Shown: piece by piece, positions 1 to 64,000 of the stretch
Numbering within the stretch: the first letter of the stretch is position 1
How the letters are laid out: every line of letters begins with the position of its first letter
Origin: Bacillota bacterium
GTDB lineage: Bacteria; Bacillota; SHA-98; Ch115
Assembly: GCA_013178415.1 (NCBI GenBank)
Contig: JABLXA010000011.1
Coordinates: 1 to 64,000 of the forward strand
Length of the DNA: 64,000 bases
Reading direction: 5' to 3'
The notes under the pieces: model-generated
The model's input: the letters and a program-made list of their open reading frames with translations, nothing else
Told to the model about the DNA's origin: nothing
Database searches by the model: none
Made by a program: the position numbers and the translations under genes

Positions 1-31
1 TATGAGGCGCTAGGCATATCGCCCCGGATGA

Positions 32-754
32 TCAAGCCGGTGAAGACATGGTCGTAAGATAGTGACGTAATTTGACAAAGAACATAGGTACCGTAAGGGT
101 TCCAGTGCTCTGAGTGCGGAAGTTGGGGTAGTGCTTGGGTGCATAAAGATCTCCTCCGGGACACGCCAGAAATTGCAAGAATAGACCATATGGCTTAGCA
201 AAGGAGAACTTTACGGCGAAATCATTCACCTTTTCGACCTTAACAGGTTTGCCATCGATCGTAAGCCATTTGGGGAAAGTTGGGGTGAGTTCCTTGTTTA
301 AGGCCACATCCTCATACCAGAACATAATATCGTCAGCAGTAAAGGGGGTGCCATCCGACCACTTCATCCCCTTACGCAGGTGGAAGGTAAAGACCCGTCC
401 CCCATCGGTGATCTCCCAGCTTTCGACTACGTTAGGGACAACCTTTTTCCAATCCGGGGACCACCGGACCAGGTTCTCATAGCCGACCGTTCTGAGGAGG
501 ATGGCCGTATCCGCCCTTCCCAGCATGGCCATTCGCCATGTGCCGCCATACTCCCCTACCCTCTCGACAGGCTTCACCACCAGAGGATTCGCAGGCAATC
601 TCTCTCCAATGGGCGAAAGTTTGCCTTGTCTTACCTGTTGGGCCAGCTGCGGAGCCTCATTATACCCGGCAGCCGCTCCGAACGTAAACATGCCTAGCAG
701 GGCTACTAATATAGCCAAGCAAACTATAATTAGCCGATACTTCCTATACTGCAT
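32..754 (-). pseudogene. Truncated family-5 ABC solute-binding protein
   Basis: This 240-residue product has a lipoprotein-like or secreted N-terminus with a hydrophobic segment at about residues 8-30. It then matches the start of extracellular solute-binding proteins of the oligopeptide/oligosaccharide family 5: EYGGTWR near residue 67, the WSDGTPFTADDIMFWYED block near 130, and LYAPKHY near 205. Family members have about 600-640 residues, and the intact paralogue at 8472-10388 has 638. After APKHYPNF the similarity stops and the frame ends within 30 codons, so about two thirds is missing. The gene is probably non-functional, either through rearrangement or because the assembly breaks near the left edge. 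A GGAGG site lies about 13 bases before the ATG. No permease or ATPase genes are nearby. Confidence 0.75.
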
Positions 755-1427
755 TTTAATTTACGTGCCTCCTTTCTCTCACCCTTAGATTACCTTTCTT
801 TCCCTACCATCCGTTTCTCTGTGGGCATTCCCGAATCAAGACCACCTCCTTCCGTCAATTCCAAATTCAGCTACAGTTTCTCATTCCCTCAATCTTTTTG
901 GTTTATCCCGGCATACTCACCATGATGCTATACTATCCTATCATTTGATCGAGACGACATATACGTCTGCGCGGCCGGCTTCGGCGCGATTATAACTCAG
1001 CCACCGCCCATTGGGAGACATATGGCAATGGGGGTGGGAGTATTGGCTGCGTAACCCGCCCCAGACCGTACCATGTCTTGACAAAACCTCGATACGACTA
1101 CATTACAGGCCTCTCTATAAGAGCGCTTAATGCGCGGCTCACCGCGAACTATATCGGGATGAGCGGGTACTTTTGTCACGATCACTTTTGCGCCATCGAT
1201 ACTGCCGAAAGGAACCAAGTCGATGCCAGGTTATACTTTAAAATGGTATGATCTAACCTCGAGGTTGGTTAGTTGGTTATCTATAGCGTCCAAATGGGGA
1301 AGTTATTTTTCGGGATTTTCTGGAATTCAATACAGCGGCGGGTAAAGAGTGAACAAGAATATCTCTTGCTTTGGTCGAACCATATTTACGATCCAGACTA
1401 ATCCAGATAAGCCCAAATCTGAGGATT
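755..1427. other. Intergenic stretch between truncated transporter gene and lacI-type gene
   Basis: Apart from the propeller remnant at 941-1102, I see no supportable gene in these 670 bases. The part next to the binding-protein gene carries its GGAGG site. A 73-codon frame at 997-1218 has no recognisable motif and overlaps the remnant in another frame. Confidence 0.6.
941..1102 (-). pseudogene. Remnant of a C-terminal beta-propeller blade, oligogalacturonate lyase/TolB-like
   Basis: On the minus strand a frame without a start codon, opening just after a TAA, reads IEVLSRHGTVWGG, then SHPHCHMSPNGRWLSYN, then GRADVYVVSIK and a stop. The HPH-x-x-(F/M)SP(D/N)GRW pattern followed by G-R-x-x-VYVV is the last-blade signature of PD40/TolB-like propellers, and HPH before SPDG is typical of oligogalacturonate lyases (PF14583). 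Only about 53 codons remain. Upstream the matching frame is closed by stops, so this is a relic. It lies between the LacI gene and the truncated binding protein, which suggests a decayed oligosaccharide-use locus. The family assignment is by motif only. Confidence 0.55.
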
Positions 1428-2432
1428 CTAGGCAGAATCCCGCATAACGAACTCATATCCACAGAAGACCACGCGGTTGCTATGAGTTTCTTTATCTCCG
1501 GCGATGGATTCTAGCAAAAGCTCCATTGCCTTATAGCCCATCTCGTACATAGGGAGCCTCACCGTAGTAAGAGATGGTGTTACCAGGCTCGCAAGCGGTA
1601 TATCATCAAAACCTACTACTGCTATATCCTCAGGCACCCTTAACCCATACTCCCTGGCTGCGCCCATGACCCCTATCGCCATCTGGTCATTCCCAGCGAA
1701 TACCGCCGTAGGACGCCTTTCCATCGGGAGCTCGAAGAATCTTCGGGCAGCCTCCATACCACCTTGAACCTTGAAATCTGCCTCGCTCACCAGGGATTCA
1801 TCATATGGCACCCCATGAAAAGCTAGCGCTTGTTTGTATCCCTCAAGCCTGTCTTGGCTTGTGGTCGACAGAAGAGAACCTGAAATAAAGCCAATCCTTC
1901 TATGGCCTTTGCCCAAAAGATATTCTGTGACTTCCCTTGCTGCCATTACGTTATCTACAACCACTGCTCTAAAAGGAAGACTATGTCTCCCGATTACAAC
2001 CACTGCTATATTGTCATCCTCTAGTCTCAAAAGATGACGGTCATTATTCATGGCTCCACCAGTGAGAATGATGCCATCTGCCCTCTTTTCCTTGAGAATG
2101 TTGAAATATTGATTCTCCTTTTCGAGTTTTCTATCCGTATTGCAGAGGATCACGGAATACCCATTGGAATTTGCGCATTCCTCCACACCCTTGACTATCT
2201 CAGTGAAGTAAGGGTCGGAGATGTCGGGTATAAGAAGGCCTATTGTTTTGGAACTTCCGGTGACTAGACTTCGAGCAATAGCATTGGGTTTATAGTTCAG
2301 CTTTCGCGCTGCCAGGAGCACCTTATCCCTGGTTTTCTCACTGACAGCACCTTTGTTGTTTAATACATAAGATGCAGTTGAAAGACTTACCCCTGCAAGC
2401 TTTGCAACATCCTTGATAGTAACAGAAGACAT
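1428..2432 (-). CDS. LacI/PurR-family transcriptional repressor
   Basis: A 334-residue cytoplasmic DNA-binding regulator. The N-terminal helix-turn-helix with hinge helix covers residues 1-60 (VTIKDVAKLAGVSLSTASYV, then YKPNAIARSL). A periplasmic-binding-protein-like effector domain follows (GLLIPDISDPYF near residue 66, GNDQMAIGVM near 248, VGFDDIPLASLVTPSLTTV near 273). Length is normal for the family. The ATG sits six bases after GGGGGATTAGG. The promoter region carries the same operator, at the same spacing, as the promoter of the oxidoreductase operon starting at 7213, so autoregulation and control of that operon are likely. The effector is not predictable, though the adjacent relics point to an oligosaccharide or sugar acid. 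Confidence 0.93.
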   Translation of the reverse strand: MSSVTIKDVAKLAGVSLSTASYVLNNKGAVSEKTRDKVLLAARKLNYKPNAIARSLVTGSSKTIGLLIPDISDPYFTEIVKGVEECANSNGYSVILCNTDRKLEKENQYFNILKEKRADGIILTGGAMNNDRHLLRLEDDNIAVVVIGRHSLPFRAVVVDNVMAAREVTEYLLGKGHRRIGFISGSLLSTTSQDRLEGYKQALAFHGVPYDESLVSEADFKVQGGMEAARRFFELPMERRPTAVFAGNDQMAIGVMGAAREYGLRVPEDIAVVGFDDIPLASLVTPSLTTVRLPMYEMGYKAMELLLESIAGDKETHSNRVVFCGYEFVMRDSA

Positions 2433-2474
2433 CCTAATCCCCCAAATTCACCATGCATATCGGGCATCATGGCT

Positions 2475-2567
2475 GAAGCGTTTCTATGAGATAAACCCTC
2501 CAAATCTCTTGGATAAAATCACTTTCTATAGAAATGTTTATTCTACAAGAATAGTGTTATTCCTTCC
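2475..2567 (-). promoter_or_regulatory. Probable LacI-type operator and promoter module upstream of the repressor gene
   Basis: GAAGCGTTTC at 2475-2484 is a near-palindromic LacI-family operator. It is followed on the plus strand by AAATGTTTATTCTAC at 2532-2546 and ATTCCTTCC at 2559-2567. The same three blocks occur at 7276-7368 with identical internal spacing. Reading on the minus strand, TATCTC precedes the operator by nine bases, like the better -10 at the other site, so the operator would overlap the transcription start. Confidence 0.65.
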
Positions 2568-2696
2568 TGGGAGGCGAAAATTATTTACGATAGGGAAAGA
2601 TATAACTTATAAACAGATCAGCGGATTATCGGCATTAAAAACATAGCATTTCTTCAAAACCCGGCGGAGAGCCGCACCTCGCGAACAGCCGCACCT

Positions 2697-2749
2697 CAAA
2701 AATAAGGAAAGCGCCAGGAGCAGCCACAGCGGTGGTGGGTTCCCGGCGC
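2697..2749 (-). terminator. Probable terminator of the oxidoreductase operon
   Basis: Arms GCGCCAGGA (2711-2719) and TCCCGGCGC (2741-2749) pair with one mismatch. On the minus strand the stem is followed by TTTCCTTATTTTT. It lies just after the stop of the PreA-like gene. Confidence 0.5.
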
Positions 2750-2775
2750 AAGAGCGGGCAAACAGGCTTGTAAAT

Positions 2776-3936
2776 CTAGAGCGAGGTAGCGAGAGAGATG
2801 AGATCTACCGCCCCTCTCGGACATATTTCCTTGCACAGTCCGCAACCATCGCATCTGTCGTTGATTTCATGGGTCTCAATTCCTTCTTCAATGGCGGAAT
2901 AGGTGCATACAGATTTGCAGCGTCCGCAGTTGTTACACCTAGACTTATTAATTCTGGCCCTATACAAATGGCGACGATCTACTTCCTCCGTAGACAAAAT
3001 CCTGGCATTTATCTTCCCGCGGAACTCGTCAATTGTTCTGTACCCCTTGCCTTCCATGAACTTCAGTAATCCTTCGTTGAATTCTCGGACCACCTCATAG
3101 CCATTCATGATAACCGAGGTGCATGTCTGAACTGTGTTTGCGCCTACGAGCAGATACTTGATCACATCCTCTGGTGAATCTACGCCTCCACTGGCGCTGA
3201 TATCTAAAGCTACATGGGGACGGATAGCGCTTATCCACCTCAGGCCGAGATGAATGGCCCAGGGTCCTCCATGACCAGCATAGCTCCCATGCATTATGGG
3301 AATTTCCCGCTCGATATCGATTTCAAGTCCGGTGAAACGATTAAATAGAGTGACCCCATTGCACCCAAGCTGTTCCAGCTCATGCACCACGTTCAGCGGA
3401 GCGGTGAGCTGCGCGCTGAGTTTCACCACGATCGGGATTTTGACCTCGCTACGCACGATCCGCGCAACATCGAAAATAGTCTCTTCTACCTTGACACCGG
3501 AGAACGTCACAGACCCATGAGGACATGAGACATTAAGCTCCAGGACGCTGGCACCTGCGGCCTCCATCCTTTTGGCATAAGAGGCCCATCCTTCCGGAGT
3601 ATAGCAATTTATTGACGCAATCACTGGTATTGATAATTCATTCCTACATCGCTCAACTTCTCGCGCATAGCGGTCCGGACCCCAGACGCTCGCCTGCTCA
3701 TACGAATAGAGAATGAAAGACCTCTTCTCGCCTGACCCTCTTCGTATGATGGCAAATCTTGGCGTCGGCGCTTCACGGCAGACCTCTTTTTCAAAAAGAG
3801 ATTTCATGACAATAGCCCCTGCGCCATTATCCTGGCATCGCTTGATATTTTCGAAATTCCCTGTAATATTGGCCGAACCTACAACTACGGGACTTGTGAG
3901 TTTGACACCGCAAAAAGTTGTATCGAGCGTAGCCAA
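2776..3936 (-). CDS. PreA-like dihydropyrimidine/dihydroorotate dehydrogenase-family FMN protein with 2[4Fe-4S] domain
   Basis: The first 310 residues form a TIM-barrel FMN oxidoreductase of the dihydroorotate dehydrogenase fold (LTSPVVVGSANITG near the start, ELNVSCPHG near residue 150, DISASGGVDSPEDVIKYLLVGA near 255). A bacterial ferredoxin domain follows, with CNNCGRCKSVC and CDGCGLCKEIC for two [4Fe-4S] clusters. This is the layout of the PreA subunit of NAD-dependent dihydropyrimidine dehydrogenase. No PreT partner is present; the neighbours are an FrdA-like flavoprotein and a Zn-dehydrogenase, so the substrate may differ. I prefer the TTG start at 3936 because GGGGAGG stands eight bases before it; an in-frame ATG at 3966 lacks a good site. 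The likely role is a cytoplasmic electron-transfer reductase or oxidase. Confidence 0.85.
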   Translation of the reverse strand: MATLDTTFCGVKLTSPVVVGSANITGNFENIKRCQDNGAGAIVMKSLFEKEVCREAPTPRFAIIRRGSGEKRSFILYSYEQASVWGPDRYAREVERCRNELSIPVIASINCYTPEGWASYAKRMEAAGASVLELNVSCPHGSVTFSGVKVEETIFDVARIVRSEVKIPIVVKLSAQLTAPLNVVHELEQLGCNGVTLFNRFTGLEIDIEREIPIMHGSYAGHGGPWAIHLGLRWISAIRPHVALDISASGGVDSPEDVIKYLLVGANTVQTCTSVIMNGYEVVREFNEGLLKFMEGKGYRTIDEFRGKINARILSTEEVDRRHLYRARINKSRCNNCGRCKSVCTYSAIEEGIETHEINDRCDGCGLCKEICPRGAVDLISLATSL

Positions 3937-4113
3937 TTGCTCTTCCTCCCCATTCTCATGATTCATCTGCCGCTATAGATGACCAAGGTGAAATTCAGAG
4001 AGAAACTCAGAAACTCAAATTATGCACACACCATATATAAACCATCCTGGAGCCAGGGTTCGGCGGGTCCTTTAGCTTTGGGCTTGATTATCTCTGAATA
4101 AACGGAGTATCAG

Positions 4114-6078
4114 TTACAGGATATACAAGGCACTCGCCTTCCCCCATGAGACTGGCTCCTCCACGCGCAGGATCATAGAGCTTCCCGCTTCCTCTGCATG
4201 CGAAGCCGTTGAGCGTTCCTCAGAGTCTCTGCGCTCATCAAAGTAGCCGTGACCGATTATGATATACTTCTCCCACGAAGGATCAGGAGGCATGGGTTCA
4301 ATATCATTTGGATCCGAAAAAAACAAGTGAGGCCCCCTGCTCTCTTTTCGCAATAAACACGCTCGTACAATCATCTCAGCCACATCAAGAATATTGCGGG
4401 TTTCAAGAGCATGAATCAGTTCCTCTGGCGACTTAGTTTCTGGGAAGTTAATCCCAGCCGATCTTATTCTCAGGATCTCTTCCAGACCCCTTTCCAACTC
4501 TGCTTCAGTTCGGACCACGCCAGCCACAGAGTAGAGGATTTCCTGAATTCTAGCCCTTGCCTCCTTGTGTTCCATCTGGCCCTTTCTAAACGCCCTTAGG
4601 GTAACCCCAAGCCTTTCCTTTGTCCGATCCGCTGACTCTCTATCAGGGATCGACGGCCTAGTTATCTTAGCATTCATGGCGAACCTGGCAGCTTCCTCGC
4701 CCGCGATCCTACCGAATACCTGGCAGTCAAGAAGAGAATTCCCCCCAGGTCTATTAGCGCCATGCTGGCCCCCTGCCACTTCTCCGCAAGCGAATAGCCC
4801 ATCGATGTTTGTTTCGGCACGATCCCCTATTTTAACCCCACCCTGGAAATGCTGGATTGCAGGGGCAATCTCAAGAGTTTCCCCTGCCGCCAAGTCCACC
4901 CCGCGCTCCATGAGCCACTTTATCGCTTCTGGGTTTAGTTCAGAAAGACGTGCAAAAGGTGAATGGCCCCTGTCCAGCGACCCTGTCATTCCCCCGGATA
5001 CGGCTTCTTTTTTAGCCTCCCTGAAATAGAAATTGCGGACGGAATCCGGCAGTGCATCAAATAAAAAGCCTTGGGGGTTCCGAGAGAAATCCAGAAAGAC
5101 CCTATGGCCTGCCCTCATTTCTTTCCAGACCGCTATATCTATCCTGTGGGACGGCTTATCATAGGATACAGGCCAGCTTGCTCCCTTATTGAAAACAGTG
5201 GAGTAGATCTCGGAATAACTAGCACCTGGAGGAAAGTATCTGATCAAAAATTCCTCGCCATCATCATTTATGAACCTCGGGATGGCTCGCATCATGCTTC
5301 CAGAACAGGCCAGGTTTGTCTTTATAGAGGAAAGCCCTATCTGTATGAACTCCATATTCACAAGGTGGGCTCCGGCGCGATATGCCATGGCATAACCATC
5401 TCCGGTCTGTCCAGGGGGAAATACACTTACTGCAAAAGCCCCACCTCCCCCTCCAGTGGCAAGGACCACGGCCCCGGCATGAAAGCAAATCCACCTTCCG
5501 TCAAACCTGATACCATACGCCCCTGCCGCATGGCCATTCGAATCGATGGCGAGCTCCCATACCATGCAATTCTCATAGGTCTCAATTCCAAGCTGCCTGA
5601 CCTTATCAACAAGAGCATATTCAATATGATTTGCGGTGTGGGGGCCGGTATAGCACGCCCTGGGATAGCCAGATCCATCCGTAACGAATTGATCGAATCT
5701 CCCATCTTCACGTTTTGCAAAAGGGATCCCCAAATCAATCAGATAGGAGAAAGCCTCATATGACCTTTTCGCCAAGATCATGGCGAGGTGGGCATCGGAT
5801 ACTCTGCCGCCAAGCTCATATATATCCCTGGCATGGTAGATCCAATTGTCGCTACCCTCGGGTTCAGTGTATGGAAGCGTAACATGAAAAGCCATCCGGT
5901 CAGAACAAGCAAGTGCCGTAACCCCACATTTCCCGAGTTCCCCCTTTATGGCCATGGCGACTCGTCCATCCGGGCCGAGGCTCTCTTTCGCGGCTATGGC
6001 GGCTCGTAGGGCAGCCCCACCCCCTCCGATTACAAGAACGTCGATATGCACATGATCAATATTGCAGGGCAAATTCAT
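4114..6078 (-). CDS. FAD-dependent oxidoreductase, fumarate reductase/succinate dehydrogenase flavoprotein family
   Basis: A 654-residue soluble flavoprotein. The N-terminal dinucleotide-binding motif is DVLVIGGGGAALRAAIAA (residues 14-31). Family landmarks follow: ATGGGGGAF near 208, TGDGYAMAYRAGAHLVNMEF near 226, the capping domain, and CGEVAGGQHGANRPGGNSL near 432. The C-terminal helical domain of FrdA/L-aspartate oxidase/AprA relatives is present. There is no FrdB or membrane anchor nearby, so a respiratory role is not supported. It lies 40 bases downstream of the Zn-dehydrogenase and upstream of the PreA-like protein, which could pass electrons to or from it. The substrate is unknown. 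A GGAGG lies about 12 bases before the ATG. Confidence 0.88.
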   Translation of the reverse strand: MNLPCNIDHVHIDVLVIGGGGAALRAAIAAKESLGPDGRVAMAIKGELGKCGVTALACSDRMAFHVTLPYTEPEGSDNWIYHARDIYELGGRVSDAHLAMILAKRSYEAFSYLIDLGIPFAKREDGRFDQFVTDGSGYPRACYTGPHTANHIEYALVDKVRQLGIETYENCMVWELAIDSNGHAAGAYGIRFDGRWICFHAGAVVLATGGGGGAFAVSVFPPGQTGDGYAMAYRAGAHLVNMEFIQIGLSSIKTNLACSGSMMRAIPRFINDDGEEFLIRYFPPGASYSEIYSTVFNKGASWPVSYDKPSHRIDIAVWKEMRAGHRVFLDFSRNPQGFLFDALPDSVRNFYFREAKKEAVSGGMTGSLDRGHSPFARLSELNPEAIKWLMERGVDLAAGETLEIAPAIQHFQGGVKIGDRAETNIDGLFACGEVAGGQHGANRPGGNSLLDCQVFGRIAGEEAARFAMNAKITRPSIPDRESADRTKERLGVTLRAFRKGQMEHKEARARIQEILYSVAGVVRTEAELERGLEEILRIRSAGINFPETKSPEELIHALETRNILDVAEMIVRACLLRKESRGPHLFFSDPNDIEPMPPDPSWEKYIIIGHGYFDERRDSEERSTASHAEEAGSSMILRVEEPVSWGKASALYIL

Positions 6079-6118
6079 GGATGCGTCTTGCCTCCGAAAC
6101 TTCGATTTTCATATTTTC

Positions 6119-7213
6119 TCAAGGGATCAATACAGCCTTTATTACCTCTCTATGTTCCATGGCGGCAAGGGCGGCATTCGCCTCGGAAAGAGGGAACCTG
6201 TGAGTGACAAGCTTGATGAAGAACTCGGGCATTTTCTTCACCAGTGAGACCGCATCGAAGACATGCCTGGTGTCGCTGACCCATACGCCCTGATATCTAA
6301 TATTCCTCCGGGTTATGTCGCCGAACGGATCAATTTCCACCAGCCCTCCTGGCGCCCCGAACCCTGCTGAAAGGTATGCGCCTCCCTGGCGGACCAAACT
6401 TAGCCCCTCCCTAACCGCAGCAGCAGTTCCAACTGTCTCAACTACCATATCTGCACCACGCCCATCAGTAAAGCGCCTGATGAAGTCCCTCCGCTCCCCT
6501 TCAGTCGTTTTATTTCGATTTAATGTGATGGCGCCAACATGCCTGCATAACTCAAGCCTTGAATCAGTCCCGCCAATCACTATTACATTCTCGGCACCGT
6601 AAGCCCTGGCAAAAGCACAAGCGAAAATTCCAAGCGGCCCTGGCCCCTGAACCACTACGGTGTCGCCCATATCAGGCCTTACAAGCTCAAAAGCATGGGC
6701 AACCGTGGCCCCTGAACAGGCCGCCGCCACCATTATTGCCGGGTCATTGACCACTGCCTGATCAAGCTTAATGAAATCAGTACCCGGAGCAATAACTATA
6801 TGCCTGGCATAGCAACCAGATAGATGCGGATAATCTTTACAAGACATGTTTATCCCGTAGGCTTTCCGGTTAGGGCAGAGAGATGGGATTTTTTTGACCG
6901 CACAGAAATAACAATGGCCGCAGCTCAGACCGCGATTCCAGATCACAAGGTCGCCGGAAGAGAGAGGTTTGCCAGTGATATCTACCAGGCCATCTGGCAA
7001 GTATTCCAGGATGCCGACCCCTTCGTGGCCAAGAATGATAGGGAACGGAACACGATCATCTTTTCCATGAAACATGTGGACATCTGAACCACACACCCCA
7101 GCAGCTGCTATTCTTACGACTATATAGTGAGGGTCGACATCGACCTCGAAATGCCGTTCCTCAAGTGGCCTGCCAGGAGCCTGCAGGACCATCGCTGTGG
7201 TTTCAATCTTCAT
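6119..7213 (-). CDS. Zinc-dependent medium-chain alcohol/polyol dehydrogenase
   Basis: This 364-residue MDR enzyme has the catalytic zinc ligands Cys41 and His63-Glu64 (GVCGSDVHMFHG; ILGHEGVG). The structural-zinc loop has Cys98, Cys101, Cys104 and Cys113. The Rossmann motif VVVQGPGPLGIFA lies near residue 190. It resembles threonine, sorbitol and other polyol dehydrogenases that oxidise a secondary alcohol with NAD(P). It is the first gene of the LacI-controlled operon with the FrdA-like and PreA-like genes, suggesting oxidation of a polyol or sugar acid followed by flavin-dependent steps. The start is supported by AAAGGTGATGG upstream. Confidence 0.9.
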   Translation of the reverse strand: MKIETTAMVLQAPGRPLEERHFEVDVDPHYIVVRIAAAGVCGSDVHMFHGKDDRVPFPIILGHEGVGILEYLPDGLVDITGKPLSSGDLVIWNRGLSCGHCYFCAVKKIPSLCPNRKAYGINMSCKDYPHLSGCYARHIVIAPGTDFIKLDQAVVNDPAIMVAAACSGATVAHAFELVRPDMGDTVVVQGPGPLGIFACAFARAYGAENVIVIGGTDSRLELCRHVGAITLNRNKTTEGERRDFIRRFTDGRGADMVVETVGTAAAVREGLSLVRQGGAYLSAGFGAPGGLVEIDPFGDITRRNIRYQGVWVSDTRHVFDAVSLVKKMPEFFIKLVTHRFPLSEANAALAAMEHREVIKAVLIP

Positions 7214-7275
7214 GTGGAACCATCACCTTTGCTAAAGCACTTCTATTGCTTATTTGGGTGTCGGACATCCTGAGC

Positions 7276-7368
7276 GAAACGTTTCTATATGATAGACATA
7301 CCAAAAATCAGGAACAAAAACACCGTCCATAAAAATGTTTATTCTACGGATGTGCGACTATTCCTTCC
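7276..7368 (-). promoter_or_regulatory. LacI-operator-controlled promoter of the oxidoreductase operon
   Basis: On the minus strand TTGTTC (7312-7317) and TATCAT (7289-7294) are separated by 17 bases. The perfect palindrome GAAACGTTTC (7276-7285) lies just downstream of the -10, a classical repressor position. The accompanying blocks AAATGTTTATTCTAC (7333-7347) and ATTCCTTCC (7360-7368) match those before the repressor gene at the same distances. The upstream block may bind a second factor, or the repressor again for looping. Confidence 0.72.
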
Positions 7369-7723
7369 CGGCTCAGCTCCCGGAAAGCTAATTAAGACTG
7401 ACAAGATCGATATAGATACCCGACTCCGAAGTTGCCGCGAAATCCGGGCGCACCGCACGCAAGGCCATTGTGATGCCCTGCGCATCGGGTGCAACTCTTG
7501 AGTTCGAGCTTGTATATTTCTTGTATATTTATAAAATGGTAGTTTCTCTGATGGCAACGTAAAAGGATCCAGCTGGTGAAACTCTGAAAGACCGTATTGA
7601 GAGCATGATCTGAGACAGGTTTCTCATTGCAGGTCAAGAAGGTTCGCGGCGCTCTTTACCCCGACCGACGTTCCCCTTCTTTACAAATAACAGACTCCGG
7701 AAAGAGTCCGCGAATGGAGGATT
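7369..7723. other. Intergenic stretch holding one copy of a two-copy element
   Basis: No gene is supportable here. Positions 7411-7490 resemble 62233-62313: both contain TCCGAAGTTGCCGC and, 58-59 bases further on, CATCGGG. On the minus strand both can encode PG(F/Y)xGNFG(V/L)GYL, so they may be relics of a shared coding or mobile element. Confidence 0.5.
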
Positions 7724-8065
7724 TCATTTCGGTAGGCAAAGATTAGCCCACAGACTGAAATGGAATGACTCCGAATCACAGATCTGGGGTGAGAGCATAA
7801 CGCCATCTTCAAGTTCGATCTCAGCCACCTTTTCGATAATTGCTAAGCGAATTGGCCTTGTCCTTTTCGGTACCACGACAAGGACATCTATATCCGATTC
7901 AGGACCTGCATCTCCCCTTGCCTGTGAGCCGTATAAGATTACTCGCTCATATTGAATACCGTACTTCCTTAATCGCTCAACGAACTTCCTGACAATTCGG
8001 ATTGCTTCCGGATTAGTCAATGGCCCGGCTGCAGCTCTTCTTGTAGCAGACTTCTTTTCGCTCAT
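7724..8065 (-). CDS. Minimal nucleotidyltransferase (MNT-type), C-terminus possibly frameshifted
   Basis: A 113-residue protein of the MNT/MntA nucleotidyltransferase fold. The signature GSQARGDAGPESDIDVLVV near residues 46-64 has the GS motif and the two metal-binding aspartates (DID). Members usually pair with a HEPN protein as a toxin-antitoxin or act as stand-alone AMP-transferases. No HEPN gene adjoins it. The end, FHFSLWANLCLPK, resembles the usual W-x-L-x-x-YRN motif interrupted. Dropping one C near 7738-7742 would continue as FAYRNEILHSRTLS, so a recent frameshift is plausible. Isolated between non-coding stretches, it may be decaying. Confidence 0.75.
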   Translation of the reverse strand: MSEKKSATRRAAAGPLTNPEAIRIVRKFVERLRKYGIQYERVILYGSQARGDAGPESDIDVLVVVPKRTRPIRLAIIEKVAEIELEDGVMLSPQICDSESFHFSLWANLCLPK

Positions 8066-8471
8066 GCGATATCGCCTCTGCCCCTCAAGATAGACCCTTT
8101 ATATTGATTATATCCTGTGCTCTCAGTTAAACTCAACGAAAACCATGAATTATCGGCAGGGTTCTTGTTGGAGTCATTCGGGCTTCTACTGGTGCCCAGA
8201 TTCTTTGCCTGGATCTGTGGACTCATAAGCGGAGGTTCGCTGCCTAAGGGAGCCAAGCTCTGATTCATAGGAAAGAAGAATTTAACATAAATTCTGTGCC
8301 ACTCCGTGTAATGGTCCGATAATATAACAAGCCTGGAGTTTCAATCTAGCCAAACTCGGGAAAGCTGCAAGATAGGACCTCGCCCCCGGGATAAGGAGCA
8401 GGGGCGAGGTCACTGGGGACAAACTAGTGATTTGAAATGTAACCCTGAGATGGAGCAGATCCCTCAATCCA
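8066..8471. other. Intergenic stretch with a strong hairpin
   Basis: No convincing gene is seen. A perfect 11-bp inverted repeat, GACCTCGCCCC (8376-8386) with GGGGCGAGGTC (8401-8411), lies downstream of the solute-binding protein gene. Neither strand has a T-run after it, so it is a transcript-end stabiliser or a weak terminator rather than a textbook one. A 68-codon frame at 8062-8268 has no motif. Confidence 0.6.
8376..8411. terminator. Perfect hairpin after the solute-binding-protein gene (no T-run)
   Basis: 11-bp arms (8376-8386 and 8401-8411) with a 14-base loop, 60 bases downstream of the stop of the minus-strand binding-protein gene. The absence of a U-tract makes the terminator reading tentative. 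Confidence 0.45.
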
Positions 8472-10388
8472 CTATTTAAAGAACCATTGCTCTGGACGGA
8501 AGGTCATCCAGAACCAGTTATCAGCGCCGAACCATATCTTCTTTTCATTACCCTTAACGACATTAGCGAGGTTGTTCTTTATTACCAGTGGCCATCCTGC
8601 CATTCCAACGGTTCCGATCATATAGAGGTTCTTCGCGTGCATGTCATATATCTTCTTCGCCCAACTCATATACTCGGGGCTTCCAGGTGGGTACTTCCTC
8701 CACTCCCAGAACGCATTGTAGAGCGCCTTAAACTCCTCTGGGGGTTCTTCCCCATCTTTGCCGCCGCGGTTCAACCATAACCCCCATCGGTGAGCGTAAA
8801 CCATGACCGAACCACCTGGCGGAAGCCACTTGTCGGTTTGGGCATAATTGCAGAGCTCCATGCTCCGGTCTATGTGCCAGGCCGTTATCTCATGCTGGTC
8901 CGATCCAATGCGGGTGAGCAAGAACGAACGCTCTCTCGGCATCACATCTACCTTAATGCCCAGATCCTCCCAATAGCGTTCCACTAGTTCGCACACATCA
9001 CCCTTAGGTCCCTCATGAGGTAGATATTCAAGGTTGACAGCAAGTGTCTTGCCATCTGGTCTCAGACGGAATCCTTCTTTATCCCGCTTATTGAGCCCCA
9101 TTTCATCAAGGAGTCTATTTGCTCTCGCAGGATCATATTCCGCAAAAGCTTTGCCCCATTCTTCCTTATAGAAACTGCAGCTTGGCAGCACCGTAGCCTG
9201 ACATGGGACCCCTAACCCGAGGAACACTAGTTCATTAATCTCGTCACGGTTAATTCCCAGGGAGAGCGCCTGTCTAAATCTTACATCCTGGAAGATCTTT
9301 CGTAATACCGGATCTGGGTGATTGAGATTCACGGTAAACGACACATCAGCAGGTTTGGTGCTGGTGGCAAGTATTACCCTATAATTTCCCTTCTTTTCGC
9401 CATCTTTCAGCAGGGGATAGTTCTTTAGTAGCAAATCCATGCCAGCAACGGTCAATTCCCCTGAAAGTGCCTTAAGATTCATGACTTCGAGATTGGACAC
9501 GAATTCCACCGTAATACTGTCAATATAAGGGAGTTGGTTTCCGGCTGTATCTACCGCCCAGTAGTAGGGATTACGCTCAAAAACCCTGCGATGGCTATCA
9601 TGGCTCTTCAAAACCCATGGCTGTAGTGAAGGGCATTTGGGATCGCGCGCACCCCAACCTGTGGCAGCATGAGCCCCGAAGCACCGGTACCAGTGATCAT
9701 AGCCTTCCTGTTTGGCTAGTTCATCCGCTTTGGGATTATATTTTATATGGAACTTCTTGAGATAGTGTTTAGGCTGATATGCTATATAAGGTGCCGCGGA
9801 GTAGTTGATGAATGGAGCAGCCGGATAGGGAACAGAGAAATTGAATTCCACCGTATAATCATCAATCTTCTTGACAGTCATGAGCTTCCCGCCCGGAGAT
9901 AGATCCCTGGGTTTTACGGGCGTAAGCTCATCATTCAGAATGATGTCTTCCCACCAGAAGAGTATGTCATCCGCAGTAAATGGTTGTCCGTCAGACCATT
10001 TGACTCCTTTTCTAAGATACAATGTAAGGGTCTTGTATCCATTTGAGAACTTATAGCCCTTAGCTAGAGCGGGCAGTATCTTGGTATCATCGTTGGAAAA
10101 CTGAACGAAGCCTGTAACCATTCCGGTCTCAAGGTCATTCCATGTATCAGGGGCTAACGCTGCTCCCTTCAAGGTTCCTCCATACTTTCCTATCTCTTGC
10201 GTCGGTGTTAGCACTAGAGGTTCTTCTGGAAGTCTCTCCTCCACAGGAGGAAGCTTACCAGCCTTTACTAGCTCGGTGAGCATCGGCGCCTCATGATATT
10301 TCTTTTGCCCGAAAGCGAAACTAGAAAACATCAGGAAGAGACTGAGTATCAGACTGAAGATGAAAAGGATAGTTACGGCCCTTTTCAT
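8472..10388 (-). CDS. ABC transporter substrate-binding protein, family 5
   Basis: A 638-residue exported binding protein with a signal peptide at residues 1-28 (hydrophobic core ILFIFSLILSLFLMF). The body is a complete family-5 (OppA/DppA-like) fold: EIGKYGGTLKGA near 65, WSDGQPFTADDILFWWED near 132, RNPYYW near 270, and RFRQALSLGINRDEINEL near 368. This subgroup often serves oligosaccharides or glycosides as well as peptides. No permease or ATPase genes are nearby, so it must use a transporter encoded elsewhere. It is downstream of the two ADP-ribosylglycohydrolase-family genes, with 363 bases between, and is probably separately transcribed. Positions 32-754 hold a truncated paralogue. Confidence 0.93.
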   Translation of the reverse strand: MKRAVTILFIFSLILSLFLMFSSFAFGQKKYHEAPMLTELVKAGKLPPVEERLPEEPLVLTPTQEIGKYGGTLKGAALAPDTWNDLETGMVTGFVQFSNDDTKILPALAKGYKFSNGYKTLTLYLRKGVKWSDGQPFTADDILFWWEDIILNDELTPVKPRDLSPGGKLMTVKKIDDYTVEFNFSVPYPAAPFINYSAAPYIAYQPKHYLKKFHIKYNPKADELAKQEGYDHWYRCFGAHAATGWGARDPKCPSLQPWVLKSHDSHRRVFERNPYYWAVDTAGNQLPYIDSITVEFVSNLEVMNLKALSGELTVAGMDLLLKNYPLLKDGEKKGNYRVILATSTKPADVSFTVNLNHPDPVLRKIFQDVRFRQALSLGINRDEINELVFLGLGVPCQATVLPSCSFYKEEWGKAFAEYDPARANRLLDEMGLNKRDKEGFRLRPDGKTLAVNLEYLPHEGPKGDVCELVERYWEDLGIKVDVMPRERSFLLTRIGSDQHEITAWHIDRSMELCNYAQTDKWLPPGGSVMVYAHRWGLWLNRGGKDGEEPPEEFKALYNAFWEWRKYPPGSPEYMSWAKKIYDMHAKNLYMIGTVGMAGWPLVIKNNLANVVKGNEKKIWFGADNWFWMTFRPEQWFFK

Positions 10389-10751
10389 GAGCTAATCGCC
10401 CTCCCATTTTGAAGGATCACTCTAGCATTTAGGTTCAGGATAGGATAAAATCCAGGGTACAGAGCATAAGATTTGATCTTATCAACCCTTGGTAACACCT
10501 CCTTACAGCGTATCCGGCGCTATATTGGGGTATGGGGCAGACGGAGCCCATTCCAACCAGCTACTCCGCATGCCCCTTTAGGAGACGAATTCCCCGACTC
10601 GACATAGCCTATGGCCCATCCCTAATCTGCGCATCCTGCACATACCCCAGGGGATGGGTCTGGCAGTCGAGCCATTACCTCAATGTTGGAGCATATCTGT
10701 TTCACCCATCCGTGATTCCGCACTCTATGTGAACCACAAAGATCTGTGTCA
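10389..10751. other. Leader/intergenic stretch with a 17-bp palindrome
   Basis: No gene is seen in these 363 bases. ATAAGATTTGATCTTAT at 10466-10482 is a perfect palindrome (7-bp arms, 3-base centre) about 80 bases upstream of the binding-protein start, a position suited to an operator. No convincing sigma-54 element (GG-N10-GC) was found on the minus strand. Confidence 0.5.
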
Positions 10752-11840
10752 TTAGATCTCCAGTGAGGCAATCTGTCGCTTCAAAGACTCGATATTCGCC
10801 TTCACAGCCTCCAGTAACCCCCTGGCGGTCTCGTCAATGGAAATATTGGAAACCGTGCGCTGAGATTGCTTCGTGACTTCATCAACTCTGTCTATCCATT
10901 CTTGAGGTATATTTCCCCGACCGGTGAACGCGCCGGAGAGTCCCGCTGCCATGGCCGCCACGCAATCTGTATCCCGTCCGAAATTGACCCCGGCTATTAT
11001 CGAGGCCCTTGGATCCGCATTTGTCATCTTAAATATCACCAGGGCTTTCGATACATTCTCCTCTCCAGACATGGAGCTGCGGCGATAATGATCATTTAGC
11101 GGCTTGCGAAGTTCAAATACGTCACGATAGTCTTCAGCGAATCTCAGCATCCAGGTAATGGCATTGGCCATTGATTCTCCCCCGTGTTCGACGGCTGCAT
11201 TGATAACTGAATCGATGCTGCTATCCTTTTTCATCGCCTCAGCTATAGCTGCAGCATAGGAGGCTGCGCTCCATATCCCTGTGCCATATCTAGGATACAT
11301 GAGCATTCCAACATCGAGAGCATCCCTAGCTGCCTGCCATGGATTACCCGCGTTTACAATGCCGATAGGATGACAAGCCCTCGTGAACCCATGCACGCCA
11401 GGCCAGGGGAAGAATATGCCCGCGTAGCACGGAGGGACTCCGCCTTGAACCATGGGGTAGAGGTATTCATCTCCGATCCACATCAGGTAACCAAAATGCT
11501 TTTCTGGAATGACATCACGATTGATTATCTCTGCCCAGTCTTCCACAGTGATACGACGTTTCTTCTCGATTATTGCTGTGCATAGGAGCTTCTGCCGCTC
11601 TATGCCATCTTCCGTTTCTCCAGGCTGGTAATCAAACTCATGCCTTGTAAGCTTCTTGAGAGAAGGCCAGGCAATATGTTCCCCTGCCTTCACGTGTCTG
11701 GGAACCGTGAGGAAGCCCTCAAGCCTACCAAACTTCGCTTCGATTTGGTCTTCATCCATTCCCTCTGTAGGAACAGCCATTGCAGATGCTATTCGTGAGG
11801 CCGCGATGCATCCAAATATCTTCTCATACAGACTCGCCAC
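10752..11840 (-). CDS. ADP-ribosylglycohydrolase-family protein 1
   Basis: A 362-residue all-alpha protein of the ADP-ribosylglycohydrolase/DraG family (PF03747). The third metal motif is NFGRDTDCVAAMAAGLSGAF near residue 290, in place of the usual GGDTDT. The first motif, normally GDALG, reads ASRIASAM, and the usual TDDT reads TEDG. The Asp-x-Asp pair that ligates the dinuclear metal is therefore kept, while other ligands differ, as expected for a subgroup with a new substrate. It overlaps the next gene upstream by 17 bases (translational coupling) and resembles it throughout, indicating tandem duplication. In a locus with an RraA-like aldolase and sugar kinase, glycosidic-bond hydrolysis in catabolism is more likely than protein de-ADP-ribosylation; this is inference. 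Confidence 0.85.
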   Translation of the reverse strand: MASLYEKIFGCIAASRIASAMAVPTEGMDEDQIEAKFGRLEGFLTVPRHVKAGEHIAWPSLKKLTRHEFDYQPGETEDGIERQKLLCTAIIEKKRRITVEDWAEIINRDVIPEKHFGYLMWIGDEYLYPMVQGGVPPCYAGIFFPWPGVHGFTRACHPIGIVNAGNPWQAARDALDVGMLMYPRYGTGIWSAASYAAAIAEAMKKDSSIDSVINAAVEHGGESMANAITWMLRFAEDYRDVFELRKPLNDHYRRSSMSGEENVSKALVIFKMTNADPRASIIAGVNFGRDTDCVAAMAAGLSGAFTGRGNIPQEWIDRVDEVTKQSQRTVSNISIDETARGLLEAVKANIESLKRQIASLEI

Positions 11841-12918
11841 TTATAATCCCCCTCTCAATCTCCTCGGCCCATTCCCTGGCCTTCTTCATTTCGGCTTTCA
11901 CGGCCTCGTAGATCCCTTGAGCAGTCTCCCGGAGCGTCCGCCTAGATACCGTATAGTCATTGACCAGAGTCGCCTCATCTACAGTTCTGATCCATTCCTC
12001 AGGGATCCCGGAAACTCCGTTTAGAGCACCGGCAAGACCACTCGCTACGGCAGCGGTACAATCCGTATCACGACCAAAATTAACGGCACCTACTATCGCA
12101 TCCTTTGGCATTCCCTTAGTTATGTAGAAAATAGCTAACCCCTTGGTTACCACCTCATGTGCCATACTCATAGCATAGGTTGTCCCGCGCCCTGAATAAC
12201 GCTTATTGAATGGCTCGCGCATCGCAAATACATCCTTTGACCTTGCGGCCATATCTAGCCCTTCCTCGATCTCTCTCCTGACCGGGGCTGGCGCAAACTC
12301 AAGCGCTTTGGAAATAACAGAATCCACAGTGGCATCCTGTTTCAATGCTTCAGCAATGGCGGCAACATACACAGCAGACCAGTCCAACCCATATCCATGC
12401 AGCGGCTGATAGAGGCGACCTACATCCCAGGCATCCCTTACTGCCTGTTCAGGATTGCATGCATTTATCAATCCTATGGGATGGCACGACCTCGCGAACG
12501 ATACTATTCCAAGAAAGTTCGAGTATCGACCTGCGTCTGCAGGAGGAATTCCGGCCTTCACCAGGTTGTAGAGAATCTCATCGCAAGGTTCCATCTGAAC
12601 CCCGAAATAATCTGGATTTATGTCACGCAGCCACACCTTGGCAAGGTCATCGGCTGTTATCCTGCCCCTCTTTTCGATAATCGCTGTGCACATGAGCCTT
12701 TGACGCTCTATGCCATCTTCCGTGGTTCCCGCCGGGCGTAGTCTTCCGCTCCCTGGCCTTCCGAAATTCTTATAATGCGAATATGGAAGCAGCTGCTGAA
12801 ACACCCCATATTTCTGGACGATCTGATCAGTCTCCCAACCTTCTACCACCGCTCCCATTGCCGAGGCAATATTTGAAGCGGCCAGGCATCCATAGATTTT
12901 CTCGAATAGACTTGGCAA
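11824..12918 (-). CDS. ADP-ribosylglycohydrolase-family protein 2
   Basis: A 364-residue paralogue of the downstream gene. It shares the N-terminal LFEKIYGCLAASNIASAMGA block, the EDGIERQRLMCTAIIEKRGR segment near residue 70, the CHPIGLINACNPEQAVRDA segment near 152, and NFGRDTDCTAAVASGLAGAL near 284. As in its partner, GDALG and TDDT motifs are altered while the Asp pair of DTD is kept. Divergence between the two suggests a heteromer or two steps on related substrates. Its start follows a GGAGGGG site. It is the upstream member of the overlapping pair; the PPC-domain gene lies 117 bases further upstream on the same strand. Confidence 0.85.
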   Translation of the reverse strand: MPSLFEKIYGCLAASNIASAMGAVVEGWETDQIVQKYGVFQQLLPYSHYKNFGRPGSGRLRPAGTTEDGIERQRLMCTAIIEKRGRITADDLAKVWLRDINPDYFGVQMEPCDEILYNLVKAGIPPADAGRYSNFLGIVSFARSCHPIGLINACNPEQAVRDAWDVGRLYQPLHGYGLDWSAVYVAAIAEALKQDATVDSVISKALEFAPAPVRREIEEGLDMAARSKDVFAMREPFNKRYSGRGTTYAMSMAHEVVTKGLAIFYITKGMPKDAIVGAVNFGRDTDCTAAVASGLAGALNGVSGIPEEWIRTVDEATLVNDYTVSRRTLRETAQGIYEAVKAEMKKAREWAEEIERGIISGESV

Positions 12919-13035
12919 GTTTACCCCTCCTTTATTGGGTTCTGCGACCTCAGAATCGTAATGGCATTTCGCGTTTCTGATAGACCTATAGCTCAGTTAA
13001 CCAAAAGCGTGTTATGACTCCAGCAGGCAACATCT

Positions 13036-13473
13036 TCAAACCTTCACCGGTTTCAGCTGCTTGATCCCATTTGACGGGTTCACCTCGCGCTTAAGTCCCA
13101 TGCCATCAGTCTTGGCAATCACGATCTCCGCAAGGTACAGCACCTCGCATCCATCCTCGAGGTGACCAGCATAGGCACAATTCTCATCCGAGATGGTCAT
13201 ATGCAAGTGAGGTTCCCCGTCCGCTATGATTCCTTGAATATGGACAAGCTCAAGAGCGCCCTCTCTTTCGAGGAACTTGTCAATCGGGGGAAAGCCTGCG
13301 TAAGTGGTAACATGCATTCTACATTTCTTGAGCGTCCCGATGGCTGAAACAACAACCCCATTTGTGAGGCCTAGATCCGCTATGGTCTTCCGTATATTCT
13401 CTAATAAGAGTTCCCCCGGGTCGAGGCGTATGATTACGAATCTTGTTGTTTGAAGAGAGTCGATAACCTCCAT
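13036..13473 (-). CDS. PPC (DUF296) domain protein
   Basis: A 145-residue single-domain protein of the plant-and-prokaryote-conserved fold. Typical signs are LDPGELLLENIRKTIADLGL near residue 20, the GEPHLHMTISDEN His-x-His motif near 87, and AGHLEDGCEVLYLAEIVI near 102. The histidines are thought to bind a metal in this trimeric family. Bacterial members have been linked to DNA binding, but function is generally unproven. I chose the ATG at 13473, preceded by GGGAGG at a suitable distance; a frame extends 15 codons further without a better site. It lies between the RraA-like gene and the glycohydrolase pair, all on the minus strand, so it may be an accessory of that pathway. Confidence 0.85.
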   Translation of the reverse strand: MEVIDSLQTTRFVIIRLDPGELLLENIRKTIADLGLTNGVVVSAIGTLKKCRMHVTTYAGFPPIDKFLEREGALELVHIQGIIADGEPHLHMTISDENCAYAGHLEDGCEVLYLAEIVIAKTDGMGLKREVNPSNGIKQLKPVKV

Positions 13474-13914
13474 TCCACTTCTGCTCCTCCCTGTTTCGTT
13501 CTGATCTCCGTCCCACAAAACATGCCAGACCGCCCCAGACCTTTCACACTTCGTTCATAACGCAATTGAGATGCCAAAGGTCCGGATATGTCACAGAGCC
13601 TGATATGTTCTTCTGATTAAGATCGTCTTCCGATAAAATGGCAAAATAAGCATTTCATGATGAAATGCTACTAATTCATTTTAAAAATTAAATCATCCAA
13701 AATGAAACCATGATGGCAAGATCTATTCATACTCATGAACAACTAACCGATTATCCTATGAGGATGTAAAACGATGTTCATGCCGCAAAAACCGGACTTA
13801 TAAAGATGGCCAGGTATGTTTCAGAATATGCGGGGCCACCATTTCCGGCGTCCCCACATATTGACAGTCTGGCAAAAGGCTGCGGTAATTGCCTTGGATG
13901 TCGCTTGCTTCGCG
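13474..13914. other. AT-rich intergenic stretch with palindrome
   Basis: No gene is seen in these 440 bases. AGCATTTCATGATGAAATGCT at 13649-13669 is a 21-bp inverted repeat with one central mismatch, followed by TCATTTT and AAAATGA arms about 20 bases apart (13676-13710). This is the main AT-rich, operator-like tract upstream of the PPC and glycohydrolase genes and could be an upstream activating sequence for the sigma-54 activator at 14680-16716. Confidence 0.5.
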
Positions 13915-14634
13915 TCATATCACAGTGTCATCAAACTGCAACCCTGCCTCTTCATAAAGCGCCCGCCTTGATTTCCTATCATTTTGCTCTTCTCTTCTCG
14001 CCCATTTCGCGACTTCCAGGGCTTTTTCTCGAGGAACCACTACAACACCATCTCCGTCAGCCACGATGACGTCCCCAGGATTTACAAGCACTCCGCCGAT
14101 GTTGACGGGGTTCATCATATCAGAAAACTCTAACCGCCCTTGCACCATGGTGCGAGAGATATGCCGCGTCCAGACAGGGACTCTCTCTATGATCACTTCA
14201 TCAGTATCACGGCACCCGCCATCTATTATGAGTCCCCTTGCTCCCATGTTCTTGTAAGCCAGTGAATTGTTAGAACCCAAGAGTCCGCAGTCAATACCGC
14301 CTGCGTCTATAACCACTATATCACCTGGCTCGATTACAGCGCCAAAAGGATATGAACATACTTCCTTATACCACCAGCCGACATACTTGTCGTACTCGTC
14401 GGGACTCATTGTGGGTATCCGCTTCTGGGTCGGCACGTACCTCACAGTCTTGGCAATTCCACAGACCTTGACTGGGCGCCAGAGGGGCCGTATGGCTGGA
14501 GATACAAGGCCTTTATCATGGAGCATAGCCCAATCCATGCCGTCACTTACATCTGTGGTGCGAAGGCCCTCGAAAGCAGTCAGCAGGGCTTCTCGTTCAT
14601 CCTTTGACATACTGAAATCTCTCATAGCCACCAT
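13915..14634 (-). CDS. RraA-like protein, probable 4-hydroxy-4-methyl-2-oxoglutarate aldolase/oxaloacetate decarboxylase family
   Basis: A 239-residue protein of the RraA/HMG aldolase fold. The active-site signature GARGLIIDGGCRDTDEV (near 131-147) carries the conserved Gly-x-x-Asp-Gly-x-x-Arg-Asp arrangement for divalent metal and pyruvyl substrate. VNIGGVLVNPGDVIVADGDGVVVVP near 178-202 is also typical. Family members cleave or decarboxylate 2-keto acids in carbohydrate and aromatic catabolism; a few are annotated as RNase E inhibitor or methyltransferase in error. It starts after GGAAGGGAAGC, 45 bases from the stop of the sigma-54 activator, so the two are probably cotranscribed. It most likely acts on the keto-acid product of this catabolic locus. 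Confidence 0.87.
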   Translation of the reverse strand: MVAMRDFSMSKDEREALLTAFEGLRTTDVSDGMDWAMLHDKGLVSPAIRPLWRPVKVCGIAKTVRYVPTQKRIPTMSPDEYDKYVGWWYKEVCSYPFGAVIEPGDIVVIDAGGIDCGLLGSNNSLAYKNMGARGLIIDGGCRDTDEVIIERVPVWTRHISRTMVQGRLEFSDMMNPVNIGGVLVNPGDVIVADGDGVVVVPREKALEVAKWARREEQNDRKSRRALYEEAGLQFDDTVI

Positions 14635-14679
14635 GCTTCCCTTCCTTCAGATGAAATGAACATCGAACATCGCGGGACA

Positions 14680-16716
14680 TCATGCCCGCATCTCCTTCAA
14701 CCACCTCCACAGCGTGGTAGTGCTGACGCCGAGCCTTTTCGCGGTTCTTGAGCGATTGAAGTTTTCCTGGCGAAGGATTTCTAACACCAGTTCGCGTTCC
14801 ATTTTGCGAAGGATGCCATGTTGTGATTCTTCTTCCTTGTAAAGTATTCCATATTGTGATTCTCCCGCAGCTCCTGCGCCTGAGTTGAGCCGCCCAGGAA
14901 TATCCGCATTACCTCCTGCCGCACTTACGCTAACTGCATTACCAGCTGTAATTTCGGAAACTGGCCTGCGCCTTTGCTGGCGCTCCGAAAGGATTCTCTG
15001 CACAAGGTCCTCCGAGATTGCAGGGTTGTCAGAAAGCACAACGAGCCTTTCAAGGATATTCATGAGTTCCCTAACATTTCCGGGGTAATCATACTCGGAA
15101 AGGATCCGGAGCGCTCCTTTACTTAGACTCATTGACGGACGTCTGTGTTTGTCGCTAAACAGCCTTAGAAAATAATCTGCAAGGAGCGGTATGTCTCCCG
15201 GCCTCTCTCGCAAAGCAGGCATCCTCAGAGTCAGGACATTTATCCTATAATAGAGATCTTCTCTAAAACGCCCATCCTCCACCAGAGTCCACAGATCCTT
15301 GTTGGTAGCCGCAATTACCCTGATATCCACGGGTATGACTTTATCATCGCCTATCCTCATGACTTCCTTTTCTTGAAGCACCCGGAGCAGGCGGGCCTGG
15401 ATTTTGAGCGAGATTTCGCCTATCTCGTCGAGAAAGAGCGTGCCTCCATGGGCGAGTTCAATAAGCCCGGCTTTGCCACCTCTACGCGCATCCGTGAAAG
15501 CTCCCTCAACATATCCGAAAAGTTCGCTCTCTAGAAGGGTTTCGGGAAGTGCAGCACAATTCACAGCAACAAAGGGGCCATCTTTTCGCTTACTTTCCAT
15601 ATGGATGCCATGCGCGACGAGCTCCTTGCCGGTTCCAGTCTCGCCGGTTATCAGGACAGTGGAATCCACAGCGCTATATCTCCTGGCAATGCTAATGGCA
15701 TCCTTGATCTCCTGACTTTCTCCGATGATATTCGCAAAAGAGTACTTCGCCACAAGCCCACGTGCGGCAAGCTCTTTTCTGATCTTCTTCTCCAATTGCT
15801 GAATCTTCACAACATCTTGGAATGTCACCAAGACCCCCGCAATCTCATCGCCAACGGTTTTGATGGGTACCTTATTGCATGCGATATGGAGATTCTTGAT
15901 ATGATAGATGGAATCCGTCTGCGGGGTGGCGTTTCTTAAAACCTCGTCCACCCCAATGCCCGGAAAGACATCCTCTGCACGCCGTCCAATCGCCCTGTCG
16001 GGCTGAATATTCATGAGCTTTGCAGCAGATGAATTGAGGGTGGTGATCCGCCCCTTTGCATCAGTTGCCAGAATCCCCTCATAGGCAAAATCCAAGATGG
16101 CTTTCAATTGGTTTGACTTCTCGCGCTCGATCTTCCTCGCTTCCAGGACCGCGATGGCGTTTGTCATTGCATGCCGAATGGACTCCAGGTCGGATTCTAT
16201 GAGCACATTACGAATGCCTAGCGCTTCACAAGTCTTCGTCACCTGGCCACCGCCCACTATGACCTGAACGCCGAAATTCGTAAGTTTTGATATTGTTTCT
16301 TCGATTTCTGCATGATGGCGGATGATGGACCGCTGGATTTTGACCTTGAGTAGATTCTCGATAAGAGCAGAATTGGAGAGAGACACAATATTTTCATAAT
16401 CAATGAGGCCAATATTGTCGCTGATTTGACGCGCTTTGTATAGTGCGCGTAATACATCATAGCCTGTAACCTCGATCTCGACAATGGGGATCTTTACGCC
16501 GGATTTCAGGGATTCGATGATCGTGCCTCCTCGCGTGATCAGAACCTCGACTCCCCTGGACTCCATATCCTGGGCGATCTTGACGCCGATGCGCAATACC
16601 CCCTCCATCACCTCTATGTCAACGCCCAGTTCGCCAGAGATTTTGCGGGCCATTGCACCAAGCTCCGGATAGGGCGCAATAAGGACGATCTTTGGTGATG
16701 CTGCCTGAGATCGCAT
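14680..16716 (-). CDS. Sigma-54-dependent transcriptional activator with PrpR-N and PAS domains
   Basis: 678 residues. An N-terminal PrpR-type sensor (about 8-190) is followed by a PAS domain (about 205-310), an AAA+ ATPase with Walker A GETGTGKE and Walker [12 protein letters not shown], and a C-terminal Fis-type helix-turn-helix ([20 protein letters not shown]). PrpR-N proteins sense small acyl or sugar-derived ligands and activate RNA polymerase carrying sigma-54. The sigma-54 contact loop reads GAFTDA instead of GAFTGA (about 15489-15506). A linker between ATPase and DNA-binding domains carries a short duplicated segment ([10 protein letters not shown] / [10 protein letters not shown]). 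It is divergent from the FGGY kinase and upstream of the RraA-like gene, so it probably controls this locus. Confidence 0.92.
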
Positions 16717-17361
16717 TGTTCAAACCACCTTCCCGCTCGCCGCTTCGGCTCTATGCTTCCCTAATACCCGCAAAAATCTTATGCTCTCACGATGCCCCCA
16801 AAAGGCTCTGTGGTTCCAACGGTACCTCGCGGGCGATTACGGCGCGCTTTCCCTACTGTTGCTCACATGTCGCTGTCCATATAGAGAATTCGGTACCCAT
16901 GGCAGATCTCCTTCCATTTCATGGTGACCGCTTACCCCGATGCCAAACTGTCACGGCCCGTCTGTCTTTAGTGCTAATCTGTCATGGTATGACCATCTCT
17001 AGACTGTCACCGCATGACCATATACCTCCGACGTAAAACTGTCATCCCGCGATTGCTTATCTCCGTCACCCCGTGATGATTTATCTCCGGTCCAAATTGT
17101 CATCCCGCGCTCATCTGTCCCAGGCACCAGGCTGTCATCCCGTGACCAATCGTCTCGGCGCGAAATTGTCATCCCGTATATACCGCATGTGCGCTTCAGA
17201 AAAAGCAGTAAACAACGAGCACCCAGGAAGGATTTCCTGCTTAGAAAGACGAATAGCCAGCTAGATGGATATGCGATATTATAGATAGCCAAGCTCGAAT
17301 TCAAAAAGAGGTTTTGCGGCACAAATTGAATAAATTGGAAGGCTTTCTGTGCCCGGTCCCT
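16717..17361. other. Divergent intergenic region with degenerate repeats
   Basis: 645 bases between the activator gene and the sugar kinase. Nothing coding is seen. The right half is occupied by the repeat array described separately. No clear sigma-54 promoter was found on the plus strand. Confidence 0.6.
16950..17180. repeat. Degenerate direct-repeat array, core TGTCATCCCGYG
   Basis: Eight GTCA-containing cores start at about 16950, 16981, 17006, 17041, 17065, 17099, 17134 and 17168. The best copies read (A)AATTGTCATCCCG or CTGTCATCCCG, with a prevailing period of 34-35 bases. Spacers between cores are not conserved in length enough for CRISPR and the cores are short. The position between a regulator gene and a divergently read kinase suggests a multi-site binding region. 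Confidence 0.6.
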
Positions 17362-18876
17362 ATGAAAAAGATCTTGTCTTTGGATCTTGGATCTTCAAGT
17401 GTAAAAGCTCTGGTGATGCAGGAGAATCTGGAGGTGGTTGGCGTAGGATCAGCCCCCTACCCTACTCACTCTCCTGCCCCCGGCTGGGTAGAGCAAGACC
17501 CAGACTCCTGGTGGCCTGCAGCAAAGGCGGCTGCCCGCCAGGCGCTTGATAAAGCTAGTTCTCCACCTGGAGAAATAGTTGGGATAGGGTTGTCGGGCCA
17601 TATGAGTGGCCTTGTGCTGATAGACAAAAACGGGCGCCCGCTGCTCCCATGCATTACCGTTTTTGATACTCGAACTTCCCGGCAATCTAAAATTCTCCAG
17701 GAACAGGCTGGCGATAGAATCCGTGTGCTCACCGGTAACCCCTGTGTTGACGCATTTATGGCCCCAAAGCTTCTATGGGCGAAGATGGAGGCCCCCCAGG
17801 CATATAATTCTGCCCATAAGTTCATATTCCCCAAGGACTACCTCAGAATGCTGCTTACCGGGGAAATATTGACAGAGCCTACCGATGCGGGAAACAGTCT
17901 CTTTCTGAATCCCACCACTCGCTCCTGGGATACGGAACTTTTCAGCGAAATGGGGTTCAATTTGAGATTGCTCCCGGAGATCAAGGAGAGCTGTGAAGTA
18001 TCTGGTTATCTCGGCCGCGATGCAGCATTTGAGCTAGGACTTACCCCGGGCATTCCTGTTGTCTGCGGCGCTGCCGACATGGCATGTAGCGCCATAGGCA
18101 CCGGAATAGTCACTCCAGGGGTCGTAGCCATAACCCTGGGTACTTCCGCTCAGGTAGTCGCTCTCGCTGACGCGCCGGCGCCCGCCGGATATGGAAAAAT
18201 AACTTTCCATCCCCATGCAATACCTGGTTTCCTTTATGCGATGGGCTCTCCTTTCACAGGTGGGCTTGGGCTTGAATGGATCTCGAAAATACTGGCGGGC
18301 GAAGGACATGCCTCGGGCGATGCGATTGCATCTGCTTTGAGTGAAGCTGAATCCGCGCCGCCAGGCTGCCGGGGCGTGATATTCCTGCCATTCTTAGTAG
18401 GCGCGGGCACGCCATACTTTGACCCGAGGGCAAGAGCTGGATTCTTGGGGCTCGCCACAAGTCATACAAGGGGCGACATAATTCGTTCAGTGCTCGAGGG
18501 GATCGCATTCAATATCTATGATTCTCTGAAGGTATTTCAGGAGATGGGAATTTCCATAGAAACTTTGAATGTCGGGGCAGGTGGCATGAGAAGCCCGCTA
18601 TGGAGGCAGATAATAGCAGATGTATGCAATATCCCGCTGAGGCTGATAAAGACACGAGATGCTTCGGCGGCGGGAGCTGCCGCTATTGCAATGGTCGGGC
18701 TCGGGCTCCAAAGCGATTTGGCAACCTTGAGCCTCAAAATCTCCGATCCAACCGATTCAGAAATACCAGATCCAGAAAAGGTGCGTCTCTATGCCAGGTT
18801 ATACGGCCTCTATGAGAGGTTCTACATTTCGACCAAGGACGTTACAAAGGAGTTGACTGAATTATCATTAGAGTAG
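17362..18876 (+). CDS. FGGY-family carbohydrate kinase, xylulokinase-like
   Basis: 504 residues with the two actin-like ATPase domains of FGGY kinases. The phosphate-1 loop is LSLDLGSSSVKALVM at the start, followed by GIGLSGHMSGLVLIDKNGRP near 75, the ITLGTSAQVVAL phosphate-2/adenosine region near 258, and the signature GAGGMRSPLWRQIIADV near 405. It transfers the gamma-phosphate of ATP to a ketose or polyol; xylulose-like sugars are the best guess. The ATG at 17362 is chosen by family alignment, but no clear ribosome-binding site precedes it; a TTG at 17314 after AAAGAGG is an alternative. It reads away from the PrpR-type activator across the repeat array, and a truncated gene follows after 56 bases. 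Confidence 0.9.
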   Translation: MKKILSLDLGSSSVKALVMQENLEVVGVGSAPYPTHSPAPGWVEQDPDSWWPAAKAAARQALDKASSPPGEIVGIGLSGHMSGLVLIDKNGRPLLPCITVFDTRTSRQSKILQEQAGDRIRVLTGNPCVDAFMAPKLLWAKMEAPQAYNSAHKFIFPKDYLRMLLTGEILTEPTDAGNSLFLNPTTRSWDTELFSEMGFNLRLLPEIKESCEVSGYLGRDAAFELGLTPGIPVVCGAADMACSAIGTGIVTPGVVAITLGTSAQVVALADAPAPAGYGKITFHPHAIPGFLYAMGSPFTGGLGLEWISKILAGEGHASGDAIASALSEAESAPPGCRGVIFLPFLVGAGTPYFDPRARAGFLGLATSHTRGDIIRSVLEGIAFNIYDSLKVFQEMGISIETLNVGAGGMRSPLWRQIIADVCNIPLRLIKTRDASAAGAAAIAMVGLGLQSDLATLSLKISDPTDSEIPDPEKVRLYARLYGLYERFYISTKDVTKELTELSLE

Positions 18877-18932
18877 AGTATCCAGGCGGCTCAAACCAAC
18901 CTTCCCTTGACGGATAAATCGGCTATATTGTC

Positions 18933-19670
18933 ATGTTTATGTTACCCCAGAGAATGCATGATGGTATTAAAGCCTCCTCTGAAAATAGCGGCACCCACTT
19001 TGGGGGATTTTCATCCCTATCTCTTTGCTTTTGCCCAGCATGCATGAAGGCCGCTCGCGCGGCCGGCGTAAACGCGCAGGCAGCTCGCAAGCTCGTTATA
19101 AATGAGCTGAATCGCAGTTTTGAGAAAGCGACCTCCGCGTCCGATATAGATTCTTTCGCGAGAAGCGAGGCTGAATTTCTAAGACAAGGACCGAATGCCT
19201 TTGACGCTCTTCCTGATCTCAGGGCCTACCTTGAATGGCGCAGGAGTCCCGTCTTGTCGCTTCTAGAAGAGGTGAGGGACGCAGTCTTACCAGACACGAA
19301 GGTGTTGTTCCTGAGTCTTTCATCCCCCGATGCGGGGTGGCTTTTCGGGGTGGACATCGAGGAGATCGGTAAACGATGCGAGGGCATGATCGTCTGCTGT
19401 TACGATTCTACCGCTGATATGGTGAGAACAAACATATCAGAAACCGCGGCTATTCTGAGCAAAAGCGGCAAAAGTGCGAAAACCACCCAAAGCGAGAATA
19501 CAGAGCTCCATGCAGGCTTTAGGCTCTTCTATCCCGAGATCAGCTCCGCTCCAGAGCTAAAAAGCAGAGTTTCCGCGGCGCTAAAAGGTGGCGCAGATGG
19601 CCTTGTTTTCTATAACTATGGGCTCATACCCAAACCTCGCCTTGGGTGGATCAAAGAGAGCCTCAACTGA
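18933..19670 (+). pseudogene. C-terminal part of an unidentified barrel-type protein
   Basis: 245 codons remain in frame. A Cys cluster LCFCPACMKAA lies near residue 31, a long helical section follows, and the end (GGADGLVFYNYGLIPKPRLGWI) has the look of the last strand and helix of a (beta/alpha)8 barrel such as putative glycoside-hydrolase-like proteins with a C-F-C-x-x-C motif. No ribosome-binding site precedes the first ATG, and a TAA closes the frame only six codons upstream. The N-terminal half expected for a barrel is missing. It follows the sugar kinase by 56 bases and probably once belonged to the same catabolic operon. I cannot assign the family with certainty; a short functional protein is less likely. 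Confidence 0.5.
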
Positions 19671-19713
19671 GAGCCTTTCGCGCAGCTGATCAAAGCCCGA
19701 TATAGAGGGCTGG

Positions 19714-19768
19714 GGCTTGTAGGGGGCCAAGTCTGGTTATCTATGATAGATTTGGCCCTCCGCAAGCC
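19714..19768. terminator. Bidirectional hairpin between convergent genes
   Basis: GGCTTG...GGGGCCAA pairs with TTGGCCCTC...GCAAGCC, with a loop of about 20 bases. It separates the plus-strand gene fragment ending at 19670 from cysE ending at 19814. Confidence 0.55.
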
Positions 19769-19813
19769 GCGAACACATCCAACGTGGGAAAGCAGTATAT
19801 GGATGCGATACCC

Positions 19814-20470
19814 CTAATCATGGGGCACAAGCTCAGGAAGATGCTGCTCGATCTGTGATAGCCTATAATTCATGTTCTGAAGCAGATCCGCTATAGGGTC
19901 GGGCAGGTCGCCGTGGTTTAGATCCACCCCGCCAACCCGTATTCCATCCCTTTTAACAATACGGCCCGGCACGCCTACAACGGTGCAGCCCGGAGGGACA
20001 GATTTGATGACAACTGCCCCGGCGCCTATCTTGCAGTTGTCTCCAATAGTAATGGAGCCTAGCACCTTCGCCCCGGCGCTGATCATGACATTGTTTCCTA
20101 TTGTAGGGTGTCTCTTGCCCTTTTCCTTGCCAGTGCCTCCCAGAGTTACCCCCTGGTAAAGGGTGACATTATCTCCAATCTCTGCGGTCTCTCCTATAAC
20201 GACACCCATGCCATGGTCAATGAAAAATCCCTTTCCAATCCGGGCTCCCGGGTGAATTTCTATGCCAGTGAGCCATCTAGCAAATTGGGAAAGTAGCCGG
20301 GCTAGAAGAAACATCCGCCTCATATACAGGAAATGGGCTATTCTGTGAATCCATAGGGCATGAAGCCCAGGGTAGCAAAGCAGCACCTCAAACACGCTCT
20401 TTGCTGCCGGGTCCCGATCCATGACAGCCCTGATATCTTGCCGGACCTGCTCTATAATTGGAATTTTCAT
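19814..20470 (-). CDS. cysE: Serine O-acetyltransferase
   Basis: 218 residues. It has an N-terminal helical domain ([20 protein letters not shown]) and a left-handed beta-helix of hexapeptide repeats from about residue 68 ([63 protein letters not shown]). The catalytic His of FIDHGMG and the GxTLGGTGK acetyl-CoA loop are present. It makes O-acetylserine, the first step of cysteine synthesis. The start at 20470 is chosen because GGGAGGG precedes it and the fold begins there; the frame runs 40 codons further back. A tRNA-Cys T-box leader lies upstream. No cysK or cysS is adjacent. Confidence 0.95.
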
Positions 20471-20667
20471 CCATATCCCTCCCCTCACCTGCCTCTTTGA
20501 AAATAGCCAGTGATTACCATCTTCCCGTCTTAATAATGCCGGACAATGCCCGACTACCACGAAAATAGCCCGCCAACATTTGTGCCGCATTAGGGCCGCC
20601 TGAATGGCCAGACTATTTATTCTAGTCTCTTATACAGCCAAGAATCCTGCCCAACAAAAAGCCCAAT

Positions 20668-20985
20668 GAAAAAGGCTCTTGCCCCCGATTCAGGGGCGAA
20701 GAGCCTTCGCGGTTCCACCCTGCTTGGTTACGTTGTCACATAACCATCTTACCAGGTACAAAGCCTTCCAGTCAGGCTACATGAGATGTGCGGCGCATTC
20801 ACTGACCCAATTGCGGCCTATACCTTGACCCAATAACGCTGGTCTTGCGTCCATCGCTAATCAGGTGTACCTTTTCGCGACGGCAGCTCATGGATGCATT
20901 TCGCCCCGCAAACCTGAGGCCCTTCGCACCAAACGGGCCCTCTCTTGCAGGTCTAACAGGGGGTACTTCTTCCACTCATTGCTTT
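20668..20985 (-). ncRNA. T-box leader (tRNA-Cys specific) controlling cysE
   Basis: On the minus strand the conserved T-box GGGTGGAACCGCG (plus strand 20709-20721) precedes a terminator with arms GGCTCTT-GCCCC and GGGGCGAAGAGCC (20674-20705) and a T-run (20668-20673). Upstream are stem I features: AGTA near 20964 and GGTGCGA in the distal loop near 20925. The specifier region GAAATGCATCC holds TGC, a cysteine codon (plus strand 20896-20898). Uncharged tRNA-Cys would stabilise the antiterminator and switch on cysE. Confidence 0.93.
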
Positions 20986-21012
20986 TATGACTGATTTAAC
21001 AGTGCTATTATT

Positions 21013-21041
21013 AGTTTAGGGCAATTTCCCGCACACGTCAA
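21013..21041 (-). promoter_or_regulatory. Sigma-A promoter of the T-box/cysE transcript
   Basis: On the minus strand TTGACG (21036-21041) and TAAACT (21013-21018) are separated by 17 bases, about 30 bases before the T-box stem I. Confidence 0.65.
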
Positions 21042-21085
21042 ACTGAAAATTGGTCCCGGAGACAGCGTGCCGTTCAAAACAAATG

Positions 21086-22051
21086 CTACCATTCCTGCTC
21101 AAAGAGTTTGCCAATGGATCCGCCGGAATGGATGCACCTGATAGCGCCAGCGAGGAGCCTGCCCACAGAAAGAACGGTCATGTTCTCTGTTTTCTTTTCT
21201 GCATCCACTGGAACCGTGTTTGTAACCACGACTTCCTTGACACCAGAGTCAATTATTCGCTTTCTTGCATCTTCAGTAAGAACCGCATGAGTGCAGGCGA
21301 AATAGATGTCCTTGGCCCCGTGGCTCCTGATGACTCCCACAGCCTCTAGGAGGGATCTTCCCGTGGTGATTTCATCATCAACCAAAAGGGCATTCCTGCC
21401 TTCCACTTCCCCTACCATATCGCTTGCCTTGGCAACATCTTCATTCCCCAAACGCCGCTTGTCAATTATAGCCATGGACGCTGAAAGAGACTCAGCATAT
21501 TTCGTGGCAAGTTTCGCGCGCCCTGCGTCAGGCGCTACCACAACCAATGAGTCAATAGCCCGCTTTTTGAAATAGGAAGCGATGATAGGCTGGGCGGTAA
21601 GATGATCGACTGGTATACTAAAGAAGCCTTGTATCTGGCTGGCATGGAGATCAACTGTAACTACACGATTAGCTCCGGCCACAGTCAGGAGATCCGCGAC
21701 TAGCCGCGCCGTTATGGGGACGCGAGGCTGATCTTTCTTGTCAGACCGGGAATATGGATAATAAGGTATGACTGCAGTGATCTTACCAGCCGAAGCCCTC
21801 TTTAAGGCGTCGATCATTATGAGTAATTCCATCAGACCGTCATTCACCGGTGAGCAAGAAGGCTGTATCACATAAACATCAGCCTCTCTCACACTCTCAT
21901 TGATCTTCACGAAGATATTCTCATTAGCAAAGGTCATAATTTCAGCCTGTCCCAATGGAATGCTCAGAAACGAGCATACCTCACGGGCGAGATCGGGATG
22001 AGCCCGTCCCGTGAATACCTTCAAATCATACACGCCAAAAGCCCTCCCCAT
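21086..22051 (-). CDS. prs: Ribose-phosphate pyrophosphokinase (PRPP synthase)
   Basis: 321 residues of the class I PRPP synthetase family. Landmarks are the N-terminal KVFTGRAHPDLAREV, the ATP-binding flexible loop region YYPYSRSDKKDQPR near 97-110, VDLHASQIQGFF near 134, and the PRPP-binding loop NALLVDDEITTGRSLLEAV near 220. It converts ribose 5-phosphate and ATP to PRPP for purine, pyrimidine, His, Trp and NAD synthesis. The first strand is GVYDLKVFTGRAHPDL where most homologues have LKIFSGN-type sequence, a modest deviation. It is monocistronic here; the usual glmU/spoVG neighbours are absent. The ATG follows CAGGAACT. Confidence 0.94.
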   Translation of the reverse strand: MGRAFGVYDLKVFTGRAHPDLAREVCSFLSIPLGQAEIMTFANENIFVKINESVREADVYVIQPSCSPVNDGLMELLIMIDALKRASAGKITAVIPYYPYSRSDKKDQPRVPITARLVADLLTVAGANRVVTVDLHASQIQGFFSIPVDHLTAQPIIASYFKKRAIDSLVVVAPDAGRAKLATKYAESLSASMAIIDKRRLGNEDVAKASDMVGEVEGRNALLVDDEITTGRSLLEAVGVIRSHGAKDIYFACTHAVLTEDARKRIIDSGVKEVVVTNTVPVDAEKKTENMTVLSVGRLLAGAIRCIHSGGSIGKLFEQEW

Positions 22052-22314
22052 AGTTCCTGCTGTCTGTCAGCGCAAGGTTCCGCTATTCAATGCAAAAAAC
22101 TGATACGCTCCCGCCAAGGAAGCTGCAATAGCCTTCCAGATAATAATGTATCGCTTCAATGGGGAGAAAGCAAGGCGCCAAAGCGTAACGTACTGAGCAT
22201 TTGATATGAGGCGCCCTTATATTGAACAGAATAGCTGGCCATAGATCTGCATTGCCAGCAGCTGATATAGAAAAAGGAGACCTTACATTGCGGTAGTCTA
22301 CGCCTCAGGCTGGG

Positions 22315-23934
22315 TCAGTCTTTGAACCCCACATTGATGAAAACCCCATAGACCTTGATTCCTTCGACCTCCTCGGTAAAATCAAGTGTATTGGCGGTCC
22401 GATCATGAACCTCTGTAAAAATCACTAGATAAGCCTCGCAGAGACCTTCACTGCGCGCGTATTGTGCCGTCTGGACCTTGGCCCTGGCTAACAATGTCTC
22501 ATCCACATAGCTTTTTACCTCGACCACATAGCGTCGACCATTAAGCCAAATCCATATATCAACTCTGCCGTTCCCCGTGGGGAATTCGACGCTGCTATAT
22601 CCCCCCAGTCGGTCAACGAAACTCGATAGATAAGCATCCAGGGAATAATGGTAGACAGCCTCATACCTGGTCCCGCCCCGTCGCTGTTTCGCGAAACTGA
22701 AGGCCTTGCTCCCCCTTCTGTTAACATACCGCTGGTAGCTCTTCAGCACCGCCATCAAATCTAGAGTCCCATCAGACCGCAGATAACTCCGGTAGTCCTC
22801 GCCGGGCAAAAGATAGTTTCTCTGCTCGAAGGCAAGATCAAGCTTTGGCTTGAAATAGGCATAGAGCTTCTTCTGATAGATCGGACAGGAAAATTTGACA
22901 TATTTTCGCAAGGAATTCGGATCCTCTTCATATTCAATGATACCGTTCACCTGGAGGTGCTTTTGCCAGGGTTCATCCACCATATAAGGCACCTTGACCA
23001 CAGTGTCGAAAAGGCGCAAAACCGAGGTTTCTTCTTCCTTGGCCTTGCTGATAATATTGCTCACGTTTTTTGAGATATAGGCGTTAATATAGTAGTCGAG
23101 CATACGGGTGAAGGCATCCATCCCAATCTCAACGGGCTCAACCTCGCCTTTCCGCAACCTATCTGGGTCGATGGGGTTAAAACGCTCCACGAGGAGCTGG
23201 CAAAGTTCATTTACCAGGCCAGGCTGGCCATTGGTTTCGGTATAGATTTTATCCTTTACAGCGGGTGAAAAAGTCTGGCGGGTCTCCTTCTCATACTGGC
23301 CTATAAGATCGAAAACTTCCGTTCGGGTAAAGGGTTCCAGCCTGATTTCATCAGCAATATTGAATGGAGAGGCATGTTCCAGATAGATCTCAGTGAGATT
23401 GCGCACTCCTATCAGGATCAGGGAATGCAGGTTATAGACTGTACCACGATCAGAATAGATCTCGCGGAACACATGCAAAATCTTGCCTACATAATCTCCT
23501 GTCAGCGAATCAAACTCGTCAATCGCTAATACCAGTCTTCTTCTCGTGATCTGCCGCATGATTTGGAAAAATCGCGGCAACTCCGCAATCCTCCAAGGCC
23601 CCTTTTCTGGCAAGTCAATCCCACACAGGGATAGCTTTGCATTCAATCGAAAGGCAAGGAGCTGGCAAAACTCTTCCTCCGTAACGTCGATCATGCCTTC
23701 AAAGGAGAGGACCAAAAAGAGGTACTCTTCCCCAAGTCTACGCCCGATTGCCTCAACAAATGTGGTCTTGCCAGTTTGTCGCGGCGCATACAACGTGAAA
23801 TAGCGCCCTCGCTTCGTTATTCCGTCGCAGCCTTCGCCTTCGATTTGCTTCAGTGTCTGCTGCAGTAGTTCCTCGCGAGGCACATAATAATGCAAAGTGG
23901 GGTCACATGGGCCGGTGGTGTTAAACCTGCGCAT
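22315..23934 (-). CDS. AAA-like ATPase fused to a PD-(D/E)XK nuclease-type domain
   Basis: 539 residues. The first 330 form a STAND/AAA-type ATPase with Walker A YAPRQTGKTTFVEA near residue 50 and Walker B RLVLAIDEFDSLTG near 133, followed by a winged-helix-like segment. The C-terminal 170 residues end in EFPTGNGRVDIWIWLNGRRYVVEVKSYVD, the D...ExK core of PD-(D/E)XK nucleases as in DUF1703-type proteins. These proteins occur as scattered copies in anaerobes; their job is unproven, with defence or mobile-element roles proposed. It is flanked by housekeeping genes and stands alone. It starts after a GGAGGTAGGAGA-like site. Nuclease activity is inferred from motif only. Confidence 0.85.
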   Translation of the reverse strand: MRRFNTTGPCDPTLHYYVPREELLQQTLKQIEGEGCDGITKRGRYFTLYAPRQTGKTTFVEAIGRRLGEEYLFLVLSFEGMIDVTEEEFCQLLAFRLNAKLSLCGIDLPEKGPWRIAELPRFFQIMRQITRRRLVLAIDEFDSLTGDYVGKILHVFREIYSDRGTVYNLHSLILIGVRNLTEIYLEHASPFNIADEIRLEPFTRTEVFDLIGQYEKETRQTFSPAVKDKIYTETNGQPGLVNELCQLLVERFNPIDPDRLRKGEVEPVEIGMDAFTRMLDYYINAYISKNVSNIISKAKEEETSVLRLFDTVVKVPYMVDEPWQKHLQVNGIIEYEEDPNSLRKYVKFSCPIYQKKLYAYFKPKLDLAFEQRNYLLPGEDYRSYLRSDGTLDLMAVLKSYQRYVNRRGSKAFSFAKQRRGGTRYEAVYHYSLDAYLSSFVDRLGGYSSVEFPTGNGRVDIWIWLNGRRYVVEVKSYVDETLLARAKVQTAQYARSEGLCEAYLVIFTEVHDRTANTLDFTEEVEGIKVYGVFINVGFKD

Positions 23935-24105
23935 TCTCCTACCTCCTCACCATGCCTGGGCAATTTTAATTCTAGCATACCTCATAGGAGCCATACAACG
24001 CCATCGCGCCAGAGCGCCAGAGGCCCCCAGCAGCACAATCTCCATGGGGATTGATAGCAGGAGGGAAATGGCCAAAAACGTCGAAGGTCATAATGTGGTG
24101 ATCGC

Positions 24106-25170
24106 ATGATATCTAACGCTGAACCTCTTGGGATGCATAATTCCATAACATGCGTGCCAGGCATCGAGGTTGGATGCGCTGAGGATCCCGTTGGCCTTAC
24201 AGGATGCACCGTGATCTTGGCGAAGGAAGGCGCTGTTCCAGGCGTTGATGTTAGGGGATCTGCGCCTGGGACCAGGGAAACCGATCTTATGCGGCCGGCC
24301 AGGCTGGTTCAAAAGGTGCATGGAATAGTTCTTTCGGGAGGCAGCGCCTTTGGACTAGATGCAGCAAGCGGCGTTATGGCATTCCTGGAGGAACAAGGGA
24401 TAGGGTTTGAGACAGGATTCGGGCGGGTCCCCATTGTCGGCGCTGCGGTGATATTCGACCTTGGAATGGGCAGCAGCAAGGTGCGACCAGATAAGGAAAT
24501 GGGGTATCTTGCTTGTAAGGCGGCATCGTCCGGCTCCGTGCCCGAAGGCAATGCCGGAGCCGGGATGGGTGCCACGGTGGGGAAAGTCTATGGCCCTGTA
24601 TTTTGCATGAAAGGCGGACAGGGGACGTATTGCGTTGAAATCGGGGATGGGATAAGAGTTGGGGCCCTTGCGGTGGTAAATGCCCTGGGTGATGTGGTGG
24701 ACCCCGGCACAGGCAGGATCATCGCAGGAGCATATGACTTTGCGTCAGGTAGATTCCTTGATTGCTCGGCCGCGATGAGGAGGCTTGGGGTACAGGGCGC
24801 GACAAACGCGGACTTCGGCAGGTCGAATCTCGCAAAGTCGCCAGATCAGGTACCACCAGAATCTCCAGGCCCAATTTCCTCCACCACCCTGGTGGTTGTG
24901 GCGACAAATGCAAAGCTCACCAAAGAAGAAACCAATAAAGTCGCGGAAATGGCCCATGATGGTATTGCAAGATCGATTCGTCCGGTGCATACTATGTATG
25001 ATGGAGATACTGTTTTTGCCCTGTCCACAGGAGATAAAGAAGCGGACGTGACCGCTATCGGATCTGTGGCGGCAGATGTAGTGAGCATGGCCATAGTGCG
25101 CGCTGTCATGAAGGCAACCCGTGTGGGTTCGGTGCTTGCGGCTGGTGATATCGTAGATAGGCGCGCATGA
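24106..25170 (+). CDS. P1-family peptidase (DmpA/BapA-like aminopeptidase)
   Basis: 354 residues of the N-terminal-nucleophile-like P1 peptidase family. Family landmarks are VPGIEVGCAEDPVGLTGCTV near 17, VRGSAPGTRETDLMRP near 50, LSGGSAFGLDAASGVM near 77, EGNAGAGMGATVGK near 147, and the STTLVVVATNAKL block near 259, where autoproteolysis before a Ser/Thr generates the nucleophile. Relatives hydrolyse small D- or beta-aminoacyl peptides or amides. GGTGAT lies just upstream of the ATG. The ECF S-component gene follows after 48 bases on the same strand, so uptake and hydrolysis of an amide-containing vitamin precursor or small peptide is conceivable; that link is inference. Confidence 0.9.
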   Translation: MISNAEPLGMHNSITCVPGIEVGCAEDPVGLTGCTVILAKEGAVPGVDVRGSAPGTRETDLMRPARLVQKVHGIVLSGGSAFGLDAASGVMAFLEEQGIGFETGFGRVPIVGAAVIFDLGMGSSKVRPDKEMGYLACKAASSGSVPEGNAGAGMGATVGKVYGPVFCMKGGQGTYCVEIGDGIRVGALAVVNALGDVVDPGTGRIIAGAYDFASGRFLDCSAAMRRLGVQGATNADFGRSNLAKSPDQVPPESPGPISSTTLVVVATNAKLTKEETNKVAEMAHDGIARSIRPVHTMYDGDTVFALSTGDKEADVTAIGSVAADVVSMAIVRAVMKATRVGSVLAAGDIVDRRA

Positions 25171-25218
25171 AAAACGTCCGGCACCCATTGGGGCTGGAAC
25201 GGAGGTGTAAAATAGAAT

Positions 25219-25767
25219 ATGAGACTATCCATTCGGCAGATCGTAGTATCCGGTATTCTAGCGGCGCTCACCATCGTCATGGGAGCTACCGGCATCGGAT
25301 TCATCCCGGTACCTACCCCCGCTGGCGCTGCAACTTTGATGCATCTCCCCGTGATTCTGGCTGGTATCCTCGAAGGGCCCCTGGTCGGCTCCCTAACTGG
25401 CTTGATCTTCGGCCTCTTCACTTTGCAATTCCTGGCCGATCCTCTCGTGGTCATCCCTGCCCGGCTTTTGATTGGGGTCGTAGCATATTATGTCTATATG
25501 CTGACCCGCAAGACATCCTGGGGGCTCGCACTGGCAGCGGCTGCAGGAAGCGCCACAAACACTATAGGGACGCTCTCCCTTTTTGCGCTGCGTGGCTATG
25601 CCCCGGTCGCTGGAGAGAAAGGCATACTCACCATAGCAATCGCCCATGGTATACCAGAAGCAATTGTGGCAGCAGTGGTGATCACGCCCATCGCGCTGGC
25701 AGTGTCAAAAAGCATGGCGAGAGGCTCACTGAAAAATGGGACTGTCGTAACTGGACAAAGATCCTGA
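25219..25767 (+). CDS. ECF transporter S-component (substrate unknown)
   Basis: 182 residues with about five or six membrane segments (SGILAALTIVMGATGIGF, LPVILAGILEGPLVGSLTGL, VIPARLLIGVVAYYVYML and others). The N-terminal ALTIVM/ATLMHLPVILAGIL pattern is typical of energy-coupling-factor substrate-capture subunits for vitamins. The specificity cannot be read from the sequence; similarity in style is to the RibU/PanT/FolT group. No EcfA or EcfT genes are present, as usual for group II systems that share a module encoded elsewhere. GGAGGTG precedes the ATG by 11 bases. It is probably cotranscribed with the P1 peptidase gene. Confidence 0.85.
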   Translation: MRLSIRQIVVSGILAALTIVMGATGIGFIPVPTPAGAATLMHLPVILAGILEGPLVGSLTGLIFGLFTLQFLADPLVVIPARLLIGVVAYYVYMLTRKTSWGLALAAAAGSATNTIGTLSLFALRGYAPVAGEKGILTIAIAHGIPEAIVAAVVITPIALAVSKSMARGSLKNGTVVTGQRS

Positions 25768-25798
25768 TGATCAAGGCTGGTAATGGCTCTGCTAGATT

Positions 25799-26251
25799 TC
25801 ATCCCAGGAGCAGTTTCGCGCCGCCTGCGAGCAGCACGAGACCCAAGACCTTGATCCAGGTAAAGGGCATCTTGGCCAGTCCGAATAGCCCAAAATGATC
25901 GATTATCAAAGCCGTAAGTACCTGGCCCACTATTATGGAGGTGGTGGCGATCGCAACGCCTAGCCTGGGAATGCTGGTCACCACCCCATAGACGATCAAT
26001 ACCCCCAAAATGCCGCCGAGAAAGGTGTACCAGGGAGCATGAGGCGCCGCCTCAAGCTGCCCCTTTCCAAGCCTCAGGACAAAAAGGATGAATATAATGG
26101 TAGCGAGCCCGAATATGTGAACGATGAAGGTAGTCTCCCAGAGCCCTACCACTTTCCCAAGGCGCGAATTCAGCGATCCCTGCAAAGCCATGAGTATGCC
26201 CGCTATCAAGGCGATTACTAACGCCATAATCTTGGCAGACAAGATTCGCAA
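25799..26251 (-). CDS. DMT-superfamily transporter, DUF606/YdcZ type
   Basis: 150 residues in five hydrophobic segments: ALVIALIAGILMALQGSLNS, TFIVHIFGLATIIFILFVL, FLGGILGVLIVYGVV, VAIATTSIIVGQVLTALIID, and VLGLVLLAGGAKLLLG. The motif NSRLGK near residue 28 and GGxLGVxxV near 78 are usual for DUF606 half-size drug/metabolite transporters, which work as dimers in the cytoplasmic membrane. The substrate is unknown. It lies 25 bases downstream of folK on the same strand, so it may be read from the fol operon, although a functional link is not established. Confidence 0.88.
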   Translation of the reverse strand: MRILSAKIMALVIALIAGILMALQGSLNSRLGKVVGLWETTFIVHIFGLATIIFILFVLRLGKGQLEAAPHAPWYTFLGGILGVLIVYGVVTSIPRLGVAIATTSIIVGQVLTALIIDHFGLFGLAKMPFTWIKVLGLVLLAGGAKLLLG

Positions 26252-26276
26252 AAACCCCCTACAACCAAGATCAGAA

Positions 26277-26777
26277 TTATTCTGACCAGCCGCTCAGGCT
26301 CCCATACAATGCTACACCTTGGTTGATTTCGGGATGCCTTACAATGTCTTTCAAGCTTTCCCCGGTGGGATTCTTAAGATCGGGAGTCAATTCTGACAGA
26401 GGAACCAAGACGAACCCTCGTTCCCACATTCGCGGATGAGGGATAGTCAGCTTCTCATCATTCAGAGTGAGAGAATCGTATAAGAGGATATCGAGGTCAA
26501 TGACGCGCGGGCCCCAGCGAGTTCGCCTTTCGCGCCCCAGTCGCTGTTCTATATTGAGTAGACCGTCAAGGAGGTCAAACGGTCCAAGAGAAGTCTCAAC
26601 TTCCGCCACCATATTCAGAAACTTTGGCTGGTCTTTGTAGCCCCATGGTTCAGTTTCATAGACACGTGATGTCCGTAAAATCCAGATACCAGAAAAGCTC
26701 CGGACGAGACTTAGTGCTCCTTCGAGATTTCGCTGCCTGTCCCCGAGATTAGAGCCAACGCCAATGTAGGCGATCAC
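26277..26777 (-). CDS. folK: 2-amino-4-hydroxy-6-hydroxymethyldihydropteridine pyrophosphokinase
   Basis: 166 residues. It begins AYIGVGSNLGDRQRNLEGAL, the HPPK pterin/ATP-binding start, and carries YETEPWGYKDQPKFLNMV near 44-61 and the signature RWGPRVIDLDILLY near 87-100 with the two Mg-binding aspartates. IPHPRMWERGFVLVPL near 113 is also diagnostic. It transfers pyrophosphate from ATP to hydroxymethyldihydropterin in tetrahydrofolate synthesis. It overlaps folB by four bases, the third gene of folP-folB-folK. Confidence 0.96.
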   Translation of the reverse strand: MIAYIGVGSNLGDRQRNLEGALSLVRSFSGIWILRTSRVYETEPWGYKDQPKFLNMVAEVETSLGPFDLLDGLLNIEQRLGRERRTRWGPRVIDLDILLYDSLTLNDEKLTIPHPRMWERGFVLVPLSELTPDLKNPTGESLKDIVRHPEINQGVALYGSLSGWSE

Positions 26778-27142
26778 TGCTCAGGCCTCCTGGTGATCTC
26801 CACCTGAACATAACCGAGAAGTCCGCCAAGAGGAGCATGAGGTTTACGCACCCTGACCGTCACTTCGCGAACGGCATAGGCAGCCAGGATCTCCTGACAA
26901 ATGGTCTCCGCCAGGGTTTCAATAAGGTTGAACTCCCTCTCCTCCACAATGTCCTTGACAAGGGTATAAACGTCCACATAGTTGACAGACAATTCCACAT
27001 CATCCATTTGCGCAGCTTGAGAAAGATCCGTGACCATCTCCACATCCACTTCAAATCGTTGACCCAATTCTTTCTCCGCGCTAAAAGCCCCATGATATCC
27101 ATAGAATACCATGTCCTTCAAGAGAATCTTATCTTCACCCAT
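26774..27142 (-). CDS. folB: Dihydroneopterin aldolase
   Basis: 122 residues, normal for FolB. It opens with KILLKDMVFYGYHGAFSAEKELGQRFEVDVEM, in which the Tyr-His-Gly and the conserved Glu bind the pterin. SVNYVDVYTLVKDIVEEREFNLIETLAE near 48-75 supplies the partner site of the octamer, and VRVRKPHAPLGG near 98 contains the conserved catalytic Lys. It cleaves dihydroneopterin to hydroxymethyldihydropterin and glycolaldehyde. It overlaps folP by eight bases and folK by four, indicating translational coupling. Confidence 0.96.
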   Translation of the reverse strand: MGEDKILLKDMVFYGYHGAFSAEKELGQRFEVDVEMVTDLSQAAQMDDVELSVNYVDVYTLVKDIVEEREFNLIETLAETICQEILAAYAVREVTVRVRKPHAPLGGLLGYVQVEITRRPEQ

Positions 27143-28355
27143 TTTGCTCCCCCTCTCGGACTATCGCGTCGGTCATGCGCACCATCCTCGCAGTTCTCTT
27201 TACATCGTGCACTCTTACTATATCTGCTCCACCGGCTATTGCCAGGGCGACCGTTGCCATAGTTCCATCATCGCGTTCCTCGATAGACTGCCCAACTATC
27301 CGGGCAATGAATGATTTTCGTGATGTGCCAACCAAAATGGGGTATCCAAGCGCTCGAAACTCCCGCAGTCGTCTCAGGATCTCCAAGTTATGCTCGGGGA
27401 GCTTTCCAAATCCAATACCAGGATCCAGTATGATCTTCTCGGGTTTGATTCCAGCCGAGATTGCACGTTCCACCGCATCCTCAAAAAAGGAGATAATATC
27501 TGACACTACATCATGATATTGGGGATTCCGTTGCATTGTTCCGGGTTCCCCCAACATATGCATGAGAATCATCGGCACCCCGAAATCCGCTGCCACGCGA
27601 CCAAGATCCGGGTCAAACCTCAAAGCGCTGATATCATTGATTACGCTTGCCCCGGCCTCTATCGCCCTGCGAGCCACCTCCGCCTTATAAGTATCTACCG
27701 AAATGGGAATGTTTATCTCCCGGGAAAGCCGCTCTACAACGGGGATTACCCTCCTGAGTTCCTCATCGCAGGGCACTCGCTCTGACCCGGGACGAGTCGA
27801 TTCGCCGCCGATGTCAATTATGTCGGCTCCCTCTGCCACAAGGGTTTTGGCATGCTCAACCGCAGCAAAGGGATCCATGTATTTTCCTCCATCAGAAAAT
27901 GAATCAGGGGTCACATTTACGATGCCCATAACATAGGTCCGCGCGCCGGGCCGGAATACATGCTCATTCCATTTAACCTCAGGGAGATATCGGCTTTCGC
28001 ATCGTCTCAGGGCTTCTTCTATCTTATCAGCAATCTCCCTGAGCCCGAAAGGTTGTCGTTTGAGGGTTGCAAGGGCTTCGTCAAACTGGCGCAAGGTTCC
28101 CAGAAGAAGAACATCCGCCGCTTCTACCGACAGGCTGGCTACACCTTCACTGGTCGCGGCCTCGCCCCCTTTTGCCAGCATCTCCTGTTTCAGGAGGATG
28201 GCAGCTTTTATGGGAACTTGCGAGAGCTTGACAGCCCGAAAGACAGCCTTAGGAGCCATTATCCGGATCCCTTCTGGAGAGACGGAAAGGCGCTCCATTT
28301 CCTCCCGGGCGCGTTTTATATTTGGAATATCTATAATCCTGACATTGACATTCAT
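27135..28355 (-). CDS. folP: Dihydropteroate synthase with N-terminal extension
   Basis: 406 residues. The catalytic barrel occupies about 140-400: VMGIVNVTPDSFSDGGKY, then DIIDIGGESTRPGS, VDTYKAEVARRAIEAGA, ILDPGIGFGK and LVGTSRKSFI, all standard sites for pterin pyrophosphate and p-aminobenzoate. The first 135 residues, with LGTLRQFDEALATLKRQPFG, form an extra alpha/beta domain found in a subset of clostridial enzymes, whose role is not established. It heads folP-folB-folK and is divergent from the shikimate/aromatic operon, whose product chorismate feeds p-aminobenzoate synthesis. Confidence 0.95.
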   Translation of the reverse strand: MNVNVRIIDIPNIKRAREEMERLSVSPEGIRIMAPKAVFRAVKLSQVPIKAAILLKQEMLAKGGEAATSEGVASLSVEAADVLLLGTLRQFDEALATLKRQPFGLREIADKIEEALRRCESRYLPEVKWNEHVFRPGARTYVMGIVNVTPDSFSDGGKYMDPFAAVEHAKTLVAEGADIIDIGGESTRPGSERVPCDEELRRVIPVVERLSREINIPISVDTYKAEVARRAIEAGASVINDISALRFDPDLGRVAADFGVPMILMHMLGEPGTMQRNPQYHDVVSDIISFFEDAVERAISAGIKPEKIILDPGIGFGKLPEHNLEILRRLREFRALGYPILVGTSRKSFIARIVGQSIEERDDGTMATVALAIAGGADIVRVHDVKRTARMVRMTDAIVREGEQNG

Positions 28356-28567
28356 AGCAGATTCATTATATGCGAATCATGACCATATGGCAAGCATTGG
28401 TGATTTCTTCGGTCATCTCGATCAGAAGGCTGGCGATTCGTTTGGCCATTTCTATCCAAAGGGCCTGAACGATCAATGCGAAGAGCCGACGAATGCATGT
28501 CATATTATTCAAATATCGTATCTCAAGATGTCCAACAAAAAGTTTTTCGTATAAATTCGTCCACCAC

Positions 28568-28596
28568 TTGATGAAATTCGTATTGCATGGTATACT
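28568..28596 (+). promoter_or_regulatory. Sigma-A promoter of the aromatic amino acid operon
   Basis: TTGATG (28568-28573) and TATACT (28591-28596) are separated by exactly 17 bases, 56 bases before the aroH start. The short leader leaves no room for a T-box or attenuator peptide. ATACCGATAC...GGTAT inverted arms lie in the early leader. Confidence 0.75.
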
Positions 28597-28651
28597 GACC
28601 ATTAATATACCGATACAAGTCCGGTCCGGTATCAGGAGGAGGATTTGAGGA

Positions 28652-29041
28652 ATGCGCCTGAGGGGTGCAAGGGGAGCGATCGTCGTCAAAGAGAATTCAT
28701 CTGAAGCCATCATAGAGGGCACGAAAGAGCTTCTGAACAAGATGATAAGCGAAAATCACATCGATATTGGAGATATAGGAGCCATAATCTTTTCATCGAC
28801 CCCTGATCTCGACGCTGCCTTTCCTGCAGCCGGAGCGAGGGAGCTTGGTCTTTCTCTGGTGCCTCTTTTCTGCTGCAGCGAGATAGATGTCACAGGATCT
28901 CTCGATAGATGCATAAGGATTCTTATCCTTTTCAGCAGTGACAAGCGCCTTGATGAAATAAAACATGTCTATTTGGGAGAGGCAGAAAATCTCAGGCCCG
29001 ATTTAGCTCAATATTCCAACGACCCGGAGCAACCTGATTGA
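28652..29041 (+). CDS. aroH: Chorismate mutase, AroH type
   Basis: 129 residues of the monofunctional trimeric chorismate mutase fold known from Bacillus subtilis. It starts MRLRGARGAIVVKENSSEAI and carries SSTPDLDAAFPAAGARELG near 50-68 and VPLFCCSEIDVTGSLDRCIR near 72-91, which include the active-site Arg and Cys/Glu positions; VYLGEAENLRPD closes the fold. It converts chorismate to prephenate for Phe and Tyr. It is the first gene of a nine-gene operon, preceded by AGGAGGAGG. Confidence 0.95.
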   Translation: MRLRGARGAIVVKENSSEAIIEGTKELLNKMISENHIDIGDIGAIIFSSTPDLDAAFPAAGARELGLSLVPLFCCSEIDVTGSLDRCIRILILFSSDKRLDEIKHVYLGEAENLRPDLAQYSNDPEQPD

Positions 29042-29059
29042 ACACGGTGGTGAATTCAA

Positions 29060-30076
29060 GTGATCATCATTATGAATCGTGACGCAACTCAAGAAGATAT
29101 TAAGAGAGTGGAGGAGAGGATTAGTATGGCAGGACTTTCTCTTCACCTCTCTCAAGGTTCTGAGAGGACCATTATTGGCGTCGTGGGGGATGTCCGCCAG
29201 ATCTTGCCTGACTCAATCAAAGCGCTCCCAGGCGTGGAAAGGGTTGTCCGTATTCTCCATCCATTCAAGCTGGCGAGCCGTGATTTCAAACCCGAGCCCA
29301 CCATAGTCAAGCTTGACAATGGGGCAGAGATCGGGTCCAGGCAGCTGGTCGTGATGGCTGGTCCCTGCGCAGTTGAAGACGAAGACACATTGATGGAAGT
29401 AGCGATAAAGGTCAAGGCCGCAGGCGCGACCATCCTCAGGGGCGGCGCCTTCAAGCCCAGGACATCACCATATAATTTCAGAGGCCTTGGAGAGGAGGGT
29501 CTCAAGATGCTGGCCAGAGTGCGGGAAGGAACAGGGCTGCCTGTGATCACCGAAGTCCTGTCCCCGCAAGACGTGGATCTTGTCTCAAAGTATGCGGACA
29601 TATTGCAGATAGGCGCAAGGAATATGCAAAACTTCAGTCTACTGCAGACTGTCGCGAAAGTACGAAAGCCGGTGCTGCTGAAACGAGGCCTCGCGAATTC
29701 CATCGAGGAATGGTTGATGTCTGCAGAATACATCCTCTCTGGCGGCAATGATCAGGTGATCCTGTGCGAAAGAGGAATTCGGACCTTTGAGACTTACACC
29801 CGCAACACGCTTGACCTTAGTGCAGTCCCGCTGGTGAAAAAGCTGAGCCATCTTCCTATATTGGTCGACCCCAGCCATGGGACTGGATCACGCGATCTTG
29901 TCATTCCCATGAGCAGGGCCGCTGTGGCCGCCGGGGCTGATGGCTTACTGGTGGAAGTTCACCCTTATCCTGAGAAAGCCCTGTCTGATGGACCGCAATC
30001 CCTCAAGCCCGAGGGCTTCGAGCAGCTGATGAATGAAATCAAACCTGTGGCGCAAGCGGTAGGAAGGATCGCTTGA
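29060..30076 (+). CDS. aroF: 3-deoxy-7-phosphoheptulonate synthase (type I-beta)
   Basis: 338 residues. Residues 1-70 form the ferredoxin-like regulatory domain of Thermotoga/AroF-type DAHP synthases, which mediates Tyr/Phe feedback. The barrel follows: [19 protein letters not shown] near 93, [19 protein letters not shown] near 125, [13 protein letters not shown] near 190, [12 protein letters not shown] near 207, and [16 protein letters not shown] near 268. It condenses phosphoenolpyruvate with erythrose 4-phosphate and is the committed step of the shikimate pathway. The start is GTG. In the same operon are all downstream enzymes to prephenate products. Confidence 0.96.
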
Positions 30077-30097
30077 TAGGAGGTGACGCTTGAGCAA

Positions 30098-30994
30098 ATG
30101 GGAGAGGAATCCCCGCGCAGGCTCACAGTGACCATCGTTGGCATGGGTCTCATGGGCGGTTCCCTTGGGATGGCCCTCTATGAAAATGAGCCTAAATATG
30201 AAATCATCGGTGTCGACAGAAATAAAGACACTCTTGCAAGGGCGATAGAAAAGCATGCCGCTCACAGAACAGTCGCAGATATTTCGGAGGCCGCCCCTTT
30301 CACCGATATCCTTGTGCTGGCGACGCCGATCCGTGAAATGCCGCACCTCGCTCAAGAGGCAGCGCCACATATGCGCCCGGGCAGCATTGTGACAGACCTG
30401 GGTAGCACAAAGGCCTACCTGGCAAAGGAAATGCCTGCAAGGCTTCCCGGGAGCATCACATACATAGGTGGCCATCCGATGGCCGGCTCTGAGAAAAGCG
30501 GGATAGAGGCAGCCCGGAAGGATCTTCTTAAAGGCGCGACTTACGTGCTCTGCCCGCCTGATGGCATCCAGGAAGATTCCAGAGAACTCTTGACCCTGCG
30601 CCAGATGGTGAGGGTGGCTGGCGCAAGAGAGATTTTCATGGAACCAGAACAGCATGATATATATGTGGCGATCGTCAGTCACCTCCCGTATCTATGCTCC
30701 GTCGCCCTGGCAGGGCTAGCGCTCAAAAAGTCCCAGGATTTCCCGAGTTTATCGCGGCTTATGGCAGGGGGTTTCAGGGATTCCACCAGGACCGCCAGTC
30801 GAGATCCTCTGGTGGGGGCTGACATATGCCTCACAAATCCCGAGGCGCTTGAAAACATGGCATCTGAATTCAACTCTATCATAGAGGAGATCATGTCCAT
30901 GGTGAGAAAACAGGATATAGAGGGCCTGAGACAAAAGCTGAGGGAAATAAAGTTATTTCGTGATTCTCTGAAGTTCCCGCCCAGTTCTAATTGA
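30098..30994 (+). CDS. tyrA: Prephenate dehydrogenase
   Basis: 298 residues from the ATG at 30098. The NAD-binding Rossmann motif is VTIVGMGLMGGSLGMAL near the N-terminus; LVLATPIREM near 76 and DLGSTKAYL near 100 follow, then the substrate-site GGHPMAGSEKSGIEAA near 123, with the conserved His and Ser. It oxidatively decarboxylates prephenate to 4-hydroxyphenylpyruvate for tyrosine. No ACT domain follows, so feedback would act elsewhere. AGGAGG lies 14 bases before the ATG; a GTG at 30083 overlaps that site and is unlikely. It is the third gene of the aromatic operon. Confidence 0.94.
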   Translation: MGEESPRRLTVTIVGMGLMGGSLGMALYENEPKYEIIGVDRNKDTLARAIEKHAAHRTVADISEAAPFTDILVLATPIREMPHLAQEAAPHMRPGSIVTDLGSTKAYLAKEMPARLPGSITYIGGHPMAGSEKSGIEAARKDLLKGATYVLCPPDGIQEDSRELLTLRQMVRVAGAREIFMEPEQHDIYVAIVSHLPYLCSVALAGLALKKSQDFPSLSRLMAGGFRDSTRTASRDPLVGADICLTNPEALENMASEFNSIIEEIMSMVRKQDIEGLRQKLREIKLFRDSLKFPPSSN

Positions 30995-31057
30995 GCTACG
31001 GTCTCGTGGAGCCGAAATCTTAGTATGTAGATCCTGATCGGAGGGGAGAGTTTTTCT

Positions 31058-32380
31058 TTGAACCGCCAAGTATCATCTTGTGGCCCGCTCAAGGGGGAAA
31101 TCAGGGTTCCCGGGGACAAGTCAATATCTCATCGCGCAGCCATATTAGGCTCAATAGCCCATGGTATCACTATAATTCATGGTTATGCCAGCGGCATAGA
31201 CTGCCAGAGCACTCTTCAATGCCTCAGAGATCTAGGAGTGGAGGTCAAACATATCAAAGAAGAAGCTGAGTCCATGAGCCAGCACATGATTCTGATCCAT
31301 GGCAAGGGCCCATCCGGCCTTCAAGAGCCGCAAGATGTGCTGGACGCAGGCAATTCCGGGACCACAATCAGGCTTATGGCGGGAGTCCTGGCCTCTTCGG
31401 ATTTCTTTTCCGTGATAACTGGTGATGCATCTCTCAGGCGGCGTCCTATGGCTAGAGTCATCGAACCTCTCAGAGAAATGGGCGCGACCATATTTGGACG
31501 GGGCGGCTCAAAATATGCTCCCCTGGCCATCAAGGGAGCGGCTCTCCGTCCTATCACATGGAACGCCCCTGTCGCCAGCGCGCAGCTCAAATCATGCATC
31601 CTGCTTGCGGGATTGCTCGGCGGTGGAGCCACAGTGGTGGAGCCGGCAATCTCGAGGGATCATACAGAGAGAATGCTGAGGTTCTTCGGCATCCAGGTGC
31701 ACGAAAGCTTTGGTGGTGGCGAGCATACGGTGAGCGTGGATGGAAATAAGGAATTCAGCGGCAAAGAGATCTTCATACCTGGCGATATCTCTTCGGCAGC
31801 TTTTCTATTAGCAGCCGCTGCGCTGGTTCCCGGATCGTCTATAGTCGTGCGTGACGTGGGGATCAACCCAACGCGCGCTGGTTTCCTCGACTGCCTGAGA
31901 TCCATGGGCAATGAAGCCAAATATCTCGATGAACGTTCTGATGGGCCAGAGCCAGTGGCGGATATCGCCGTATCCTACGGACAGCTAAAAGGCATTACAA
32001 TTGAAGGCCCTGCAATACCGGGTGTGATAGATGAGATACCTATTCTTGCCGTGATGGCGACTCAGGCCGAAGGGGAAACCATCATCCGGGGGGCAGGCGA
32101 GTTAAGGGCAAAGGAAAGTGACAGGATTGCAGCTCTTGCCTCTGAGCTTACGAAAATCGGAGGGAGGGTCCGGGAGCTTCCGGATGGAATAGTGATCTCG
32201 GGCAAGACGCCAATAAGGGGCGGCGTCACTTGCTCGAGCCATGGCGATCACCGAGTTGCCATGGCCTTGGCGATAGCAGGCCTGATTTCATCTGAACCAA
32301 TTGTCATAGAGGGAGCTGAATGCGTTGATATCTCATTCCCAGGATTTTGGGAGACCCTTGATGCCCTTACGGGGAATTGA
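31058..32380 (+). CDS. aroA: 5-enolpyruvylshikimate-3-phosphate synthase
   Basis: 440 residues of the two-domain EPSP synthase fold. It has GEIRVPGDKSISHRAAILG near residues 14-32 (phosphoenolpyruvate and shikimate-3-phosphate ligands), LDAGNSGTTIRLMAGVL near 92-108, SAQLKSCILLAG near 173, and LRAKESDRIAALASEL near 350. The 92-108 block has the G(N/T)SGTT form with Thr, without the glyphosate-insensitive Ala signature of class II being evident to me. The start is TTG after GGAGGGGAGA. The 3-prime end overlaps aroE by 20 bases. Confidence 0.96.
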   Translation: MNRQVSSCGPLKGEIRVPGDKSISHRAAILGSIAHGITIIHGYASGIDCQSTLQCLRDLGVEVKHIKEEAESMSQHMILIHGKGPSGLQEPQDVLDAGNSGTTIRLMAGVLASSDFFSVITGDASLRRRPMARVIEPLREMGATIFGRGGSKYAPLAIKGAALRPITWNAPVASAQLKSCILLAGLLGGGATVVEPAISRDHTERMLRFFGIQVHESFGGGEHTVSVDGNKEFSGKEIFIPGDISSAAFLLAAAALVPGSSIVVRDVGINPTRAGFLDCLRSMGNEAKYLDERSDGPEPVADIAVSYGQLKGITIEGPAIPGVIDEIPILAVMATQAEGETIIRGAGELRAKESDRIAALASELTKIGGRVRELPDGIVISGKTPIRGGVTCSSHGDHRVAMALAIAGLISSEPIVIEGAECVDISFPGFWETLDALTGN

Positions 32381-33278
32381 TAGCAGTACAAAACTAGTAT
32401 GTCTTTTGGGATACCCTGTCGCGCATAGCCTCTCGCCAGCCATGCATAATGCAGCATTCAGGCATCTCGGGCTCAATATCTGCTACATGTCTTTTCAGGT
32501 GCAAAAGGAAAGATTGGCGGACGCAATGGCCGGTATCCGCGGACTGGGGATGGTCGGCGCTAACGTCACCGTGCCCCACAAGGTGGAAGCATTGGGCCTG
32601 ATGGATTCACTTTCCCCTGACGCTCAAAGGATCGGCGCCGTGAATACCATCATAAACCAGGACGGGCGGCTGATAGGGCATAATACGGATGGCTACGGCT
32701 TGCTAAGAGCGCTTGAGGACGCGGGATATGAGCCCGAGGGCGAAGAAGTGGTCATCGCCGGGGCTGGGGGCGCTGCAAGAGCTTGCGCGCTGACCCTTGC
32801 AGGGGCCGGAGCGGCACGAATATTGATAGTGAACAGGACCCTGAACAAGGCAGAGGACCTGGCTGAACAGGTGAGAAGGGCTGAGGTCCAGTTAGGCACG
32901 CCGCAGCAGACTGAAAAAGTAGTAAATCATGCGACCGTGTGCAAGGCGTTTCCGCTGGCGAAACTGAAGGACCTTATGAAAGACGCGGGCCTTCTCATAA
33001 ATGCCACGTCTGTAGGCCTCAAATCTGCGGGAGACTGTATCGTAGATGATCCTGGGGCTATTCGCAAGGATATGGTAGTTTGCGATCTTGTCTATAGGCG
33101 CGGAATGCCAAAAGGCAAGACACGGCTTATTGAGATAGCTGAGATGGCTGGCGCCAGGACGGTCCTGGGCCTTTCAATCCTTCTCTATCAAGGGGTTAAA
33201 GCTTTTGAGTTGTGGATGAACCAGGAGGCTCCCGTGCAAGTCATGCGCAGGGCGCTTGAGATCTCAGTGGAAAGGTAG
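32361..33278 (+). CDS. aroE: Shikimate dehydrogenase
   Basis: 305 residues from the ATG inside the end of aroA. Substrate-binding [17 protein letters not shown] near 16-32, [13 protein letters not shown] near 68 with the catalytic Lys, and the NADP-binding [19 protein letters not shown] near 131 are all present. LINATSVGL near 219 and QGVKAFELW near the end complete the family pattern. The protein is about 20-30 residues longer than typical AroE, from an insertion near 165-205. It reduces 3-dehydroshikimate. Translational coupling to aroA is likely. Confidence 0.95.
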
Positions 33279-33286
33279 GAACGCAG

Positions 33287-34411
33287 GTGGGTAGATTCAG
33301 GTTTTATACTGCAGGTGAATCCCATGGGAAGGGGCTCATCGCCCTCATGGAAGGGATCCCTGCGGGCCTCAGAGTCTCCAACGATGGGATAGATCTCCAA
33401 CTTGCCAGGAGACAGGCGGGTTACGGTCGCGGGGACAGGATGAAAATCGAACATGATCGCGTTGAGATAATATCTGGAATCAGGCATGGAATCACGCTAG
33501 GAAGCCCTATTTCCTTATTGATCTGGAATAAGGATTGGGAAAACTGGAAGCAGGTGATGTCGCACGACCCGGCGGATGCGGGGAAATCCATCCCTGTTAC
33601 GGTTCCAAGGCCAGGGCACGCGGATCTCGCAGGCATTCTGAAGTACGACCATCATGACATACGGAATGTTCTTGAAAGGGCTTCCGCCCGAGAGACTGCA
33701 GCCAGGGTTGCTGCCGGAGCCATCGCCAGAATACTTTTGGCGGAGTTCGGCATCCAGATAGAAAGCCGCGTGCTGGATATTGGCGGAATCAGTGCAAAGG
33801 CTGAGCAGCAGATCATCGCCGCCATCGATAGGGCTAAGGAAACAGGTGACACTCTTGGAGGAACTTTTGAGGTCATAGCCACTGGAGTTCCCGTAGGCCT
33901 CGGATCATATATCCAATGGGATCAGAGACTGGACGGCAGGATTGCTCAGGCGGTCATGAGCATTCCCGGGGTGAAAGGTGTAGAGATCGGGCTTGGGTTT
34001 CAAGCCTCCAGGTACCCTGGATCACAAGTGCATGATGAGATTTACTTTGATGGCAGGTTTTATCGAAAGACAAACCATGCAGGAGGCCTCGAGGGTGGTG
34101 TAACCAATGGTGAGCCTGTAGTGGTCCGCGCGGCTATGAAACCCATTCCGACCCTCAGAAACCCCCTGAATTCGGTGGATATCGCTTCCGGGGTGCCATC
34201 CCCGGCGCATAGCGAGCGTTCGGATGTATGCGCAGTGCAAGCATGCTCCATTGTAGCGGAAGCCATGGTGGCGCTTTCTTTATGTGAAGCCTTCATTGAC
34301 AAATTCGGCGGGGACAGCCTCGAGGAGATGCGCCGAAATTTCGCTGGATACTTGAAAGGGATAGAGGAGTATATGACAACCCCAGCGACAGGTGGGGATG
34401 CAGGATGTTGA
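33287..34411 (+). CDS. aroC: Chorismate synthase
   Basis: 374 residues. Diagnostic motifs are [19 protein letters not shown] at the start, the flavin-binding [17 protein letters not shown] near 44-60, [35 protein letters not shown]-type sequence near 106-140, and a C-terminal [17 protein letters not shown] segment near 308. It eliminates phosphate from EPSP using reduced FMN, so cells need a flavin reductase in addition. The start is GTG, nine bases after aroE. It overlaps aroKB by seven bases. Confidence 0.96.
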
Positions 34412-36060
34412 ACATAGCGATAGCTGGTCCCATGGCTTCTGGTAAGACTACCGTGGGGAAGAAACTAGCGCAGAAACTCAGGCGCCCCTTCGTGGATGTT
34501 GACCAGTTCATTGAAGATTCCACCGGGGAAAAGGTGAGTGAGATATTCGCCAAATATGGGGAGTCTTACTTTCGCAAACTCGAAGAGGAGGCCATCGAAA
34601 GACTCGCGGAACTGCGCGGTATTGTGATCGCCCTGGGCGGGGGCGCTGTTATAAGTTCAAAAAATCGGGAAATCCTGGATTCATCAGGAATCGTCGTAAT
34701 GCTTTCAGCCTCCCCGGAAGAAATCCTCAGACGAGTTGGGGAAGATTCTACCAGACCCCTCCTTGCTGGCGATGGGAAACTCGAGAGGATCACGGCTTTA
34801 CTCAAGGAAAGAGAAGATTACTATAAATCTGGCGATCTTTATCTGGACACTACGCAGCTGTCGCCCGATCAAGCGGTGGATAAGATCTGCGCCTTCCTTG
34901 GCAAATTCAACATGCCCGATAATCACTCAGTTGAACAGATTGTGGAGGTCGAAGTTTCGCCGCCATATTCTATCCATATTGGGGCCGGAATATTGGCCAA
35001 AACTGGCCGTATCGTATCAGCCCTTGCTCCCGGGTCAAGGGCCATCATAATAACCAACCCTCTGCTGTCGCAGCTTTATGGATATCGCCTGGAGAAAATC
35101 CTTTCAAGGCATGGTGTCAGCGCCTTTCAATATAAGATTGGCGATGGAGAGCAATTCAAAGAAATGGACCAGGTCATGTCTGTCTATGATTTCATGGCTT
35201 CTCATGGGGTGGGCCGCGACACCATTTTGATCGCCCTCGGAGGCGGGGTGGTGGGGGATCTGGCAGGGTTTGTGGCAGCCACCTATATGCGCGGCATAAG
35301 ATTCATCCAGGTGCCAACCACTCTCCTTGCCCAGGTCGATAGCAGCGTAGGGGGGAAGGTTGCGGTAAATCATCCGAGAGCGAAGAATTTGATAGGCGCA
35401 TTCTACCAGCCTACGGTAGTCATCGCAGACGTGGGCACTCTTCTCTCCTTGTCTGAACGCGAGTACCGGGAAGGCCTGGCTGAGGTAGTGAAGTATGGAG
35501 TAATTTGGGATTCACATTTCTTCACCTACCTGGAAAAAAATATAGAAGCCATTCTACGCCGGGATACAGATCTCCTCACGGATCTTGTATATCGTTGCTG
35601 CAGTATCAAGGCAGAGGTCGTAAGCCAGGACGAACGGGACCATGGCATCAGGGCCTATCTCAATTTCGGCCATACGATCGGGCATGCCATCGAGGCTCTG
35701 GCAGGGTATGGAACGCTCAGGCATGGCGAGGCGATAAGCCTTGGCATGATGGCTGCCATGAGGCTCGCCATAAGGCTTGGCCTTGCGCCAGCAGCGGATC
35801 TTACAAAGCTCGAAAGACTGCTGGGGGGATTTGGGCTTCCTATTGAGATAAGGGAACATCTTGGTCAGGTTCGAGACCAGACGGCCATGGCGGAAAAGAG
35901 ATCGCAGGTGATCCAAGAGCTTATGGATCATATGGCCCTCGACAAAAAGGCAAAGGGCGGCAAACTGAGGTTTATCCTGCCCAGACGAATCGGTGAAGTC
36001 ACGGAGATGGAAATATCAGATGTTGTTATCCGGTCTCTTCTGGAGGAGATGCTATGCTGA
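34405..36060 (+). CDS. aroKB: Shikimate kinase / 3-dehydroquinate synthase fusion
   Basis: 551 residues encoding two enzymes of the pathway. Residues 1-170 are shikimate kinase: P-loop [26 protein letters not shown] for the shikimate site, and ALGGGAVI. Residues about 185-551 are 3-dehydroquinate synthase: [20 protein letters not shown] near 285, [19 protein letters not shown] near 312, [14 protein letters not shown] near 357, and the Zn-binding [14 protein letters not shown] and [10 protein letters not shown] near 417-440. A similar fusion is known from Thermotoga. The kinase domain is step five and the synthase domain step two, so direct channelling is not obvious; co-expression is. Confidence 0.96.
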
Positions 36061-36497
36061 ATATACTGGTGATCCACGGGCCGAATCTAAATCTCCTGGG
36101 GCAGCGAGAACCAGGAATATATGGAAGAGCATCCCTGAATGAGATAAATCAGCGAATGCTGGACTATGCGCAAGGTAAGGGCATTACCCTCAAGATCATC
36201 CAATCAAATCATGAAGGCGAGATAATCGATGCAATACAACAAGCTGCTGGGTGGGCGACAGGGATCGTCATAAACCCGGGAGCGTATACCCATTACAGTT
36301 ATGCTATAAGAGACGCCTTAGCAGCTGTGAAAATACCGGCCATCGAGGTCCACCTGTCCAACATTCACGCGAGGGAAGAATTCCGGCACACCTCGGTCAC
36401 GGCGCCTGTGACAAAGGGCCAGATAATCGGCCTGGGCCCGATGGGATATATTCTGGCCCTGGAATTTCTGGCGTCAGATGGGGGTGACGTGGAATGA
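36054..36497 (+). CDS. aroQ: 3-dehydroquinate dehydratase, type II
   Basis: 147 residues of the dodecameric type II dehydroquinase. It opens [23 protein letters not shown] with the catalytic Tyr in the lid loop, then QSNHEGEIIDAIQQA near 45, INPGAYTHYSYAIRDAL near 72, and EVHLSNIHAREEFRHTSV near 97 with the catalytic His. It removes water from 3-dehydroquinate by an enolate mechanism. It overlaps aroKB by seven bases and pheA by four. Confidence 0.96.
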   Translation: MLNILVIHGPNLNLLGQREPGIYGRASLNEINQRMLDYAQGKGITLKIIQSNHEGEIIDAIQQAAGWATGIVINPGAYTHYSYAIRDALAAVKIPAIEVHLSNIHAREEFRHTSVTAPVTKGQIIGLGPMGYILALEFLASDGGDVE

Positions 36498-37405
36498 TAC
36501 ATGAGTACCATGAAAGTAAAGAGAATGACTTATCCATTGGATACCTCGGCCCGCCCGGCAGTTTTTGTGAGGAAGCTACAATACGCCTGGTTCGATCTGG
36601 CGTAGTCTCCGGCCTGTCGGCTTCGTCTCTCATCCCGGGCCGGACCATAAGGGAATTGATCACTTCCGTGGAGAATGGTTCGCTCCCGGCGGCAGTAGTC
36701 CCAATAGAAAACTCCATCGAGGGCTCAGTATCAGAGACTCTGGACTTGCTAGTGCGTTCTGAAGACCTCTTCATTCAATGTGAGATCACGATACCGGTGA
36801 GCCACAACCTCCTGATTTGGGAATCTAACAGATCAAGGCCCGTCGAGGAGATTCTTTCCCATCCGCAGGCCCTTGCCCAATGTAGAAACTACATACTCGG
36901 ACGCTTTCCAGGTGTCCGCGAAAGAGCAACCACCAGCACAGCCGAGGCTGCACGCGAGGTCTCATCTCGAAAGGACTCAGGACCGGTAGCCGCGGCTATA
37001 GGGACGCTAAGAGCCGCGGAACTATATGGCCTCTCGGTCATAGATACTGACATCCAAGATGTCCAGGAGAATGAAACACGTTTCGTCCTGCTGGCGAAGT
37101 CCGCAAACACCCGGAGCACCGGCCGCGACAAGACTTCTATCGCTTTTTCCACGATGCGCGATCGACCGGGAGCTCTCTATTCCATACTGGAGGAATTCGC
37201 TAAACGATCTCTCAATCTTACCAAGATTGAATCACGCCCCACAAAGCGAATGCTTGGAGAATACATCTTCTTTGTCGATTGCCAGGGACATAAGGATGAT
37301 GCCGATGTAGCAGACGCCATCATGGGGCTCAGACCCAAGACTTCCTACTTGAAAATCCTTGGGTCTTATCCAGAATGGTCAAAGTCCAAATCACTTGGAC
37401 AATGA
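36494..37405 (+). CDS. pheA: Prephenate dehydratase with ACT domain
   Basis: 303 residues. The catalytic periplasmic-binding-protein-like domain spans about 12-200: IGYLGPPGSFCEEA, VVPIENSIEGSVSETLDLL near 74, SHPQALAQCRNYI near 119, TSTAEAA near 143, and ENETRFVLLAK near 188 with the conserved Thr-Arg-Phe. The C-terminal ACT domain (FSTMRDRPGALYSILEEFA and LTKIESRPTKRMLGEYIFF) binds phenylalanine for feedback inhibition. It is monofunctional, with chorismate mutase supplied by aroH. It is the last gene of the operon; a minus-strand gene ends 28 bases away. Confidence 0.95.
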   Translation: MIHEYHESKENDLSIGYLGPPGSFCEEATIRLVRSGVVSGLSASSLIPGRTIRELITSVENGSLPAAVVPIENSIEGSVSETLDLLVRSEDLFIQCEITIPVSHNLLIWESNRSRPVEEILSHPQALAQCRNYILGRFPGVRERATTSTAEAAREVSSRKDSGPVAAAIGTLRAAELYGLSVIDTDIQDVQENETRFVLLAKSANTRSTGRDKTSIAFSTMRDRPGALYSILEEFAKRSLNLTKIESRPTKRMLGEYIFFVDCQGHKDDADVADAIMGLRPKTSYLKILGSYPEWSKSKSLGQ

Positions 37406-37432
37406 ATCTATCAGGTTCGCTCAGAGGGCGAT

Positions 37433-37930
37433 CTACGCTGTTCGCAGCATCTTTTTCTTGCCGGTGAGCCCTACTATCCGCGCGACAGTGAGCGAGATGA
37501 GCGAGTCAGCTATATGATGTAAAAATGTCCCGACAAAGACTACTGACCCGGCCTTGACCAGCGTAAAGCCAAAAGGCAGGACAATCAGGGCCTCGAGGCC
37601 TGCATGAATAGGAGCTGTTACAGCAAGTGCTTCGGCAAATGTCCTTCCCCTGCGTATCATCATGGCCCCCACGAGTCCAAAGATCGCGTGCATTGCAGCG
37701 CGGGCCGCGATGACAGGGCCAAGCTTGAGCAAGAACCCAAAGGCCGAACCAAGTCCGACCATTATGGCTACCCATGGGCCAAGCAGCATCGAGATCATCA
37801 CTGGAACATGCGATGCAAGTGTCGCGGTAAATGGCGGAATGGGAACTGTCAACAATCCTCCAAAGTATACCGGGATCATAAAGGAAAGCGCGGCGAGCAA
37901 AGCCCCCCATATCAGCTCGCGAGATTTCAT
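37433..37930 (-). CDS. niaX: ECF transporter S-component, probable niacin transporter
   Basis: 165 residues with about six membrane segments. PPFTATLASHVPVMISMLLG near 33-52, VAIMVGLGSAFGFLL near 55 and ARAAMHAIFGLVGAMMI near 76-92 match the pattern I associate with NiaX-like niacin S-components. The start at 37930 is chosen because AAAGGA stands nine bases before that ATG; an upstream ATG at 37948 lacks a site. The promoter carries a perfect 17-bp palindrome over its -35, and niaR is encoded 1.3 kb away, which supports a niacin role. No EcfAT genes are here, so it would use a shared module. Confidence 0.75.
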   Translation of the reverse strand: MKSRELIWGALLAALSFMIPVYFGGLLTVPIPPFTATLASHVPVMISMLLGPWVAIMVGLGSAFGFLLKLGPVIAARAAMHAIFGLVGAMMIRRGRTFAEALAVTAPIHAGLEALIVLPFGFTLVKAGSVVFVGTFLHHIADSLISLTVARIVGLTGKKKMLRTA

Positions 37931-37958
37931 GATTATCAATCCTTTCATGGCAAAATGC

Positions 37959-38016
37959 GCATCTCACTGGCGACCGCCGGCACTACAGGGGTGGCCTAAA
38001 GGGGTTCCAGAGATGC
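37959..38016 (-). other. Structured 5-prime leader of the niaX-like gene
   Basis: On the minus strand GCATCTC (38010-38016) pairs perfectly with GAGATGC (37959-37965), with an inner TGG/CCA extension. The enclosed 44 bases are GC-rich. It lies between promoter and ribosome-binding site and does not match a riboswitch class I know. Confidence 0.45.
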
Positions 38017-38023
38017 TAAGCTG

Positions 38024-38063
38024 ATGATAACCATTAAAATCTGTCTTGTCAAGTGTCTTGACA
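38024..38063 (-). promoter_or_regulatory. Promoter with probable NiaR operator
   Basis: On the minus strand TTGACA (38047-38052) and TATCAT (38024-38029) are 17 bases apart, a near-consensus sigma-A promoter. TGTCAAG-TGT-CTTGACA at 38047-38063 is a perfect palindrome covering the -35. NiaR proteins bind TGTC-rich palindromes before niacin genes, and the regulator gene is nearby. Confidence 0.75.
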
Positions 38064-38111
38064 TATATTTTCACACTAACTGATCAGGGGGAACATCACC
38101 GCAATCCCGGT

Positions 38112-39014
38112 TTAGACGGAAATCTTGCTCAGACGGTTTTCTAGCACCTGCTCAGGCATGAAATTATTCAGCCTGAGGAAATAAACAGCCGCGTCAAGGA
38201 GGGCTTCTTGTGGGATAAGCCCTACGATCTCACTCCCCACTATTTGCACGCCATACCTTTCGCATTCAGCCTTAATGAGGTTGAAGACCAGATGTATCGG
38301 AGTTTTTCTAAAATCGGTGAGATTCATTGAGACCTGCACAATGCCTCTGCTCTCTAATTTGATGCCAAGGGCTTTCACGTTCACGAGCCCGCCGCTGGAA
38401 CCCCTCACGGCCCTGGCGATCCTCTTGGCTATGGCCAGGTCATCAGTCCCCAGGTTGACATTGAATGCAACCAGGTAATCTCGAGCCCCTATGGCAACTG
38501 CTCCAGCGGTGGGATGCATCTCGGGCGCGCCAAAATCCGGGCGCCTTTCAGGACTCTGTATCTCCCGGCTAAGACCTTCAAAACCACCCTTCCTGATATC
38601 CGCGAGGTTCCTGCGCGCCGGGTTGAGAGCCGCCCGTTCATAGAGATAGACTGGGATCCTCAATTCATTTGCCACCATTTGGCCCAATTCCCTGGCAAGC
38701 TCGACGCACTCGTCCATTGTAGCCTCTGAGATTGGCACAAATGGCACCACATCGGCGGCCCCAATGCGCGGATGCTGGCCGCGATGCTTATTCATATCGA
38801 TCAATTCTGCCGCCTTGGCCACCCCAAGAAACGCGGCTTCCTTCACGGCCTCCGGCTTTCCCACGAAAGTAACCACTGAGCGATTATGGTCGTAATCCAT
38901 GGAATAATCCAGAACCCGCACGCCATCTACGCTTCCTATGGCGGCCACAATCGCCCGGACGACATCCTCCCGCCTACCCTCACTGAAGTTTGGAACACAT
39001 TCTACTAGCTTCAT
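38112..39014 (-). CDS. ftcD: Glutamate formimidoyltransferase
   Basis: 300 residues corresponding to the formiminotransferase domains of FTCD. It begins KLVECVPNFSEGRREDVVRAI and has DYDHNRSVVTFVG near 40, HRGQHPRIGAADVVPFVPI near 77-95 with the active-site His, and GARDYLVAFNVNLGTDD near 174. It transfers the formimino group of N-formiminoglutamate to tetrahydrofolate in histidine degradation. There is no cyclodeaminase domain and no hut genes in the window. It has its own transcription unit, separated from niaR by a terminator. Confidence 0.95.
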   Translation of the reverse strand: MKLVECVPNFSEGRREDVVRAIVAAIGSVDGVRVLDYSMDYDHNRSVVTFVGKPEAVKEAAFLGVAKAAELIDMNKHRGQHPRIGAADVVPFVPISEATMDECVELARELGQMVANELRIPVYLYERAALNPARRNLADIRKGGFEGLSREIQSPERRPDFGAPEMHPTAGAVAIGARDYLVAFNVNLGTDDLAIAKRIARAVRGSSGGLVNVKALGIKLESRGIVQVSMNLTDFRKTPIHLVFNLIKAECERYGVQIVGSEIVGLIPQEALLDAAVYFLRLNNFMPEQVLENRLSKISV

Positions 39015-39108
39015 TTATCTCAACCCCTATGATATAGAACCACGAAGATCTACTACGCTTTCGGAATTAGATGGTTGATGATGTCATACGCGACCACCAT
39101 GGTCATCA

Positions 39109-39136
39109 ATAAAAAACGCCCGACGAATCCCGGGCG
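39109..39136 (-). terminator. Rho-independent terminator after niaR
   Basis: On the minus strand CGCCCG-GGATTCGT-CGGGCG is followed by TTTTTTATT (39109-39116). It lies 80 bases after the niaR stop. Confidence 0.85.
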
Positions 39137-39214
39137 AAATCGACCACCCTGGCCATGATCGATCACCCCACGGGACCGCCGGAACGGTATAAGCCTGACT
39201 GCGGCGGAATCATA

Positions 39215-39739
39215 CTATTCACTCAAGAGGTATCCCTTAGCCTCCAGAGCAGCCTCAACCCCGTCCAGCGCCGCCTCACTGGCTGCCTGCACTGTATGCA
39301 AATGCATTCCCTCGGTCAGAGCAGAAAGAGGTTTCGCGGCACTCTCGGTCAGCGCCCTGTCGAACTCCTCTACATCTTTATGCGATTCGATCATCAACAT
39401 GCCTCTAAGTTCTCCATAAAGTGGATGTTCGACGATCACATCAATAATGCGCCCGCCGTGGGCAACGATAGTGTGGAGTTCATCAGCCAGCTGTTCCCTT
39501 GTATGTTTACAGGCGATAACCCGCGTCGCGAGCCCGGGGATGACCTTGCCTGCAAGGAGGTATCCGCGCGGGGTAGATAGGATCTTTTCGCCCCTGGCGC
39601 GAAGCAAAGCTATATCCTGAACTATTACCTGGCGCGAAACTCCTAGGGAAGCAGCAAGATCTGAGCCTGTAACAGGCTCCCCCCGATCTTTGAGCACCTC
39701 GACTATCTTTTGTCGCCTGCTGCCAGATGACAAATCCAT
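39215..39739 (-). CDS. niaR: Niacin-responsive transcriptional repressor NiaR (3H domain)
   Basis: 174 residues. An N-terminal HTH_11 winged helix covers 1-60 (RRQKIVEVLKDRGEPVTGSDLA and SRQVIVQDIALLRARGEKI). The 3H ligand domain covers 70-174, with the family's conserved histidines in CKHTREQLADELHTIVAHGG, VEHPLYGELRGMLMI and GMHLHTVQA. NiaR/YrxA represses NAD-synthesis and niacin-uptake genes when nicotinic acid binds. A palindrome fitting such a regulator precedes the niaX-like gene. It follows ftsH by 73 bases on the same strand and may share its transcript, which ends at the terminator at 39109-39136. Confidence 0.94.
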   Translation of the reverse strand: MDLSSGSRRQKIVEVLKDRGEPVTGSDLAASLGVSRQVIVQDIALLRARGEKILSTPRGYLLAGKVIPGLATRVIACKHTREQLADELHTIVAHGGRIIDVIVEHPLYGELRGMLMIESHKDVEEFDRALTESAAKPLSALTEGMHLHTVQAASEAALDGVEAALEAKGYLLSE

Positions 39740-39812
39740 ACCTCTACCCCTGCGTTTCCGACACTATTGCTTTGAAATGGTTCGAATGATAAAAGAACCT
39801 CAAACTCGAGCC

Positions 39813-41774
39813 TCAGGCAGTTCCTGGATTCTCCGCAAGTATCCTGGGTTTGCGAGATTCCTTGGCACCGGAACCGCCCTGCGCCTCCGGCCCCGTGGTT
39901 ACAGCTGCTGCCCGGCCATCGTCCATCGCTTCGCCACCATGCATCCCTGCACTCTGGGGCATTTCATCGGCCTCGTTGAGGATGGCCTCCAGCTCCTTCC
40001 CCTCAATGGTCTCCTTCTCTTTCAGCAATGCCACCAATCTTTCCAGCTTCGCCCTGTTGTTTGTCAGTATCGTCCGCGCCTTGTTGTAGCAATTCATTAT
40101 AATCTCATGGATTTCCTTGTCTATAGCAGCGGCGATTTCTTCACTGTAGTTACGCTCTCTGGCTATATCCCTTCCCAGGAACACCGTTTCTTCATGGCGT
40201 CCGCCCAGCGTAAGAGGGCCCAGCTTTTCACTCATACCGTATTCAGTCACCATCTTGCGCGCCATCTTGGTCGCCCTTTCCAGGTCGTTTTGCGCACCGG
40301 TGCTGACTTCACCAAATACAATCTCCTCAGCCACTCGTCCGGCCATCAATACCGTAATTTCGGACAGCATCTCCGATTTGGTCAGAAAATACCTGTCCTC
40401 ATCCGGGAACATCAATGTATATCCACCGGCCCTCCCGCGCGGGATGATAGACACCTTATGAACTGGATTTGCGTCAGGAAGGGACTTGGCCACAAGCGCA
40501 TGACCACCCTCATGGTAAGCTACAAGCTGGCGCTCCTTTTCGCTCATGACGCGGCTCTTGCGCTCCGGACCCGCCACGACTCGATCGATGGCCTCATCGC
40601 ACTCAACCATCGATACTCTCTTCTTGCCGCGTCTGGCCGCAAGAAGCGCAGCCTCATTGAACATATTTTCAAGGTCCGCGCCAGTGAATCCCGGCGTCCT
40701 TCTGGCCAGGGTCTTCAGATCGACATCAGGCGCCAGTGGCTTGCCTCGGGAATGGACGCGCAATATACTCTCACGTCCATTCACATCCGGCATATCCACC
40801 ACGATCTGACGGTCGAACCGCCCGGGCCTGAGCAATGCCGGGTCCAAGACATCCGGCCTGTTGGTAGCTGCAAGCACGATGATCCCATTATTGGGTTCGA
40901 ATCCATCCATCTCGACGAGGAGCTGGTTCAAGGTCTGCTCACGTTCGTCATGGCCGCCGCCAAGTCCTGCGCCCCTCTGACGCCCCACAGCATCGATCTC
41001 ATCTATGAACACGATACATGGGGCATTCTTCTTGGCCTGATCAAAAAGATCGCGAACCCTGGCCGCGCCGACACCGACAAACATTTCTACGAAATCAGAC
41101 CCGCTGATTATGAAAAATGGCACGCCTGCTTCGCCGGCCACAGCTCTGCCAAGCAAGGTCTTTCCCGTGCCCGGAGGTCCTACGAGCAAAATGCCCTTGG
41201 GAACTTTCGCCCCGAGTTCGATGAATTTCTTGGGATGCTTAAGGAATTCAACGACCTCGGCAAGCTCCTCCTTTGCTTCATCAACGCCTGCAACGTCTGC
41301 AAAGGTGGTCTTCCCCTTCTCTTCAACATGAAGCCGCGCGCGACTCCGGCCAAAAGATATAGCCCGGTTTCCCCCTCCCTGCATCTGGTTCAAGAGGAAA
41401 ATCCACAACCCGACAAAGAAAAGCATGCCGACAACCTGAGGCAAGATGGCTGCCCACCAGGGCGGAGTCGGAGCGGGTTCAGCAGTTATTTCTACCTGTT
41501 TCAATATCTCGGGTTGCTGCTTCAATTTATCTGTCAAAAGCGTGATATCCGGCGCATAAGTCTGGAAGTCGCGCCCATCTCGAAGTGTTCCCCGAACGAA
41601 ATGTTCGCCGACTATATGCAGTTCCCGGACGTCTCCAGCTATCCACCTATCCAAAAACTGACTAAGGCTGATAGTTCTTGGCTGTTCTCTAGCCCCCCAC
41701 ATGTTGCTTGCGAGAGAGACCGTTATAAGACCCAGCAGAAGCCATAGCCCTAGGGTCCTGAATGCTCTATTCAA
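39813..41774 (-). CDS. ftsH: ATP-dependent zinc metalloprotease FtsH
   Basis: 653 residues. Two membrane segments ([19 protein letters not shown] near 8 and [20 protein letters not shown] near 108) flank an extracytoplasmic domain. The AAA+ module has Walker [16 protein letters not shown], Walker [13 protein letters not shown] and the second region of homology [20 protein letters not shown]. The peptidase has zinc motif HEGGH near 424. A Gly/Ala-rich low-complexity tail ends the protein. It degrades membrane and regulatory proteins and is needed for sporulation in relatives. The TTG at 41774 is the likely start because AAGGAGGT stands nine bases before it; an ATG 20 codons upstream has none. 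Confidence 0.96.
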
Positions 41775-41865
41775 CAAAGAATACCTCCTTGCAGTTTTCC
41801 GTCTAAAGGCGCCTTGCCCAATTGGCAGACACATGTAAACAATGGATAATCCCTACGCCAAGGCT

Positions 41866-41894
41866 ATTATAGCACAGCGCCACCGGATTGCCAA
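41866..41894 (-). promoter_or_regulatory. Extended -10 sigma-A promoter of ftsH
   Basis: On the minus strand TTGGCA (41889-41894) and TATAAT (41866-41871) are 17 bases apart, with TGC directly before the -10. The start would lie about 90 bases upstream of the TTG start codon. Confidence 0.8.
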
Positions 41895-41971
41895 TTGTCT
41901 ACAATGTTCATGAAGCGAATTACCCCATTGTTCCAGTTTAGATACGGAACATACCCGAGCACTTGCCGCCC

Positions 41972-43426
41972 TCATTCGGCTATCTGTATGCGACTTGCCG
42001 AAAGATGGAGAACACGGGCCGTTTCACGGGTCACCTTGAATCGCTCATCAATCCGAAATCCGACAACCCATATAATCTCGTTCCCGCTCAGCACTAAAGG
42101 GGTTGTGTCTCTTATCCTCCTGCTCACCTTTGCATCGATGAAAAAGTCCTTCAGCTTCTTAGCCCCACCAAGCCCCAATGGTTGGAAACGGTCGCCTGGA
42201 CGACGGAAACGGATGAGAAGGGGCAAGGTAATATGATCAAGATCGAAATAGGCATCATATTCTCCTATCCCGACCCTCTTCTCCCACTCCTCCCGCGGAA
42301 TTTCCTCAGCAGCTATCCTGAAACCATGTGGGATATCTACCGCCCCAGGGAGATCTAAAGACCACTCAGACTTATCTCTATAGCCTCGGTCCTGGAGCCG
42401 ATTCTTCTCGAGGACTAGCCTATCATATTCCTTCGACACCCTCACGCGACATGGCAAATCTATTCCTAGCCCCGATCTGCCAGAACACGCAAGATCCAGG
42501 ACATCCTCGATATGGCGGAAATCAATATCCCGGAGGGATGAGAGGATCTCCTGCAACGCAAGCCGGATGATGCGACGTCTTAAGGCCCATGGAAGGCCAA
42601 GAAGATGACTCACCGAAATCTCCAGGGAAGATTCACTCCTGTCGCTCAAGACGTGCTCGAAATGGTCCTGAGCCTCTCTATCTAGATATTCATCCTCTTC
42701 TCTCATGATCTCAGCAATTACCGAGAGCCTTTTCTTGAGATCGGGACAGTACTCGCGCTCTAAGAATGGAATCAGCTCGAGGCGTATCTTATTCCTAAGA
42801 TACTCTGGCTCGAGATTGGTCCGGTCAAGCCTTGTTGCAAGGCCCCGGGTTCTACAATATGCTTCTATTTCCTCTCGCAAGATTCCAAGAAACGGCCTTA
42901 TAAATCTTATAACCCGCGTTTCCTCATGTCCTACAAGGGAGAGCGCCTCTTCCCTCACCGGAGGAATGCCCGCAAGGCCCGCTCTCCCGGCGCCGCGGAG
43001 AATCCTCATCAGGATGGTCTCGGCCTGGTCGTCGCAATTATGCCCCAACGCGATCGCATCTGCCCCTATCTCGCGAGCAACCGAACGCAGGAAGTCATAT
43101 CGAAGCACCCGCCCCGCTTCTTCGATTGACAATGCCTGCCGCTCGGAATAGGCTGCCACATCCCCTTTTCCCACCGTGACAGGAAGGCCCATCCCCCTGG
43201 CCAGATCCTCGACAAATCTAGCATCTTGCTCGGCTTCGAGACCTCTCAGCTGATGATTGAAATGAGCCACATGCAGCGAGATCCTGTATTCCGACGCGAG
43301 AGTATGGAGGACGTTTAAGAGGGCGACTGAGTCCGGTCCACCTGAGACGGCGACAATCACGCGCTCTCCCGGACGGATCATCTTATGCCTCTCTATTTCC
43401 TTGCGCACTCTTTCAATAAATCCCAT
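41972..43426 (-). CDS. tilS: tRNA(Ile)-lysidine synthase
   Basis: 484 residues of the TilS family. The N-type ATP pyrophosphatase loop is VIVAVSGGPDSVALLNVLH near 23-41. HVAHFNHQLRGLEAEQDARFV near 51, LGHNCDDQAETILMRILRGAG near 126-146 and NLEPEYLRNKIRLELIPFL near 202-220 are family marks, and the C-terminal substrate-binding domain (LGLGGAKKLKDFFIDAKV near 425) is complete. It converts the wobble C of tRNA-Ile(CAU) to lysidine and is essential. It lies between spoIIE and ftsH, the usual order in Bacillota, but the hpt gene commonly found between tilS and ftsH is absent. Confidence 0.95.
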   Translation of the reverse strand: MGFIERVRKEIERHKMIRPGERVIVAVSGGPDSVALLNVLHTLASEYRISLHVAHFNHQLRGLEAEQDARFVEDLARGMGLPVTVGKGDVAAYSERQALSIEEAGRVLRYDFLRSVAREIGADAIALGHNCDDQAETILMRILRGAGRAGLAGIPPVREEALSLVGHEETRVIRFIRPFLGILREEIEAYCRTRGLATRLDRTNLEPEYLRNKIRLELIPFLEREYCPDLKKRLSVIAEIMREEDEYLDREAQDHFEHVLSDRSESSLEISVSHLLGLPWALRRRIIRLALQEILSSLRDIDFRHIEDVLDLACSGRSGLGIDLPCRVRVSKEYDRLVLEKNRLQDRGYRDKSEWSLDLPGAVDIPHGFRIAAEEIPREEWEKRVGIGEYDAYFDLDHITLPLLIRFRRPGDRFQPLGLGGAKKLKDFFIDAKVSRRIRDTTPLVLSGNEIIWVVGFRIDERFKVTRETARVLHLSASRIQIAE

Positions 43427-43591
43427 ATCCCTGTTTCAAAAACCTTCTACAACCTTCTACCGGAACACCCTCACAAATCTCCTGCTTTGGGCGCCCAATG
43501 TTGGCAGCATCTTATTTCATTGCCTCTTGCCTCATCCCGGGCAAATCTGCTTGACCTTTAACTTTCCACAAAGCGCCCAAAATATCCTTCT

Positions 43592-46105
43592 TTAAGCAAA
43601 CCAACCTACCTGACTATAGGATTCGAATGGAGTATCATTGGGCTGATTTTCAGAGCCCGCGACGCGCAATTCATTTTTACCCGAGGAAGGACGTTGACGT
43701 TCGGAGCGCAATGATATTTTCGCGACGATGAGAGTTATGTCATCGGTGAAACCTCTTTCCCTTCCCTTGGAGAGCTTGTCCATCAGAGCCTGAGCGGTCG
43801 CATGGGGATCGTCAGGCGGGAGTTTTCTCAAGATCCTGGCAATTATTCCCTCACGATCGCTTCCAAGGACGCGGGGGTCCCCTATACCGTCGCTAGCCAT
43901 AATCAGCAGGTCCCCCGGCCTCAACCTCGTGGCGCTCTTTTCCACATCCACGGAATTCAGCACCCCAGCAGGTAGGGATTGAGACTTTATCACATCGACG
44001 CCGCGCCGGCGTCTTATATAACTTGGACATGATCCTATTTTGATGAATTCGGCCTCACCCGTGTAAAGATCTATTACCGCAAGATCGACTGTCGCAAAAG
44101 TCTCTCCAGGTGATCTGAGAAGCAGGAGGGAATTCGTCGTCTTTGCCGCAAACTCGTGTCCAAAACCGGCCTCGATCAAGCGCCTGAGCATGGTGACTGC
44201 AGCCCGGCTCTGGATGGCGGCATCCTGCCCTGAGCCCATACCATCGCTTATGATCATCAACACGCGTCCATCAGGGAGCTCCGCTATATATGAAGTATCG
44301 CCGCAAACACTGCTGCCAGGCTTGGGTTGCCGCACCTGGATGGCCTGGACCTTGAGCCGGACGGAAGGTATGATTCTGAGCTCGCAGGATGGCCTCCCGC
44401 TTGCCCAACCGCAACTCGTCTGAGAGACAGAGAGATCCTCACCCAGTATATTTTTGAGCACCGGAAGAAGCGCCCTTCGACATTCTGCCACTCCTCCGCA
44501 TTTATCCATGTTTACCACGATCTCAAAGTACCTTCCGAAATGCCGTGTTACGGAAATCGCTCTTACCGGAAGCCCGACACCCTTGAGTTCCTTACGCAAC
44601 GCGCTCTCCCTGGCAGCATCAAAATAGGCGGCAGTTTCTAGTTCTGACACAAGACCCTGCATGATTTCTGAGATTCCCTTCAACTGCAATGAAATGATCT
44701 TGCGTTCCTGTTGAAAACCCCTTGACCTCATCTTCATACGCCAGCTCTCGAGACAACTGGCCACAGCCTGCGATATCCGGTCGCTCTGGTGGCACCATGA
44801 ACCGGTAGATTCCCGCGCATCCATTGGCGATAACACGCCCTTCAACTCCGCAAGGGCCAGCAAATCCACCAAGTTCCTGTAGGTCCTGTGGAAATTGTCG
44901 CGCCAGCAGGTAAGATAGGCGCCGCAGCGATGACAGGCAAGACGAGAAATGTCGTTCAAAAGCGAGACCAGTAACGCTCTATCTGAGATTCCGCTAAGGT
45001 CCGGCACCGCCGCCAGATCGCGAGCGAGTTCATCGAAAATGCTTTTCACCTGGTCAAGTTTGCGCGAAGCTATAGTGATAGATCTATTATCCCGATATAT
45101 AGAGACATCTGCGGAACGCCTGGGCGATAGCTCCTTCTCAAACCCGGGAATCAACCAGAGCCATCTCTTTGGCGTAACGACAAAGAGAATAGAAGAGATG
45201 GCAAGTCCCCAGATGAAAGGCAGAACACCTGTTGCATTGGGGACCTGGTGGGAGAAGATTCCGGCCCCTAGAAAGAATGCCAGGACCATTATCAGTTTCC
45301 CATAAGAACTGAAAATTCCGGATATAAGCCCTCCGACAGCAAAGGCGGAAGTCAGGGGGAAGGGAACTGCATTTGACAGGCTGAGAGCCGTGCCCATGAT
45401 TACCCCCGAAATGGTGCCGCCCCCTACCCCTCCTTTAGCGGACCCAAGGATGACCACCGCCCCCGCGATGACCCCCGCAAGTGAAATCCCCCAGAGGGTC
45501 AGCGTCCCCATCCCGATGATCATCCCGGCCGCCAAAACTGTCATGCCTATCTTTTCATGCCATCCAAGGCCCTGTGCATATCCCAGTGAAGGAATCTTGG
45601 GAACGAAGAACGAGAGAGGGAATGAGAGACAGGCAGCGATGAAACTCTCGAATAACGTAGGAATAAGACCCACATCCAGCGTGCCCATGAAGGCGTGCAT
45701 CAGAGTCCCGGCCGCGCTACCGATCAACATGACTACAAGAGGGATCAACCTGGATCCCCTCTTATCCGGCAAAGCGCGCGTCATGGCAAACCATATGAGG
45801 AAAAGCTGCGGAAGCGCGCCCAGGGCGTTTGTCATGGATCCCAATGATAGTTTGCCCAAAAAGACCCCCAGGGTAGAGATAAGGGCAAAATGAGGCCAGT
45901 ATGCCACGGCAACCGCATAATAGGCCAACCCAAAGGGCCAAATGAAACCCAGGAGACTCCCGCGCGACAGTAAGAATGCCATGAAAAAGCAAATGAATGA
46001 CATCCGAAACGGAGCTTGTCCCAAAATACTCAGTGCAACATTTCGCCTTGACCCGGTTTTGAAATTCCTGCTCCAGGCGCTCCTTTTCCTGGCACCAGAT
46101 AGCAT
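43592..46105 (-). CDS. spoIIE: Stage II sporulation protein E (serine phosphatase)
   Basis: 837 residues. About ten membrane segments fill residues 30-320. A central region follows, with a Cys-rich CHRCGAYLTCW near 405. The C-terminal PP2C phosphatase domain has CGDTSYIAELPDGRVLMIISDGMGSG-type sequence near 600-625 with the metal-binding aspartates, and VASDGIGDP-like MASDGIGDPRVLG near 745. It dephosphorylates SpoIIAA to activate sigma-F in the forespore and helps polar septation. Its presence marks the organism as a spore former or descendant. The start has AGGAGG nine bases upstream. Confidence 0.96.
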   Translation of the reverse strand: MLSGARKRSAWSRNFKTGSRRNVALSILGQAPFRMSFICFFMAFLLSRGSLLGFIWPFGLAYYAVAVAYWPHFALISTLGVFLGKLSLGSMTNALGALPQLFLIWFAMTRALPDKRGSRLIPLVVMLIGSAAGTLMHAFMGTLDVGLIPTLFESFIAACLSFPLSFFVPKIPSLGYAQGLGWHEKIGMTVLAAGMIIGMGTLTLWGISLAGVIAGAVVILGSAKGGVGGGTISGVIMGTALSLSNAVPFPLTSAFAVGGLISGIFSSYGKLIMVLAFFLGAGIFSHQVPNATGVLPFIWGLAISSILFVVTPKRWLWLIPGFEKELSPRRSADVSIYRDNRSITIASRKLDQVKSIFDELARDLAAVPDLSGISDRALLVSLLNDISRLACHRCGAYLTCWRDNFHRTYRNLVDLLALAELKGVLSPMDARESTGSWCHQSDRISQAVASCLESWRMKMRSRGFQQERKIISLQLKGISEIMQGLVSELETAAYFDAARESALRKELKGVGLPVRAISVTRHFGRYFEIVVNMDKCGGVAECRRALLPVLKNILGEDLSVSQTSCGWASGRPSCELRIIPSVRLKVQAIQVRQPKPGSSVCGDTSYIAELPDGRVLMIISDGMGSGQDAAIQSRAAVTMLRRLIEAGFGHEFAAKTTNSLLLLRSPGETFATVDLAVIDLYTGEAEFIKIGSCPSYIRRRRGVDVIKSQSLPAGVLNSVDVEKSATRLRPGDLLIMASDGIGDPRVLGSDREGIIARILRKLPPDDPHATAQALMDKLSKGRERGFTDDITLIVAKISLRSERQRPSSGKNELRVAGSENQPNDTPFESYSQVGWFA

Positions 46106-46119
46106 TTCCCCGTTCCTCC

Positions 46120-46158
46120 TGCCTCGGCATTCAGATTTATCTTCCGAGGCAGATTATA
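46120..46158 (-). promoter_or_regulatory. spoIIE -10 element and leader hairpin
   Basis: On the minus strand TATAAT (46153-46158) is followed at once by TGCCTCGG (46144-46151) pairing with CCGAGGCA (46120-46127), and the AGGAGG of spoIIE begins right after. The -35 is poor, as in Spo0A-activated promoters, but I see no clear Spo0A box. Confidence 0.5.
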
Positions 46159-46262
46159 ACACGGACCCCTCTCAGGAACGTGTTGGTTTATGTCCCCCGG
46201 AGTCAGCGATTATGCGACAAGCCTTCAAGAAATCCTTCAAAACATGAGGTCAGTCGAAAGGA

Positions 46263-47504
46263 TCATTCATGCCTCAAAGCCTGGATAGGATCCAGGTTTG
46301 CAGCCTTATATGCGGGGTATACCCCGAAGATAAGGCCCACAAGGCTGCTGGACGCGAATGCGATGATTATCGCAAAAGGAGAAACGACGGCCGGGATGGG
46401 AGACAGTGCCGACACAATCTTCGCGCCTATAGCGCCCAGGAGTATACCTACTATTCCGCCAACCAGACACAAGACTACGGCTTCCGTGACAAATTGTCGT
46501 AATATGTGGCTATTTTTGGCCCCGATGGCCTTTCGTATCCCGATCTCACGCGTACGTTCCGTCACGGTGACCATCATTATATTCATCACACCAATTCCGC
46601 CTACCAGGAGAGATATGCTTCCTATCCCGCCCAAAATGGCCGTCAATATTCCGAGGATCATCTTAGCTGATTCCAGCATCGACTCAGCGCTTTCGACACG
46701 AAATTTATGACCGCGACCAAATCTGCGTCGGAGGAAGTTCTCCATCTGTTCTTTGGCATCTCTGACCGAGTTGACATCTTTCGCCTGGGTCAACACAACT
46801 TGCGCCTGATCGACACCCAGGGCCCTCCTGGCCAGAGTGATGGGAAGGTAAGCGTACATATCCTCGGTATCCATTCCCCCGGAGAAAGCCCTTTGTCCTC
46901 TCTTCTTCATAATGCCAATGACGCTACAGATGGTGTCATTTACCCGGACGCGCCGTCCAAGGGGATCCATATTCCCAAAGAGGTAATCCGCAAGATCGCG
47001 TCCCAGCACGACGACTGCGCGCCTGCTCTGAATATCAGACTGGGAGAAGAATCTGCCTTCATCCATGGCAAGTCCTTGCATCCAGGCCAGTTCATCATTG
47101 GTGCATACAATGGTTGTCTTCTTCTCTTCACTTGCGAACTTGATCACGCCTCTTGCCGTTATCTGGGGACTCACATAAACTAGAGCCGGAGAGGATTGCC
47201 TAAGAAGCTCGACATCTTCCGGAGATATTGTGACAACCTGCCCCATCATTACATCCTGGTCGAAGTAATTGGGCTGGATGAACAACATAGTTGATCCCAA
47301 TCCCTCGAGCTGGCTTGTCACTTCTGTTCGGGCGCCTTCACCTATAGACACCATGGTTATCACCGAGGCCACTCCGATGACTATCCCCAGCAAGGTCAGC
47401 GCAGACCTGAGTTTATTCTGATAGAGACTAGATAGCGCCAGACGAAGATAATCTCTAAAGCCCATAGACATCTGCAACAGCCTGCAAAGATGCAGAATGT
47501 GCAA
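46263..47504 (-). CDS. ABC transporter permease, MacB/FtsX type
   Basis: 413 residues. One N-terminal membrane segment (LTLLGIVIGVASVITMVSIG near 38-57) is followed by a large extracytoplasmic MacB_PCD domain to about 270 and three C-terminal membrane segments (ILTAILGGIGSISLLVGGIGVMNIMM, VVLCLVGGIVGILLGAIGA, PFAIIIAFASSSLVGLIFGV). The RTREIGIRKAIGA motif near 315 couples to the ATPase. It exports peptides, antibiotics or lipoproteins in tripartite-like systems. The TTG at 47504 lies four bases after AGGAGG; an ATG 11 codons in is an alternative start. It is the last gene of adaptor-ATPase-permease. Confidence 0.92.
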   Translation of the reverse strand: MHILHLCRLLQMSMGFRDYLRLALSSLYQNKLRSALTLLGIVIGVASVITMVSIGEGARTEVTSQLEGLGSTMLFIQPNYFDQDVMMGQVVTISPEDVELLRQSSPALVYVSPQITARGVIKFASEEKKTTIVCTNDELAWMQGLAMDEGRFFSQSDIQSRRAVVVLGRDLADYLFGNMDPLGRRVRVNDTICSVIGIMKKRGQRAFSGGMDTEDMYAYLPITLARRALGVDQAQVVLTQAKDVNSVRDAKEQMENFLRRRFGRGHKFRVESAESMLESAKMILGILTAILGGIGSISLLVGGIGVMNIMMVTVTERTREIGIRKAIGAKNSHILRQFVTEAVVLCLVGGIVGILLGAIGAKIVSALSPIPAVVSPFAIIIAFASSSLVGLIFGVYPAYKAANLDPIQALRHE

Positions 47505-47541
47505 TCTTCCTCCTTCGGCAATATCGATGATAAGGCGAGTA

Positions 47542-48273
47542 TCACAAGGTCCTTGTGCCGAGAGCGCCTGGCTCGGGGGGAATGCCTGACAATTCTGGCA
47601 CGATCTCTCCGTCTCTTATGTATATGACCCGCTCCGCAAAGCTCGCAATGGTTGAGTCATGAGTCACCATCACTATCGTAATCCCGGTCTTGTTCATCTC
47701 CATTAGCAGATTCATGACATCCTTGCCTGACTTTGAATCAAGGTTGCCGGTCGGCTCATCCGCCAGGATGATAGAAGGATTGTTTACCAGCGCTCGTGCC
47801 ACGGCAACCCTCTGGGCCTGGCCTCCGGAAAGCTGATTTGGCCTGTGTCCCCACCTATCGCCGAGTCCTACGGCACGCAGCGCAGCCATGGCTCTCTCCC
47901 GTCTTTCCTTTAAACTCACACCGGCGTAAACAAGGGGAAGCTCCACATTCTCCACGGCTGTAAGCTTGGGCAAAAGGTTGAAGGTTTGAAACACAAAGCC
48001 CAGCTTCTTGTTTCGCACCTCGGCCAGTTCATCGGACGAGAGAGTGGAAACTTCCTTCCCGTCGAGCAAATATGACCCAGAGGTCGGCCTGTCAAGGCAG
48101 CCGATTATGTTCATGAGCGTAGACTTCCCGGACCCAGAAGGTCCCATGATGGCGATGAACTCACCGGATGAGACAGTAAGACAGACGCCCCTCAATGCAT
48201 GGACCTTCACTTCGCCAGAATTGTAGATCTTTGTTACATTGACAATCTCAATGGCATTACCCGAAGAACTCAT
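47542..48273 (-). CDS. ABC transporter ATPase, MacB/LolD type
   Basis: 243 residues. Walker [16 protein letters not shown] near 43, the Q-loop [14 protein letters not shown] near 91, signature [20 protein letters not shown] near 144, Walker [15 protein letters not shown] near 165 and the H-loop VTHD near 204 are intact. It powers the downstream MacB-type permease. The gene overlaps the adaptor gene by four bases (ATGA), giving translational coupling, and a 37-base gap separates it from the permease gene. Confidence 0.95.
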
Positions 48274-49775
48274 GAAGGCGCCACCCCTACCTGGAGGCCA
48301 CTTCTCTGTTTTGCGGCTCCACTCTTATTTTCCTGCTTGGCCCTGATTCGATCCCCGTCCTTGAGGTTCTTCAATGCCCTGTAGTCACCAATTACGATCT
48401 TATCTCCAGCGCTCACTCCATCGAGGATCTCCACATCGAGAGCGGTCTCCATCCCGACCTTTACCGGGACCTCGCGCACACGATCTCCTTCTATTTTGAA
48501 GACTACCTTCCTCAAGCGGGAAGAGGCCCCGCCAAAATGAGCCTCGGGCCTATCAACTTCGCGTTCCACAATGGCCTGGCTTGGCACCAGGATGGCATCT
48601 TTTCGCTGATACACTGTGATTTCAGCATCCGCTCCCATGCCTGGCTTCAGAATCGCGGCCCCGCCCTCGAGTTCTATATCAACTTTGAATTTGGGGACAG
48701 AACCGTCCATTACCGCCGTAGGGGAGATCTTAACTATCTTCCCACGGAATTCGGTCCCGGGAACCGCGTCTACAGTTATCACCGCCCATTGGCCGGGACG
48801 GACTTTGGGAATATCAACCTCATCTACTCTGGCTTCTACAAGAAGGCGGCTTAGATCCAGGATATTCATAAGCAGCATACCTTCTTGCGCCTGCTGACCT
48901 TCCTTGACCAGCATATTTGCTACAACCCCGTCGATGCCGCTCTTCACAATGGCCGCCGCAATTCTGGCCTGGATGGCGCTCAAGGACGCCTTCATTTGCT
49001 TGAGGCGCATCTCAGCGGCATACCTGCGCCGGGTTTTATCACGCTCTGCATCCTGAGCCGCGGCCAAGGCAGTCTTTGCTTCCTTTACCTCAGCTTTAGC
49101 GATGGCGATATCCGCTTCATCAGGTCCTTTGAGCAGCTCTTCATATTGTTCCTTCGCCGCTCTATGCCTGGCTTCAGCCGTCTTGACCTTGGACGCCGCC
49201 TCATCGAGCGTATTCTTTGCCACAGCCCCTTCGGCGAAAAGGGCTTTAGTGACCTCAAGGCTTTTCCGAGCCTCGGAAAGGGCCACCGATGCCTCATCCA
49301 GGGACGCCTTGGCCTGAGCAATCTGTGACTTACTGGGACCTGACTCCACGTCCTGTAATCTTGCCATCGCAGACGCCAGTCGCGCCCGGGCCTGCTCAAC
49401 TTGAGGATCCCGCCCGTCAGGGGCGAGGGATAATTCTGCCAGATCCGCTTCAGCTCCAGCTACCGCTGCCTTTGCCTCATTGAGTTGTATGGAAAGGTCG
49501 CGGGTATCAAAGACAAGTAAATCTTGCCCTTTTTTCACCTGATCTCCCTCTTGCGCCAGGATCCTCTCGATCGTTCCGGTGACTGCGCTCCGTATTTCCA
49601 ATGACTTGACGGATCTTATCTCGCCAGAACACGAAACTGTAACCTGAAATGCACCCTTTCTCGCCGTCCCGATTTCCACAAGAGTGCCTGTCGCCCCCTT
49701 TGTCCGCCTCGCAAGGAGGACGCTCCCGCTGATGATGATACCTATTATCAAAATCCCTGCTATCAACCTTTTCAC
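48270..49775 (-). CDS. HlyD/MacA-family efflux adaptor
   Basis: 501 residues. An N-terminal membrane anchor ([18 protein letters not shown]) precedes a lipoyl half-motif ([23 protein letters not shown] near 50). A long alpha-helical hairpin, rich in Ala/Glu, spans about 85-270 (coiled coil). The second lipoyl half and beta-barrel follow ([22 protein letters not shown] and [16 protein letters not shown]). In a Gram-positive it would sit outside the membrane and help the ATPase-permease pair. The start is GTG with only a weak GGAT upstream. It is the first gene of the operon. Confidence 0.92.
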
Positions 49776-50069
49776 AAGATCCGGCGCAGGATTGCCCCCG
49801 ATTTATTGGAAGGAGGAATGCGCCTGCCTCCTTTCTTTTGCTTGGCACGGAGGTGACCCCGTGCCCATGCGGCCTTGATTGCTGTTATTTCCAAAACCGG
49901 TACCTTTAGACTAATCATATCGAGTTTTATTCATTTCGTCAGGCGCTGATATGAGATTTTGCGTGGATTTTACTTTGATACATCTTAGCGATGACAGGAA
50001 AATCGAATCCCATGCATAAGATATCTTTGATGTGGGCAATAAGCGAGGATCTAAAAGGAGATGATCTAG

Positions 50070-50777
50070 ATGGCGATAAACGAAATGGAACCGACAAATG
50101 GCAATACACGAAAGGCACATAGAGGAGTTATTGAAAGGCTGCTGACGATACTGGTGGACCCAGGAAGCATATTCAAGGATATCATTGAAAAACCTGATTT
50201 CATGGGTCCCATGACCATTATCGTCATAACGGCTGCTCTTTCGATGCCGTCGACAGCCTATACCCTTCAACAGATTCCTGAAATGGCCCCGGGTCAGGCG
50301 CAAAATATCCCAATAAATGTTACAGCATCAGCCATCATCGGATCCATCTCATCTTTGATCGCCCTCGCCATATGGTGGCCTATTAGAGCCGCGATCTTCC
50401 TGGGAATTGGAAACATTTTTAAGGCCAAACTGGATTTCAAACAGAGCCTTGCGGTGTCTGGATATCTGAACTACCCGTCGCTGCTTTCCGGACTTGTCTC
50501 AGCTATCACGATATGGAGCGCGGGGAGACCGGTCACTCCCGGGCTGGGAATGGCGCTATCCTTCTCAGAACTCTCGACCCCCCGTGGGGTACTGCTCAGC
50601 AACCTGAATATCTTCGCGCTAATGTATATATTCCTCAGCGTATTTGGTCTGTCAGAACTCTGGAGAATCTCCAGGGCCAAAGGACTCATAGCTACAATCA
50701 TCATGTGGTCGGCAGTGCTTGGCATTCAGGTTGCCATAGCAGGGCTGACGGCCGGGTTACGCGGCATTGCTCAGTAA
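50070..50777 (+). CDS. YIP1-family membrane protein
   Basis: 235 residues with five predicted membrane segments: MTIIVITAALSMPSTAYTL, IIGSISSLIALAIWWPI, SGYLNYPSLLSGLVSAIT, LNIFALMYIFLSVFGL, and IATIIMWSAVLGIQVAIAGL. The N-terminal RLLTILVDPGSIFKDIIEKPDF is the typical lead-in of bacterial YIP1 proteins, whose function is unknown. AAGGAG precedes the ATG by nine bases. It is monocistronic and divergent from the efflux operon. Confidence 0.85.
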   Translation: MAINEMEPTNGNTRKAHRGVIERLLTILVDPGSIFKDIIEKPDFMGPMTIIVITAALSMPSTAYTLQQIPEMAPGQAQNIPINVTASAIIGSISSLIALAIWWPIRAAIFLGIGNIFKAKLDFKQSLAVSGYLNYPSLLSGLVSAITIWSAGRPVTPGLGMALSFSELSTPRGVLLSNLNIFALMYIFLSVFGLSELWRISRAKGLIATIIMWSAVLGIQVAIAGLTAGLRGIAQ

Positions 50778-50839
50778 GCAGCGGCGCCGTGGCATATAAT
50801 AAGACGACGCCGCGCGCAAACAACCCTATGATGAGGAGC

Positions 50840-52678
50840 TTAATCACCCGCCACCAGGTCAACAAACTTGAAAGCTAGAGTATCCACCAAGCCACGGTTC
50901 GTGAGCCTGAGTTCGGGTAATACCGGCAACGAAAGCAGCGCCATGGTCATAAAGGGAGAAACAAGCTGGCACCCAAGCTCCTTCCAGGCCCTTGCCAGGC
51001 TTTCAACCTGCCTCGATACTTCCTCCACAGGACGATCAGACTGTAGCCCCGCTATCGGCAATTCAACCAGCGCGAGGACCCGGCCGCGGTCTACTGCCAC
51101 CATTCCTCCCTCACATTGAGCCAATACATTGCCTGCATATGCCATATCCTCATCATTCATGCCTACTATCAGAAGGTTATGGCTATCATGGGCCACAGTT
51201 GACGCCACGGCGCCCCTATCAAAACCGAAGCCCTTGACAAATCCCAATCCCATCGTGCCTGTAGCATGATGCCGCTCAACCACAGCGATCTTCGCCACAT
51301 CATGCTCCTTTGACGCCGAGATGATGCCGCCATCCTCAACCGGCAGTTCAAGTATGATGTTTTCGGTCCCCACTTTACCTTCCATCACCTTCATGACCCG
51401 AGCCCGTACAACTTTGCCATTCCACCCCGAGGTCCCATCACTGAACCGGCCGGCCTTCACTTCAAAATCCTGAGATTGAAGCGAGCGTTTCAAATGTACG
51501 GAGTGCCTTACGAAATCAGGATATTCCACAGCTGGCATATCAACCAGCAGACTTCCGTCCTCTGCAATCAAGACCCCATCTGTAATAACCCGGGATACCG
51601 CAACATCCGCCAGGTCGCGCAACATGAGGATATCTGCGTATCGACCAGGGGCGATGCTGCCAAGATCGCGATCCATGCCAAAGCATTCAGCTGTGTTGAT
51701 GGTGACCATCTGTATGGCGCGAATCGGATCGAGCCCTTCTTCAATGGCGCGCTTGACAACATGGTCGAGATGCCCGACGCTGAGAAGCGTATCTGGGTGC
51801 ACGTCATCGGAAACCAAGATAGCATGCCTTGAATCAATCCGGCTTTCAGTTATTGCCTTTATGGTAGCCTTGACATCGAGCCAGGCCGAACCTTCCCTGA
51901 GCTTGGCATACATCCCATAGCGAAGTCTGGCCAGGGCATCTTCTTTCCGCGTCGATTCATGACACGAACTTATCCCGGCAGCGATATATGCCTGAAGTCC
52001 CTTGCCGACATCCGGGATTGAATAATGCCCGGTCACGATCTTGCCGGCGTCCAGAGTCGCCTGGATTTCCGCATGAACCTCCGGATTTCCGGAAAGCACA
52101 CCAGGGAAATTCATCATCTCCCCAAGGCCTGCGATCCCCTGCCAGCCCATGGCTTCTCGTATCTCAGACGCGCCAAATGTCGCCCCAGCGTCCTCGAATC
52201 CAGGAGCCGCCGGCACGCATGAAGGCACTGTGGCAAATACCTTAAGCGGGAGATGCCTGCCTTCTTCTAGCATCACCTGAATGCCAGGTAGTCCCAGCAC
52301 ATTTGCGATCTCATGAGGATCCATGAAAATGCCAGTAGTCCCATGAGGTAGCACAGCTCTCGCAAATTGGGTGACTGTCACCATGCTGCTCTCAACGTGA
52401 ACATGTCCATCCAGAAAGCCGGGGACAAGATAAAAACCTTCGCCCTGAATCACTTCAGTATCTTGCCCCACCAGGTCTGAAGCGTCTCCTACGCGCACAA
52501 TCCTCCCATATTTCACAGCCACATCCGTATCAGGGAGTATCTCGCCTGTATGGACATTCACAAGGATTCCCTTTCGAATCACAAGATCTGCGGGCTCCCG
52601 TCCCATAGCGGCAGCCACAAGTTTCTGTGTCAGCTCCGCAAGTGGTCGACGAAAAAGCTTGTATGGCTTATACATCAT
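50840..52678 (-). CDS. ade: Adenine deaminase
   Basis: 612 residues of the amidohydrolase superfamily, normal for Ade. After the N-terminal PADLVIRKGILVNVHTGEI beta-domain come VPGFLDGHVHVESSMVT near 90 with metal-binding His-x-His, HGTTGIFMDPHEIANVLG near 118, GHYSIPDVGKGLQAYIAAGISSCHEST near 225, LVSDDVHPDTLL near 290, and the C-terminal HDSHNLLIVGMNDEDM near 500. It deaminates adenine to hypoxanthine. The ATG at 52678 is favoured by family alignment; GAGAGG lies 14 bases upstream. It is downstream of two Gfo/Idh/MocA genes across a large hairpin, so cotranscription is possible. Confidence 0.95.
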   Translation of the reverse strand: MMYKPYKLFRRPLAELTQKLVAAAMGREPADLVIRKGILVNVHTGEILPDTDVAVKYGRIVRVGDASDLVGQDTEVIQGEGFYLVPGFLDGHVHVESSMVTVTQFARAVLPHGTTGIFMDPHEIANVLGLPGIQVMLEEGRHLPLKVFATVPSCVPAAPGFEDAGATFGASEIREAMGWQGIAGLGEMMNFPGVLSGNPEVHAEIQATLDAGKIVTGHYSIPDVGKGLQAYIAAGISSCHESTRKEDALARLRYGMYAKLREGSAWLDVKATIKAITESRIDSRHAILVSDDVHPDTLLSVGHLDHVVKRAIEEGLDPIRAIQMVTINTAECFGMDRDLGSIAPGRYADILMLRDLADVAVSRVITDGVLIAEDGSLLVDMPAVEYPDFVRHSVHLKRSLQSQDFEVKAGRFSDGTSGWNGKVVRARVMKVMEGKVGTENIILELPVEDGGIISASKEHDVAKIAVVERHHATGTMGLGFVKGFGFDRGAVASTVAHDSHNLLIVGMNDEDMAYAGNVLAQCEGGMVAVDRGRVLALVELPIAGLQSDRPVEEVSRQVESLARAWKELGCQLVSPFMTMALLSLPVLPELRLTNRGLVDTLAFKFVDLVAGD

Positions 52679-52732
52679 GACAATGACATGCGCCTCTCTT
52701 TGCCTCCTGGCGGCTAACTTGAAAGATCTAGG

Positions 52733-52794
52733 GAGCCTGGCGCAGAAAGCCCCATTCCAGTGGCGCAGCAGTTGAGCCGCGACGCGCCAGGCTC
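52733..52794. other. Large inverted repeat upstream of ade
   Basis: GAGCCTGGCGC (52733-52743) and GCGCCAGGCTC (52784-52794) form a perfect 11-bp stem with a 40-base loop containing further GC-rich pairing. It lies between the dehydrogenase gene stop and ade, without a T-run. Confidence 0.5.
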
Positions 52795-52828
52795 TATGTG
52801 TGCTAAGCCTTGAGTGCAATACAAGCAT

Positions 52829-53824
52829 TTACTGGCCCAATATTTCTTTCAACTCCACGGGCCGCCCGAGCTTGGAGGAACGGTAAGCGCCCAAGGCGAC
52901 GGCCATAGCATGCATACCATCCTCTCCTGTGGCGAAAACAGGACCGCCCTCCTCAACAGCCTTTACAAATGATTTGACCATAAGAAGGTCCATGTTATCT
53001 CCCCAGTGCCGGAGCGCGACCCCCTTCTGCCTGCCGTCATATGCAATGAATGATTGGGCAAAGGCGTCGACATAGAGCACTCCCTCGGTGCCAACTATCT
53101 CCATCGTGACGTCCCCCCAGGTGGGGAAGCTCTGGGGCCTTGACCAGCTGGCGTCTAATGTCGCAAAAACCCCGCCGGAGAATTTCATATTTAGCACGCC
53201 ACAATCATCCACCGGTATGTCGTAGATCCTTGTGCCAATTTCTGCATAGACCGTTGTCACTTCCTGATCTAAGAACCAGCGCATTAGATCAGTCACATGA
53301 ACGGTGTGATCCATCACGGCCCCCCCGCCTGCAAGAACAGGATCAACGAACCATCCACCGGGCATCTTGCCGCGATTGGTCCCATTTATCGCCAGCACCT
53401 TTCCGATATCCCCATTCCTCACTATTTCTCTAGCGCGCAGGATAGGAGGCGCATTCCGCACGGGGAAAGCCGTGGCAAGCTTCACGTTCGCCCGTGAACA
53501 GGCATCTATCATGGCCCTTGCGTCTTCCACGGTAGTTGCGATGGGCTTCTCGCAGAGCACATGGCATCCAGCCTTTGCGGCAGCCAGAGCGATATCTTTA
53601 TGGTTTACATTTTCTGAACAAATAACCACAGCGTCAGGGTGAGCCCCAAGAAGCGCGTCATAATCCGGGAAATATCTCACGCCGAATGATTCAGCGGCGG
53701 CCCGGCCCCTCGCTTCCACGGGGTCGGCAACTCCGACGAACTCTACGTTTTCAAGAGATTTGAGGCAGCTTGCATAACTCGGAGCGTGTACATGGGCAAA
53801 ACTCATGATCCCTATGCGTACCAT
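52829..53824 (-). CDS. Gfo/Idh/MocA-family oxidoreductase 1
   Basis: 331 residues. An N-terminal NAD(P)-binding Rossmann domain (RIGIMSFAHVHAPSYASCL, VVICSENVNHKDIALAAAKAG and HVLCEKPIATTVEDA near 85-100 with the EKP catalytic Lys) is followed by the alpha/beta substrate domain (GGGAVMDHTVHVTDLMRWFL near 165). The usual GxGxxG reads GIMSFAH, a common variant. Relatives oxidise or reduce sugar and inositol hydroxyls. GGGGGGAG precedes the ATG. It is 12 bases from a second, divergent paralogue, suggesting consecutive steps on one sugar. Confidence 0.92.
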   Translation of the reverse strand: MVRIGIMSFAHVHAPSYASCLKSLENVEFVGVADPVEARGRAAAESFGVRYFPDYDALLGAHPDAVVICSENVNHKDIALAAAKAGCHVLCEKPIATTVEDARAMIDACSRANVKLATAFPVRNAPPILRAREIVRNGDIGKVLAINGTNRGKMPGGWFVDPVLAGGGAVMDHTVHVTDLMRWFLDQEVTTVYAEIGTRIYDIPVDDCGVLNMKFSGGVFATLDASWSRPQSFPTWGDVTMEIVGTEGVLYVDAFAQSFIAYDGRQKGVALRHWGDNMDLLMVKSFVKAVEEGGPVFATGEDGMHAMAVALGAYRSSKLGRPVELKEILGQ

Positions 53825-53836
53825 CTAGACTCCCCC

Positions 53837-54820
53837 CTATAGATTGATGACCTTGCCGGCTTCGGCTGATTTGACGGCGCTGAGGCTGATTCTCAGTGCC
53901 TCGAACGCATCTTGAGGAGTGACCCTTGGTTGGGATTCACCTTTTATGTAGCCGACGAAATTGGCAAGCTCAGCGAGGTAAGGGTTTTTTTCCTCCAGCG
54001 GGCTCTCTGGCACCGCCACCCCGCCCGGACCGGCTTGAGAAATCGCTCTGGATAGACTTATGGGGGCAGATGCGCGACTATCGAAATTCATCATGCCAGT
54101 CTTGCCTGCCACCTCAAATTTATACCAGAAACCGCCTGGATGAGCCCAGCTCCCTTCCACATGGGCTATGGCGCCAGATTTCAGCCTGAGGGTCGTAAGG
54201 GCGTACTGAAGAGGAGCGGCGGTGAATATTGACTGGGTGTAAATCCTTTCGACATCTCCAAAACACCAGCGGACAAAATCGAAATCATGGATACTCAGAT
54301 CCACCAGCATCCCCGCGGATTTACTGATATCCCTATACCAGTCCTGCCACCCGCGAGGAAAAGGTCCTCCGCGCCCGAAACGAGCGACTGCGATCTGGCC
54401 CAATTCACCGCTTGCAACGGATTCTCTCAGCATTTCATATTCCGGGAAGAATCTCAGCACATGGCCGACGGAGAACTTTACGCTCTCCCGTTCACATGTC
54501 CTTATCATATCTTCGGCATCCTCAAGGGTTAAGGCTATGGGTTTTTCGCAGAAGACATGCTTACCTGCCCGCGCAGCCTTGATTACCCATTCTTTGTGAA
54601 GGTAAGTCGGAAGACATACATCAATAATATCTATGCTTGCATCTTCTACTACTCCCATTGGATTGGCCGTAGCTCGGGCACCCAGGCTATCTGCGAGGGA
54701 ACTGGCCTTTTCAGCATCAATGTCAGCTATCCATACCAGCTCTGCATCCCTGATCCTCTTATAGCAACCTGCATGGACTCGTCCCATGGTACCGGCGCCT
54801 ATCACACCAACGCGATACAT
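53837..54820 (-). CDS. Gfo/Idh/MocA-family oxidoreductase 2
   Basis: 327 residues from the ATG at 54820. The Rossmann motif is VGVIGAGTMGRVHAGCYKRI; DVCLPTYLHKEWVIKAARAGKHVFCEKPIALT-type sequence near 65-97 carries the EKP Lys, and GMLVDLSIHDFDFVRWCFGDV near 163-183 the substrate-site Asp-x-x-x-His. AAAGGGG stands eight bases before the chosen start; an ATG two codons upstream (54826) is possible. It is the first gene of the unit with the second dehydrogenase and ade. The substrate is unknown. Confidence 0.92.
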   Translation of the reverse strand: MYRVGVIGAGTMGRVHAGCYKRIRDAELVWIADIDAEKASSLADSLGARATANPMGVVEDASIDIIDVCLPTYLHKEWVIKAARAGKHVFCEKPIALTLEDAEDMIRTCERESVKFSVGHVLRFFPEYEMLRESVASGELGQIAVARFGRGGPFPRGWQDWYRDISKSAGMLVDLSIHDFDFVRWCFGDVERIYTQSIFTAAPLQYALTTLRLKSGAIAHVEGSWAHPGGFWYKFEVAGKTGMMNFDSRASAPISLSRAISQAGPGGVAVPESPLEEKNPYLAELANFVGYIKGESQPRVTPQDAFEALRISLSAVKSAEAGKVINL

Positions 54821-54920
54821 CCACATTGCCCCTTTCCGAAAAATGATGTACGAGCCAAGTATATCAGATTTTGGCAACACATTCAATCGCACATGATGGC
54901 CAAGCAATCATGGCATAATA

Positions 54921-54949
54921 TAGCAATGTAGTGAATACCATGATATAAT
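54921..54949 (+). promoter_or_regulatory. Extended -10 promoter of the phosphohexomutase gene
   Basis: TATAAT at 54944-54949 is preceded by TGA (extended -10). A weak -35, TAGCAA, lies 17 bases upstream. Confidence 0.6.
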
Positions 54950-55004
54950 ACAGGCTGTCCAATAATCAGGATACAGAATATATATGCCCCAGGGAGTGAT
55001 CGCT

Positions 55005-56384
55005 ATGCCTACCATGATCAATCCTGAGATCTTTCGCGAATATGACATCAGGGGAATAGCGTCTCGAGACCTCATACCCGAGGTGGCCGGTCGCCTCGGT
55101 CTCGCCATCGGAACATATCTGCAGGCCGCAGGGGAAGGGCGCGCTATCGTCGGAATGGATAATAGGGCTTCATCGCCAGACATAAAGGAAAATGTAATTG
55201 CTGGCATACTGGAAACCGGGTGCAACGTGGTCGACATTGGTCTGGTTGTAACTCCCGCGTTTTACTATTCCATCATCCTCTATGATATCGGAGGCGGCGC
55301 GATGATCACCGCCAGCCACAATCCGCCCGAATTCAACGGAATGAAAGTTGCCTGCGGCCATTCTACTATATATGGAGATGAGATCCAGACCCTTCGTAGA
55401 CTGGCGGAATCAGGAGATTTCAAACGGGGCCATGGCAACCTCTCATCTGATGACCCGCGGGATTCCTATATCAATATGATCATTGAAAAGGTCAAATTGG
55501 GGCCTCGCCGCTTGAAGGTGGTCGTAGACTGCGGCAATGGAACGGCCTCCCTTTTCGCGCCCAAGCTTATTGAAGGACTGGGATGCGATGTGATTCCGCT
55601 TTATTGCGATTCAGATCCGACCTTCCCAAATCATTTTCCTGACCCGGTAAGGCCAGCGAACCTCACTGATCTGATCCAGGCAGTGCGCGAAAAAGAAGCT
55701 GACCTTGGAGTCTCTTTTGACGGTGATGGTGATCGTATCGGCGTGGTCGACGAAAAAGGGAATATCATATGGGGAGACCGCCTGATGATTCTCTTTTGGA
55801 GGGAGATACTGCCCAAATATCCGGGCACAACCGCCATAGTAGAGGTGAAATGCTCGCAGGCGCTTGTCGAGGAAGTGGAACGACTCGGCGGGAAGCCGAT
55901 GTTTTACCGGACCGGCCATTCATTGATAAAGGCCAAAATGAAAGAGATTGGCGCTGTATTTACTGGAGAAATGTCGGGCCATATGTTCTTCGCCGATGAA
56001 TATTTCGGATTTGATGACGCGCTCTATGCCGCGGCAAGGCTGCTTAGAATACTGTCCAACACCGACAAGAGCCTTTCCGATCTTCTTTCTGATGTGCCAT
56101 ATTACCCATCCACGCCAGAGACCCGCGTCAAATGCCCGGATAATGTCAAATTCCGCGTTGTCGAATCTGTACGAGACCATTTCAAGGCACGCTATCCAGT
56201 CGTGGACGTGGATGGAGCGAGGGTTCTATTCCCTGATGGTTGGGGGCTCGTGCGAGCGTCAAACACCGGACCCGAGCTTGTCATGCGTTGCGAGGCCAAA
56301 AATGAAGCCGCGCTCGAGAGAATAAAAGGAGAAATGGCCGGGGAAGTGGAAAGACACCCCGGCGTTGGAGACATAGAATGGTGA
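55005..56384 (+). CDS. Phosphomannomutase/phosphoglucomutase
   Basis: 459 residues of the four-domain alpha-D-phosphohexomutase family. FREYDIRGIASRDL opens the protein. The phosphoserine loop is GGAMITASHNPPEFNGMKV near 97-115, the metal loop SFDGDGDRIGVVDE near 240, the sugar-binding GEMSGHMFFADEYFGFDDA near 325, and the phosphate-binding RASNTGPELVMRCEA near 418. The length and motifs fit the bifunctional AlgC-like type, which interconverts mannose and glucose 1- and 6-phosphates for envelope sugars. The ATG at 55005 has GGGAG eight bases before it; an ATG seven codons upstream lacks a site. Confidence 0.94.
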   Translation: MPTMINPEIFREYDIRGIASRDLIPEVAGRLGLAIGTYLQAAGEGRAIVGMDNRASSPDIKENVIAGILETGCNVVDIGLVVTPAFYYSIILYDIGGGAMITASHNPPEFNGMKVACGHSTIYGDEIQTLRRLAESGDFKRGHGNLSSDDPRDSYINMIIEKVKLGPRRLKVVVDCGNGTASLFAPKLIEGLGCDVIPLYCDSDPTFPNHFPDPVRPANLTDLIQAVREKEADLGVSFDGDGDRIGVVDEKGNIIWGDRLMILFWREILPKYPGTTAIVEVKCSQALVEEVERLGGKPMFYRTGHSLIKAKMKEIGAVFTGEMSGHMFFADEYFGFDDALYAAARLLRILSNTDKSLSDLLSDVPYYPSTPETRVKCPDNVKFRVVESVRDHFKARYPVVDVDGARVLFPDGWGLVRASNTGPELVMRCEAKNEAALERIKGEMAGEVERHPGVGDIEW

Positions 56385-56429
56385 ACGTGCCAATGGAGGG
56401 AAGTTTAGACGCCGCGCCCGGCCGCCATC

Positions 56430-57299
56430 TTACCATTGTTTCTTGCGGGCATAATTCATCCTGATGATTATGGCCGCAAGATTGAAGGATAGCACCAGGA
56501 AGAGCAATACCAGAGCCGACCCGTAGGCTATGGGCATTTGCTTATCTATCATAGTTCCTTCTGTCATGAGAGCGTAGATATGATAGGGCAGCGCCAGCAC
56601 CTCATCAAATATCGAACCAGGCAATCTCATGGTGTAAAAAGTCGCGGCAGTGAACAGGATTGGCGCGGTCTCGCCGGCCGCGCGCCCCACTCCCAGAATA
56701 CAACCTGTAAGTATACCCGGAATCGCGGCAGGCAGGACAACTTTGCGGACTGTCTGCCAGCGAGTCGCCCCGAGGGCCAGGGATGCTTCTCTAAATGAAT
56801 GGGGAACCGCCATCAGCGCTTCTTCCGATGCCCTGATGATGGTAGGAAGGATTAGTATGCCAAGTGTAAGGCTGCCGGATAAGATGGAAACGCCAAAGCC
56901 CATGAATTTCACGAACACCGAAAGCCCGAAAAGGCCAAACACTATCGAGGGCACGCCAGAGAGGCTGTTCACTCCTATACGGATTATCCGCATTAATATG
57001 CCTTGCTTGGCGTATTCCGCAAGATATATTGCTCCAAGGACTCCCATGGGGAGGGCGAAGATTATGGACCCGAGCATTAGATAAAAGGTGCCCAGGATCG
57101 CCGGGAAGATCCCTCCCTCGGTCATTCCCATCCTTGGCATATCAGTCAGGAACTGAATGCTCATCACAGGAAGTCCATTTCGAGCGATGAAAGCCACGAT
57201 GATGAAGAAAAAGGCCAGAGTGAGCGCGGTAGCTCCCCAACTCAACGAGAATGCCACCTTCTGAGTGCGCCGTCTTGTCGCCATCAAAGCCTGTTTCAT
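56430..57299 (-). CDS. pstA: Phosphate ABC transporter permease PstA
   Basis: 289 residues with six membrane segments. PstA marks are FLTDMPRMGMTEGGIFPAILGT near 55, LPMGVLGAIYLAEYAKQG near 82, GVPSIVFGLFGLSVFV near 113, and the coupling EASLALGATRWQTVRKVVLPAAIPGILTG-type EAA loop near 170-198. It forms the membrane channel with PstC. It overlaps pstC by four bases. No pstB follows: the next gene, phosphohexomutase, is convergent and 45 bases away. Confidence 0.95.
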   Translation of the reverse strand: MKQALMATRRRTQKVAFSLSWGATALTLAFFFIIVAFIARNGLPVMSIQFLTDMPRMGMTEGGIFPAILGTFYLMLGSIIFALPMGVLGAIYLAEYAKQGILMRIIRIGVNSLSGVPSIVFGLFGLSVFVKFMGFGVSILSGSLTLGILILPTIIRASEEALMAVPHSFREASLALGATRWQTVRKVVLPAAIPGILTGCILGVGRAAGETAPILFTAATFYTMRLPGSIFDEVLALPYHIYALMTEGTMIDKQMPIAYGSALVLLFLVLSFNLAAIIIRMNYARKKQW

Positions 57300-58216
57300 T
57301 CCTTCCCCATCCTTTCCTTATACTTCTCGGATATAAAGTCGGCGACAATGTTGAAAATCAAAGTCATAACAAAAAGCACAATCGCTATGGCGAATAGGGC
57401 GTGATAGTGATCCCCTCCCACAGGAGCTTCCCCCATCTCGGCGGCTATGGTCGCCGTCATTGTCCTTACCGGCTGGAGAAAGCTCGTCGGGATTATGGCC
57501 GAATTTCCTGCGACCATGAGAACGGTCATGGTTTCTCCAATGGCCCTGCTTATTCCAAGAATGATGGCTGTGAAAATTCCTGATGAGGCTGCCGGAACCA
57601 GCACTCTGATGATGGTCTCCCATTTAGTTGCGCCCAACGCGTATGAAGCCTCTTTATACGAATTGGGAATCGATGTCAGCGCATCCTCTGAGATACTTAC
57701 TACAGTGGGGAGGGACATGATGGCCAAAACAATGGCGCCGGTAAAAGCGGTGAGCCCGGTGGGCAGGTTGAATACCCTCTGGACTAGCGGAGAGACAAGA
57801 GCCATTCCGAAGAAGCCATATACAACTGAAGGTATGCCAGCAAGAAGCTCGATGATGGGTTTTATCAGATCACGGGCCCTGGCGCTGGTTATTTGAGATA
57901 CATATATTGCTGCGCCGACTCCTAACGGGACTGCTACAATCATAGCCCCGACAGTCACCCAGATTGAACCGAGAATAAGGGGAAGGGCCCCGAAATCCGG
58001 CGGCTCGTGGGTTGGGTACCATTGTGTGCCAAAAAGGATTTTTGTTATACCAATCTTTGAAAAGATGGGCACACCTTCTATAATAAGAACTATGACTATT
58101 CCCACCAGAAATACTATACAGGCGAAAGCCGAAGCAAGAAGCAGGATTCCCATGAGGCGTTCACTCATCCGTCCCCATGGACCCCTCCGCCTCAGAGCGG
58201 GCGATGAACCAAGCAT
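57296..58216 (-). CDS. pstC: Phosphate ABC transporter permease PstC
   Basis: 306 residues from the ATG at 58216, which follows AGGAGAGTGAGG; the frame is open 39 codons further without a better site. Six membrane segments begin at RLMGILLLASAFACIVFLVGI. LLAGIPSVVYGFFGMALV near 148 and the EAA loop YKEASYALGATKWETIIRVLVP near 207-228 are typical. TKILFGTQWYPTHEPPDFGALPLILGS-like sequence near 60 identifies PstC. A hairpin lies between it and pstS, so pstS message may be favoured. Confidence 0.95.
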   Translation of the reverse strand: MLGSSPALRRRGPWGRMSERLMGILLLASAFACIVFLVGIVIVLIIEGVPIFSKIGITKILFGTQWYPTHEPPDFGALPLILGSIWVTVGAMIVAVPLGVGAAIYVSQITSARARDLIKPIIELLAGIPSVVYGFFGMALVSPLVQRVFNLPTGLTAFTGAIVLAIMSLPTVVSISEDALTSIPNSYKEASYALGATKWETIIRVLVPAASSGIFTAIILGISRAIGETMTVLMVAGNSAIIPTSFLQPVRTMTATIAAEMGEAPVGGDHYHALFAIAIVLFVMTLIFNIVADFISEKYKERMGKE

Positions 58217-58237
58217 TTTCCTCACTCTCCTACACAG

Positions 58238-58276
58238 GGAGCAGGGCAAGTGTCTCCTCGCACACCGCCCTGCTCC
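58238..58276 (-). other. pstS-pstC intergenic hairpin
   Basis: GGAGCAGGGC (58238-58247) and GCCCTGCTCC (58267-58276) form a perfect 10-bp stem with a 19-base loop and no T-run. Such hairpins protect the upstream message, giving more binding protein than permease. Confidence 0.65.
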
Positions 58277-58385
58277 TAATCTATCTAAAATGCTGCCCGG
58301 CTTTACCTTTCGAGCAAGGGTCACCAGGAGCATTCATAGCCCCGAAAGATAGCAGTTGCCCCCGATCATTCCTTGTTCTTACAAA

Positions 58386-59243
58386 CTACTCATGAAGGGG
58401 CACAAAACCTGCCTCGCTCACGAGCTTCTGCCCTTCAGGGCTCTGGATGAAGTTTATGAACTTAGCCGCAAGCCCGGTGGGCCATCCATTTGTGAACATA
58501 AAGAGCGCCCTTGCGATTGGGTAGTCGCCGCTGATGACGGTGGCATTGCTTGGCTTGACCCACTCATGTCCATCCTTTGATACCTCAAGATCCTTAAGTT
58601 TGTTGTTCAAATAACCAATGCCCACATACCCGATGGCTCCTGGAGTGCCGGCCACCGTGCTGGCAACTGCGCCATTAGAAGCCTGCATCAAAGCATCAGC
58701 TCTCACCTTGGCGCCCTTTAGAACGAGTTCCCCGAACACTTCATATGTGCCGGAAGAGGTATCCCTGGACACGACAACGATCTTACGATCTGGACCGCCA
58801 ACTTCTTTCCAGTTGTTGATCTTGCCTGTATATATGTCCTTGATCTGTTCTATCGTAAGTCTGCGTATACTGTTGCTGGGGTGAACAACGATTGCGATTC
58901 CATCGAGCGCGATCTTATGCGGAACAGGATAAATGCCTTTTGACACGGCCTTCTGAACTTCTGACATCTCGATGAACCTGGAAGCATTCGCAATATCTGT
59001 AGTGCCGTCTATAAGAGCAGCTATTCCATTACCGGAACCTCCACCACGCACTGAGATGTTAGCATCCCGATTCTTCTGCATGAAGACCTCTGCTGCCCTC
59101 TGAGCTATGGGAAGGACTGTGGTGGAACCTGTCAGCGTTAACTGTTGCTGAGCCAGAGCGATTGAGGACACGCCGATGGCAAGAGCGCCAACCCCGGCGA
59201 CTGTCGCGGCTAGAAGCCTTTTAAACCTCTTGAAATACGACAT
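58386..59243 (-). CDS. pstS: Phosphate-binding protein PstS
   Basis: 285 residues. A signal peptide ([23 protein letters not shown]) precedes the mature protein. [20 protein letters not shown] near 35, [23 protein letters not shown] near 66-88, [18 protein letters not shown] near 154-171 and [13 protein letters not shown] near 200 are phosphate-contact segments of the PstS family. No lipobox cysteine is evident at the cleavage region, so surface retention may rely on other means. A PhoP box lies upstream; GGGGGT precedes the ATG by eight bases. Confidence 0.96.
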
Positions 59244-59302
59244 TTGATTATACCCCCTATCTTCTTTCTTTAAATTCGGGTAGGTTTTGTCCTTTCGTGG
59301 TG

Positions 59303-59356
59303 ATTATCACATCTGCTGATTACATATGGATTAATTGCCTGTTAACTATTTGTAAA
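59303..59356 (-). promoter_or_regulatory. PhoP box and promoter of pst operon
   Basis: On the minus strand TTTACA (59351-59356), TTAACA (59340-59345) and TTAATC (59329-59334) are direct repeats with exact 5-base spacers, the 11-base period of Bacillus-type PhoP boxes (TTWACA). The -10 is GATAAT (59303-59308) preceded by TGT. The third repeat occupies the -35 region, as in activated Pho promoters. Confidence 0.88.
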
Positions 59357-59363
59357 GCATACT
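59335..59363 (+). promoter_or_regulatory. Candidate rubredoxin promoter overlapping the PhoP box
   Basis: TTGCCT (59335-59340) and CATACT (59358-59363) are separated by 17 bases on the plus strand. Two PhoP repeats fall between them, so bound PhoP would block this promoter. Confidence 0.5.
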
Positions 59364-59449
59364 CTGTGGAGTATCAGGCAGGAAAGATGATCATCTCGTC
59401 GAATGGTACACTCATCAAGACGGGGCGCAACCTGGAGGTGCACGATGAT

Positions 59450-59614
59450 ATGGAAAAGTGGGAATGTACCGTATGTGGGTATATTTACGATCCTGATGTA
59501 GGTGATCCTGATTATGGCGTTGATCCGGGGACGGCGTTTGAAGACCTTCCGGATGATTGGGTATGCCCGGAGTGCGGGGCAGGAAAGGACCTCTTCGAGA
59601 AGCAGGAGCTTTAA
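59450..59614 (+). CDS. Rubredoxin
   Basis: 54 residues, the normal size. Two CxxC knuckles ([18 protein letters not shown] near residue 6 and [12 protein letters not shown] near 39) bind one iron. [12 protein letters not shown] is standard. It carries electrons to flavodiiron proteins or other oxygen-defence enzymes; fprA follows 390 bases downstream on the same strand. The start is fixed by GGAGGTG nine bases before the ATG; a longer reading frame upstream has no family similarity. Confidence 0.96.
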
Positions 59615-59635
59615 TGAAAGTCTGGTTTGAACATT

Positions 59636-59655
59636 AGGGCAGGGAACCCTGCCCT
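59636..59655 (+). terminator. Hairpin after rubredoxin
   Basis: AGGGCAGGG (59636-59644) pairs with CCCTGCCCT (59647-59655), followed by TTTC. It is probably a terminator with a short U-tract. Confidence 0.6.
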
Positions 59656-59693
59656 TTCAGATCTATAGATACGGAAGTTCAAATCGAGAAGTT

Positions 59694-59812
59694 GCGCCTG
59701 TCGCGGAGGATAAGCATAAAGGCGCACTTACGGAGGGTTGTAGTGCTATCTCCCATGATGCGACTTGTGGCCTGTCGCGGAGGATGGGCATAGAAAGCGC
59801 GCCTACGGTGCA
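59694..59812. repeat. Two direct copies of a local repeat upstream of fprA
   Basis: CCTGTCGCGGAGGAT occurs at 59697 and 59771 (74 bases apart) with similar flanks (GCATA-A-GCGC then TACGG). In reverse complement it resembles the repeat units downstream of fprA (ATCCTCCGCGACAGGC against ATTCCTCGCGGCAGACGC). The rest of 59656-60004 shows nothing coding. Confidence 0.6.
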
Positions 59813-60004
59813 GTCGGATATGGCCGCAACCCTCAAGTTAGTTATCTTTAGATGGCTAAGCTCAAATTTAAAAATATGAGCTGGTCTTGCGTAGTGCGCC
59901 TGGTAATCGCGTAATAGAAGAGAAGATAGGTTATGTTTCAACTCTGGACTTAGCAATCTATATAATCTATAGCATCGATCATGTCTTTATGGTGGTGACC
60001 TCTC

Positions 60005-61207
60005 TTGCGAATTGCAAAAGATGTATATTGGGTTGGAGTATTAGATCCGCAGCTCAGGATCTTCGATGTAATCGTGCAGGCCAGGTGGGGGACAACCTAT
60101 AATTCCTACCTGGTGTTGGGACAAGATAAAACCGCTATCATCGACACGGTCAAGGCGGGCTTTGAAAGAACTTTCCTGGAGCGAATCGCCAACGTGGTTG
60201 AACCATCCAAGATAGATTACATTATCCTTAATCATCTTGAACCAGATCATTCTGGGGCGCTACCTGCTTTATTGGAACAAGCCCCGAAGGCGAGAATAGT
60301 GGTATCAAAGAATGGTGCGCATTTCGTCAAGAACCTGCTGAATCAGGATCTAGATGCCATGGTCGTCGGCGATGGAGACCTGATCGACCTGGGAGGTCGG
60401 ACCCTCAAATTCATCTCCGCTCCTTTCCTGCATTGGCCTGATACCATGTTTACTTTTCTGGCTGAGGATGGGATCCTTTTCCCTTGTGATGCCTTCGGCT
60501 GTCACTTTTGCCATGAAGCCCTATATGACGACCTTGTCGGGGATTTCCATGATGCGAGAAAAGCATATTATGACCAGATAATGAGACCATTCGCCGAGCA
60601 TGTAATGAAGGCTCACGAAAAGATAAAAGATCTGCCCATACGCATGATAGCGCCAAGCCATGGACCAATTCTGAGAAGCGAACCATGGCGCTACATTGAC
60701 GAATATGTATCCTGGAGCGCGCCCATATCCGATGTCAGGCGATCCGGTGCCCGCAGCCGCGAAATACTTGTGCTCTATACCTCAGCGTACGGAAACACCG
60801 AGAGGATGGCCCGGGCAATCGTAGAGGGAGCTGTAGCCCCGGGGGTGGATGTATCTTTGATCAATATCGCGCAGCTTGACATGTCAGAGATGCTCCCCAA
60901 AATAGAGGCGGCAGATGCCATCATAGTGGGCTCCCCGACGATCAATGGGGATGTGCTAAAGCCAGTGTGGGACCTCCTATCAAGCCTGGCCACAATCAAA
61001 CTTCGGGGCAAGATAGGCGCAGCCTTTGGATCCTATGGCTGGAGCGGGGAGGCCGTCAAGATGATAGAAGAGCGGATGAAGAGCCTTAAGTTCAAGGTAA
61101 TTGAACCAGGCATTCGGGCGATCCTCACTCCGGATGAGGAAGCTCTCAGACAATGCAGAGAACTTGGCCGCAAGGTGGCGGAGATGGTGGCCACATCGAG
61201 CAAGTAA
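60005..61207 (+). CDS. fprA: FprA-type flavodiiron protein (A-type flavoprotein)
   Basis: 400 residues. The N-terminal beta-lactamase-like domain has the diiron ligands in NHLEPDHSGALPALL near 78-92, then SAPFLHWPDTMFTF near 138 and FPCDAFGCHFCHEALYDD near 158. The C-terminal flavodoxin domain starts near 255 with VLYTSAYGNTERMARAIVEG and includes IVGSPTINGDVLKPVWDLL near 305. It reduces O2 to water or NO to N2O with electrons from rubredoxin. The start is TTG after GGTGGTGA. The rubredoxin gene is the nearest upstream gene. Confidence 0.95.
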   Translation: MRIAKDVYWVGVLDPQLRIFDVIVQARWGTTYNSYLVLGQDKTAIIDTVKAGFERTFLERIANVVEPSKIDYIILNHLEPDHSGALPALLEQAPKARIVVSKNGAHFVKNLLNQDLDAMVVGDGDLIDLGGRTLKFISAPFLHWPDTMFTFLAEDGILFPCDAFGCHFCHEALYDDLVGDFHDARKAYYDQIMRPFAEHVMKAHEKIKDLPIRMIAPSHGPILRSEPWRYIDEYVSWSAPISDVRRSGARSREILVLYTSAYGNTERMARAIVEGAVAPGVDVSLINIAQLDMSEMLPKIEAADAIIVGSPTINGDVLKPVWDLLSSLATIKLRGKIGAAFGSYGWSGEAVKMIEERMKSLKFKVIEPGIRAILTPDEEALRQCRELGRKVAEMVATSSK

Positions 61208-61210
61208 TGA

Positions 61211-61552
61211 CGCTCTGTCTCAGCGGTGGGAATGGGTATTCCTCGCGGCAGACGCAGCCTTGCGGGTGATGGTGGTATTGTCCCATCGGACGCGACCTTG
61301 CCGCGGGCCGCTCTGTGATCCGAAGTGCGATGGGAATGGGTACTCCTCCCGTCGGACGCAGCCTTGCTGAGAGGCTGCTCAGTGGTCCTCGGCCCTTAAG
61401 CTATATGGCCTCGGACCAATGCCGCCGGGAGCAGTACCCAACCCCCCATATCATCCTTCCCCCATCAATGCCGATAGGAGGAGTGTCCCACCCCAGATTC
61501 TGTTCTTCTTGGATCAAAGCCGATGGGACGGGATCACCCACACCCGGATAAT
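61211..61552. repeat. Six-unit degenerate repeat cluster, three units in each orientation
   Basis: Three plus-strand units (about 61225-61265, 61265-61306, 61329-61370) share GGGTAYTCCTC-C-RTCGGACGCAGCCTTG. Three inverted units follow (about 61409-61448, 61459-61499, 61509-61550), for example GGGTACTGCTCCCGGCGGCATTGG on the minus strand. CGCTCTGT at 61211 and 61310 marks a longer tandem copy of about 99 bases. The array lies between convergent genes and contains no reading frame of note. Confidence 0.65.
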
Positions 61553-61587
61553 CGTAGGGGTGCCGCCCGGGCCCTTTAAGCATCATA

Positions 61588-62082
61588 TTAGAGTTTATAT
61601 CCAAACCGTCTCAGGAGATTCTTCCTATCCTCGATGTCCTTGCCGGTTTCAACGCCTTTTGGCGGGAAGCCGTCAACGACGCCGAGTATTCCCCGTCCTT
61701 GTTCGGTTTCCGCGACGATCACCTGCACGGGGTTAGCTGTTGCACAGTATATTCTGCATACCTCGGGGACATTCTTTATGGCGTTCAATACATTGATGGG
61801 GAAGCCATTTTCCATGAAAATAATGAACGAATGCCCACTCCCGATGGCTAACGCATTTTTCCGAGCAAGCTCTACAAGCTGGTCATCATTTCCGCTATAT
61901 CTCACGAGACATGGTCCCGAAGCTTCGCAAAATGCTAGACCAAACTTGATGTTGCCTCCCGCGGTTGCCATTGCTTCATGCAGATCTTCTACCGTCTTTA
62001 TAAAATGACTCTGTCCCAGGATCATATTGATCTCATCTGGATTCTCGATAGGCACTACCTTAAGCTGAAGCTCACCGTCCAT
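61588..62082 (-). CDS. Adenosine-specific kinase family protein (DUF355)
   Basis: 164 residues, almost entirely matching the PF04008 family. Landmarks are VVPIENPDEINMILGQSHFI near 10-29, GIKFGLAFCEASG-like NIKFGLAFCEASGPCLVRY near 44, ALAIGSGHSFIIFMENGFPI near 76, NAIKNVPEVCRIYCATANPV near 98-117, and TEQGRGILGVVDG near 125. Archaeal members were crystallised and described as adenosine-binding; the reaction remains poorly defined. AGGAGGT precedes the ATG. It is monocistronic and convergent with fprA across the repeat cluster. Confidence 0.92.
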   Translation of the reverse strand: MDGELQLKVVPIENPDEINMILGQSHFIKTVEDLHEAMATAGGNIKFGLAFCEASGPCLVRYSGNDDQLVELARKNALAIGSGHSFIIFMENGFPINVLNAIKNVPEVCRIYCATANPVQVIVAETEQGRGILGVVDGFPPKGVETGKDIEDRKNLLRRFGYKL

Positions 62083-62468
62083 CTTCCCATTCGACCTCCT
62101 ATGACTCCGTTTTGTATAGAAATTCGACGTAGCTTATTTAGAACCCTGCGCCCACCGATACACAGCATTGCCTCTTATTCAATCATTCCCCGAACCATGC
62201 ATTCCCTATATATGGCATGTAAAGATAACCACCATAAATATCCAAGTCCGAAGTTGCCGCAATATCCAGGCATATCGCTGTCGTGCTCTTTGTGCATATC
62301 CTCCACATCGGGCATGATTTCTAAGCATGTATTACGTGTAACCCAGGGAAAACACAACTCCCAATATGACTTTTGACGTTGTCTTGGCTCCACTTGCCCT
62401 GTATCTAGCATAGAATGCGCAATGGTGTTAGAATGTAAATAGAGTTTGGAGATGCGAGGTGTTCCTGT
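62083..62468. other. Divergent intergenic region with second copy of the 7.4-kb element
   Basis: No gene is supportable. 62233-62313 matches 7411-7490 (TCCGAAGTTGCCGC at 62247, CATCGGG at 62306). Upstream of the pseudokinase gene, TAGAAT near 62430 is a possible -10. Confidence 0.5.
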
Positions 62469-63932
62469 ATGCTCCAGCCACTTGTAAACAGAGAGGAAAT
62501 ACGGGGAAGGCTCTTGCTGGATCTGGTTCGCCAGGTCGAGGCGAGGATCAAGGAACTCAAGCCTATTGAAGATGAATCCTTTGCGAAACCCCGGGCAATT
62601 GTAAGGCAGGGCGAGGAGCTCTGGCTTGAGATAAAGGATGTCCATGGAACCACTGCCTCGGAACTCTTGAATTCGTCCCCGCACGGATTGGACCCCAAGG
62701 TAGTCGCCGCTATTTTGAAGTCCATCGTCAGGGTCATGAGGGCCTATCATTCGAAAGGCCTCGTGCTGGGAGGAGTTACCCCTGACTGCATTATTGTCGA
62801 TCTCGATGCCGCTCATGGTCAGGAACAGGAAATCAGAGTTGCCATATTTGATCCCAAGATTCACCACCTTCTTGCGCCATATAGAGGAATCAATTCAAAA
62901 GAAAATAACTATGTACCGCCTGAAGTTATCAAAGGGCAAGCCTGGAAGCAAGAGCAGGATATCTTCGCGGTAGGAGTGACGCTTTATCACCTCTTGACAG
63001 GAATTCTGCCTTTCGATGACCGGGATCCCGCTATCGTGGCGGACAATATCTTACAAAAGGCCCCCCTTGATCCCCGTGTTTATAACGAGGATGTATCGCC
63101 TGAATTTGTTTCCCTCGCCCTGAAAATGCTGGAAAAAGACACAAAGGAGCGATACAAGAAGGGAGAGGAAATAGAATCTGAGATCGAGAGACTTCTGGCG
63201 CAAGGCAAGGTCGTGGCCTCTGATGAAGAAAAGAAAGCCTTCAGCCGTAAGGCGGGCCAGGTGCAAGTCAAGGAAAAAGCATTCGAAGTGCAAAGGTTCA
63301 TCCGCTATAGAGTAGGCCTAATAGCGGGTCTGGCTATCATAATTGTCGCAAGCCTCCTGCTTTTCCAGAAGGGCAAAGTGACCCCCATCATAACCCCATC
63401 GACCACGCCGGAACAAGTTGTGTCGCTCTATTACAAAGCCATTGATGATCTTAATGTACAGCTTCTGGATGAGGCTATAGATTCAAAGGCAGGGGCGAAC
63501 GTGACAAGATGGGTAACAAATCTTTACGTAGTCGAACGTATGAATCTGGCCATGGCGCTGCAACAGCCAATGCTGCCAACAGCGGCCGATGAAACCCAGA
63601 AGGCGCAATCTGGACAAGAAAAGAAGCCGCAATCCCAAGAAGAACAGAAACAAGGGCCGCAGAGGGGGAAGATTGAGGCAGGAAAGCCTGGACCAGGCCC
63701 CGGGCAGGTTGAGAATACCGCTCTAAAGGCGGTAGACATGGTGAAGGTGACCGATCTCAAGATCACGCATCTACCATCACAAGAGGAATCGCCGAGATTT
63801 CGCGCCACCTATCGCTTGACCCTTCCCTCGGAAGGAGGTCCCAAGACTACAGCATATGAGGATCTTCTGACTCTGAAGCGCGTAGAGGGCAAGTGGCGTA
63901 TAGTTGAGCTGAATCAAAAGCAACTTCCTTAG
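62469..63932 (+). CDS. Membrane-anchored protein-kinase-like protein (predicted pseudokinase)
   Basis: 487 residues. Residues 1-245 follow the Ser/Thr kinase C-lobe pattern: YVPPEV (148-153) for the APE motif, QDIFAVGVTLYHLLTGILPFDD (163-184) for helix F. The catalytic loop, normally HRDxKPEN, reads LGGVTPDC (100-107), the DFG motif reads DPK (128-130), and no VAIK lysine or glycine-rich loop is seen. Catalysis is therefore unlikely. A membrane helix spans 281-299, followed outside by a 180-residue domain starting TPEQVVSLYYKAIDDLN, with an NTF2-like look and a Gln/Pro/Lys-rich linker near 375-410. GAGGTG precedes the ATG. It may be a sensor or scaffold at the envelope. Confidence 0.8.
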   Translation: MLQPLVNREEIRGRLLLDLVRQVEARIKELKPIEDESFAKPRAIVRQGEELWLEIKDVHGTTASELLNSSPHGLDPKVVAAILKSIVRVMRAYHSKGLVLGGVTPDCIIVDLDAAHGQEQEIRVAIFDPKIHHLLAPYRGINSKENNYVPPEVIKGQAWKQEQDIFAVGVTLYHLLTGILPFDDRDPAIVADNILQKAPLDPRVYNEDVSPEFVSLALKMLEKDTKERYKKGEEIESEIERLLAQGKVVASDEEKKAFSRKAGQVQVKEKAFEVQRFIRYRVGLIAGLAIIIVASLLLFQKGKVTPIITPSTTPEQVVSLYYKAIDDLNVQLLDEAIDSKAGANVTRWVTNLYVVERMNLAMALQQPMLPTAADETQKAQSGQEKKPQSQEEQKQGPQRGKIEAGKPGPGPGQVENTALKAVDMVKVTDLKITHLPSQEESPRFRATYRLTLPSEGGPKTTAYEDLLTLKRVEGKWRIVELNQKQLP

Positions 63933-64000
63933 AATTCACCGGTCCTGGTTCTCCAGAGACTGTCGACTCTCTTCCATGAACGTCGCCAGCCGCCCGGGTC

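Follow-up and report, generated by a model that had tools for sequence, protein, structure and literature searches.

The window spans 64,000 nucleotides, the opening 64 kb of a contig of 106,898 bases from a Bacillota bacterium, and contains an open reading frame of 487 amino acids on the plus strand (62469..63932). The frame starts with ATG, and its end coordinate includes the TAG stop codon. Since the contig is longer than the window, the gene itself is complete. The product, identified from the ORF reading, Pfam, and homologue searches, is a membrane pseudokinase with an extracytoplasmic NTF2-like domain. An earlier note on this DNA had described it in these terms; the Pkinase match, the loss of motifs, one membrane segment, and an NTF2-like fold confirm that observation and support its structural interpretation.

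The protein is composed of five parts, all encoded on the plus strand. A reduced N-lobe (residues 1-60, 62469..62648) is followed by a kinase C-lobe scaffold (residues 61-245, 62649..63203) and a basic juxtamembrane segment (residues 246-281, 63204..63311). Next is a single transmembrane helix (residues 282-300, 63312..63368), predicted to have its N-terminus inside, and then the NTF2-like domain (residues 301-487, 63369..63929). The latter houses a disordered insert rich in Gln, Lys, Pro, and Gly (residues 364-421, 63558..63731).

An adenosine-specific kinase (PF04008, E=1.3e-78) is located upstream on the opposite strand, and proC, also on the opposite strand to the pseudokinase, lies past the end of the window. 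A long CRISPR-like repeat array (L027:10880-15983, contig C11) is present past the window's end, 2 kb downstream of the pseudokinase, and is followed by cas genes that by eye resemble Cas2, Cas1, Cas4, and Cas7-type genes. Elsewhere in the window, open frames of 685 and 673 amino acids overlap on opposite strands (39690-41747, plus; 39813-41834, minus), and one of the two is probably spurious.

The Pfam Pkinase profile (PF00069) covers residues 44-230 (E=3.8e-14; 53 bits, with the cut-off at 31.7) and is found in 23/23 family members. The nearest solved structures by sequence are the Mycobacterium tuberculosis PknB domains (E=3e-11), and the best NCBIfam profile, matched by all 23 members, is that of the PASTA kinase family. 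An AlphaFold2 model of the whole protein, built with 14 sequences (mean pLDDT 79.5), contains alpha-C, beta4, beta5, and the full C-lobe. Its kinase part superimposes on PknB (3ori) over 226 residues (VIA-align Z 24.0, rmsd 2.9).

The N-lobe of the model is made up of a short strand, the alpha-C helix (residues 14-29), beta4 (41-47), and beta5 (50-55). Residue 1 pairs with PknB residue 37-38 in the structural alignment, which places beta1, beta2, and the glycine loop outside the protein; they are missing entirely and not just mutated. The roof of the ATP pocket is thus gone, and the beta3 Lys has no equivalent. The earlier note had listed VAIK as replaced. The element is indeed lost, although not by simple replacement, as the protein has no beta1, beta2, or glycine loop at all. 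A longer N-terminus is ruled out by the distance from the upstream stop to the ATG, which is only 10 codons and therefore leaves no space for a longer N-lobe. The reduction is shared by some relatives: fewer than 12 residues precede beta3 in 6/23 members of the alignment designated A2 (families f1, f34, and f64), and the other 17 retain 16-58 residues where beta1 to beta3 would lie. Without these elements, and with so few residues ahead of beta3 in the six, nucleotide binding is hard to square with the structure.

Catalytic motifs were compared across 32 full-length homologues: the 23 of alignment A2, one of which (L046) is truncated close to its C-terminal end at a contig boundary, and 6 plus 3 from further searches. 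In the window protein, the HRD position reads L100-G101-G102 (62766..62774) and the DFG position reads D128-P129-K130 (62850..62858), which agrees with the replacements first read from the sequence. Homologues with intact motifs aligning to these positions would contradict the pseudokinase assignment; HRD occurs in 0/32 and DFG in 0/32. The Asp of HRD is Gly in 24/32, Asp in 1/32, and Trp in 0/32. At the DFG position, Asp is kept in 29/32, Pro replaces Phe in 27/32, and Phe is found in 0/32. Each of the 18 pseudokinase-bearing genomes checked also encodes a full-length kinase in which VAxK, H(R/C)D, and DFG are all present, and the motif loss is therefore not an effect of lineage or alignment.

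The structural residues of the C-lobe have been kept. At the APE position (P150-P151-E152, 62916..62924), the Glu is conserved in 31/32 homologues, as is Arg280, and Glu152 and Arg228 of the window protein retain the C-lobe salt-bridge pair. Together with the PknB alignment, this bears out the claim that the C-lobe scaffold is preserved. In the outer domain, V354 and W476 are invariant (32/32), and the juxtamembrane residues A250 and E254 are conserved in 18/23 and 19/23 members, respectively. A conserved cytoplasmic Ser/Thr that could be a target of a PASTA kinase was also sought; the only such residue, T177, belongs to the LLTG motif of the C-lobe, and this candidate was rejected.

The sole homologue with an Asp at the HRD position is L102 (G358:C2, from a 6.0-Mb genome), where the motif reads FED. 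L102 lacks the His, Arg, Lys168, and Asn171, as well as the Phe and Gly of DFG, and is a candidate intermediate or chance reversion.

Some activity other than scaffolding could have been kept or gained in a nucleotide-dependent form, as in SelO and SidJ. The DFG-position Asp of 29/32 homologues, the HRD-position Asp of L102, and the 16-58 residues at the beta1-beta3 region in 17/23 members speak for such an activity. Where more of the N-lobe is kept, the DFG-position Asp may be a sign that some binding of metal or nucleotide persists, a point against the scaffold reading. The window protein, however, has no glycine loop, beta3 Lys, or HRD, and the DFG-position Asp is the only polar active-site residue on the list of conserved residues. 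A retained or new activity of this kind is thus improbable.

Residues 282-300 form the only hydrophobic segment of the protein, in line with the one membrane helix proposed earlier. Five Lys/Arg are found in the 20 residues before this segment and two in the 20 after it, which places the kinase part inside. One hydrophobic segment in the same place, with more Lys/Arg before than after, is observed in 23/23 homologues of alignment A2. Judged from hydropathy and charge balance, the likely topology is a cytoplasmic kinase-like domain and an extracytoplasmic NTF2-like domain. AlphaFold2 models the basic juxtamembrane residues 246-281 within one long helix (252-300), and the segment's basic character follows from its Lys/Arg balance.

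The outer domain is modeled with helices at residues 314-326, 330-336, and 343-363 and strands at 426-435, 443-454, 457-472, and 475-485. When folded alone (pLDDT 76.5), three helices pack on a curved four-stranded sheet, the arrangement of an NTF2-like fold. The ~58-residue insert 364-421 (pLDDT <50) sits between the helices and the sheet and, in the alignment, is long only in f1 and f2 members. Among the 50 matches listed by VIA, NTF2-like structures align over 94-119 residues with Z 9.9-11.7; these include a designed cortisol binder (11.7, the best), a CaMKII-association-domain protein (11.3), and the NTF2 domain of Clostridium thermocellum RsgI9 (11.2). The best Foldseek matches are CaMKII hubs (E=2.1e-4).

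A named family was not found for the outer domain in Pfam, NCBIfam, and PDB profile searches, and no NTF2-like Pfam family reaches its cut-off; that a family is missing from the lists of fold matches carries no weight. The outer-domain profile weakly matches the N-terminal part of PBP5/PBP2' (E=0.007), an NTF2-like region known as MecA_N. MecA_N itself is detected by Pfam in only one of the 23 members (E=0.19).

The pseudokinases form an orthologous family. The whole protein, searched against 299 genomes of the phylum, recovered PASTA and other kinases, plus distant full-length relatives. The outer-domain profile (A6) gives matches in 31 of the 398 phylum genomes searched. Thirty are strong (E<=6.4e-27) and are spread over about 12 families, one of them (G337) being cut by a contig end; the 31st (G041, E=5e-6) is weak and of doubtful meaning. 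The 12 f3 genomes (the window's own class) listed in this search lack the domain. The distribution check suggested in the earlier note thus yields homologues of the same plan in about 12 Bacillota families, a recurrence that is not due to chance.

Distribution outside the phylum was gauged by pattern scans of named genomes. A pattern from the window protein alone has no match in them. A further pattern scan gives 13 matches, all in records titled Bacillota, Firmicutes, Clostridia, or Hydrogenispora, including the Bacillota MAGs AS04akNAM_35 and AS04akNAM_80, Clostridia bacterium DTU084, and a Hydrogenispora sp. Among plasmid and phage records with a match, 80% coverage of the protein is reached in 0/153 and 0/12, respectively; the matches listed span the kinase part, and one phage match extends into the juxtamembrane segment. 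The idea that plasmids or phages carry the gene was rejected on these counts.

A maximum-likelihood tree that combines 23 pseudokinases with 23 kinases from their own genomes sets the two groups on opposite sides of one branch with 100/100 support. An origin within the PASTA-kinase clade is therefore unsupported, and the tree, which has several long branches, uneven composition, and an arbitrary midpoint root, does not resolve the source kinases of the family. A link to sporulation was considered and rejected: Spo0A scores over the cut-off in 21/22 genomes tested, among them the two f3 genomes lacking the pseudokinase, and therefore does not discriminate.

The family is under purifying selection. 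In five close pairs, dN/dS (Nei-Gojobori) is 0.06-0.25 in the N-lobe, C-lobe, juxtamembrane/membrane, and outer regions alike. These values bear on the idea that the gene is a decaying pseudogene of a PASTA kinase, for which the loss of all catalytic motifs and part of the N-lobe might be taken as signs. Constraint in every region, the recurrence of one plan across about 12 families, and the lack of internal stops among the copies listed refute such decay, leaving it a negligible chance.

The gene neighborhoods were compared at 23 loci, a check also suggested earlier, and no partner gene is conserved throughout. In both f1 genomes, the order is adenosine-specific kinase, pseudokinase, proC, and nitroreductase. 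In both f2 genomes, which belong to one genus, a same-strand membrane protein with a C-terminal Amidase_6 domain (E=1.6e-47) precedes the pseudokinase, and a DUF362-like gene (by eye) comes after it. These Amidase_6 neighbors (L032:3198-4502 and L030:10707-11936, both minus strand) lie directly upstream of the f2 pseudokinases. Their N-terminal part looks NTF2-like by eye, so that two NTF2-like envelope proteins would adjoin.

In most f22 genomes, the pseudokinase is part of a tilS-ftsH-LCP-comB-pseudokinase-hpt block read by eye, with a divergent GGDEF gene; LCP and GGDEF are confirmed by Pfam. By eye, this looks like the tilS-ftsH-hpt region, close to which Bacillus subtilis has yabT. In f64, f101, and f111, pgi and nadE adjoin the pseudokinase (one f64 locus by Pfam, the others by clustering), the nadE-like gene of f101 (L054) not being a direct neighbor. 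In f42, the neighbor is a folate cyclo-ligase. With no conserved neighbor, gene context gives no indication of an envelope role.

PASTA-type Ser/Thr kinases (PknB, PrkC, and Stk1) share a common plan with the window protein: a kinase-like domain inside, one membrane helix, and a sensor outside. The pseudokinase differs from them by the absence of HRD, DFG, the glycine loop, and the beta3 Lys, by its NTF2-like outer part, and by its separate clade. PASTA repeats have no Pfam match up to E=1 in the window protein, consistent with the earlier description of a PASTA-kinase-like plan that uses another sensor.

EssB/YukC is likewise a Firmicutes membrane-anchored protein with a cytoplasmic pseudokinase and a scaffold role, according to the passages on it in a 2025 review (PMC12599244). 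The window protein differs in its NTF2-like outer domain. The YukC Pfam profile has no match at E<=0.1 in 23/23 members, and no type VII secretion genes were seen by eye among the neighbors at the 23 loci.

The MviN/MurJ protein of M. tuberculosis (ActPs3) contains a cytoplasmic pseudokinase with all motifs degraded that does not bind ATP and acts as a scaffold, as the same review summarizes it (PMC12599244). ActPs3 is described there as mainly actinobacterial; the M. tuberculosis member is part of the multi-helix MviN, and not every ActPs3 sequence is so fused. The window family differs in being from Bacillota, as judged from named records, and in combining just one membrane helix with an NTF2-like domain. 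GLW pseudokinases have also lost their motifs and have a membrane helix after the kinase domain. They carry Gly-Leu-Trp in place of HRD and are mainly proteobacterial in the review's account (PMC12599244), whereas the Asp position of the window family is never Trp. DYD and DLHK pseudokinases, as outlined there, keep HRD and/or DFG (PMC12599244); the window family keeps neither.

CP1 pseudokinases are fused to a COG3899 ATPase and have no membrane helix in the review's passages on them (PMC12599244); the window protein has a membrane helix and no such fusion. A third kinase-like protein of the same genome resembles the CP1 group as described there. It is located at G000 contig C28:12493-12981, with a 1992-amino acid ORF (minus strand, in L029). 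It is motif-poor, with VILGNLNPDI at HRD and ADSN at DFG, and by eye carries ATPase, GAF, histidine kinase, and receiver parts after the kinase-like part. Similar long ORFs are present in G002, G003, G012, and G013.

The extracytoplasmic NTF2-like domains DUF3828, DUF3887, and DUF4878, and the MecA_N of PBP2a/PBP5, are also found beside membrane helices, and domains of this group can be joined to transpeptidases. DUF3828, DUF3887, and DUF4878 have no Pfam match up to E=1 in the 23 members. Extracellular NTF2-like DUFs, some joined to protein kinase domains, appear in the portion available of an earlier survey (PMC3924330), and the kinase-membrane-NTF2 plan is therefore known in kind. YabT of B. 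subtilis, a Hanks-type kinase, carries its membrane helix at the C-terminus, along with a basic juxtamembrane segment, according to the passages that describe it (PMC6333020). YabT is active and without an outer sensing domain, whereas the window protein is motif-less and has an NTF2-like one.

The 2025 review by O'Boyle et al. treats ActPs1-3, GLW, CP1, DYD, DLHK, EssB/YukC, and others (PMC12599244). None of its seven bacterial pseudokinase families, nor EssB/YukC or MviN, appears to fit the window protein, the comparison with ActPs1, CP1, DYD, and DLHK being by passages or headings. In the available text of the review, no family from Firmicutes is described as having an outer domain of the NTF2-like type, nor is NTF2 mentioned at all (PMC12599244). 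In the open-access main texts searched, pseudokinase and NTF2-like are found together only in a fungal genome paper. The earlier note's remark that such proteins are little described is in agreement with this, and the window protein belongs to a family that looks undescribed, of a type already known.

The protein is best read as a transmembrane envelope scaffold or receptor without catalytic function, for which the odds are slightly better than even (roughly 0.55). From the features above, we infer a loss of ATP binding, a scaffold mode of action, and a role in the envelope. The retention of structural residues alongside the loss of catalytic motifs argues for the scaffold part. The envelope part is favored by the f2 Amidase_6 neighbor and the similarity of the outer domain to PBP5/PBP2'; against it, the neighbor occurs in one genus only and the PBP match is weak.

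On the scaffold or receptor reading, the outer NTF2-like domain, tethered by the single helix, would bind a small envelope ligand or another envelope protein. The NTF2 pocket of Pgp2 binds peptidoglycan, as reported in the part of that study consulted (PMC8038945). Alternatively, the outer domain may self-associate like the CaMKII hub. Its state would be relayed inward, along the membrane helix and the long, basic helix adjoining it, to the kinase-like domain in the cytoplasm. The latter would no longer phosphorylate, and ATP binding is very probably gone because the glycine loop and beta3 Lys are missing. Its C-lobe surface may instead offer a partner a place to dock, by analogy with EssB/YukC, which scaffolds secretion, and the MviN pseudokinase, which recruits FhaA and dampens peptidoglycan synthesis, as covered in the review passages on both (PMC12599244). 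The likeliest client would be the cell-wall/division machinery or its PASTA-type kinase, which is present in all 18 genomes checked.

A rival role is that of an allosteric or decoy partner, in which the pseudokinase pairs with the intact PASTA kinase of the cell and, depending on the input sensed by the NTF2-like domain, raises or lowers its activity. Eukaryotes have heteromeric pairs of this type, made up of a pseudokinase and a kinase. The intact kinase in each of the 18 genomes, the closeness to solved PknB/PASTA kinase domains, and the PASTA kinase profile matched by all 23 members are in favor of such pairing. However, the 13 f3 genomes in which no pseudokinase was seen encode PASTA-type kinases as well, and co-occurrence therefore proves little. 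The two genes are also unlinked. PknB back-to-back dimers use the surface of the N-lobe strands, and the missing strands take away part of that surface in the pseudokinase. Pairing of this kind is possible but rather unlikely.

CaMKII has the same order of domains, a kinase followed by an NTF2-like hub, and the five best Foldseek matches of the whole model are full-length CaMKII (E down to 3.9e-13). CaMKII is an active soluble kinase, whereas the window protein has a dead kinase part and a membrane between its domains. The likeness is thus an analogy of plan, with kinship not shown. A tentative and speculative extension is that this is a new and widely conserved Bacillota family of transmembrane pseudokinase receptors that is the counterpart of CaMKII in plan. 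The external NTF2-like hub would assemble the protein and cluster the dead, partly N-lobe-less kinase domain at the inner face of the membrane, organizing the PASTA kinase or wall-building proteins. If true, this would be a receptor-like signaling module without phosphotransfer of its own.

Bacterial pseudokinases are largely unexplored experimentally, as the 2025 review puts it in the passages available (PMC12599244). Those known fall into a few protein families, and the window family spans about 12 families of a single phylum under purifying selection. Because of this broad spread, the selective constraint, and the several lineages without the N-lobe strands that hold ATP, the family is a clean natural case of a kinase C-lobe whose role would be limited to partner binding, and one in which to ask what an extracytoplasmic NTF2-like domain senses.
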